A stretch of DNA of 36,165 nucleotides from Pseudomonadota bacterium (GTDB lineage: Bacteria > Pseudomonadota > Gammaproteobacteria > GCA-001735895). Of this stretch, positions 1-36,165 are shown piece after piece. Every line of letters starts with the position of its first letter. The stretch's first letter is position 1. The stretch is taken from assembly GCA_022566015.1 (NCBI GenBank), contig JADFJT010000018.1, positions 1 through 36,165 on the forward strand, written 5' to 3'. The position numbers were made by a program, and so were the translations under genes. Under the pieces are notes generated by a model that was not told where the DNA came from, made no database searches, and saw nothing but the letters and a program-made list of their open reading frames with translations.

Positions 1-1947
1 GCATTTTTATCAGTATTACGCAAAAGACTGCCGGCCAAATCGGATCAGCGATCACAGTCATTTTCCACAGTTCTTATCCCAGTGGGTCGATCGTTGACGC
101 GCGCTGCGGCCCGCCCAGAGTATTTCCGTTATCCTCGGATTGTGTTGGCAGTAAATAATCAATCCGACAATCGTTATTTAACTAGGGACCGTTTGTTTGT
201 CGGATACCAGGAGAAAGCCGAGAAAATTGAAGTGATTAGTTATAATGAGTTGTCGGGTCGATTTGAGTTTCAAGTTGTCGAGGATTACGCGATTGGTAGA
301 AAACCCATCGTCAAGTACGCGAATCGAACCCTGTGCATGAGCTGCCATCAGAATGGCGCTGCCATTTTTCCTCGTATTAACTGGAGCGAAACCAACTTCG
401 ATCCTCAAATCGCAAAACGCATCGGCTCATATAATAAACGTTATCATGGGATTGGAACCAGCAGCATTCATGGTGATGCGGGGCGCATCGACGCCGCAAC
501 GGACCGATCTAATTTGTTCTCGGCTTATCAACAGGTCTGGCAGCACGGATGTGCGGTGCCAAACGATCGCCCCTCTGGTTTGGGTTGCAGAGCCGCAGTG
601 TTTCAGGCGATGTTATTATATCGGATGGGGGTGTCGTTCGTGGCTCAAGACAGCACGATCCAGCCCAGCCAGGGTTATCGTAAAATAATTGTGAAAAATT
701 GGCACACTCACTGGCCCAGCGGAATACCGGTACCCGGGTCTGATATTCCCAATCGCCAGCCCCCGGCACATTTATCCGAGGATGTTCTGCCACCGCATCT
801 GGACCCACTTAGCATCCGAGCGCCACTGACATACTGGAATGAAAGCAACGATGTTGATCGTTCAATCAAGGGTTTGGCGGACATGTTTTTACTGAAAGCC
901 GATATTGAGCGGCTTGATCGCCAATTACAGCTACGTTCCCTTGCTGCACAAAGTACTACGAAAAACTACACTGGTGATTGCAAAATTACTCCGGCTAGAG
1001 ACTCCAATGGTGAAACTTGGATTGATATCGAGTGTGCGGTTTCCATTGGCGAAGCTGGCAATACTGACCTTGTTGCAGAACTACTTGTCGATGAGACCGG
1101 CCGGGTTCTTAGCGGTTTTAGTTGGCTGCTCATAACCGGTGAGAAACGGTATGACTATGCGACACTCTCGGGAACTATTGAGCACCTGGCTGAGATGCGG
1201 TCGGTTGCACAATTATCTCTCACCAGACCTAACGAAAATATTCGAGCCAGGACGCGGGAGGGTGCGGCCATGGTGAACGTTGAGTTTACCTGGAATGCCA
1301 ATACTGTAAGCACGATGGAGCCGGGAGTTGGCTATGAGGGCAAGGTTGTACTCAAGTTGTCCCATGGTCTCGAACGAGTCGAACGCGCCATTGCCGAGTT
1401 GCTGCGCGACGCTGAGTCTGGTGTTTTTAATGGTTTCAGCCAGCATCCAATTTACGGAGTTAAGTTGATGTCTGCCCTCTTTGATAAATTAGAAATAAGC
1501 TATCCGGAGCCATCATTTCAGATTTCAAACGTAATTGCCTCGGCAGAAGCTTCTAGAGTAAGGAACACAGCCGAGCCCACATTTATTGGTCAGCCATCCC
1601 TCGAATTATTCGCACAGTATTGTGGTGACTGTCACCGATCGAGTGCGCGAGTGCCACCGCCTTTCCTGGCAGGTGATCAGGGACAGGTGACCACCAAATT
1701 GCGAAATTGCGCGGCGCGTATTGGCTTCCGTCTGGCCATGTGGCAGCAGCAGGCTGATTCGCGTTCTATATCTCCGATGCCACCGCCGACTTTCCTGAGA
1801 GAGTCGTCGATCGACATCGATCAGTGGCCTGAAAGTGAAGACTACAACGCGCTGCTTGAATATATCGAGTCTCTTGGTGGGGTCATACCACACGATGTAT
1901 CATCGCCAGTGAACTATTTGAAGTTAGTGTCGTGCCTACCGGGATAG
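1..1947 (+). CDS. Large c-type-heme-binding protein, 5' end outside window
   Basis: The frame is open from the first base of the window to the stop at 1945-1947, so the true start lies to the left; an internal GTG at 82 would give 621 residues but has no reason to be the start. Counted from that GTG, there are two heme c attachment motifs: CMSCH at residues 85-89 and CGDCH at 514-518. The second is followed by a proline-rich stretch (PPPFLAGD, later MPPPTFL) and a short C-terminal segment, a layout like a terminal cytochrome c domain. A likely role is a secreted periplasmic or membrane-attached protein of electron transfer or redox chemistry. The roughly 420 residues between the motifs are not recognised. 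The signal peptide cannot be seen because the N-terminus is missing. Reading as a coding gene is secure; function beyond heme binding is unknown. Confidence 0.85.
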   Translation, partial: AFLSVLRKRLPAKSDQRSQSFSTVLIPVGRSLTRAAARPEYFRYPRIVLAVNNQSDNRYLTRDRLFVGYQEKAEKIEVISYNELSGRFEFQVVEDYAIGRKPIVKYANRTLCMSCHQNGAAIFPRINWSETNFDPQIAKRIGSYNKRYHGIGTSSIHGDAGRIDAATDRSNLFSAYQQVWQHGCAVPNDRPSGLGCRAAVFQAMLLYRMGVSFVAQDSTIQPSQGYRKIIVKNWHTHWPSGIPVPGSDIPNRQPPAHLSEDVLPPHLDPLSIRAPLTYWNESNDVDRSIKGLADMFLLKADIERLDRQLQLRSLAAQSTTKNYTGDCKITPARDSNGETWIDIECAVSIGEAGNTDLVAELLVDETGRVLSGFSWLLITGEKRYDYATLSGTIEHLAEMRSVAQLSLTRPNENIRARTREGAAMVNVEFTWNANTVSTMEPGVGYEGKVVLKLSHGLERVERAIAELLRDAESGVFNGFSQHPIYGVKLMSALFDKLEISYPEPSFQISNVIASAEASRVRNTAEPTFIGQPSLELFAQYCGDCHRSSARVPPPFLAGDQGQVTTKLRNCAARIGFRLAMWQQQADSRSISPMPPPTFLRESSIDIDQWPESEDYNALLEYIESLGGVIPHDVSSPVNYLKLVSCLPG

Positions 1948-2229
1948 TGCGGGTCATTCAAGTAGTCACGCCAAGATCGAGGGTTCGATGAGATCAGTTT
2001 TGGTTGAAAGCCGTGCGGCATTATAAGGGGATGACTATATTGGTCACCGACCGGGAGTATCGAGGCTGAAAATGAAGGTCAGCTCTCGTCAGCAGCCATT
2101 CAAATTGCGGGAAAGAACTTCTCCGATCGGCACATAGTAGCCTTTCCTTTCCTGAAAAACTGGCTACGGTCGGCAAATTATTGCAGAATGAATTCCCGTA
2201 AACCAGTGCTAGAAGCTCAGGAGAACAAG

Positions 2230-2889
2230 ATGTCATTACGAATCAACGACGAAGCACCAAACTTCACTGCTGACACCACGCAGGGGCAGATAAATTTACA
2301 CGACTGGATCGGCGATGGCTGGGCTGTGTTGTTCTCTCATCCCAAAGATTTTACGCCGGTATGTACGACAGAACTCGGATATATGGCAGGTCTGGCGGCA
2401 GAGTTTGCGCAACGGAATTGTAAAATTATCGGACTTAGCGTTGACCCGGTCGAAAATCACAAGGAATGGTCTAAGGATATAGAAGAAACCCAGGGTCACG
2501 CGGTCAATTACCCGATGATCGGTGATCCGAATCTCGACATCGCCAAGCTATACAATATGCTGCCCGCGGATGAGGGAGGTACCTCGGAAGGTCGCACCGC
2601 GATGAACAATGCTACCGTACGTTCCGTGTTTATTATCGGGCCGGACAAGAAAATTAAACTGATGCTTACCTACCCGATGACTACTGGCCGTAACTTCGAC
2701 GAAATTCTTCGTGTGCTTGATTCAATGCAACTTACCGCAAAGCACAAGGTTGCTACACCGGTTAATTGGAAAAATGGTGAGGATGTCATTATTGTGCCAG
2801 CGGTTTCGGACGAAGAGGCCGCAGAAAAATATCCGGAAGGATGGAAAACCATCAAACCATATCTGCGTGTGGTTAAACAACCGCAATAA
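2230..2889 (+). CDS. 1-Cys peroxiredoxin (PRDX6/AhpC-TSA family)
   Basis: Reduces hydrogen peroxide and organic hydroperoxides through a peroxidatic cysteine; cytosolic. The protein of 219 residues has the family signature P38-x-x-x-T42-x-x-C45 (SHPKDFTPVCTTE). It also has the long C-terminal domain typical of the PRDX6-like 1-Cys group (human PRDX6 is about 224 residues), with no obvious resolving-cysteine partner. The ATG at 2230 is chosen over an in-frame ATG at 2188 because an AGGAG sits at 2219-2223, and because SLRINDEAPNF is where family members normally begin. It appears to be a single-gene unit. A hairpin about 110 bases downstream could end transcription. No thioredoxin or reductase partner is adjacent. 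Confidence 0.93.
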   Translation: MSLRINDEAPNFTADTTQGQINLHDWIGDGWAVLFSHPKDFTPVCTTELGYMAGLAAEFAQRNCKIIGLSVDPVENHKEWSKDIEETQGHAVNYPMIGDPNLDIAKLYNMLPADEGGTSEGRTAMNNATVRSVFIIGPDKKIKLMLTYPMTTGRNFDEILRVLDSMQLTAKHKVATPVNWKNGEDVIIVPAVSDEEAAEKYPEGWKTIKPYLRVVKQPQ

Positions 2890-3248
2890 CATAGATCGAG
2901 AAATAAGATTTTGGCTCATCTCACCCTGGGGCTGAAGCAGTTCCTAGAGGTATCAATATCTATATCGGATACGAAGTACTCATTCATGGTAGTAATTAGA
3001 ACGGCAGCTTCCCAGATAGCTGTCGTTCAATATTTGGACAGAATAGGCTCTTCACGGCACACAACGGACATTACATATAAGCGTGTTGCATGCAAAGTCC
3101 CGGCTGGAGCGATGATTGCCGGGTGGGTCTTTTACCCACTGGGAAACGCCGCCTTATCACCGCGCACGCGCTCACCGGCCAGTTAAGGTGCGAAAGAAGC
3201 GGCAGGTGGCAATTTGGTGAGTTGAGTGAGTCGACGTTACCTTGTAGG
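2890..3248. other. Non-coding debris between peroxiredoxin and IS91 remnant
   Basis: No convincing gene. Short open frames here lack ribosome sites and family resemblance. The stretch next to the transposase remnant holds a perfect 6-bp hairpin (GTGGGT at 3123-3128, ACCCAC at 3134-3139, 5-base loop). It could be part of the terminal region of the old IS91-like element, whose transposase end points this way. Confidence 0.4.
3000..3027 (+). terminator. Hairpin downstream of peroxiredoxin gene
   Basis: Ten-base arms AACGGCAGCT and AGCTGTCGTT enclose an 8-base loop. The only non-Watson-Crick pair is a G-U. The stem is followed by CAATATTT, not a clean U-tract, so it is a weak intrinsic terminator candidate or simply a stable stem in the 3' region. 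Confidence 0.4.
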
Positions 3249-3415
3249 CTACCCGAACAAACCCGATTGTGGCGGTGCCCTGCTCTCGGTTATGGGTTGA
3301 ATTCTATTGATTCCGCTTTTCTCTCCAGGTGGGCAAGTTCCTGCTTAATCACCGCCGGGTCTTCGATACTGGCAATCACCTTGACGGTATCACCGCATTA
3401 TTCGCAGGGCAAAGC
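3249..3415 (-). pseudogene. IS91-family (Y2) transposase, C-terminal remnant
   Basis: Read on the minus strand, 3415-3290 encodes CGDTVKVIASIEDPAVIKQ and then a helix ending in ESIEFNP. This matches the C-terminal zinc-knuckle and 'IASIEDPxVI' tail of IS91-family transposases as I remember them. After FNP the frame hits TAA; one frame over, the sequence continues as ESRAPPQSGLFG and stops at 3249-3251, which is the usual end of these proteins. The two pieces are joined by a one-base loss near 3293. A further in-frame TAA lies just before CGD. Nothing of the catalytic Y2 domain is present upstream. This is a dead fragment; family assignment rests on the tail motif only. Confidence 0.7.
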
Positions 3416-3580
3416 TGCCGATCAACTGATTGATCATTAGCGTCCGAGTTAAGCAAAAAGCTGCCTACGATACTTCTATTCTGAGTGGTCGCTTACAGTA
3501 AGCAGACGTTTAAATACGTATGTTCCGGGGCAGGTTTGTATATTACATTCCCGTTGACAAATGCCCCCTTGAATCTCGGG

Positions 3581-3653
3581 TGTCGGAGAGATGAATCGAA
3601 CATCCGACCTAAGCGTTACGAATACGTTGCCCTACCAACTGAGCTAACCCGGT
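3581..3653 (-). pseudogene. Degenerate tRNA-Thr(CGU)-like sequence
   Basis: On the minus strand the D-arm region (TTAGCTCAGTTGGTAG), a T-arm with TTCGATT loop and GGATG/CATCT stem, and an anticodon loop TTCGTAA (anticodon CGU, threonine) are in tRNA order and spacing. The acceptor arms (ACCGGGT against CTCCGAC) pair at only about four of seven positions and the anticodon stem has two mismatches. There is no CCA. It is best read as a tRNA-Thr pseudogene or a fragment left by an integrated element. Rapidly diverged functional tRNA is less likely. Confidence 0.5.
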
Positions 3654-3774
3654 AATGACGAAAGAATTTAAGCGTACTGGGGGATAGAGCAGAATAGCTT
3701 AAATTAAGGCCAGACTGGACTGCCCTCATATATTCTTTAAATAAATCTTTTCCCTTTTATTAAAATCCCGATCA

Positions 3775-4662
3775 TTACGGTGTTACTTTAGGCAGTTCGT
3801 TTGAAAGAATATCAAGATTGGGAAGCATAATAATTTCTATGCGACGGTTGAGCTGCCGACCTTCTTCAGTTTCATTATCAGCTCTTGGACGGAATTCACC
3901 AAATCCGGCGGCTGAAATATTCTCAGGAACAACATCCATATCTGTTAGCAGATGGACGACTGTGAGTGCCCGGGAAGTGGATAGTTCCCAGTTACTGGGA
4001 AACCGTGCACTTTTAATTGGTTTATCGTCAGTATGCCCTTCAATCTGAAAACGCCTGTCTGAAAATTGGCTAAGTACCGAAGCGATTTGAGTCAGGGCCT
4101 CCTCGCCTTCGGGGTTTAAATTAGCGCTACCACTTTTGAACAGGACATTATTAGGGAGGTTGATGACAATTCGACCTTGTTCAATGCTGACAGTTAATTG
4201 ACCACCGTCAATCATGGTTTTCAAGCGATTAACAAATTTCTCATATATTTGATTACGACGCTTGGTTTCATTCTCAATACTACGTAGTGTAGCCATTTGT
4301 GTTTGTGATTCTGAGAGCTCCTCCTGAAGATCCTGTTTTCTTGCTTCAAGTTTCATTAACTCATTCGTAGTTGTCACAACTTGCATTCTGGCGGATTTTA
4401 ATTTCTGTTCTGTTTTCTTTATTTGTTGTTGATTACGGTTGATTTCTTCCTGAGCCATCGCATTCTGCATATTGGCGGCATCTAATTCTTGCACAGTTCG
4501 TTCAATTTGCTGTTGATTACGGTTGATTTCCTCCTGAGCGCTTCCTAAGGATTGGCGCATTGTATCCATTTCAGCAAGTGTCGCATCATGTTTACCGCTG
4601 GATACACAGGCAGATAAAAGTATTAACGGGAAAATAGCGATGGTTAGTGTGCTAAATCTCAA
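3775..4662 (-). CDS. OmpA-family lipoprotein with coiled-coil N-terminal half
   Basis: Likely an outer-membrane-anchored lipoprotein that binds peptidoglycan, 295 residues. Residues 1-19 form a lipoprotein signal with lipobox LSAC (Cys19); residue +2 is Val, so outer-membrane sorting is expected. Residues about 25-135 are Gln/Glu/Lys-rich with heptad character and contain two copies of QEEINRNQQQI spaced exactly 28 residues apart. Residues about 150-285 are the OmpA/MotB C-terminal domain, with GHTDD and NRRIEI containing the Asp and Arg that bind diaminopimelate. It lies alone on the minus strand. No clear Shine-Dalgarno precedes the ATG. MotB itself is unlikely because there is no transmembrane helix. 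The partner or specific process is unknown. Confidence 0.88.
   Translation of the reverse strand: MRFSTLTIAIFPLILLSACVSSGKHDATLAEMDTMRQSLGSAQEEINRNQQQIERTVQELDAANMQNAMAQEEINRNQQQIKKTEQKLKSARMQVVTTTNELMKLEARKQDLQEELSESQTQMATLRSIENETKRRNQIYEKFVNRLKTMIDGGQLTVSIEQGRIVINLPNNVLFKSGSANLNPEGEEALTQIASVLSQFSDRRFQIEGHTDDKPIKSARFPSNWELSTSRALTVVHLLTDMDVVPENISAAGFGEFRPRADNETEEGRQLNRRIEIIMLPNLDILSNELPKVTP
4421..4539 (-). repeat. Intragenic 35-bp direct repeat in OmpA-like gene
   Basis: The stretches 4421-4455 and 4505-4539 match with two mismatches. The 84-bp offset equals 28 codons, i.e. four heptads, so the coiled coil has been lengthened by a tandem duplication that keeps register. Confidence 0.85.
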
Positions 4663-4823
4663 GATGACTCCGTGATGCTGTGTTGATCTACTGAAGAAAA
4701 GATTGTCTTGGTCGTATTCATACTATTTTATATGGTTATCAATTAAAGGAAAATGGGGCAGACAACTATACCCGTTTTATAAAGAAGGGGTTAATGAGTG
4801 AAAATACAACAAGAACAACCATA

Positions 4824-4845
4824 CAAGCGCATGCAGTCGGACAAA
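4824..4845 (+). repeat. attC-like half site, copy 1
   Basis: Contains CGCATGCAGTCGGACAAA at 4828-4845, identical to the copy at 6566-6583 and matching at 21 of 22 positions when extended leftward. ACAAGCGCATGCAGTCGGAC resembles the R''/L'' side of integron attC sites (compare the TCTAACAA, spacer, TCAAGCCGAC arrangement of cassette sites). The following GCCCGCTACGCG also resembles the variable centre of such sites. The complementary 3' half ending in GTTA is not found, so it is at most half a site. Confidence 0.5.
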
Positions 4846-5025
4846 GTGCCCGCTACGCGAGAAGTTGAGAAAGGTCATGAGAGTCCGGTCAGGGGACTGA
4901 GTACGTATTCAAGATTCAGATTTCAGTGACAGCTTCCAGGTAGCCGACATTCGTTTGATCGAGTTGAATGGGTCCAAACGGCACACTGCTGTCATTGAGC
5001 CTGCGAAAAAAGCTGAATTTCAATC

Positions 5026-6251
5026 GATACTGATGAGATGGACACGCTCCTGATAAACGGCTCATCATAGCCAGGAAAGAAGCGTTAAATTCAATCCACA
5101 GGAGCATGTCCATGAACAAGACTAATACAATCGGTATCGACCTGGCAAAGAATGTTTTCCACCTATGTACGCAGGATAGCAATGGCCATATTCTTTCCAG
5201 ACTGAAACTCGGGCGCAGCCAGCTGAAACATTTTCTCGCAACGACGGCGCAGAGCAGAATAGTCTTCGAGTCCTGCGCCACTGCGCATTACTGGTCCAGA
5301 ATTGCCGAATCGCATGGTCATCAAGTAGCGCTCATCCATCCAGGCTACGTCAAGGCCTATGTAAAAACCAATAAGAATGATTTTAATGATGCCGAGGCCA
5401 TCTGCGAAGCTGATAGTCGCCCGACGATGCGTTATGTTAATTCTAAAACGATCAATCAACAGGATATTCAACTGTTGCATCGAATCCGGCAAAGACAGGT
5501 ACAGCAACGTACCGCATTGGTGAATCAAATCCGTGGGCACTTGCTCGAATATGGTATCACCATTCCTCAGGGCGTGAGTCGAGTCCGACATCAGCTATCG
5601 GGCATTTTAGAAGATGCTGAGAATGAACTGAGCTGTCAGGCCAGAGTGCTGTTTCGTGAATTGCAGTTAGAGCTATATGATCTGGATGACAGGATCCAAC
5701 AGGCCGACAGAAAGATAAAGCGCCTGGCGACACAAGATCTTGTCTGCCAGCGTCTGATGGCGATACCGGGTATCGGGCCGATGATCGCGACGGCACTGGT
5801 AAGCACGGTTGGCAATGCCAATCATTTTAAAAACGGACGGGAACTTTCGGCCTGGCTGGGGTTGGTACCCAGACAATACTCAACTGGTGGTAAGCAGCGG
5901 TTGCTGGGTATTAGCAAACGAGGTGATTGCTATCTTCGTTCACTGCTAGTTCAAGGTGCCATTTCAGCCATCACACGAAGTAAAAACCGATCTGACAATC
6001 AGTTAACCTGGGCTCGGCAATTAAAGGTAAACAAAGGTTTGAAAAAAGCAGCGGTGGCTTTATCAAACAAAACGGCACGGATCATCTGGTCGGTGATGGC
6101 GAAAGACCATGACTATGTCGTACAGCAGTAAAACTCGTTCTTGAATCAACTTATCTGAGGTTAGCGCTACTGAATGATTTAACAGGTTAGACCGACGCCT
6201 TGCAGGATCTGCGATGGGGTTAGGTACTGAACGTACCGTGATACTGATGAG
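5026..6251 (+). mobile_element. IS110/IS1111-type insertion sequence
   Basis: The transposase gene 5106-6131 lies between two copies of GATACTGATGAG, at 5026-5037 and 6240-6251. Removing one copy and everything between them rejoins a minus-strand open frame in phase (…APHQY to RLKFSFF…) and a plus-strand SnoaL/DUF4440-like remnant. These are therefore good boundaries for an element of about 1.21 kb. IS110-family elements usually make no target duplication, so the repeat may be target/core sequence shared by both junctions. The right end carries a small hairpin (GGTAC/GTACC, 6223-6237). In IS1111-group elements the non-coding end next to the transposase encodes the bridge RNA that guides insertion. 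Here the longer non-coding end is 6132-6239. Confidence 0.75.
5106..6131 (+). CDS. IS110-family transposase (DEDD recombinase, IS1111 group-like)
   Basis: The 341-residue protein is of normal length for the group. It has an N-terminal RuvC-like DEDD domain (IGIDLAKNVF with Asp12, FESCATAHYW, KNDFNDAEAI) and a C-terminal Tnp_20 domain with IPGIGPMIATALV. The catalytic-serine region is PRQYSTGGKQRLLGISKRG. All expected motifs are present and the frame is intact, so the element may be active. ATG 5106 is preceded by CAGGAGC; an in-frame ATG two codons later is possible. It moves the element by site-specific recombination guided by an element-encoded bridge RNA, as known for this family. Confidence 0.95.
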   Translation: MSMNKTNTIGIDLAKNVFHLCTQDSNGHILSRLKLGRSQLKHFLATTAQSRIVFESCATAHYWSRIAESHGHQVALIHPGYVKAYVKTNKNDFNDAEAICEADSRPTMRYVNSKTINQQDIQLLHRIRQRQVQQRTALVNQIRGHLLEYGITIPQGVSRVRHQLSGILEDAENELSCQARVLFRELQLELYDLDDRIQQADRKIKRLATQDLVCQRLMAIPGIGPMIATALVSTVGNANHFKNGRELSAWLGLVPRQYSTGGKQRLLGISKRGDCYLRSLLVQGAISAITRSKNRSDNQLTWARQLKVNKGLKKAAVALSNKTARIIWSVMAKDHDYVVQQ

Positions 6252-6561
6252 GTGCAGGCGTGCGGTTTTCATCATGGCCGGAGATCCATACCCTGATCTC
6301 ACCAGGGGCCGAATATATGACTGCTAATCTATTACCTGTTTCATCGACACCAATGGCCCCAGAGAGAATATTATGAATGGTTGATAAAAAACTGCTATTT
6401 TTGAGTTGCATTCCCGGGCGTGTCCATATATGACCCCATTGATTGTTAAATCATTCAAGGGCAAGTATATAGACATTTTCCACCGGCAAGATGATGGCTC
6501 ATGGAAAATATATGCGTCTATTCAAAATAGCGATAGTGAATGATTCCCAATGGGCTTCTAA

Positions 6562-6583
6562 CAAACGCATGCAGTCGGACAAA
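6562..6583 (+). repeat. attC-like half site, copy 2
   Basis: TCTAACAAACGCATGCAGTC starts 15 bases after the stop of the DUF4440-like remnant and GGACAAA follows, a position typical for the attC of a gene cassette. Its 18-bp core is identical to copy 1. The distance between the copies, minus the IS element, is about 525 bp, a normal cassette size. No 3' half site (…GCGGGCGTTA-type end) is visible and no integrase is in the window. Confidence 0.5.
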
Positions 6584-6703
6584 TTACCCTTACTGATGTT
6601 CCTTTTTCTCCAAAGGAGACGCTCGTAGGTGCTACCTGGGCGACTGCCTTCGGCACACAGCGGTCATTCGTATCAATTAATGATATGCCTCCCTTCGTTC
6701 CTC

Positions 6704-7615
6704 CTAGACACTAAATTTCTTTAGCGCATCAATAAGCCAGTCACGGAAGGAAATTAGCGCTTTATTCGGACGGGCATTAGCAGGTGATACAAAATAGCAA
6801 TTAAATGGAGCTGGAATGGGCTCGGGATTAGCGTAATCAATTTTCCTTGATTCAATTTCTTCTTCCATTAGATAACTCGGAATTAATGCGATACCTCGCC
6901 CAAGCAAAGCAGCGTTTAATGTCTGGTCGTGATCTGGAAAGACTTCGAGGTGGACTTCGGGGTCGATTTGATGACCTGATACGACATCCTGCCATCTTGT
7001 GCGCAATGCCCTGACTTCTTTTGTATTATAGTATTCATCGATAAGACGGTGCTTACCAGGTTCTGCAAGTGATTCGAGTTTTCCGTGCTCGGCGATATAG
7101 GCGGGGCTTGCCACTGCAAATATTTGCGTATGAAAAAGCAGCACGCTATCAAGACCATCGAAACCGTCTTCACTATCACTAAATCGAATTGCTCCATCGA
7201 TCCCGTCATTCTGAAAGGTCACCAGCTTGAGGCTTTTATCTATAGCAACTGTGACGTCTGGAAATGACTCATAAAATCTCGCCAAATTTGGCATTAACCA
7301 TTTCGCTGCGAAACTTGGCCCCGTCGAAATCGTGAGCTTACGTTGGGTTTTAGTTCTTGCAACTTCCCTTGCCGCAAATCCAATTTCACCTAATGATTGT
7401 TGGACAACAACAGCAAATGCCTCACCTTCTTCCGAAAGGGTGAATGAATTGGGCGCGCGGATGAACATTTCGCGACCGAGATGATCTTCTAAATTCCGCA
7501 ATTGTTGACTCACCGCACCCTGGCTAACGCAAAGCTCTTCGGCGGCCTTGCTTACGCTACCAAGTCTTGATACAGCTTCAAAAGCCCTCAGGGCGTTCAT
7601 TGGCGGTAGTTTCAT
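6704..7615 (-). CDS. LysR-family transcriptional regulator, GcvA-like
   Basis: DNA-binding regulator of 304 residues. The N-terminal winged helix-turn-helix covers residues about 5-62 (MNALRAFEAVSRLGSVSKAA, then VSQGAVSQQLRNLE), and the LysR substrate-binding domain fills the rest (ISTGPSFAAKWLMPNLARF is GcvA-type). The start at 7615 is preferred over an upstream in-frame ATG at 7678 because GGGAG lies just before it and MKLPPMNALRAF is the family's usual N-terminus. It is divergent from the small gene at 7779, which is its most likely target together with its own promoter. The inducer is unknown. Confidence 0.92.
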   Translation of the reverse strand: MKLPPMNALRAFEAVSRLGSVSKAAEELCVSQGAVSQQLRNLEDHLGREMFIRAPNSFTLSEEGEAFAVVVQQSLGEIGFAAREVARTKTQRKLTISTGPSFAAKWLMPNLARFYESFPDVTVAIDKSLKLVTFQNDGIDGAIRFSDSEDGFDGLDSVLLFHTQIFAVASPAYIAEHGKLESLAEPGKHRLIDEYYNTKEVRALRTRWQDVVSGHQIDPEVHLEVFPDHDQTLNAALLGRGIALIPSYLMEEEIESRKIDYANPEPIPAPFNCYFVSPANARPNKALISFRDWLIDALKKFSV

Positions 7616-7688
7616 TGAGCTCCCATTTAAATCTAATGAGCCTATCCGAATAACTGCATGTACAAATTCCAGTGCCAAAGCAATTATA

Positions 7689-7715
7689 CGCTAACTTAAA
7701 TCAACATCGTTAGCG
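7689..7715. promoter_or_regulatory. Inverted repeat in LysR divergent promoter region
   Basis: Perfect 7-bp arms CGCTAAC and GTTAGCG are separated by 13 bases, in the intergenic stretch between the LysR gene and the small divergent gene. A third half-site-like AGCTAACG lies at about 7756. Size and place fit a LysR operator, but binding is inferred. Confidence 0.45.
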
Positions 7716-7778
7716 CGACTAAATACCGCAACAAATTTGAATAAAGCAGTCACAGCTAACGATAAAGGAGAAGATATA

Positions 7779-8018
7779 ATGCAGCAGGTAGACTTAATTC
7801 AACTGATACCGAAAGTCTCAACAATATTTAACAGAGTAATACGCTTCTTTGGTAGCTCTCGACTTACAACCCCTCAGCCCGACCAGGGTCTAAGCAAAAT
7901 TGACTGGCCTGACTCCGACTCCAAACAACCTTACCGAGGGGATTATGAACAATCCATCAGTGGTGGGTATAACGAGGCGTTCATCGTCCAGTACTGGACC
8001 AGTTATCACCTCAATTAA
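7779..8018 (+). CDS. Small unknown protein divergent from LysR regulator
   Basis: The start is the ATG at 7779, preceded by AAAGGAG with 9-base spacing; an in-frame ATG at 7737 lacks a ribosome site. The product is 79 residues: a hydrophobic/amphipathic N-terminus (MQQVDLIQLIPKVSTIFNRV), then a polar Pro/Asp/Tyr-rich half ending YWTSYHLN. There is no signal peptide cleavage site or clear transmembrane helix, and I recognise no family. The strong Shine-Dalgarno and the divergent placement next to a LysR regulator make it a likely real, regulated gene. Confidence 0.6.
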   Translation: MQQVDLIQLIPKVSTIFNRVIRFFGSSRLTTPQPDQGLSKIDWPDSDSKQPYRGDYEQSISGGYNEAFIVQYWTSYHLN

Positions 8019-8100
8019 TGAAGTTACTCACACATGAAGTAGCGTAAAAGCGAGCGGATTTATTTAATATAAAATGGCAATTGAAAGTCCGCTATGGGCA

Positions 8101-8316
8101 GATACTGTTGAAAAACTCCAAATATTTCTAGACAGCAAAATTATTTACACCGTAACGACTTTAAAATTTTAATACACGGGGAGAGACATATAACTAACGA
8201 TCTCTTCCGACAGAGCTACTAGTGAGCTTACATACTAATTGCTATAAGAAGTGCAGAATGCTTTGGATTTCTGCAGGAAAACAGCTCTCTGTTTTTTCGA
8301 GTTTTTCAACAGTATC
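8101..8316. mobile_element. 216-bp MITE-like element with 18-bp terminal inverted repeats
   Basis: The left end GATACTGTTGAAAAACTC (8101-8118) and the right end GAGTTTTTCAACAGTATC (8299-8316) are perfect inverted repeats. They are flanked directly by GGCA at 8097-8100 and GGCA at 8317-8320, a 4-bp target duplication. The 180-bp interior carries no convincing gene. Ends of the type GAGTTTTTCAACAG are, as I recall, common among IS5/IS1182-like elements, so this is probably a non-autonomous derivative moved by such a transposase. An 89-codon open frame starting at 8222 runs out of the element and is not credible. Confidence 0.8.
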
Positions 8317-8510
8317 GGCACATTTCAGCCATTTGAATGACGAGTCAACCCAAAAATATAAAACCAATTCAATATTGCAGACCAGAGGTCAGGTCCAAGT
8401 TTTAGAATGTCTTGAAAAATTCAGGGAGCACAATACTCGAAGCTTTGCCCGAGGCAAGATTTCAGTATTGCGCCCCGGAATTGAAATTTAATCGGACGTG
8501 TCGAAGCTTT
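8317..8510. other. AT-rich intergenic DNA after the MITE
   Basis: Nothing supported is seen here. The plus open frame that covers it begins inside the MITE with GTG, lacks a ribosome site, and has low-complexity composition. Confidence 0.4.
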
Positions 8511-8930
8511 TCAGTCCACTTTGATCATCAAGGGTTTGCCGATCTCCCCTACCTGGAAGACCAGGATTTCAAGGTCATCAGATGAGCTTAAATTTTTGCC
8601 AACCATCGCAGTATTCATATCTTCGGGATACATTTCTCCCGCCTTAAAGGTTTTAGTTTCATCATCAAGGACCACCGTAAGCTCACCCTCCAACACGTAC
8701 ACAAATACAGGCCCAGGATGCATATGCTTGCCGCCAACATATCCAGGTGGGATCGCGAAGTGAACAACCATCATTTCTTTGCCCTCTGCGCCAGGCAGAG
8801 GAGCCTGGTGTAGTATCTTCTTTGTCACTTTTGGGACGTATTCTTGAGCACTTGCTGCTTGGAAATTGACTATTCCCGTTAATATGAACGATGCCAGTAC
8901 GGTTCTGATTATATAATTTGCTTTCATCAT
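8511..8930 (-). CDS. Secreted single-domain cupin protein
   Basis: Periplasmic small beta-barrel protein, 139 residues. Residues 1-28 are a Sec signal peptide ending ASA before QEY. The cupin motif 1 is GYVGGKHMHPGP, with His69 and His71 as likely metal ligands; the usual Glu a few residues later is replaced by hydrophobic residues, while VLEGELTVVL continues the fold. Motif 2 is weak. AAGGAGG lies right before an ATGATG pair, so either Met could start it. The metal and substrate are unknown; relatives include quercetinase-like and sensor cupins. It is a single gene with no operon partner. Confidence 0.85.
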   Translation of the reverse strand: MMKANYIIRTVLASFILTGIVNFQAASAQEYVPKVTKKILHQAPLPGAEGKEMMVVHFAIPPGYVGGKHMHPGPVFVYVLEGELTVVLDDETKTFKAGEMYPEDMNTAMVGKNLSSSDDLEILVFQVGEIGKPLMIKVD

Positions 8931-9294
8931 TTCGCCTCCTTTTCATTGAATCGGTAGCAACCAATATGCTCCCGATTTCGTCATTATGACCCTTCGCGGT
9001 GCTAGCCTCAATGTTAAGACCTATTAGGAGCTAGCAGTGGTTCAGTTTATCATAAAAGCACTGTTTTTTTTCTAATATGGGGATCTGTTTGGAGGGAGTA
9101 CTCCACGCTTGTATGAAGGTTTCTCATGAGCACCAGACGGCTTTTTGTGATCGTGTTTGGAATTTCAACCAAATTTCTAAATGACCGCAGTGGGTACAGT
9201 CCGGCCGCTGAAGATTATCATTCGAATGTCAGCTTTGACGCGAGGGCATTAGATAATTTTTGTTAACTTGACCTATACTTTTGATAGGATGCAG
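8931..9294. other. Intergenic region between cupin and nucleoside phosphorylase genes
   Basis: No gene found on either strand. It should hold the promoter of the cupin gene near 8960-9000 (minus) and the 3' end of the phosphorylase mRNA. A T8 tract lies around 9064-9071, but I could not find a convincing stem in front of it on either strand. Confidence 0.35.
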
Positions 9295-10095
9295 TTATCG
9301 AGCAGACATCCATTTGCTGCCTGTTAGTGAAATAATTCGAAGCGAGTCACGACTGCCAGCCGCCTCACCTTTTTCAAAATCACCTTTTATATTTGCCATT
9401 TGATTGGTGACATGGGCGAAACATACGACAGCTTGTGAGCGCATTTTCGAGAAAGCGTACAGCGCTGCAGACTCCATTTCTACTGCATCTATATTCAAGC
9501 TTTTAGCCTGATCAATTGCATGTTGCGTTTCACGGAATGGGGCGTCAGTAGTCCAGGTCGTACCACGGAAAACCGGTGTGTCGATTTCAGTGAACGTATC
9601 TCCCAACAGGGTTAGTAATGTTTCGTCAAGATACGAAAATTCAGAGGACGGTAGGTAATGATAGCTCGTGCCTTCGTCTCTCAATGCCTTTTCAATCAGT
9701 AAAAAAAAAGGCGGTTCCCGCTTATGAATGATCTGCCCCGATGAAGTTATACTGATGAGCAGTTCGCACCCAGAAACAAACAATTCTTCGGCTAGCAGGA
9801 CTGCATAAGGGGCTCCTACCGCACAGCCTATAATACCGTAAGTGACGCCGTCGAGCTCAAAGTCATACAAATTCGTGTGATAACAGGCCCAGTGTTCGTT
9901 AATCCTTGCGCAGTCTCGTCGAAGCAAGCTGTCAAGGATGTCGCCGTCAGGATCAAGCACGCAGATTTTAGGGACAACACCTCGCGCAATCGATTTCTGA
10001 CGACGCGCTTCTCTCAGTAAATTCTCTGGTAAAAATACCGAAGGCTGATCGTATGCCTTTTGATTTACGATAATCGACTTCTTTTCTGGACTCAT
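9295..10095 (-). CDS. Nucleoside phosphorylase family (PNP/UDP) protein
   Basis: Family members cleave the N-glycosidic bond of nucleosides with phosphate. The 266-residue protein has an N-terminal extension and then the phosphorylase fold: GIIGCAVGAPYAVLLAEEL with the phosphate-binding Gly-rich turn, and ISITSSGQI. Next come TTWTTDAPFRET (family 'TTDAPYRE' loop) and AVEMESAALYAF, the nucleoside-binding Glu-Met-Glu motif. It resembles uridine phosphorylase-like proteins of the DUF/PNP_UDP_1 group more than DeoD; the substrate is not resolved. The start has no Shine-Dalgarno but AT-rich TAATATATTAAT directly precedes ATG, so it may be leaderless. It stands alone on the minus strand. Confidence 0.85.
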   Translation of the reverse strand: MSPEKKSIIVNQKAYDQPSVFLPENLLREARRQKSIARGVVPKICVLDPDGDILDSLLRRDCARINEHWACYHTNLYDFELDGVTYGIIGCAVGAPYAVLLAEELFVSGCELLISITSSGQIIHKREPPFFLLIEKALRDEGTSYHYLPSSEFSYLDETLLTLLGDTFTEIDTPVFRGTTWTTDAPFRETQHAIDQAKSLNIDAVEMESAALYAFSKMRSQAVVCFAHVTNQMANIKGDFEKGEAAGSRDSLRIISLTGSKWMSAR

Positions 10096-10730
10096 ATTAA
10101 TATATTAGGTCAGCCAAAATCAAAGCAACACATTTCGCCAATCTGCAAATAAGGACAGTACTCATGCACCGTTGTCGCTTAACCGCATTATAATGGATCC
10201 GTGCCGATTTTCGTTAGTTTGAAGTACTGGGGGAAAAATTAGGAGTAGTTTGCTCCCGTCTCTGGTTCACAGCAAAGCATGCTGTAAACCTTTAAAATTT
10301 AAAGAGATAGGAGTAATCATTTACTACAGGCATGCTTGAACCTCATTTGCCGATAGCCCTGCACACCAGCTTCACAAGCCGGGATTTAGCTTTGTCGCGA
10401 TAGGATTCGTTCGGCGACCTGGTGGGCGAACTCCTCGTCGGGTCTCCCGGGCTTACGCCTTACGCCTGCTGATTAAGCTAGCCTGGCGATGGTATGGTTC
10501 GATTCTCCCGATTGCGTCAGAAAGAGTAGTGGTCAAATTTTGTGAAGGTCAAATTATCGATTTAAAATTTTCGCTGTTTATACCTTACGAGGCATATTTG
10601 TAGAGAGTGTCCCTTCACGATTCAGCGGTACATTCCTTACAGCCGAATCTTACTTTTTACAGGTCGAATCACCGACGCCGCTTTGGGAATTTCTGGAATA
10701 TCGAAAATTTTAAAACTTGTGGCCAGCCGA
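10096..10730. other. 635-bp region without recognisable gene
   Basis: Both strands are broken by stops. Visible are a 15-bp palindrome CTTTAAAATTTAAAG at 10290-10304 and two nearby copies of GGTCAAATT around 10530-10556. The stretch 10360-10520 has more codon-like composition and may be an eroded gene, but I could not assign it. Confidence 0.4.
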
Positions 10731-11795
10731 CTAATTCCCAAATTCCTCGCGGAGCAAACGAGAAGCCTCGGCCTCATATTTTAGCTTTTGATAAACCTCA
10801 TCCATTTCCACTTTGGCAGAAGAGCCGGGGGCAAATCCGCAATCAGGATTTAGATGAATGCGTTCTGGAGCTAAAAAAACCAATGCCTGCTTTACACGAG
10901 CCACAATCACCTCCGGCGTATCTACCTGGCCGGGGGTGCAGGAGACGCAACCAAGACCAATTTCAAAGTCTTCCCTTAGTTCCTTGAACACGGCCATATC
11001 CCCTGAACCGGGGGCCGTAAATTCCATGGTCAGGTGATGAACCTTCAGGTTGTTGAGCTGTTCAATGATGGGTCCGTACCCTCCCTCATGTTGCTTTTCG
11101 CCACGTACTCTGGCGCCCGCCCTTTTACAAAGATGGACAGCCAGCTTGATGCCGTCGATGCCGTCCACCATTTGGTTAACCATATCTACCGCAAAGTCGG
11201 ACGCTTTTTCAGGATTATCAAATGTCTTTCGTACCTCGGGATCTACAAATAAACACAGGTGGGGGTCGTCGATCTGAACGATGGTGGCCCCGGCTTTTTG
11301 TAGCAACTCCAGTTCCTTGCGCAGGATGGGTACGCAGTCGCGCACAAAGTCGTCCCGGTTGGGGTAGGCCCTGGAAGACACTTCTTTGTCCCACATGCGT
11401 TCTCCAAGCAAGGCCGGGGAGGGCAGTGTTGATTTAATCCCCTTGCGGGTGATCGATTTCAAAAAGGTGGCCTCCCGGGCGATAAAACCAGGTGTTTTTG
11501 GGGAAAGCTTCTCGGTAACCACCGTCCAGGGCCGACCATCGGCCGGGTTGATACTTTCTTCAAACCCATGGGCAAGTTCTGCGATGACCCCAATATACGA
11601 TTTTCGTCCCCATTCACCATCCGTAAGGATATCCAGGCCCGCATGCTCCTGCATGGCCACGTTATACCGAATCGCGGCTTCCATCTTTTCCTGATAATCC
11701 TCCGGCTCTTCCTCGGCCATGATGAGGTCCAGCACAAATTGAGGCCTGGGAATAGACCCAATGACACTGGCGGGGAATAGAGGCAGCTTGGACAT
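10731..11795 (-). CDS. MetE C-terminal-like (cobalamin-independent methionine synthase family) methyltransferase
   Basis: The 354-residue protein matches the catalytic half of MetE (UROD/MetE-like barrel) without the N-terminal folate domain. Zinc ligands of the family are in place: His221 and Cys223 (VHLCKRAG), Glu258 (TMEFT) and Cys319 (NPDCGFA). The N-terminal GSIPRP and ILTDGEWGR motifs also fit. Such short homologues transfer methyl groups between small thiols or other donors and acceptors; the actual pair is unknown. ATG 11795 is chosen for its CAGGAG at 8-base spacing. It is 54 bases downstream of the nucleotidyltransferase, likely co-transcribed, so the two may act in one pathway. Confidence 0.88.
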   Translation of the reverse strand: MSKLPLFPASVIGSIPRPQFVLDLIMAEEEPEDYQEKMEAAIRYNVAMQEHAGLDILTDGEWGRKSYIGVIAELAHGFEESINPADGRPWTVVTEKLSPKTPGFIAREATFLKSITRKGIKSTLPSPALLGERMWDKEVSSRAYPNRDDFVRDCVPILRKELELLQKAGATIVQIDDPHLCLFVDPEVRKTFDNPEKASDFAVDMVNQMVDGIDGIKLAVHLCKRAGARVRGEKQHEGGYGPIIEQLNNLKVHHLTMEFTAPGSGDMAVFKELREDFEIGLGCVSCTPGQVDTPEVIVARVKQALVFLAPERIHLNPDCGFAPGSSAKVEMDEVYQKLKYEAEASRLLREEFGN

Positions 11796-11849
11796 GGATT
11801 TACTCCTGTGAATTATTGATTTTGTAGGTCCCGCCACGCGACGAGACCC

Positions 11850-12602
11850 TTAACCTTTCCAATGTTCGTTGGCCCAGGCGAAATCCTGCTGGGTGTCTAT
11901 TTCTATGTAATCTCCGTGCGTCGGCACCATATGAAAAGGAATGTCTCGTTCGATCATTTCCTGAAAAATCAATATTTTGTAAGCTTTTTCAAATACCACC
12001 GCTTCACGCCAGGATTTACCGGAAAAGTTAGATAACACATCATGGTAAACCTCTTTAAGTTGCGCCGCACCCCTGGGGGTAAATTTGGCCACCCCGATAT
12101 ATTCACCCGAGGCCTGATCCGCAGGAATATCACGGTGAACCTTAACTACCCGATCTCCTTCAAATATCAGCGTCTCACCATCCGCTTCGGGGTGCTCGGT
12201 CCGCCCTATGTAGCGGGTTCGCCAGTTCGTATCCACACATAACACGATGTCCCCCGGATGAGCCAGCGCCTTTTGTACCACAGAAGCCTTAAATACTATG
12301 TCCGAGTAGGTACATATAAATCCACCGGCCATATGTTCTTCCGCATAGAAGAGCGAGGTTAAAATGTTGTTGTTGGCCCAGTTGTCGTTATGGCAGTAAA
12401 CAAAGTCGGGATAATGCTCTTTGAGTACTTCTATAAGATACCCTCCAATATACACCGGATTTCCAAGTCCAGCGCCCTGCAGGGCCTGCAGTATCCAGTC
12501 CAAAATTCGTTTACCTTTGATGGGCACAAAACATTTGGGTATGTCGTCCGTCATCTCTTTCAGGCGTCGACCGCGTCCCGCTCCAATGATAATAGGTAAC
12601 AT
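11850..12602 (-). CDS. Sugar-phosphate/phosphocholine-type nucleotidyltransferase
   Basis: Transfers an NMP from an NTP to a phosphorylated acceptor. The 250-residue protein begins with the nucleotide-binding signature IIIGAGRGRRLKEMTDDIPK (Gly-rich loop and Lys), then GKRILDWILQAL. The metal-site aspartate region is TYSDIVF, and HGDYIEIDTQQDFAWA comes near the end. This is the compact form seen in LicC-like CTP:phosphocholine and sugar-1-phosphate nucleotidyltransferases; the acceptor cannot be read from sequence. The start is firm because the signature begins immediately after Met. There is no Shine-Dalgarno; TGCTATAAT lies 7 bases before ATG. It is the first gene of an operon with the MetE-like gene. 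Confidence 0.88.
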   Translation of the reverse strand: MLPIIIGAGRGRRLKEMTDDIPKCFVPIKGKRILDWILQALQGAGLGNPVYIGGYLIEVLKEHYPDFVYCHNDNWANNNILTSLFYAEEHMAGGFICTYSDIVFKASVVQKALAHPGDIVLCVDTNWRTRYIGRTEHPEADGETLIFEGDRVVKVHRDIPADQASGEYIGVAKFTPRGAAQLKEVYHDVLSNFSGKSWREAVVFEKAYKILIFQEMIERDIPFHMVPTHGDYIEIDTQQDFAWANEHWKG

Positions 12603-12609
12603 GACTTGG

Positions 12610-12618
12610 ATTATAGCA
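12610..12618 (-). promoter_or_regulatory. Extended -10 promoter giving a leaderless mRNA
   Basis: On the minus strand TGCTATAAT (perfect extended -10) is followed by 7 bases and then the ATG of the nucleotidyltransferase. Transcription would start at or next to the A of ATG. No ribosome binding site fits between them and the -35 region is poor, as expected for an extended -10 promoter. Confidence 0.6.
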
Positions 12619-12839
12619 AGGGGGGCTTAGTACCCACAGCAGAAACTTATTTACACAATTTAAATTAGAAGTTCAACACCAAATCGGCGAAGTTCGGGCT
12701 TAAGTCCGGCTGGTCATTATTCGATGGCCTGGGGGCGTTTAGCTTGCCAGTATCTGAAATCACACGGAGTGCGCTGGTACGGCTATCCCAGGAATAGTGA
12801 TATTAAAGCCGAGCAAAAATCGACTTATCTCTACGAAAA

Positions 12840-13145
12840 TTATTGGACGGTGTATCGCTTCAATGCTGCCTGATCGAGAGTCACGCCTAGCCCGGGGCGA
12901 TCCGGCGGTCTGACGCCTCCGCCTTTCATGGCGAAGTCGTTCTCCTCTATCAGATCGTCCTCGATCCAGTTGAACAACGCCTGAGTGGGACGATCCATAG
13001 CGGCAAAAGCAACGCCCATATGACACATTGCCGCCCATGAAATGCCCAGCTCAAAACATGCCCGGAACCACAATTTTCGATTCTGCCCGTAAGCCTGCTC
13101 GCTTAGTGAGCGAACCTGTGCCATACCACCGGGATTGTGGGGCTC
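12840..13145 (-). pseudogene. Enolase-superfamily (mandelate racemase-like) gene, C-terminal fragment
   Basis: The frame from EPHNPGGMAQVRSLSEQ through ACFELGISWAAMCHMGVAFA to GVRPPDRPGLGVTLDQAALK matches the last third of enolase-superfamily dehydratases or racemases, including the closing 'PGLGVxLDxxAL' strand. The N-terminal domain and the metal-binding Asp/Glu/Glu and Lys residues are absent. Upstream sequence belongs to an oppositely oriented LysR fragment, so the gene was cut near 13145-13165. The open frame continues to 13241 only by chance, antisense to that fragment. Confidence 0.7.
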
Positions 13146-13164
13146 ACAAACGACGCCAGTGATT

Positions 13165-13377
13165 GGGCCATGTGAAGCTGGAATGGGACTTGCTGCACTT
13201 CCTACGTTTGCGGTTACTTCGGGTTGTTCAGACTTAGTCAATGTCTACGCGACACCGGAATTTCGGGAACATCACCTATGGGTGCTTACTCATCGGGATT
13301 TGACTCAATCCACACGGATTCGTATTACGACAGAATTTCTTTACCGTGAATTGAAACCGTTTTTTTCTAGTCATTGA
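13165..13377 (+). pseudogene. LysR regulator, C-terminal fragment
   Basis: Reads CEAGMGLAALPTFAVTSGC, then LVNVYATPEFREHHLWVLTH, RDL and TEFLYRELKPFF. This is the end of a LysR substrate-binding domain (AGxGLAxLP turn, LWVLTHxDL strand, terminal helix). No helix-turn-helix domain precedes it; within 20 bases the sequence changes to the enolase fragment on the other strand. An ATG at 13135 opens the frame but lies outside the conserved part. It is probably non-functional. Confidence 0.7.
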
Positions 13378-13621
13378 ATAGCATGGAATGTTTTTCTATC
13401 TTAGGTCGGCATGACAGGCGCATAGACAAACGTTTGACTGGAGATAGCATGCAGGTAACATAGTGAATATACTTCATACACGCTTCCCCGGATTATTTCA
13501 GCGTTAATCGAAAAATTAAATGTATCATTTCCAACTACCCACCGTTCCCGGGGATCGCCCCTGACAGGCTCTTCGCATGGGCCTCAAGCCCTCGTACCAT
13601 GCCCGAACCTGTTATTACTCA

Positions 13622-14389
13622 ATGCCTGAACTTGACTGGATTATTGCTAATGGCGCCGTACTGCTTGCCGCCGCTTTGCAGGCGGCCACCGGTGTCGGTC
13701 TTGGCCTGATCGTCGGCCCGGCTCTCATCCTGGTGATGGGTTCGAAATCCGCAATACAGGTGGCTATCATACTCAATTTGGGCCTGTCGATTCTGCTCTT
13801 ACCCGGAGAGACTAAAGAGATCCATTGGCCGTCCTTGAAAATCCTGGTTCTGGGGACCGTGATCGGCATGCCTGTGGGCCTGTTGCTCATCAGTATGCTG
13901 GATTTGACCGGTCTGAAATTATTTGCAGCCATTACGGTCAGTTTGTGTGGTGTCCAACTTATCCATAGCCGCTATAAACACAACACGACCGGCACCGTCC
14001 GGGAGGCCGGCGCCCTGACACTGCCAGGAGCCAGTTTTGCTTCGGGTATCATGGCCTCGAGTCTGGCTATGCCCGGGCCGGTGGCCATGTGGGCAATGGC
14101 CAGGAAAGGTGTCAAAGCACAACAGATCCGGGCCACCCTGCGCGGCCTGTTCGTCGTCTCCTACGCGCTCGCACTGCTTGCTCATGCCCTGCGCGGCATG
14201 GACTGGGGCCTGGTCATCGATGCCAGTGTCGACCTTGGCATAGCCCTGGTCGCCGGGACTGCCATTGGATTTTTTATAAAACGCCGATTGTCGGAGCGGC
14301 TGCTTAATAACCTGCTGCTTGGCCTGCTGTTGATTATGGGCCTGACCCTGTTCGCCAACAGCCTGATGGAGATACTTGGAGATGCTTGA
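13622..14389 (+). CDS. TauE/SafE-family membrane transporter (sulfite/anion exporter-like)
   Basis: Inner-membrane protein of 255 residues with about eight hydrophobic helices. The N-terminal repeat has NGAVLLAAALQAATGVGLGL with GPALILVMG; the second repeat has ASFASGIMASSLAMPGPVA, the duplicated glycine-rich signature of the family. Members export or import sulfite, sulfoacetate or other organosulfur anions, but substrates are rarely predictable. ATG 13622 (MPELDWII) is preferred over ATG 13577, whose extra residues look unlike a membrane protein start; neither has a clear Shine-Dalgarno. The GC content is visibly higher than in the flanking DNA. It converges with the FAD oxidase gene. Confidence 0.88.
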   Translation: MPELDWIIANGAVLLAAALQAATGVGLGLIVGPALILVMGSKSAIQVAIILNLGLSILLLPGETKEIHWPSLKILVLGTVIGMPVGLLLISMLDLTGLKLFAAITVSLCGVQLIHSRYKHNTTGTVREAGALTLPGASFASGIMASSLAMPGPVAMWAMARKGVKAQQIRATLRGLFVVSYALALLAHALRGMDWGLVIDASVDLGIALVAGTAIGFFIKRRLSERLLNNLLLGLLLIMGLTLFANSLMEILGDA

Positions 14390-14461
14390 CGCGACTTCAT
14401 CGATCCCAACGTTGAGGGAGTACCCATAGAGGTGTCGACTTTGCAGCGGTAACTCGGATAC

Positions 14462-15754
14462 CTAGCCGTGCCGACCAAGGCCAAACCGGTCTTTAATGCC
14501 GTACCAGCCTATGACGAAAGGCAGGAACCAGGGATTTCCATGGTAGAGCGGTCGTGTTTGAAACGGATAATTGGCAAACACAGTTTCCGCATCTTTTTCA
14601 CCTAGCAATGACAATGCCGCTTTCAGGCCCAACCAGTTGGCCCATACGACACCGGACCCGCAAAATCCCAGTGCATAATGAATGCCTTCGTGGACCAGGA
14701 CTTTCGGCAACAAATCAAATGTATAACCGGTATATCCCCACCAGCTGTGGGTCAGTCCGGTATCCTTTAATTCAGGAAATACCTGCAACAGCTGGGCGCG
14801 GAGGCTTTCCGTCTTTTTTACCGGATCATCGGTATCCGCACCTCGCCGACCACCGAATATGATGCATTGATCGTCCGGCGAAGGACGATAGTAATTGTAA
14901 AGATTAAGCGTATTGCCGAGCATTCGACGCCTCGGCATCAATCTGTTCATTTGCTCCGGTGCCAGGGCTTCGGTTGCAATAATCTGGCTGGGGATCGAGA
15001 TGATCCGGCGCTTCAACCAATGGATAAGACCGTCCGTATACCCGTTTGTCGCGACAATGATATTACCTGCGCGAGTTTGACCGCGGGATGTTGTCACCAC
15101 AAACCCTTCGTCGTCTCGGGCGATGGCAGTGACCCGCGTTTGACAAATCACCGAAACCCCCGCCTCAATGACACGATCCAATATACCCTGATGCAAAAGA
15201 CCCGGATGCAGTCCGGCAATGTCGGCCCGAACCTGGCCGCCCACATAGTGGTCGGTTCCCAGCTCTTTATGTTGATTTGCCCTGGAAACCATTTCGACAT
15301 CAAGGTCTAAATGCTTGTTTAGAAGATCCGCTTCACGTGCCAGTTTATCGTAGTCGCGCTGGCTGTTTGCACCCGTATAGCGACCCACCATTTTGAAACT
15401 ACAGTCTATATTTTCAGCCTCAATCATGGCTTCCAGATGATTGCGGGCGGCAATTCCTTCGGCGTAAAAGTCCATAGCCCGCTCAAGACCGAATTTTGCA
15501 ATCATGTCCGTGAATGAATATTTAATATTACCGCTGGCAATGCCTCCATTACGACTCGAAGCCCCTTCACCGGCGCGTTGCGAATCAAACACAACAACCG
15601 AACGCCCGGCGCGGGACAGGCGTAGTGCCGCCGATAATCCGGCGTAACCGGCACCGACGATACAGACGTCTGTCTTGTTCGGAACATCTATCAGCATCGC
15701 ATCGGGGCGCGGTGCTGCTTCCCACCAATAGGGCGTTAACTTCAATTCTGCCAT
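14462..15754 (-). CDS. FAD-dependent amine/D-amino-acid oxidase family protein (PuuB/OrdL-like)
   Basis: Oxidises an amine or amino acid C-N bond using FAD. The 430-residue protein has an N-terminal Rossmann motif DVCIVGAGYAGLSAALRL with FDSQRAGEGASSRNGG, the layout of gamma-glutamylputrescine oxidase and related DAO-family enzymes. IIVATNGYTD and the C-terminal YALGFCGSGVVWANWLG contact FAD in this family. Start ATG 15754 has AAAGG about 10 bases upstream. The substrate is unresolved; sarcosine-like or putrescine-derived compounds are possible. It is convergent with the TauE-like gene, so shared function is not implied. Confidence 0.88.
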   Translation of the reverse strand: MAELKLTPYWWEAAPRPDAMLIDVPNKTDVCIVGAGYAGLSAALRLSRAGRSVVVFDSQRAGEGASSRNGGIASGNIKYSFTDMIAKFGLERAMDFYAEGIAARNHLEAMIEAENIDCSFKMVGRYTGANSQRDYDKLAREADLLNKHLDLDVEMVSRANQHKELGTDHYVGGQVRADIAGLHPGLLHQGILDRVIEAGVSVICQTRVTAIARDDEGFVVTTSRGQTRAGNIIVATNGYTDGLIHWLKRRIISIPSQIIATEALAPEQMNRLMPRRRMLGNTLNLYNYYRPSPDDQCIIFGGRRGADTDDPVKKTESLRAQLLQVFPELKDTGLTHSWWGYTGYTFDLLPKVLVHEGIHYALGFCGSGVVWANWLGLKAALSLLGEKDAETVFANYPFQTRPLYHGNPWFLPFVIGWYGIKDRFGLGRHG

Positions 15755-16266
15755 GTCCTAATTGCCTTTCGTAAGTGTTGGTAAATCAGGTAACAATATA
15801 TGATAACCTTTTTCGAAGAGTGCGATGCACCGTCGGCTTTCAGGACCTGACTGGGAAGTAATAAAAAAGCGATATGTCAGGAATACTTATTTTTTGACCA
15901 TGCTCGAAAGATTGACTAAAATCCGTAAGGTCCGCGGCCGAATTGAGACGAGTTTCGCAGTGATCTGATCGGCGCGTATTAGAAACCACCATACAATTTT
16001 AGCCTGGCAACTGCAGCCTGGTGCCCAGGTCGCCGTTTTAAGGATAAGGTGAAGAATTGAAAAAGTTCCCAGTTCTAATTTGTCCCAAATGGAGGAGCCA
16101 ATATTTTGGTGCTAACCAGGCAATAATTCTCCTGTATTATCCTGTTTAACGGGGATATAGAAAGAGACGAGTTCGTGCCAAACTGTATCCTCCGCCAAAC
16201 ATAAATGTATCCGGGGAATCGCCTGGCAGTTTCACGGGAAAAGCCAATAGCAGTAAGAGGTATAAA
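15755..16266. other. 512-bp intergenic region between divergent oxidase and desulfurase genes
   Basis: Contains promoters for both flanking genes but no recognisable gene. Visible are a short hairpin CCTGG/CCAGG around 16016-16028 and several AT-rich hexamers upstream of 15754 on the minus strand. A small RNA cannot be excluded but nothing specific supports one. Confidence 0.35.
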
Positions 16267-17406
16267 ATGAACCAACCTGTCTATCTCGATTACAACGCTA
16301 CCACACCGGTTGATCCTCTAGTCGCAGATGTTATCGAACCCTGCCTCCGCGAGCACTTTGGTAACCCATCTTCTACCCATATTTACGGTCGTAATGCGCA
16401 TCGGGTAGTGGAGCATGCGCGTGAACAGGTAGCGAAGTTGATCGGTGCCCAGGCTGGCGAAATCGTCTTTACCGGGTGTGCGACCGAAGCCAATAACCTG
16501 GCTATTCGGGGTGCAGCCCGGGCCCTGGGTGATCGGGGTCGGCACCTGATCACCAGTGCCGTTGAACACCCTGCGGTAGAACAGCCTTTTAAGCGCCTGG
16601 CCGAAGCGGGCTGGGAGGTCAGCGTCATTCCGGTCGATAACTATGGTCGGGTCGATGTCGACAGGCTGTCCGATGCATTGCGGGATGAAACGGTTTTGAT
16701 TTCCATCATGCATGCCAACAACGAGGTAGGCACGATCCAGCCTGTCGAGGAGATTGCGGCCATCACTCGCCCACGCGGCATCCTGCTGCATACCGATGCC
16801 GCACAATCTGCCGGTAAAATTCCAGTTTCAGTCGACGATCTCGGTGTCGATCTTCTTACTCTGGCCGGGCATAAATTCTATGCGACCAAAGGCGTAGGGG
16901 TGCTTTATGTGCGTCGCGGCACAGCAATACAACCGGCGTTGGTGGGTGCCGGTCACGAAGCTGGCCTACGACCGGGCACAGAAAATGTGCCCGCTATTGC
17001 AGGTCTCGGCGAAGCGGCTCGCATTGCGTACGAGCACCAGGCCGGACATGAACAGCAGCTTCGCCTGTTGCGCGACCAGTTACATACCCGGCTTGCTGAT
17101 GCGATTCCTGGGTTAATATTGAATGGTCACCCCGAGCACCGCCTGCCTAACACGCTTAACCTCTCTTTTCCGGGCGTGGATGGTCGAAAATTGCTGGCGT
17201 TTGCCGATAGCGAAGTAGCGGCATCGGTAGGTTCGGCCTGTCACGAGGGAGATCAGGCAGTGAGCGGTGTACTGGGTGCGATGGGGATCGAAGTAGACCG
17301 GGCACGCAGTGCAGTGCGCTTGTCGCTGGGCACACCTACCACTCATGCAGAGATAGAACGGGTTGCTAAAGCACTGATATTGGCCTGGCAGGCGATAAAA
17401 AATTGA
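16267..17406 (+). CDS. PLP-dependent cysteine desulfurase (NifS/IscS-like)
   Basis: Removes sulfur from cysteine, giving alanine and a protein-bound persulfide for FeS clusters or thiolation. The 379-residue class V fold has the N-terminal YLDYNATTP, SAVEHPAV with His101, and HTDAAQSAGK. The PLP lysine is Lys203 in LAGHKFYATKG, and LRPGTENVPA follows. The catalytic Cys is Cys325 in GSACHEGDQAVSG. This loop differs from IscS (SACTSASLEPSY), and no iscU/iscA or fdx is adjacent, so it is a stand-alone NifS-type enzyme rather than housekeeping IscS. ATG 16267 is supported by AGAGG 7 bases upstream. Confidence 0.92.
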   Translation: MNQPVYLDYNATTPVDPLVADVIEPCLREHFGNPSSTHIYGRNAHRVVEHAREQVAKLIGAQAGEIVFTGCATEANNLAIRGAARALGDRGRHLITSAVEHPAVEQPFKRLAEAGWEVSVIPVDNYGRVDVDRLSDALRDETVLISIMHANNEVGTIQPVEEIAAITRPRGILLHTDAAQSAGKIPVSVDDLGVDLLTLAGHKFYATKGVGVLYVRRGTAIQPALVGAGHEAGLRPGTENVPAIAGLGEAARIAYEHQAGHEQQLRLLRDQLHTRLADAIPGLILNGHPEHRLPNTLNLSFPGVDGRKLLAFADSEVAASVGSACHEGDQAVSGVLGAMGIEVDRARSAVRLSLGTPTTHAEIERVAKALILAWQAIKN

Positions 17407-17457
17407 ATTCTCTCAGCACCTCACTGTCCTGTGTAGTGGATACCATCGAATACAGAT

Positions 17458-17485
17458 TTAAATCGGATTCGTGCAGGGATATAAT
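17458..17485 (+). promoter_or_regulatory. Sigma70-type promoter candidate before 2OG oxygenase gene
   Basis: TTAAAT at 17458-17463 and TATAAT at 17480-17485 are separated by 16 bases. This would give a leader of about 27 bases before the ATG at 17519. The -10 is perfect and the -35 poor. Confidence 0.45.
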
Positions 17486-17518
17486 CATCGATACTAGAGC
17501 TATGGTAAAAATTAAAGT

Positions 17519-18544
17519 ATGAATTCTCTAATCCAGGATCTCGATAAACAGGCTGTAGCCAAACCGGGTTCAATCGATGATCAGGTGCCAGTTATCGACA
17601 TCGCCGATCTGGTACGTGATTCATCGAGTGCAGCGGCCCGAGCTGCAATTGACGACATCGCAAAGGCCTGTAAGATCTGGGGTTTTTTCCAGGTGATCAA
17701 CCACGGCATTGCCGCCGACCTGATCGAAAATGTCTGGCGTCAGACCCGGGCTATGTTTGCGTTGCCGGACGAAGTAAAACAGTCGGTTTTGCGCAGCAAA
17801 GATAATCCCTGGGGTTTCTACCCGAATGAGTTGACCAAAAATCAACGCGACAAGAAAGAAGTGTTCGACTTTACCCGTGAAGGTGTCGATCCGATTTACG
17901 GTCAATCCAATCGCTGGATAGCGAATCAGGATAATTTTAAGGCCACCATGCAGGAATACCTGGGTGCCTGCACTCATTTGTCGTTGACGCTGCTGGAATC
18001 ATTTTGTATCGGCCTGAATTTGCCCGCCGATCACATGCGCGCTGATTTTGCGACCAATCATACTGGCTTCATGCGGTTGAATTACTACCCCGTCAAAGAC
18101 CCGATGGCGGGTTCGGACATCGAACATCAACCTGTCGCCGACCTGGGCATACACCATCATACCGATGCGGGCGCGCTCACCGTATTACTGCAAGATGATG
18201 TGGGTGGTTTGCAGGTTTACAAGGATGGATATTGGCACAATATCTCACCCGTACCCGGTGCGATGGTGATCAATACCGGTGACATGATGCAGGTTTGGTC
18301 GAATGATATTTATCGGGCTCCCATTCATCGGGTACTCGCGATGGAAACCAGGAAACGCTATAGCCTGCCGTTTTTCTTCAACCCCTCCGCAAGCAGCAAG
18401 GTGAGTCCCTTGCCAACGGTGGTCAGCGACGAATGCCCGAGCCTCTATCACCCAATCGAGTGGGCCAGTTTCCGAGGTAGACGCTCCGAAGGCGACTTCG
18501 CCAATTACGGTACCGAAGTACAGATTTCGCAATTCAGGAAGTAG
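17519..18544 (+). CDS. 2-oxoglutarate/Fe(II) oxygenase, isopenicillin-N-synthase family
   Basis: Soluble oxygenase of 341 residues. The N-terminal DIOX_N domain has VPVIDIADL and KIWGFFQVINHGI. The C-terminal jelly roll carries the iron ligands His-x-Asp in GIHHHTDAGALTVLLQDD and the distal His in APIHRVL. The 2OG-binding Arg-x-Ser is in KRYSLPFFFNPS. These are all the residues needed for catalysis. Substrates in this family range from small acids to peptides and cannot be read here. The start ATG has no strong Shine-Dalgarno. It is the first of several iron oxygenase or cupin genes in this region (see ectC and the PhyH gene), but they are not one operon. Confidence 0.9.
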   Translation: MNSLIQDLDKQAVAKPGSIDDQVPVIDIADLVRDSSSAAARAAIDDIAKACKIWGFFQVINHGIAADLIENVWRQTRAMFALPDEVKQSVLRSKDNPWGFYPNELTKNQRDKKEVFDFTREGVDPIYGQSNRWIANQDNFKATMQEYLGACTHLSLTLLESFCIGLNLPADHMRADFATNHTGFMRLNYYPVKDPMAGSDIEHQPVADLGIHHHTDAGALTVLLQDDVGGLQVYKDGYWHNISPVPGAMVINTGDMMQVWSNDIYRAPIHRVLAMETRKRYSLPFFFNPSASSKVSPLPTVVSDECPSLYHPIEWASFRGRRSEGDFANYGTEVQISQFRK

Positions 18545-18847
18545 TCCTCTCTAAGGGAATTAGTAATGAGGGATCACTTTACCTCCTTGCAGGCTGGTGA
18601 TGAAATACTTGTCCGGTATTTGGGCTGGCGACGATGTAACCTGTACTGCATGCAAGCCTTCAGCGGAGGTTCCCCACCAGGTTGCAAAAGGCATGGTGTA
18701 CCGATGCAGAAATTTAGCCAAGCATTATCGAAAGTGTCGCCACATGACTAAATAGTTGAACAGTGTTCAAGCATCATAATTTTATTTCTGCCATCAAAAT
18801 GGCTGGTATATGATATTTTTAGCAGGCTATTTTTAGGTAAAACAAAA
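18545..18847. other. 303-bp intergenic region before ectC
   Basis: No supported gene; a 61-codon open frame at 18566 has no family resemblance. Its right part holds the palindrome described at 18756-18770 and AT-rich DNA suitable for the ectC promoter. Confidence 0.4.
18756..18770. promoter_or_regulatory. 15-bp perfect palindrome upstream of ectC
   Basis: TTGAACA-G-TGTTCAA is a perfect palindrome 78 bases before the ectC ATG. TTGAAC could also serve as a -35 with TAATTT 15 bases further. Its form fits a dimeric regulator site (MarR/GntR-like size), which would place repression at the promoter. The regulator is not encoded next to it. Confidence 0.55.
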
Positions 18848-19234
18848 ATGATTGTAAAAACCCTGAACGACTTAATTGGCACCGATCGTGATGTACAGGG
18901 CCCGGTGTGGGCGAGCCGTCGTTTTTTACTCGCAGAGGATGGAGTTGGTTTTACGATGACGGAAACCATCACTAAAGCCGGTTCAGAACAGGTGCTGTGG
19001 TACAAGCATCATATCGAGGCCAATTATGTCATCGAGGGTGAAGGGGAGGTAGAGAATATTGCAACGGGTGAAATATTTCCTCTCAAACCAGGTACGATAT
19101 ACGTGCTAGATAAACACGAAAAACATCGCTTGAAATCTTTTACCAGCCTGCGGCTGGTGTGTGTGTTTTCACCCGCGCTGACAGGCAGAGAAACTCACGA
19201 TAAAGATGGATCCTATTCGCCCCCGACAGAGTAA
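18848..19234 (+). CDS. ectC: Solitary ectoine synthase EctC
   Basis: EctC is a cupin enzyme that closes N-gamma-acetyl-diaminobutyrate to ectoine, a compatible solute. The 128-residue protein begins MIVKTLNDLIGTDRDVQGPV and carries the EctC features HHIEANYVIEGEGEV, KPGTIYVLDKHEKHRL and VFSPALTGRETHD, full family length. No ectA, ectB, ectD or ask_ect lies in the window, so it is a solitary ectC as reported for some bacteria that do not make ectoine themselves. Such enzymes may use imported precursor or related substrates. ATG 18848 follows TTTAGGTAAAACAAAA, a weak ribosome site. The palindrome upstream suggests specific regulation. Confidence 0.93.
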   Translation: MIVKTLNDLIGTDRDVQGPVWASRRFLLAEDGVGFTMTETITKAGSEQVLWYKHHIEANYVIEGEGEVENIATGEIFPLKPGTIYVLDKHEKHRLKSFTSLRLVCVFSPALTGRETHDKDGSYSPPTE

Positions 19235-19362
19235 ATCGACAGCACCAGATCGGAAATCTGGAGCAGGGGAAACGAATTACGTTGAAGCCGTTGATGTTCG
19301 GCAGAATATTTATCATACAAATACCCAGGAGTTCCTGTAATAGACACAATAATTAAGCGCGT

Positions 19363-20781
19363 TCAATTTTCAGTCAGAGGCCCTTCTGGGTAAACAGGGT
19401 CAACGGCATTTGGCGTTACCCCTCCCTGTTCAATCGCTTCTCCGGCAATCAATAGTGCATTTTCGTGATAGCGCCCTGCGACTAATTGAACTCCGACGGG
19501 TGTGTCGCCAATCATGCCGGTATTGACGGCCAATCCGGGCAAACCCATTAATGGCAAACCGATCTGGGTAAGCTGGGCTTCCATAACGCGTTTGAATGCA
19601 GCGGGAGATTCTACGTCGAGCTGATCCGGGAACGGGAGTTCTGCCGATACAGGGCAAATTAAAACCGGGTATTCGTCGAGAAACAGTTGCCATTCACGTA
19701 CCAGAGTGGCCCGTGCCTGTATCGTATCGAGTAGGTCGTATAAATCGGTTTTTGGACACAGCTCATCCATTTGCGCATAGACAAACTTTGCATCCGGGTC
19801 GTTTTCATCGGCTATGATTTGTGGGTTGCGACGAAATTCGGTCAGCCATAGTCTTGCCTGAAGAATTGCCGGCTTACGAAAAGGCGGGCATTCAATTTCA
19901 GTCACTTCCCAGCCCGCTTGCTGGAGTATCCTGGCTGACTCACGAAGTGCCTGCTCAACTTCGGGCACGACGTCGAGTTCATCGGGATTTACCGTCAGTG
20001 CCGCGCGTTTGCGCTTGAGCGGTAGATTTACTGGCACTGGTGTCCACCAGGGGTCGCGTAAATCTTCCGCTGACATCGCCGTATAAGCGATTCGTATGTC
20101 GGCGATGGATCTCGCGATCGGACCAGACACGGACATCAACTGGCCACCGACATGTCGGTCCGAGCCGGTGAAATTCATCGCCGGTATTCGTCCGAGAGTG
20201 GGGCGTAGGCCCTGGACACCACAGGCGTATGCGGGGTAACGGATCGAACCGCCGATATCGCTACCGTGCCCGATAGCACAGATACCGGTAGCGACCGCGG
20301 CGGCCGCTCCACCGGATGAACCGCCCGGGGTAATCTTTGGGTTATGCGGGTTAAGCGTATGGCCGTGAATACTGTTACGGGTGAACCAGCGCAAGGAAAA
20401 TGCCGGCGTGTTGGTTCGGCCCACGATGATCGCTCCCGCTTTACGCAGGTTGGACACCACCGGGTTATCGGTCGTGGCGATCAAATCGCGTTGTAATCGC
20501 AGGCCATTGGTGGTCGCATGGCCAGCCTGGTCTGCATTGACTTTTACCGTCACAGGGACACCCGCAAGAATACCAGCGTCGTCCCCTCTGGCTATGGCTT
20601 CATCGACTCGCTTCGCCTCGGACAATGCTTCCTCCGGCATCTCGGTGACCACCGCGTTAATTGCGGGATTAACCTGATCCAGGCGAGCGAGCGCGCTCCT
20701 GGCTACTTCAACCGCAGACACTTCACCATTTTTTACCTGCGTGGATATTTCAGTAGCAGACAGTCGCCACAATTCCGTCAT
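19363..20781 (-). CDS. Amidase signature family hydrolase
   Basis: Hydrolyses amides to carboxylate and ammonia, 472 residues. The Ser-cisSer-Lys triad is visible: Lys in GVPVTVKVNAD, the cis-Ser in ITPGGSSGGAAAAVATG, and the nucleophile Ser in HGSDIGGSIRYPA. The C-terminal LPLMGLPGLAVNTG and VGVQLVAGRYHE segments complete the fold. It is not GatA: no gatB or gatC is nearby and the N-terminus is atypical. The ATG at 20781 has GAGG about 8 bases upstream. The substrate is unknown. It is divergent from the PhyH gene. Confidence 0.9.
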   Translation of the reverse strand: MTELWRLSATEISTQVKNGEVSAVEVARSALARLDQVNPAINAVVTEMPEEALSEAKRVDEAIARGDDAGILAGVPVTVKVNADQAGHATTNGLRLQRDLIATTDNPVVSNLRKAGAIIVGRTNTPAFSLRWFTRNSIHGHTLNPHNPKITPGGSSGGAAAAVATGICAIGHGSDIGGSIRYPAYACGVQGLRPTLGRIPAMNFTGSDRHVGGQLMSVSGPIARSIADIRIAYTAMSAEDLRDPWWTPVPVNLPLKRKRAALTVNPDELDVVPEVEQALRESARILQQAGWEVTEIECPPFRKPAILQARLWLTEFRRNPQIIADENDPDAKFVYAQMDELCPKTDLYDLLDTIQARATLVREWQLFLDEYPVLICPVSAELPFPDQLDVESPAAFKRVMEAQLTQIGLPLMGLPGLAVNTGMIGDTPVGVQLVAGRYHENALLIAGEAIEQGGVTPNAVDPVYPEGPLTEN

Positions 20782-20878
20782 GGTAAGTCCTCATCTGTTC
20801 ACAGAAACTAATCTTAGCAGATGCTTCGCGCCTGTAGCGATAGGTATTATATTGGTTCGTTCTATGCGGATACCAATT

Positions 20879-20907
20879 TTGACAGACTCTACCGCAGGCC
20901 CAATAAA
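20879..20907 (+). promoter_or_regulatory. Promoter candidate for PhyH-family gene
   Basis: A perfect -35 TTGACA at 20879-20884, a 17-base spacer and AATAAA at 20902-20907 lie about 85 bases before the GTG start of the PhyH-like gene. Confidence 0.55.
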
Positions 20908-20991
20908 TTAAATAAATACATGATGGTGCTTTGAAAGACTTCCTACGTGAATTAAACTGAAATCACATTAAAACTATCTATCTCATGCAGC

Positions 20992-21855
20992 GTGATTGGC
21001 AAGTTATCTAATTCAGACCGAAAGCAATTTAACCAGGACGGGTTCCTGGTGGTCGATAAATTGATCGATCTTACATCCGTGCCGATACTGCACGATGCAT
21101 TGAGAGATTTGTTCCAGGGTAAGTTCGAAACCGGTGTGTGTCCCGATGAGGTCAACTGGCAGGAAGCAACCGGCGATCCCAGCCTGACTCGGCAGATATG
21201 CAATGGCTGGAAAGCCAACCGAGATATTGCCCGCGTCGTCCTGGATGAATCTTTGGGTCAGGCCATCGCTAGCCTGGCAGATTGGCCAGGTGTCAGGATC
21301 ATGATCGATAATGTCATCTGGAAACCTGCAGGTACACAATCGTTGGGCTATCACCAGGACAGTGCATTCCTTGCCTGGTATAAGCCCTCCGACCTATTGA
21401 CTTGCTGGATCGCGCTGGATGATACCAGCGCCGATGGTGGCACGATCGAATTTGTACGCGGCTCTCACAAATGGCGGTTATCCGAACCCGAAGGGGAGTT
21501 TCACGCTCCAGAGCAATACCGTAAGTACATGGAGATTGCCGCAAAAAAGGAAGGTATAAAACCAGAGTTGGTTTATGTCGAAGTGAATGCGGGTGGCGGA
21601 TCATTTCATCATGGGTGGACATGGCATGGTTCCGGACACAATTCCAGCAAGAAGCCGCGACGCTCAATCGTACTCCATGCAATGCGCAGCGATGTTGAAT
21701 ATAGGCCGGAAAATTTCAGCCAGGGAATCGGACCGATTTACAGCCGTTATAAAAAACTGGCCGATAATAGCCTCGACGAAAATTACTTCCCGATTCTGTG
21801 GCGCGAGGATGGATATCGCACGCCGCAGATCGAGGCATATCTGAAAAGATCCTGA
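20992..21855 (+). CDS. Phytanoyl-CoA dioxygenase (PhyH) family protein
   Basis: Iron/2OG oxygenase of 287 residues. The N-terminal DRKQFNQDGFLVVDKLIDL is the usual PhyH opening. The iron ligands are His-x-Asp in GYHQDSAF and a distal His in HHGWTWHGSGHNSS, followed by Arg in KKPRRSIVLH for 2OG. GGTIEFVRGSHKW is also typical. Although EctD is in this superfamily and ectC is 2 kb away, the ectoine hydroxylase signature is absent, so EctD is rejected. The start is GTG; the frame has a stop at 20953-20955 and no ATG after it. No clear Shine-Dalgarno is present. Confidence 0.87.
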   Translation: MIGKLSNSDRKQFNQDGFLVVDKLIDLTSVPILHDALRDLFQGKFETGVCPDEVNWQEATGDPSLTRQICNGWKANRDIARVVLDESLGQAIASLADWPGVRIMIDNVIWKPAGTQSLGYHQDSAFLAWYKPSDLLTCWIALDDTSADGGTIEFVRGSHKWRLSEPEGEFHAPEQYRKYMEIAAKKEGIKPELVYVEVNAGGGSFHHGWTWHGSGHNSSKKPRRSIVLHAMRSDVEYRPENFSQGIGPIYSRYKKLADNSLDENYFPILWREDGYRTPQIEAYLKRS

Positions 21856-21866
21856 GCCAGGTTCGA

Positions 21867-22897
21867 TTACCTTGAAAGGTCGATATTGACGCCCGACAAC
21901 AGCAGTTCCTCGCGACGTCTCTGTGAGTAGCTCCGACGGTCTTCGGTTTTGTAGGCACCACTACTGATGTATCGCAACCCTTCCCTGAAATGAAATTTGT
22001 ATAGCAAACTGTCATAGCGTTTTACCAGATTACCCTGGTCGAAGATCAATACGCCGGGCCGGTAGCTCAAATTGAATTGCCTGGCTAGTTCACCCGCTGT
22101 GGTTTTATTCCCCTGAGTGTCGATTATGGTGATCCTTGAATTTGTGTCCAGGCGAACAAGGGTGAACGCATTTAATTCAGCTATTACGTCTTCGTTCGAA
22201 AGCAATCTATCGTGAAATTCATCGAATCGTAACAACTGGTATCTTCGAAAATGACGGCAAGCGGCCCTTTTACTTTTGACAAATCGGTGATCGGTTTAAA
22301 AAGAGTATTCTGGCGAAGCTGGTAGACAACCTGTTTAGAGCTTTTATCCAGGTAGTCGACCAGAGAAACTCGTTGGTAAGACCTTGAACTGACGTATTCG
22401 AGAATTTTCTGAAATCTCTCGGGTGCACGATATCCGTCGGCCCGCAGGATGGACCTGTTCTGCGAATCTAAAAAAAGTATGGCCGGCGTCGCACGAACCT
22501 TGACGATTTCGGAAAGTTCCTTTTCCAGTACAGTTATTTCTTCGTTGAAGGCTATTTCACGGTCGCCTTTGACGTTAATTGCGATTACGTCGAAGTGTTG
22601 CTGAATATAACTGGATACCGGTTCAGATTCGAATGACTCGGTAAGCATGCGGTCGCAGTAGGAGCAACCATTGAGTTGAAAGAAAAGCATAACATGCTTG
22701 TTCGCCTTACTGGCTTCGTCAACGTCTTCCTGAATTTCCAGAAAACTTTCCTTGAACCAGTCGGGCGCAGTGTGTAGAGCCCCGCCTGTAATGATTCCGC
22801 GTTTGGTGGACTGTGCTGCCAAGTCGGTGCCGATGACTAAGGCGACAAACGAGGTTAGAAAAACAATTAGATACCGTGAAACTTTTAGTTTATCCAT
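21867..22897 (-). pseudogene. Two-domain periplasmic thioredoxin-like gene with one-base frameshift
   Basis: Residues 1-29 are a signal peptide (YLIVFLTSFVALVIG…DLAAQ). The first thioredoxin domain has the redox motif CSYC (Cys78, Cys81) and cis-Pro in VRATPAILFLD. The second domain starts GPLAVIFEDTSCYD and then breaks. The frame 22235-21867 continues DEFHDRLLSNEDVIAEL with its own YRPGVLIF. Restoring one G between 22225 and 22224 gives CYDCDEFHD, a second CxxC, and a single frame of 343 residues whose length divides evenly. The role would be thiol-disulfide exchange (SoxW/DsbD-gamma-like). This may be a true recent mutation or a sequence error; everything else is intact. It is divergent from srkA. 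Confidence 0.8.
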
Positions 22898-22914
22898 AGC
22901 GGCTAAATATTACT

Positions 22915-22942
22915 TTGTTTGTGATGATTCAGAATCTATTAT
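22915..22942 (+). promoter_or_regulatory. Promoter of srkA, leaderless geometry
   Basis: TTGTTT at 22915-22920 and TATTAT at 22937-22942 have a 16-base spacer, and the ATG follows 6 bases after the -10. Transcription would begin at about the ATG. No Shine-Dalgarno is present. Confidence 0.5.
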
Positions 22943-22948
22943 AAACGC

Positions 22949-23950
22949 ATGACTACAGAACATCCTTATGCTTTATTGACACCCGACGTCGTTATTGCCG
23001 CAGTCGAATCGACCGGCCGGCGCTCGGATGTACGTATTTTTGCACTGAATAGTTACGAAAATCGGGTTTATCAGGTTGGCATCGAAGACGATGAACCGGT
23101 AATCGCTAAATTTTATCGCCCGGGTCGCTGGACGCTGGAGCAAATCTATGAAGAGCATCGGTTTACGCAACATCTTTACGACCTGGAGATACCGGTAGTC
23201 GCGCCATTGGCTATCGCAAAGGGTTCCGAGGCTCCGACCATTGCCTCATTTGCGGGATTCTATTTTTCTATTTATCCACGACAGGGTGGGCGTGCCCCAG
23301 AGCTGGATAATCTTGAGCATCTCCATCAGCTGGGTCAGTTCATTGGCCGGATTCATACGGCTGGTATCGGCTTCCCATTCAAGCATCGGATCGATCTGAG
23401 CATGAAAGCCTATGGACACGATAGTGTCGCTTTTTTGCTTGAAACGGATTTTATTCCGCATGATCTTCGTCCGGCTTACGAAGCAATCAGCGCTGAAATA
23501 CTGGTTATTATCGAGGAAAATACGCCAGAATCGTCCGAGTTTCGGCAGATTAGTCTGCATGGTGACTGTCATCCTGGAAACGTACTCTGGCGTGACGATC
23601 GTCCTCATTTTGTTGACTTTGACGATGCGATGACCGGTCCAGCCATTCAGGATCTCTGGATGCTTCTGTCGGGTGACAGGGCAAGTCGTCAGCAGCAGAT
23701 GAGCGAAATCGTAGAAGGGTATGAGCTATTTGGAGAATTCGACACCGGTGAATTAAGATTGATCGAGCCGCTACGCGCTATGCGAGTACTCAATTATAGC
23801 GCCTGGCTGGCCAAGCGCTGGAGCGATCCGGCTTTTCCACTCAGTTTTCCCTGGTTTAATACACCACGCTACTGGTCTGAGCATATCCTCGAGCTTAAAG
23901 AACTACTGACAGGTCTGCAGGAACCGCCCCTGGCGATGCCGAATCTATAG
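22949..23950 (+). CDS. srkA: Stress response kinase A (SrkA/YihE/RdoA)-like protein kinase
   Basis: A cytosolic Ser/Thr kinase of the APH/YihE fold that in E. coli protects against stress-induced death. The 333 residues (E. coli about 328) include NSYENRVYQVG and VIAKFYRPGRWT with the ATP-binding Lys. The catalytic loop is ISLHGDCHPGNVLW and the metal motif is HFVDFDDAMTGP. In E. coli yihE sits directly upstream of dsbA; here it is divergent from a thioredoxin-like secreted protein, a similar link to periplasmic thiol chemistry. The stop directly abuts the stop of the convergent CBS gene with no bases between. Confidence 0.93.
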   Translation: MTTEHPYALLTPDVVIAAVESTGRRSDVRIFALNSYENRVYQVGIEDDEPVIAKFYRPGRWTLEQIYEEHRFTQHLYDLEIPVVAPLAIAKGSEAPTIASFAGFYFSIYPRQGGRAPELDNLEHLHQLGQFIGRIHTAGIGFPFKHRIDLSMKAYGHDSVAFLLETDFIPHDLRPAYEAISAEILVIIEENTPESSEFRQISLHGDCHPGNVLWRDDRPHFVDFDDAMTGPAIQDLWMLLSGDRASRQQQMSEIVEGYELFGEFDTGELRLIEPLRAMRVLNYSAWLAKRWSDPAFPLSFPWFNTPRYWSEHILELKELLTGLQEPPLAMPNL

Positions 23951-24379
23951 TTACGATGCGATATACTGTCGCAATGCCTCGGCCTCGGACTGGACTTCAG
24001 AGATACGGCACTTGACCAGATCGCCGAGGCTAATCACTCCTATCAAATCGTCCCCATCGAATACTGGCAGATGCCGGACACGACGATCGGTCATCATCGC
24101 CATGGCCTGTAATACTGTGTCCTGACTAGTGCATTTAATTAAATTTGTGGTCATTAATTCCGATATCGGGACGTCGTGTAAATCAGCTCCATGCGGACCC
24201 ATGCCACCGACAATATCGCGTTCGGACAAGATGCCGACTATTAGGCCGTCATTATCTTCCACCAGCAGAGCGCCAATTTTCTTCTCGGTTAATTTAGTCG
24301 CTGCCTCGGCAATACTATTGTCTGTTTTTAGTCGGTAAACTTTGTTACCTTTGGTACTCAACACCTCGGATAATTTCAT
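23951..24379 (-). CDS. Two-CBS-domain protein
   Basis: The 142 residues form a single Bateman module: CBS1 covers about residues 10-65 (KTDNSIAEAATKLTEKKIGA to GILSERDIVGG) and CBS2 about 75-130 (STQDTVLQAM-like SQDTVLQAMAMMTDRRVRHL to GVISLGDLVK). Such proteins bind adenosine nucleotides and modulate partners; no enzymatic domain is attached. The start has GAGGAAGG just upstream. Transcription converges with srkA, zero bases apart, and no terminator hairpin is visible, so read-through antisense is possible. Confidence 0.93.
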   Translation of the reverse strand: MKLSEVLSTKGNKVYRLKTDNSIAEAATKLTEKKIGALLVEDNDGLIVGILSERDIVGGMGPHGADLHDVPISELMTTNLIKCTSQDTVLQAMAMMTDRRVRHLPVFDGDDLIGVISLGDLVKCRISEVQSEAEALRQYIAS

Positions 24380-24507
24380 AGCCCTTCCTCTCTATCTCGT
24401 TAGAGAATCCTATTAATATGAATTATTTGAACCAGCGTCCATATCGAACAGGGTATATTTGCCATATTAACCTGTAATTGGCCGGCCTGCTATCATTGGA
24501 GATAATA

Positions 24508-25179
24508 GTGACGCATCGATTCAAGCTTGATCATTCACTTCGGAAGTTAATCGTTAAGAACTTGTCAAAATTCGAATATCGGAAATTTGATGTCGACGAT
24601 AAAACCCACGCAGCGGTTGCTGTTACACTGGTCGATTGTCGAAGTAGTGCAGAGATTGGAAACATTCCTTTCGATCCACAAAACATGGATCAGGCTGCGC
24701 TAATACTCACTACGCGAACTGCGACACTCAAGCACCATGGTGGACAGCGGGCTTTCCCCGGGGGACGAATAGATAGTGGAGAGTCACCTGAACAGGCGGC
24801 ATTGCGTGAACTCGATGAAGAGGTTGGCTTGAAGATCGATTCCGACCAGATACTGGGCAGGTTGGACGACTATGTGACTCGTTCTGGATTTGTCATCACG
24901 CCGGTCGTCGCCTGGGGCGGTCGCGATGTCGAGCTAAACGCGAACCCCGATGAAGTTGACAAAATCCACCGTATTCCACTCGGAGAATTGATGCGAGACG
25001 ATGCTCCCATACTGGAGTCAATTCCCGAAAGCGAGCACCCAGTATTAAAAATGCCGCTTGGTGACGACTGGTTTGCTGCACCAACAGCTGCGATAGCCTA
25101 CCAGTTTCGTGAAGTTGGAATACTGGGCAAGTCGACCCGGGTAGCACATTTCGAACAGCCTTACTTTGCCTGGAAGTAA
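24508..25179 (+). CDS. Nudix hydrolase, CoA pyrophosphatase (NudL/YeaB)-like
   Basis: Hydrolyses CoA or related nucleotides. The Nudix box GGRIDSGESPEQAALRELDE then EVGL fits G-x5-E-x7-R-E-U-x-E-E-x-G-U exactly. The preceding LKHHGGQRAFPGGRID is the NudL/NUDT7 'LRxHxGQxxFPGG' signature. The GTG start at 24508 has GGAG with 6-base spacing; an in-frame TTG at 24478 has none. The protein has 224 residues. It is followed after four bases by the GMC oxidoreductase gene, so the two are translationally coupled. Its presence next to CoA-ester catabolic genes suggests turnover of CoA or acyl-CoA. Confidence 0.9.
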   Translation: MTHRFKLDHSLRKLIVKNLSKFEYRKFDVDDKTHAAVAVTLVDCRSSAEIGNIPFDPQNMDQAALILTTRTATLKHHGGQRAFPGGRIDSGESPEQAALRELDEEVGLKIDSDQILGRLDDYVTRSGFVITPVVAWGGRDVELNANPDEVDKIHRIPLGELMRDDAPILESIPESEHPVLKMPLGDDWFAAPTAAIAYQFREVGILGKSTRVAHFEQPYFAWK

Positions 25180-25183
25180 TATC

Positions 25184-26848
25184 GTGACTGCTATCAATGA
25201 ATACGACTATATCATCCTCGGCGCAGGCTCAGCTGGTTGTGTACTGGCCAACCGGCTCAGCGAGGACGGGCAAAATTCGGTTTTAATTCTAGAAGCAGGG
25301 CCGATGGATCGCAAGTTGCTCATTCATATTCCGGCAGGCGTATACAGTGTTTATAAAGACCCCAGCATTAACTGGAACTACGAGGCTGAGCCTGAGGATA
25401 CCCTCGATCAACGTAAGGTTGAGCTGCCCCGCGGCAAGGTAATCGGTGGATCGTCGTCGATCAACGCGATGGTTTATATGCGTGGTCACCCACTCGACTA
25501 TGATCGTTGGGCCGATGAGTTTGGCCTGAAGAAATGGGACTATTCTCAGTGCCTGCCTTATTTTAAAAAATGTGAGTCTTCAGACCGGGGTGAAAACCAG
25601 TGGCGCGGTGGCAGTGGCCCGCTCGGGGTTTCCAGGGCGCGCCTGGAAAATCCCCTGTTCGATGCTTTTCTGGAAGCCGGCACTCAATCAGGCCAGGGAC
25701 GATCGGATGATTTAAATGCCTTTAAACCCGAAGGCGTGGCGAGGTTAGATAGTACTACGCGTAATGGCAGGCGATGTAGCGCGGCAGTTGCGCATCTTAA
25801 GCCTGCACTCAGCCGGCCCAATCTGCGGCTCGAAACCGGGTCTCTGGTGCAACGCATCGTAATTGATAATAAGCGTGCAATAGGAGTGATCTACCAGCGC
25901 CGTGGACAAATTGTCGAAGTCAGGGCCAACAGGGAAGTGATCGTTGCCTGCGGTGCGATAAAATCTCCGCAGCTGCTGATGCTCTCGGGTATAGGTAAGC
26001 CCGGCAATCTGCGAGAAAACGACATTGAACCGGTTCACGATCTCCCGGGTGTGGGGCAGAATTTACAGGATCACCTGAATATATCATCGGCTTATCATTG
26101 TATTAAACCCGTCACCCTGCACCGCGCGAGCAGACCTCTAAACATGCTGGCAACTGGTATCCAGTGGTTGACGACACGAACAGGCCTGGGCGCTTCCAAT
26201 ATTTGGGAGGCTGGGGGCCTGGTTTATGGTAACAACACGGCAGCCTATCCAAACCTGCAATATCACTTTGCCCCGATTTATGCTGAATTTGAAGGTGGAA
26301 AGATCATTCTTACGCAGGCTTTTACTGCAACAATTGATCAACTCAGGCCCAGGAGCAAAGGATATATCGCATTGAAATCGGGAAATCCTGCCGACAGGCC
26401 CGCTGCGCACTTCAATTACCTCAGTGTCGAATCCGATTTAATCGAGTTAATCGAAGGTGTTCGCCTGACCCGAGACCTGATTTCGCAACCCGCTTTCGAT
26501 GAGTTTCGGGGCAAGCAGTTGCATCCTGCTCCCGATGTGACATCCGATCGGGATATCGGCGCCTGGATTCGAGCCACGACTACCACCGATTTTCACCCCT
26601 GCGGTACCTGTCGAATGGGCCTCGATGATGAGTCTGTGGTAGATGCTGAAATGAAGGTGCAGGGTATAGATGGCTTACGCGTCGTCGATGCGTCGGTGAT
26701 GCCGCAAATTGTCAGTGGCAATCTCAATGCCCCCATTCAAATGATCGCCGAACGCGCGGCAGATTTCATTCGGGGCAGGGAGCAATTGACGGCGATTCAT
26801 GCCCGCTTTCATTTTCAGGAGTGCGACAGCAAAAAGGATTTAATATGA
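25184..26848 (+). CDS. GMC-family FAD oxidoreductase (choline/alcohol dehydrogenase-like)
   Basis: Oxidises alcohols to aldehydes with FAD. The 555-residue protein has YIILGAGSAGCVLANRL at the N-terminus, the FAD-contact segment GKVIGGSSSINAMVYMRGH and PGVGQNLQDHLN. The C-terminal catalytic part is DFHPCGTCRMG, then VVDASVMPQIVSGNLNAP. Length and motifs match BetA and AlkJ equally. Choline is attractive given the carnitine-type genes next door, but this is inference. The GTG at 25184, after a GGAAG, is preferred to TTG 25166, which lies inside the upstream gene. The last 34 bases overlap the convergent hydrolase gene. Confidence 0.9.
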   Translation: MTAINEYDYIILGAGSAGCVLANRLSEDGQNSVLILEAGPMDRKLLIHIPAGVYSVYKDPSINWNYEAEPEDTLDQRKVELPRGKVIGGSSSINAMVYMRGHPLDYDRWADEFGLKKWDYSQCLPYFKKCESSDRGENQWRGGSGPLGVSRARLENPLFDAFLEAGTQSGQGRSDDLNAFKPEGVARLDSTTRNGRRCSAAVAHLKPALSRPNLRLETGSLVQRIVIDNKRAIGVIYQRRGQIVEVRANREVIVACGAIKSPQLLMLSGIGKPGNLRENDIEPVHDLPGVGQNLQDHLNISSAYHCIKPVTLHRASRPLNMLATGIQWLTTRTGLGASNIWEAGGLVYGNNTAAYPNLQYHFAPIYAEFEGGKIILTQAFTATIDQLRPRSKGYIALKSGNPADRPAAHFNYLSVESDLIELIEGVRLTRDLISQPAFDEFRGKQLHPAPDVTSDRDIGAWIRATTTTDFHPCGTCRMGLDDESVVDAEMKVQGIDGLRVVDASVMPQIVSGNLNAPIQMIAERAADFIRGREQLTAIHARFHFQECDSKKDLI

Positions 26849-27588
26849 GGTAATAACCGATCTGGAGCCTCAACCAGTAACGAGTGCTTCAGCCCCTTCA
26901 GAATTACCAGTTCTGAATTTGGCAGCTGCTGGTCGATCAACCGATTCAGACGTGGGTTGCAACCCCCATCGAGTTCACCGGTCAGCACCAGACAGGGGCA
27001 GGTTACTTCTTTGAGCCAGCCGATCATTTCGGTTCGTGCGTAAATCCAGAACACGCTCAGGAAAACATCATCAGGAGTATCCCTGATCTGCTGGAGACGG
27101 GCCTCGATAAGGCTCGGGTTTGCTTCGATGAATGAGTCGGTAAACCATCGTTGTATAAAAATTTTAAGCGACGGAATAATGCCATCGTTTTCGATTGCTT
27201 CACCCACGACCTGGAGACTGGCCCGATCCTCATCGTTACGCCCTGCAGCGGTACTGAGTAGTCCCACACTCAAGGTGTTGTCAGGATAAGCGTGAGCATA
27301 GGCCGGGCCGATCATTCCCCCCAGAGAATGGCCGATCACGTGGATTTGATCATGTCCCAGTTTAGTGCGGAGCGTCTCCATATCATCAACCAGGTCGGCC
27401 AGTGAATAGGGTGTTGGCGGTACCGGGCTATCCCCGTGACCTCGCAGGTCATAACTCACGCAGGTGAAATGATTTTTTAAATCGCCGATGAGTGGATCCC
27501 AGGTGGTTTTGCGTGAGCCGATTCCATGCACCATGTATAGCGCCGGGCCCCGTCCTTCGATACGATAACTGACCTCTACAGCAGGCAT
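26815..27588 (-). CDS. Alpha/beta hydrolase
   Basis: Cytosolic hydrolase of 257 residues. The oxyanion region is MVHGIGSRKTTW, the nucleophile elbow is VIGHSLGGMIG (Ser), and the acid is Asp in LTGELDGGCNP. The catalytic His is in LKGLKHSLLVE. The overall shape resembles 3-oxoadipate enol-lactonase and similar small-ester hydrolases. It is the last gene of a five-gene minus operon, 12 bases after the flavin monooxygenase gene. In that setting it could act as a thioesterase on a carnitine- or betaine-type CoA ester or as an esterase on the oxygenase product. Neither is proven. Confidence 0.9.
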   Translation of the reverse strand: MPAVEVSYRIEGRGPALYMVHGIGSRKTTWDPLIGDLKNHFTCVSYDLRGHGDSPVPPTPYSLADLVDDMETLRTKLGHDQIHVIGHSLGGMIGPAYAHAYPDNTLSVGLLSTAAGRNDEDRASLQVVGEAIENDGIIPSLKIFIQRWFTDSFIEANPSLIEARLQQIRDTPDDVFLSVFWIYARTEMIGWLKEVTCPCLVLTGELDGGCNPRLNRLIDQQLPNSELVILKGLKHSLLVEAPDRLLPHIKSFLLSHS

Positions 27589-27600
27589 TGGCGGTTTCCC

Positions 27601-28641
27601 TTAAACCGTTTTCTTAAGCGTTGTAACATTATCAGTAAAGTGCGGCATCACTTCTTCGCCAAAACACTGGATCGAGTCGAGCACTTCACTCTGCTCGACA
27701 CCGAAATTGACGTTCATGATGAATCGATCGATTCCCGCTTGCGCATAAGGTCCCAGTTTATCGATCATTTCCGACGCCGTGCAGATAGTCAGATTTTCGG
27801 CTGTCTGCTCCAGCGTCATTTTTCGTGGCAAGGGTTTGATCATTCCGTTTTCAACGATACCCGGGCCGGTGAACACATTGTCGAAACGCGAGTAATAATC
27901 GTGCGCCATCGCAATTTTGGCGTGACGATCCTTATCGTTATGCGATACAAACGCGACACGGGATAAAGACAGGGTCAGGTGTTCGCCCTGTTCGCCGAGT
28001 TCGGCTTTCCCCCGCTTAAAGGCATTGACCTGATCGAGCATGAGCTGATGGTCGCCCGATAAAGGCGTAGTCAGAATGTGAAACCCGCGTTTAGTGCAAT
28101 GATAAATTGCTTCCAGTCCCAGTACAGCCATCATGATCGGTACCTGGGAAACCGGTCGCGGCATGATTGTCAAACACTCGAACTGATAGTATTTTCCTTG
28201 CCAGGAAACTTCTTCCTGATTGAGTAATGCCTGTAGTACGTCGAGCGATTCGTCGAATTTTTCACGGCTGTTTTCCAGCGGGACTCCGAGGCGATCCATT
28301 TCAAAAGCGAATGCACCACGGCCTACTCCGAGCATTAAACGGTGATCGGTAAAGATGTCGGCGCAAACCAGTTCGCCGGCAAATATACGCATATCGTGTA
28401 ACGGCAATACTGCGACTGCGGTGATGATTTTAACACGGCTGGTTTTACTGGCGATTTTTACTGCGAACTGCAACGGAGCAGGCATCATCAAAATGTTAAT
28501 CAAATGGTGTTCGGTTATAGAGACCGAATCGTAGCCGAATCGGTCCGCCACCTGGGCCTGTTCGATCATATCGCGATAGACGCGATCCCCGCCGTAGGAT
28601 TTGTCAGGGTAGTAGGCTGAAAGCTGAAGGCTGAATTGCAC
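27601..28641 (-). CDS. Luciferase-like (LLM class) flavin-dependent monooxygenase
   Basis: TIM-barrel enzyme of 346 residues that uses reduced FMN and oxygen. Typical segments are YDSVSITEHHLINILMMPAP, VKIITAVAVLPLHDM, LMLGVGRGAFAFEMDRLG and QVPIMMAVLG. No flavin reductase is in the operon, so reduced flavin must come from elsewhere. It is separated by 12 bases from the BKACE gene and 12 from the hydrolase gene, so it is co-transcribed with them. Members act on aldehydes, sulfonates, amines or esters; its place in a betaine-type operon suggests a quaternary-amine-derived or keto substrate, an inference only. Confidence 0.9.
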   Translation of the reverse strand: MQFSLQLSAYYPDKSYGGDRVYRDMIEQAQVADRFGYDSVSITEHHLINILMMPAPLQFAVKIASKTSRVKIITAVAVLPLHDMRIFAGELVCADIFTDHRLMLGVGRGAFAFEMDRLGVPLENSREKFDESLDVLQALLNQEEVSWQGKYYQFECLTIMPRPVSQVPIMMAVLGLEAIYHCTKRGFHILTTPLSGDHQLMLDQVNAFKRGKAELGEQGEHLTLSLSRVAFVSHNDKDRHAKIAMAHDYYSRFDNVFTGPGIVENGMIKPLPRKMTLEQTAENLTICTASEMIDKLGPYAQAGIDRFIMNVNFGVEQSEVLDSIQCFGEEVMPHFTDNVTTLKKTV

Positions 28642-28653
28642 GGATAAGTAACG

Positions 28654-29532
28654 CTACTTTCCGAGCCCCATCTTTTCCCTGGCCTCATCGGGGCCAACCA
28701 CGCGCGCACCGAGTCGTTCGATAATTTCAACCGCGCGTTCTACCAGCATGCCATTAGTCGCCAGCACACCCTTGTCGAGGTAAATATTATCTTCGAGTCC
28801 GACACGTACGTTGCCTCCGAGTAATACAGCTTGCGCTACCATTGGCATTTGCATTCTGGAGATACCGAATCCGGCCCACAGCGCGTTATTGGGTAAGGCA
28901 TGTTTCATCGCTGCCATGGTTTCGGTATCAGCGCCCGCACCCCAGGGAATACCCAGGCAAATCTGAAACATCGGTGGCGCATCGATTAAGCCTTCGTCAA
29001 TCAGTTTTTGGGCCAGTCTTATCTGCCCGAGATCAAAAACCTCCAGCTCTGGTTTTACACCTATTTCCTGAACCATTTGGGCCATTTTGCGCAGAAAAGG
29101 CTCTGTATTGATATAGGTGTAATCTCCGCCGAAATTCATTGTGCCGCAATCCAGGCTACAGATATCGGGCTTGCACTCGATCACATGCGCCAGACGTTCT
29201 TCGGGGCCAACCATATCGGTGCCCGGTCCGGGCATAGACGGGTCTTCTTTGCCGGGTATCCAGTCACCACCCATACCTGCAGTGAGGTTAAGCACCAGAT
29301 CGACGCTACTGTCGCGGATAAGATCGACAGTTTGTTTGAATAGACCTGTATCGCGTGATCCCTGTCCGGATTCCGGGTCGCGTACGTGGACATGAACTAC
29401 TGCCGCCCCCGCCTTTGCTGCTTCTATCGCGGCGTTGGCAACCTGTTCAGGAGTGATCGGAACCAGGTTGCTCCGGCTAGTGGTATCTGCTGCCCCAGTG
29501 ACCGCGCAGGTTATTATGACGTCGTTATTCAT
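28654..29532 (-). CDS. Beta-keto acid cleavage enzyme (BKACE, DUF849)
   Basis: Condenses a beta-keto acid with acetyl-CoA to give acetoacetate and a new CoA ester; zinc-dependent TIM barrel. The 292 residues include the metal site [12 protein letters not shown], then [35 protein letters not shown] and [15 protein letters not shown], all standard for the family. Different BKACEs use 3-keto-5-aminohexanoate, dehydrocarnitine and others. The gene overlaps the end of the carnitine-dehydrogenase-like gene by eight bases, which points to 3-dehydrocarnitine as substrate and betainyl-CoA as product. Confidence 0.92.
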
Positions 29533-30475
29533 GTTTATTAGCTCTCTTTATTTTCGCAATTTCGACAAGACCATCGTTCATTTTTTTGCTAAGCGACGCG
29601 AAATCCTTGCCTTTAGTCATTTCAATGCAACCATCGATCATCGCTTTGCGTAGTTCGGGGGTTAATTCTGGAGCCACCAGACGAGTCCAGGGCAATTTCA
29701 ATGCTGGGCCAAACTGGTCGAGGCAATTAGCCATTCCGCCTTCACCGCCACCGACATGAAAAATTTCGCAGGGACCCATTAAAGCCCAGCGTGGGCCTGG
29801 GCCGTTCACCACTGCCTGGTCGATTTGTTCCACCGTGGCTTCACCATTGGCGACCATGTGTAGCGCTTCACGCCAGATTGCCTCCTGCAGGCGAGTAGCG
29901 ATAAATCCGGGAATTTCTTTCTTCATTACCAATGGCTCTTTGCCAGCGACGCGGTAGAATTGCTCGGTCCATTCAACAGTTTTTGGCGAAGTCTTTTCGC
30001 CACCTATCATTTCTACCAGCGGTAACAGGTAGGGCGGGTTAAAGGGATGCGCGATTACGGTTCGCTCTGGAGTCGAACATTTGGCCTGAATATCGGTCAT
30101 CGAAAGTCCCGATGTGCTGGACGCGATTACCACACGAGGATCTACGATTTCACCGAGCTTTCGATATAATTCCTGTTTGAGCGCCAATACCTCGGGGATA
30201 CTTTCCTGAATAAATTCGGCCTCCTGGGTGGCTTTCGCAAGGTCTGTCGTCCAGGTAAATTTATCCAGCGATGCGCCTTCGGCGAGACCAATTTTTTTGA
30301 GGCTGAGCCAGGCGGTTTCCAGCAGGCGCGTCAACGCCTGGTGTTCAGATTCATCATGTAGGTAACTAGTGACCTGGTAACCCTGCGCCAGGAAATGCGC
30401 CGCCCAGCCCCCACCGATCGGCCCGGCACCGATACAGGTTATTCGACGGATATCTTCAGGCCGCTGATCCAGCAT
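29525..30475 (-). CDS. L-carnitine 3-dehydrogenase-like 3-hydroxyacyl-CoA dehydrogenase family enzyme
   Basis: NAD-dependent oxidation of a 3-hydroxy acid to the 3-keto acid. The 316 residues have the Rossmann turn [44 protein letters not shown] (catalytic His) and [16 protein letters not shown]. The C-terminal stretch [20 protein letters not shown] followed by ALKLPWTRL matches what I remember as distinctive for carnitine dehydrogenases. It is the single-domain form, without the thioesterase domain fused in some rhizobial versions. It starts two bases after the hydratase gene and overlaps the BKACE gene. Generic 3-hydroxybutyryl-CoA dehydrogenase is the alternative. Confidence 0.87.
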
Positions 30476-30477
30476 GG

Positions 30478-31290
30478 TTACCTGCCCTTAAATTTGGCGT
30501 CGCGTTTTTCGACAAATGCCTTGACCCCTTCTTCGGCATCGTCCGATGACAACATGGCCTTATAGGTAGGCAAATCTTCGTAGCGCATTTTGTGAAAAGC
30601 CTTTTCGATCGGCTCACACTCGATCGCTCGGAGTACTTCCTTGACCGACTGCAATGCCAATGGAGCAACCTCTGATAACTTGTTGGCCCATGCATGTGCA
30701 GAAGAGAGCAGGTCGGCGGCAGGTACGATTTTATTGATTAATCCGTAATGTGCCGCTTCTTTGGCCGACATTCGACGACCAAGATAAAGCATTTCTAGTG
30801 CAATATTATACGGTAGACGTTTGGGTAAACGCTGAACCGCACCGGCATCAGGAATCAAACCTAAGGGTAGTTCGGGTAGTGCGAATTCAACATGTTCGGC
30901 GGCGATGATCAGGTCGCAGGCGAGCGCAATTTCAAACCCACCACCGATGGTCAATCCATTCAACGCCGCAATTACCGGTTTGTTCAGATTCCACATTTCG
31001 GTAATACCAGCAAATCCACCAAGATCGGCGTCTTCTGCCTCCCACCAGTTTGCCAGCGGCGTGTCGCCACTATCGAGTGCTTTCAAATCCCAGCCGGCAC
31101 AGAATATTCTATCTCCAGCGCCAGTGATAATAGCGACCTTAAGTTCGGGAGTATCGCGAAAGTAAACAAACGCTTCACCTAGCTTACGGCTTGTAGGGAG
31201 ATCAATTGCATTCGCCTTTGGTCGATCGATAGTAATCTGCATGATGGCCCCATCTAGCTTTACCTTGACCTCATCATCACCTGGAATCAT
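30478..31290 (-). CDS. Enoyl-CoA hydratase, CaiD (crotonobetainyl-CoA hydratase)-like
   Basis: Crotonase-fold protein of 270 residues. ITIDRPKANAIDLPTSRKLG, IFCAGWDLKALDSGD, GGFAGITEMWNLNKPVIAAL and the oxyanion segment GLTIGGGFEIALACD follow E. coli CaiD closely. The catalytic Glu region ALPELPLGLIPDAGAVQRLP is intact, as is the C-terminal FVEKRDAKFKGR. CaiD converts crotonobetainyl-CoA and carnitinyl-CoA into each other. It is the first gene of the minus operon and divergent from the acyl-CoA dehydrogenase gene 107 bases away, so a shared control region is likely. Confidence 0.9.
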   Translation of the reverse strand: MIPGDDEVKVKLDGAIMQITIDRPKANAIDLPTSRKLGEAFVYFRDTPELKVAIITGAGDRIFCAGWDLKALDSGDTPLANWWEAEDADLGGFAGITEMWNLNKPVIAALNGLTIGGGFEIALACDLIIAAEHVEFALPELPLGLIPDAGAVQRLPKRLPYNIALEMLYLGRRMSAKEAAHYGLINKIVPAADLLSSAHAWANKLSEVAPLALQSVKEVLRAIECEPIEKAFHKMRYEDLPTYKAMLSSDDAEEGVKAFVEKRDAKFKGR

Positions 31291-31397
31291 GTATTCACCT
31301 TACCTGCTACGGGACATTTGATATGGGCGCAGTGTAGTAGACTTGGATTCCGATTGGTATATTATGAAGTGAATGATTTGCAACAATTATTAACGCC
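31291..31397. promoter_or_regulatory. Divergent promoter region between hydratase and acyl-CoA dehydrogenase operons
   Basis: This 107-base region must hold both promoters. Before the plus-strand ATG (31398) no Shine-Dalgarno is seen; AATTAT at 31385-31390 lies 7 bases before ATG, again leaderless-like. No strong palindrome stands out. Confidence 0.45.
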
Positions 31398-32558
31398 ATG
31401 AACTACACGCTAACCGCCGAACAGGACATGATTGTTCGCTCTCTACGCGCTTTCCGTGAACAGGAACTCGAGCCCTACGAAGCCGAGGTGGATCGAACCG
31501 GTGAGGTGCCCGAAGAACTGGGCCAGCGCATCAAGGCGCGCGCGCTCGAAATGGGATTTTACGCGCCCAATCTACCGGAGGAGGTCGGTGGTGGTGGGCT
31601 CGATTACAAGACCCTGGCTTTATTTGAGCGGGAACTGGGCAAGACCAGCTGGGGTTTGCACGGCTATATACATCGACCATCTGAAATCCTGATGGCCTGC
31701 GAGGGAGATCAGATTGAAGACTATCTCCTTCCCTGTGTCAGCGGGGAAAAGAAAGAGGTGTTTGCGCTCACCGAGCCAGGTGCGGGCTCCGATATACTGT
31801 CCATGGCTACCAAAGCAGTGCGCGATGGGAAGGACTTTATTATCAACGGGTCGAAACATTTTATCAGTAGCCCGGTGATCCCGGACTTTGCGATCCTGTT
31901 TGCCTGGACTGGCGTACAGGAAACCAAAAAAGGCGAACGCAAACTGGTCACAGCCTTTCTGATCGACAGGGACACACCCGGTTTCGACATACAGCGTGGG
32001 CCTCGGTGTGCCGCCCAGCGCGCTTATCATACCTGGCAACTATCGTTCAGCCAGTGTCGTGTACACGAAAGACAAATTCTCGGCCAGGAAGGCCAGGGTT
32101 TCGATCTCGCAGATAAGTGGCTGAGAATGGGACGTATCTGGGTAGCGGCTGCGGCCTGCGGCAAAATGGAACGGTTGCTCGAGCTGGCCACGCGCTATGC
32201 GGCGGAGCGTAAGCAGTTTGGTCAGACGATCGGAAAATTTCAGGGAACCTCGTTCAAGCTTGCCGATATGGCGACCGATCTACAGGCATCGGATTTGCTG
32301 GTCATGCACGCGGCCGACAAGGCTGATGAGGGCATCATGACACCCGAGGACGCGGCGATGGCCAAGCTCTTCGCCTCTGAGGCAGTAGGCAGGGTGGCTG
32401 ATCATACGATCCAGATTTATGGGGGAATGGGGTTGATGGAAGAATTACCGATCGAACGACTATGGCGTGACGCGAGACTCGACCGAATCTGGGATGGTAC
32501 TTCGGAGATACAAAGACATATAATTTCCCGTTCACTATTACGCCAGTACGAGTCTTGA
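31398..32558 (+). CDS. Acyl-CoA dehydrogenase (CaiA/gamma-butyrobetainyl-CoA dehydrogenase candidate)
   Basis: FAD enzyme that makes an alpha,beta-double bond in an acyl-CoA. The 386 residues show the three-domain fold: the flavin loop FALTEPGAGSDILSMATKA, RKQFGQTIGKFQGTSFKLAD and HTIQIYGGMGLMEELPIERL. The end is RIWDGTSEIQRHIISR. At the usual catalytic-Glu position (IYEG in MCAD-type enzymes) this protein has Asp366. With a CaiD-like hydratase and CoA ligase genes flanking it, gamma-butyrobetainyl-CoA to crotonobetainyl-CoA is the leading guess. Stop TGA overlaps the TTG start of the next gene. Confidence 0.9.
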   Translation: MNYTLTAEQDMIVRSLRAFREQELEPYEAEVDRTGEVPEELGQRIKARALEMGFYAPNLPEEVGGGGLDYKTLALFERELGKTSWGLHGYIHRPSEILMACEGDQIEDYLLPCVSGEKKEVFALTEPGAGSDILSMATKAVRDGKDFIINGSKHFISSPVIPDFAILFAWTGVQETKKGERKLVTAFLIDRDTPGFDIQRGPRCAAQRAYHTWQLSFSQCRVHERQILGQEGQGFDLADKWLRMGRIWVAAAACGKMERLLELATRYAAERKQFGQTIGKFQGTSFKLADMATDLQASDLLVMHAADKADEGIMTPEDAAMAKLFASEAVGRVADHTIQIYGGMGLMEELPIERLWRDARLDRIWDGTSEIQRHIISRSLLRQYES

Positions 32559-33943
32559 ATCCACGGCTACGCCAAAATTTAATACGACTGTTTAACCCTC
32601 GCCATATCGCTTTTGTCGGTGGTGCCGATGCGGATTTCAGCGCCCGACAATGTGCTGATCTTTTCGATGGCCCCGTCTGGGGCGTGAATCCCAGGCGGAA
32701 AACCCTGGGCGGTTTGCCTTGCTATGCCTCCATCGAAGATTTGCCGGAACCGCCCGATGCCGTATTTCTGGCTACACCACGTAGCGCGACTGCCAATGTT
32801 ATTAAACAGTTATGCGAGGCAGGCGCAGGCGGTGCAGTATGCTTCACCGCAGGTTATGGAGAACTGGGTAGTGAAGGTAAGGCTGCTGAACAGGAACTGG
32901 TTGAAGCGGCAGGTGATTTCGCCCTGGTCGGACCTAACTGTTACGGGCTGATCAATTACACCAATGGCGCCACGCTGTGGCCATTCGGGGCCGGCAAGCA
33001 ACGCTGCGACAAGGGCATCGCTTTAATCATGCAAAGTGGCATGATTTCAGCCAATATGACGATGAACGACCGTTCGGTGCCGATCAGTTACGTGATATCT
33101 GCCGGTAATCAGGCGATGCTGGCAATCGAAGATTACATCGACATACTGGTAGACGACCCCAAAGTCAGTGCTATCGGTATCTATATCGAAGGTATCCGAG
33201 ATATTAATCAGTTTTCCATTGCGGCGATTAAGGCATTGCAGGTCAATAAACCGCTGGTAGTGCTAAAGGCGGGAAGCTCGGACATTGGGTCGCGCCTGAC
33301 TGTGAGCCATACTGGTTCGATGGCTGGTACCGATCAGGCGTTTCGGGCGTTATTTGAGCAGCTAGGAATTATACGAGTCGACTCACCGGTCGCTATGTTG
33401 GAGACGCTCAAGTTTCTGTCGGTGTCGGGTACCCCGAAAGGACGTCGTATAGCTGCTTTTAGTTGTTCGGGTGGAGACGCTGCCTTGTTGGCCGATTATT
33501 GTCATAAAGTGGGGTTGGAACTGCCGCAACCCTCGGTAGCTGTGAGTAAAAAACTGGCCAGGTTATTACCCGATATCGCTACGGTCAGTAATCCGCTCGA
33601 TTACACCACGCCTTTATGGGGTAATACCGAGGTAATGCCCAAAGTCTTTAGCACGCTGCTGGAAGATGGATACGATGCCGCGATAGTGGTGCAGGATTTT
33701 CCACCCCCTCATATTCATGATGACAATTCAGCCTATCGCAACGATGCAAATTCTTTTATTCAGGCTTGCAATGTGCATGGCATTCCTGGTGCTATCACCA
33801 GCGATCTGCCGGAGAATATCGATCGGGAATCGCGCGAGATCATGATCGGTCAGGGCGTTACGCCCCTGCAGGGTATAGATACCGGGTTGGCCGCTTTGGC
33901 GCAGGCCTGTCGTTATGGCATTCGTAGAGAGCAGATTAAATAA
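32555..33943 (+). CDS. NDP-forming acyl-CoA synthetase, CoA-binding/ligase (alpha) part
   Basis: Makes acyl-CoA from acid, CoA and ATP through a phosphohistidine, releasing ADP. The 462 residues contain the CoA-binding domain (IAFVGGADADFSARQ, GGAVCFTAGYGELGSEG) and the ligase domain with Glu212 in IYIEGI. The phosphorylated His252 lies in VSHTGSMAGTDQAF. The start TTG overlaps the stop of the dehydrogenase gene in a TTGA, typical of translational coupling. The ATP-grasp part is a separate overlapping gene downstream. In this cluster it would activate gamma-butyrobetaine or a similar acid, in place of CaiC. Confidence 0.9.
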   Translation: MNPRLRQNLIRLFNPRHIAFVGGADADFSARQCADLFDGPVWGVNPRRKTLGGLPCYASIEDLPEPPDAVFLATPRSATANVIKQLCEAGAGGAVCFTAGYGELGSEGKAAEQELVEAAGDFALVGPNCYGLINYTNGATLWPFGAGKQRCDKGIALIMQSGMISANMTMNDRSVPISYVISAGNQAMLAIEDYIDILVDDPKVSAIGIYIEGIRDINQFSIAAIKALQVNKPLVVLKAGSSDIGSRLTVSHTGSMAGTDQAFRALFEQLGIIRVDSPVAMLETLKFLSVSGTPKGRRIAAFSCSGGDAALLADYCHKVGLELPQPSVAVSKKLARLLPDIATVSNPLDYTTPLWGNTEVMPKVFSTLLEDGYDAAIVVQDFPPPHIHDDNSAYRNDANSFIQACNVHGIPGAITSDLPENIDRESREIMIGQGVTPLQGIDTGLAALAQACRYGIRREQIK

Positions 33944-34661
33944 TAGGGAGAATGATGGATTCGTTCCCATTAGCATCCCAGTCAATGCTTCCGAGAGCCA
34001 CAAACTGGATGAGTGGCAGGGTAAGCAGCTTATCAATGCAGCCGGGATCGATATTCCAGATGGCAGGTTGTGTTCAGAATTAAATGTCATCACCGGTGCG
34101 GAAGAACTCGGTTACCCGGTAGTGCTCAAGGCGGTCAGTAGCGAGTTGCCGCACAAATCGGAATACGGCGCGGTGAAACTCAATTTGCGAAATACCGATG
34201 CGATGATAGCCGCAGTCGATGAGATTAAGGCGTCGGTTTCGAAAGCCAGCCCCGATCTAAAGTGGGATCAGTTTCTGGTCGAATCGATGGTCGATCAAGT
34301 GCTAGGCGAATTACTGGTCGGAATTAACACTGACTCTCAGTTTGGCCAGATCATGGTGATCGCTGGTGGTGGCATCTGGGTCGAGTTGATGGATGATTCC
34401 ACGATACTATTGCTGCCGACGACGCGGGAGCAAATACTAGAGGCGCTGCAGGGACTCAAAAGTTTTGCTTTACTGAGAGGTTTCAGAGGCAAACCATCGT
34501 GCGATCTGGAATTGTTACTCGATACCATTCTTTCGATCGCGCGATTTGCGCAGAGTAACAGCGAACAATTGCTTGAACTGGATATCAATCCTTTGATGAT
34601 CACCGAGCATCGGGTGGTCGCCGCCGACGTGATGATTCATCAGACGGGGATAAAGGAGTGA
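33915..34661 (+). CDS. ATP-grasp (beta) subunit of NDP-forming acyl-CoA synthetase
   Basis: Carries ATP binding and phosphorylates the His loop of the partner. The 248 residues contain LDEWQGKQLINAAGI, GYPVVLKAVSSELPHKSEYG, FLVESMVDQVLGELLVG, MVIAGGGIWVEL and LELDINPLMIT, the ATP-grasp_5 order. Many relatives have alpha and beta fused in one chain; here they are split. The only in-frame ATG lies 29 bases inside the alpha gene. A strong AGGGAG followed by ATGATG (33952) is in another frame that stops soon, so a small indel near 33955-33995 or an old fusion junction is possible. Confidence 0.82.
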   Translation: MAFVESRLNNRENDGFVPISIPVNASESHKLDEWQGKQLINAAGIDIPDGRLCSELNVITGAEELGYPVVLKAVSSELPHKSEYGAVKLNLRNTDAMIAAVDEIKASVSKASPDLKWDQFLVESMVDQVLGELLVGINTDSQFGQIMVIAGGGIWVELMDDSTILLLPTTREQILEALQGLKSFALLRGFRGKPSCDLELLLDTILSIARFAQSNSEQLLELDINPLMITEHRVVAADVMIHQTGIKE

Positions 34662-35016
34662 AATTATTGCCTGGCGAGAAAGACCATTAGTCGGTGTTTA
34701 TGTGCATCGCGCGCTATGCCCGTGCCGTTAAATCCACCGTCGATAACGAGAATGTCTACCCACCAACAGGGTTCGATTGCGTTAGTTTTCATTATTATCT
34801 GCAGGCTGGCATTTTGTAATTTCAATTGCTCGCCGACCAGACACAAATAAATTCGACCGATAAATTCCACCTATTTTTTATTGCCATAGCGTCAGCAAAG
34901 CTAGAGTAATGGTCTAGACTCCATAAGTTAGAGTAGATAAATCTGGCAAGCGCTGCCGTGCAATAGTCGAGAGTCGAATTTCCGCACGGTGAAGTATGAT
35001 ATTAGAGGATTAATAC
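34662..35016. other. 355-bp intergenic region
   Basis: No gene supported. A 68-codon minus open frame lacks family resemblance and a ribosome site. No clear terminator follows the CoA ligase genes. Confidence 0.4.
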
Positions 35017-35424
35017 TTGCATCATTTCAAATATACCCGGGATGTGCTGATGGTCGGCATATTCCTGATTGCAGAGACCTTGATCGTAACGGCCTGGATA
35101 GCCCACGAGCAGCTGGCCGAATTACAGCGCATTTCAATGTGGGATGTGGCTATTATTGGGTTGATCGAATTGATTGTCGCAATCATCGGTACGGGTCTGG
35201 TGTTACGCCGAATTAACGAGCCATCAGGATACACCAGGGAAGGGCTGGTTACAGTCGCGGGTCGCGATACTGGTCTCGACATCCCTGAGCCGAAGCGAAA
35301 TGATCAATCTCGCCACTTGCCATTGCTATCAGGGGCTCATTCCCTTCGTGTGGAGGGGGTAGCTGTGATGCCCTGTATGACAGATGCCGAATTACCCCAG
35401 TGTAAGGGAAAATCCTTTATATAG
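35017..35424 (+). CDS. Small two-transmembrane protein, possibly remnant of a sensor kinase
   Basis: The 135-residue open frame starts with TTG 35017 after AGAGG; ATG 35050 is an alternative. Two hydrophobic helices, VLMVGIFLIAETLIVTAWIA and VAIIGLIELIVAIIGTGLVL, are separated by a short polar loop, like the sensor end of a membrane kinase. After about residue 70 the sequence loses family character and ends AELPQCKGKSFI. The next open frame, 25 bases on, holds a receiver domain. I suspect an internally deleted hybrid histidine kinase, but a genuine small membrane protein is possible. Confidence 0.45.
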   Translation: MHHFKYTRDVLMVGIFLIAETLIVTAWIAHEQLAELQRISMWDVAIIGLIELIVAIIGTGLVLRRINEPSGYTREGLVTVAGRDTGLDIPEPKRNDQSRHLPLLSGAHSLRVEGVAVMPCMTDAELPQCKGKSFI

Positions 35425-35771
35425 AGAAGTATTGCACCAACCTGAAGTTGATGGAGGGGATCGTCAGACTGTCCGAGGGATTGACGTTAATATCGGCGCG
35501 CTATGCCGAGGTAGGGCTCGAAATGGCTAAAACTCAAAACCCCTATATGATTATTATCGATATCAATCTTCCGGACATGAGTGGCCTGGTAGTGCTCGAA
35601 AAACTTATGGAGTTAGACATAGTTCCGCGAATTCCGGTCATTGCATTGAGCGCCGCCGCTACGGATAAGGATATAAAGGAAGGTATTGAGGCCGGTTTCC
35701 AAATGTATTTAACCAAACCGATAAATGTTCGGCAAGTTCAGGGAGCAATTCATAGTTTACTCGCGGCTTAA
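35409..35771 (+). pseudogene. Receiver (REC) domain with damaged N-terminus
   Basis: Read from 35409, just after an in-frame stop, the frame gives KILYIEKYCTNLKLMEGIV, matching the first strand of a receiver domain where 'YIEDNPTN' is expected. The acidic pair after Glu is replaced by Lys-Tyr-Cys. The phospho-Asp is kept in MIIIDINLPDMSG, with Ser/Thr in VIALSA and Lys in YLTKPI. The only usable start codons (TTG 35448, ATG 35451) cut off the first strand. The C-terminal position and spacing resemble the terminal receiver of hybrid kinases. It is probably non-functional debris of one. Confidence 0.6.
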
Positions 35772-35843
35772 CCCGAGCCCGGATGAATAAATGTTCTCTG
35801 AGTCGAAATTTGCTATCCTCGAATTAGCTATTGGTGAGATAAA

Positions 35844-35928
35844 GGGAGCGTTAGATATTTCGTGTCAATTCTCCTCACAGCATTATGCTGCACGATTAAA
35901 GAAATGATACAAAATATCTAATACTCCC
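35844..35928. repeat. 85-bp imperfect inverted repeat
   Basis: Arms of 23 bp at 35844-35866 and 35906-35928 match at 19 positions; all four differences are transitions. The ends are GGGAG and CTCCC. The 39-base loop contains its own perfect hairpin CAGCAT-T-ATGCTG. It has the size and build of a small palindromic mobile repeat or a long RNA stem. It lies about 90 bases before tRNA-Gly. Confidence 0.7.
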
Positions 35929-36017
35929 CAGATCAGTTCCTGGAATATATAAATAATCATTCGAATATGAGCTTCGATGAAAATGGTTGGATTCACCAAT
36001 TATAATAAAAATGAAAT

Positions 36018-36093
<76 letters not shown>

Positions 36094-36165
36094 AATTCAT
36101 CTACGATATGGGCTGTTTCAGCATCGTTGCGGTACAACCCGGGCCGTCTACGGCGACTGCGATCA

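Follow-up and report, generated by a model that had tools for sequence, protein, structure and literature searches.

A gene-less IS1182-type MITE and IS1182 elements with the same ends at a common symmetric target site

The MITE and its surroundings

The window, i.e. the whole stretch of DNA that was analysed (36,165 nucleotides), contains a gene-less 216-bp element at 8101-8316. A LysR-like gene (6704-7678, minus strand) lies on one side and a cupin-like gene (8511-8930, minus strand) on the other, both names resting only on a reading of the translations. The immediate surroundings are without long frames; a short frame at about 7780-8019 is visible in the sequence as a candidate gene only. 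Further upstream, an IS110-family transposase gene (5106-6131, plus strand; NF033542, 327.2 bits) is bracketed by the direct repeat CGCATGCAGTCGGACAAA, which lies around 4828 and again around 6570. The features of the locus are as follows.

6638..6669, no strand: uninserted REP-like palindrome of the target kind, GGCA-centred, 2 mismatches from the target consensus
8083..8096, no strand: left arm of the symmetric target site; arm plus duplication ranks in about the top 0.05% relative to random sites by the IS-end profile
8097..8100, no strand: GGCA target duplication, left copy; identical 4-bp flanks in 19/24 complete copies
8101..8316, no strand: MITE body, 216 bp, gene-less; perfect ends, 91% identical copy on contig 42, relatives in 13 other genomes of the genus
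8101..8118, plus strand: left terminal inverted repeat, 18 bp; same ends on the IS1182 element of contig 68
8299..8316, minus strand: right terminal inverted repeat, 18 bp; same ends on the IS1182 element of contig 68
8317..8320, no strand: GGCA target duplication, right copy; identical 4-bp flanks in 19/24 complete copies
8321..8334, no strand: right arm of the symmetric target site; same IS-end profile test as for the left arm

A first-pass annotation made from the sequence had described a non-autonomous MITE without a gene, with perfect 18-bp ends and a 4-bp target duplication, and in these points we agree with it. The end sequence GATACTGTTGAAAAACTC is found at 8101-8118 (plus strand) and 8299-8316 (minus strand) with 0 mismatches; these are its only two matches in the whole window at up to 3 mismatches, and none of 100 shuffled sequences gave any match. 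At 90% complementarity the inverted repeat reaches 29 nt. GGCA is present at 8097-8100 and again at 8317-8320, the interval 8097-8320 thus comprising the 216-bp element and both copies of the duplication. The ORF list of the window holds no frame of at least 100 aa overlapping 8101-8316.

An RNA or regulatory function of the element was considered and rejected: the MITE has no Rfam match, no promoter-like site was found in 7690-8520, and the single terminator-like site of that interval (8088-8102) overlaps just the first two bases of the MITE. Folded as a single strand, the MITE is far more stable than shuffled sequences (z -6.16), mainly through its paired ends, which form a long helix. In a comparison of nine copies from several species, the helices of its interior are weakly conserved.

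Copies, partner IS and distribution

Further copies are present in the own genome (2.97 Mb in 197 contigs). Contig 42 carries a second MITE copy, 91% identical and flanked by TGCC duplications, and contig 10 a diverged copy of 216 bp; single ends lie inside contig 112 and on contig 114, the latter running off the contig end. Contigs 10, 112 and 114 represent a MITE subfamily, the contig 10 copy being about 90% identical to those of 112 and 114 over 118-128 bp. When up to 3 mismatches are allowed, the end sequence is found 19 times in this genome and the reversed control 2 times; ten of the 19 matches to the end sequence are perfect or have a single mismatch.

A full-length element with these ends and an intact transposase frame is also present. 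It lies on contig 68 (127-1717, 1591 bp), is bounded by the end sequences GATTCTGTTGAAAAACTC and GATACTGTTGAAAAACTC, is flanked by duplicated TGCC and encloses an open frame of 460 aa. The predicted protein matches the IS1182 family transposase model NF033551 with E 1.3e-123 (413.5 bits, cut-off 270) and also the Pfam models DUF772, DDE_Tnp_1_6 and DDE_Tnp_1. In an alignment of nine proteins, the acidic positions which we take to be the DDE triad are present in the contig-68 protein; one other protein (L141) has K in place of the last E of the presumed triad, where the remaining eight have E. Judged by its sequence, the contig-68 element is an IS1182-family partner with ends matching those of the MITE. 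The first-pass annotation had left the type of the ends at IS5/IS1182, and it is the IS1182 half which stands. The contig-68 transposase does pass one IS5-named model (NF033581, 146.3 bits, cut-off 140), but its score with the IS1182 model is far higher, on which ground an IS5 affiliation was rejected, and the plasmid-borne relatives described below are annotated as IS1182 family. We regard ends belonging to an IS5-family element as very improbable.

The element at 8101-8316 thus is short, has no transposase gene, carries inverted ends between duplicated target bases, recurs in further copies and coexists with an autonomous element with the same ends; it belongs to a real MITE family. That its ends could be an inverted repeat arisen by chance, with no mobile element involved, is refuted by the copies, several of which have different flanks, and by the partner IS, in addition to the 0 matches in 100 shuffles, and we give this reading practically no credence. 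The MITE and the contig-68 IS have only their ends in common (18-19 bp). As nothing is common beyond them, an origin of the MITE as a simple deletion derivative of this IS is unsupported.

With a threshold of E 0.001, the MITE has matches in 14 of 57 genomes, own included; relatives are found in 13/30 other genomes of the genus vs 0/26 outside it, the match in one of them (G026) covering 39 bp only. The end sequence is present in 18 of the 31 genus genomes and 0 times in every control. The transposase is rarer. It was detected at E 1e-60 in 3/31 genus genomes, with 20 matches in G029 alone, and at E 1e-120 in 4 of the 369 genomes of a class-wide sample, own included. A missing transposase means little here, because many genomes lie in hundreds of contigs, which hides repeated IS copies. 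By positions, G029 corresponds to scaffolds of the Olavius algarvensis Gamma 3 endosymbiont, and it has many IS1182 copies (L072-L086). Several of these are internally shortened, with lengths from 993 to 1587 bp across copies and with intact ends and duplications; they have the appearance of intermediates between IS and shorter, non-autonomous elements.

The age of the insertion is a separate matter. From the perfect ends and duplication the insertion had been called recent, a claim that we cannot uphold: the sole close copy is about 9% different, yet ends and duplications are unspoilt in both, so the state of the ends gives no date for the insertion. At E 1e-15 an orthologue of the neighbouring cupin gene was found in none of the 30 other genus genomes (1/31, the window's own), and no empty orthologous site was available for comparison. 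The MITE might even be a relic that dates from an old insertion, is moved by no transposase any more and has been kept by chance or for a function of a conserved interior. This would fit the divergence of its closest copy, the 70-76% identity of copies of other species to each other and to the window MITE, and the lack of a close transposase in most host genomes. It fits poorly with the perfect 18-bp ends, with the presence in this genome of an intact frame for a matching transposase, and with an interior that has no Rfam match and no inner helix kept well across species. We consider a relic doubtful.

A symmetric target site and palindromic repeats

The first-pass annotation had overlooked that the element sits in a symmetric, REP-like target site of a kind which the IS also uses. 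We compared all 24 complete copies with pairable ends, 10 MITE and 14 IS. The flanking 4 bp are identical in 19 of them and differ by one base in 3; in L053 the duplication agrees (TACC on both sides) if the right end is read one base further, and in L132 the flanks differ. Beyond these 4 bp, the left and right arm of an insertion can pair at a mean of 6.4 of 14 positions; the value is 5.4 when arms from different insertions are combined and 3.4 at random sites. The observed sum of arm pairing was reached by 53 of 20,000 permutations. Two arm positions are prominent, being paired in 19 and 21 of the 24 copies. When read outward, the ends of IS and of MITE lead to one consensus, approximately GGCC...A.C.G.C..TC, in which AGC is clearer for the IS ends; the common symmetric site of IS and MITE is approximately GA..G.C.GCT...[KGCM]...AGC.G.C..TC, and the 4 bp at its centre are those that become duplicated.

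A profile was trained on 36 IS ends only, and MITE ends were scored against 20,000 random positions of the loci analysed. Before the ends were counted, two right ends of L075, the L057 end and a chance second match in L065 were dropped, as were L083, L084 and L088 as duplicates of L077, L079 and L080; L051, L060, both L053 ends and L132 were kept despite their poor fit. Above the 95th percentile of random sites lay 30 of 34 MITE ends (p 5e-20), or 28/34 (p 2e-16) when the duplication was left out, p values that are too small because the ends are not fully independent, several coming from one genome. The remaining 4 of the 34 do not fit the profile. Both ends of the window MITE score within the top 0.1%.

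More distant relatives were examined in the same way. For plasmids, we tested IS1182 elements of about 65% identity from Pseudomonas, Azotobacter and Aeromonas, eight of the 15 hits listed, with 1921 records counted. All 16 ends (13 distinct) of these eight lie at or above the 99.3rd percentile, and GGCC stands on both sides in 7/8, the eighth having GGCC and GATT. Their target arms pair at only 4-9 of 14 positions. For three relatives from the class, 5/6 ends lie at or above the 99.1st percentile and the sixth (L140) at 84.1. Taken together, there is good support for IS and MITE preferring a symmetric site with particular letters. Two of the plasmid-borne IS1182 relatives come from Pseudomonas aeruginosa: L191 adjoins sul1 and a beta-lactamase gene, L196 an integron integrase gene, and their left flank is common to both.

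The symmetric consensus was also used to search genomes. At up to 2 mismatches it has 3 sites in the own genome vs 0 in the control, one of them the uninserted site at 6638-6669 in the window, and 51 sites vs 0 in G046, a genome of another family (e.g. GAACGTCTGCTTTCGGCCGAAAGCAGACGTTC). The G046 sites belong to a dispersed palindromic repeat, each being a near-perfect palindrome of 32 bp of the GAATGTCCGCTTTCGGCC type. A GGGCAC-centred form occurs five times in the own genome vs 0 in the control. The 146-bp stretch around one of these sites has matches in 10 places of that genome, itself included, and three of the five loci are closely alike in their downstream sequence. Over the 31 genus genomes the enrichment of the symmetric consensus is modest (23 vs 12 in controls). 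The own genome therefore supports a reading of the target sites as REP-like repeats, and the genus does so to a lesser degree. With a plain palindrome pattern, matches were fewer than with its reversed control in 30 of the 31 genus genomes and equal in number in one; as it never exceeds the control, palindromy alone is not enriched.

These data bear on whether the transposase reads letters or shape. It might recognise a hairpin or cruciform whatever its letters, as is reported of IS1272, the common letters then stemming from hairpins of one repeat family. The permutation result speaks for such a reading, the arms of one insertion pairing together more than with those of other insertions, and IS1272 of the same family targets inverted repeats without common sequence (PMC5678879, PMC4923244). 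However, arms of different insertions still pair better than random ones, and therefore the letters are common; moreover, the plasmid relatives keep the letters even where their arms pair poorly, and the plain palindrome pattern is not enriched. Recognition of structure irrespective of letters thus appears improbable.

A sequence-guided insertion and its known relatives

The best explanation, and in our view a very probable one, is an IS1182-family MITE which is moved in trans via the common ends into the centre of a symmetric site with a 4-nt stagger, the sites being partly REP-like palindromes. An IS1182 transposase, such as the 460-aa one of contig 68, would bind the common 18-bp ends and move the MITE in trans, which the common target preference supports indirectly. 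The symmetric site would be cut in its middle with a 4-nt stagger, so that strand transfer would turn its central 4 bp into the flanking duplication, and a transposase dimer meeting a symmetric target would account for the symmetry. In the own genome the target sites would be supplied, at least partly, by dispersed extragenic (REP-like) palindromes, which may act as a harmless landing place. Points against this explanation are that MITE and IS are alike in their ends only; that a close transposase was found in just 3/31 genus genomes, perhaps because assemblies are broken; that the genus-wide enrichment of the target site is modest and the plain palindrome pattern not enriched; and that 4 of the 34 MITE ends fall outside the profile.

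Beyond this genome, we lean towards a wider rule, put forward with some reserve: this IS1182 branch would recognise the letters of a site of about 32 bp with two-fold symmetry around GGCC, and would duplicate the 4 bp at its centre. The site would coincide with a dispersed family of gammaproteobacterial extragenic palindromes as landing sites for IS and MITEs; on plasmids, other symmetric sites would be used. Sequence is favoured over structure because the letters come back on plasmids whose target arms pair poorly (4-9 of 14 positions), but the permutations allow structure a share in target choice. Such a target rule is simple, predictive and testable, and if it is true, the landing places of such MITEs and IS copies become predictable.

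Published work already includes IS1182-type MITEs that duplicate 4 bp and IS1182 members that aim at palindromes. MITEPye1 of Paracoccus yeei is gene-less, has 18-bp IS1182-like ends and 4-bp direct repeats, and occurs in 1-3 copies per chromosome, mostly intergenic (PMC11578231). It resembles the window MITE in ends and 4-bp repeats and has another host; the likeness is one of description, and no target consensus was found in the accessible text. ISPse1, an IS1182-family element of Paracoccus seriniphilus (1653 bp, 16-bp ends, 4-bp duplication), resembles the contig-68 IS in size class, ends and duplication and differs from the window MITE in being autonomous (PMC3281130); no description of its target was found in the accessible text.

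IS1272 and TnSha1, IS1182-family elements of staphylococci, remove the target hairpin and duplicate nothing (PMC5678879, PMC4923244). Here, in contrast, the arms stay, the 4 bp are duplicated and the letters are common. Replacement of a hairpin does not agree with identical 4-bp flanks in 19/24 copies and symmetric arms on both sides. Loop duplication is foreseen as a possible outcome in a drawing in PMC5678879, and palindrome-aiming IS1182 members are credited to a review by Siguier and colleagues (PMC5678879, PMC4923244). If the rule is true, sequence-guided insertion with duplication of the centre stands in contrast to hairpin replacement within the same family.

The other comparison is with IS that target REP sequences, among them ISPsy8, ISPa11, ISPpu9 and ISRm22, which insert at a set position within dispersed extragenic palindromes (PMC1525189). 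They belong to the families IS3, IS110, IS4, IS256 and IS5, and the term IS1182 occurs 0 times in that paper. The IS1182 insertions described here occupy the fixed centre of a symmetric site; a repeat of this kind is seen in the own genome and in G046, the genus-wide enrichment of such sites being modest (23 vs 12). If the rule is true, IS1182 joins the families using REP-like sites. A literature search which included the palindrome cores, most subscription journals being outside its scope, found no published description of the target consensus. New with respect to all these systems is the target consensus common to IS and MITE, and its well-defined target rule is the most useful part of this work.
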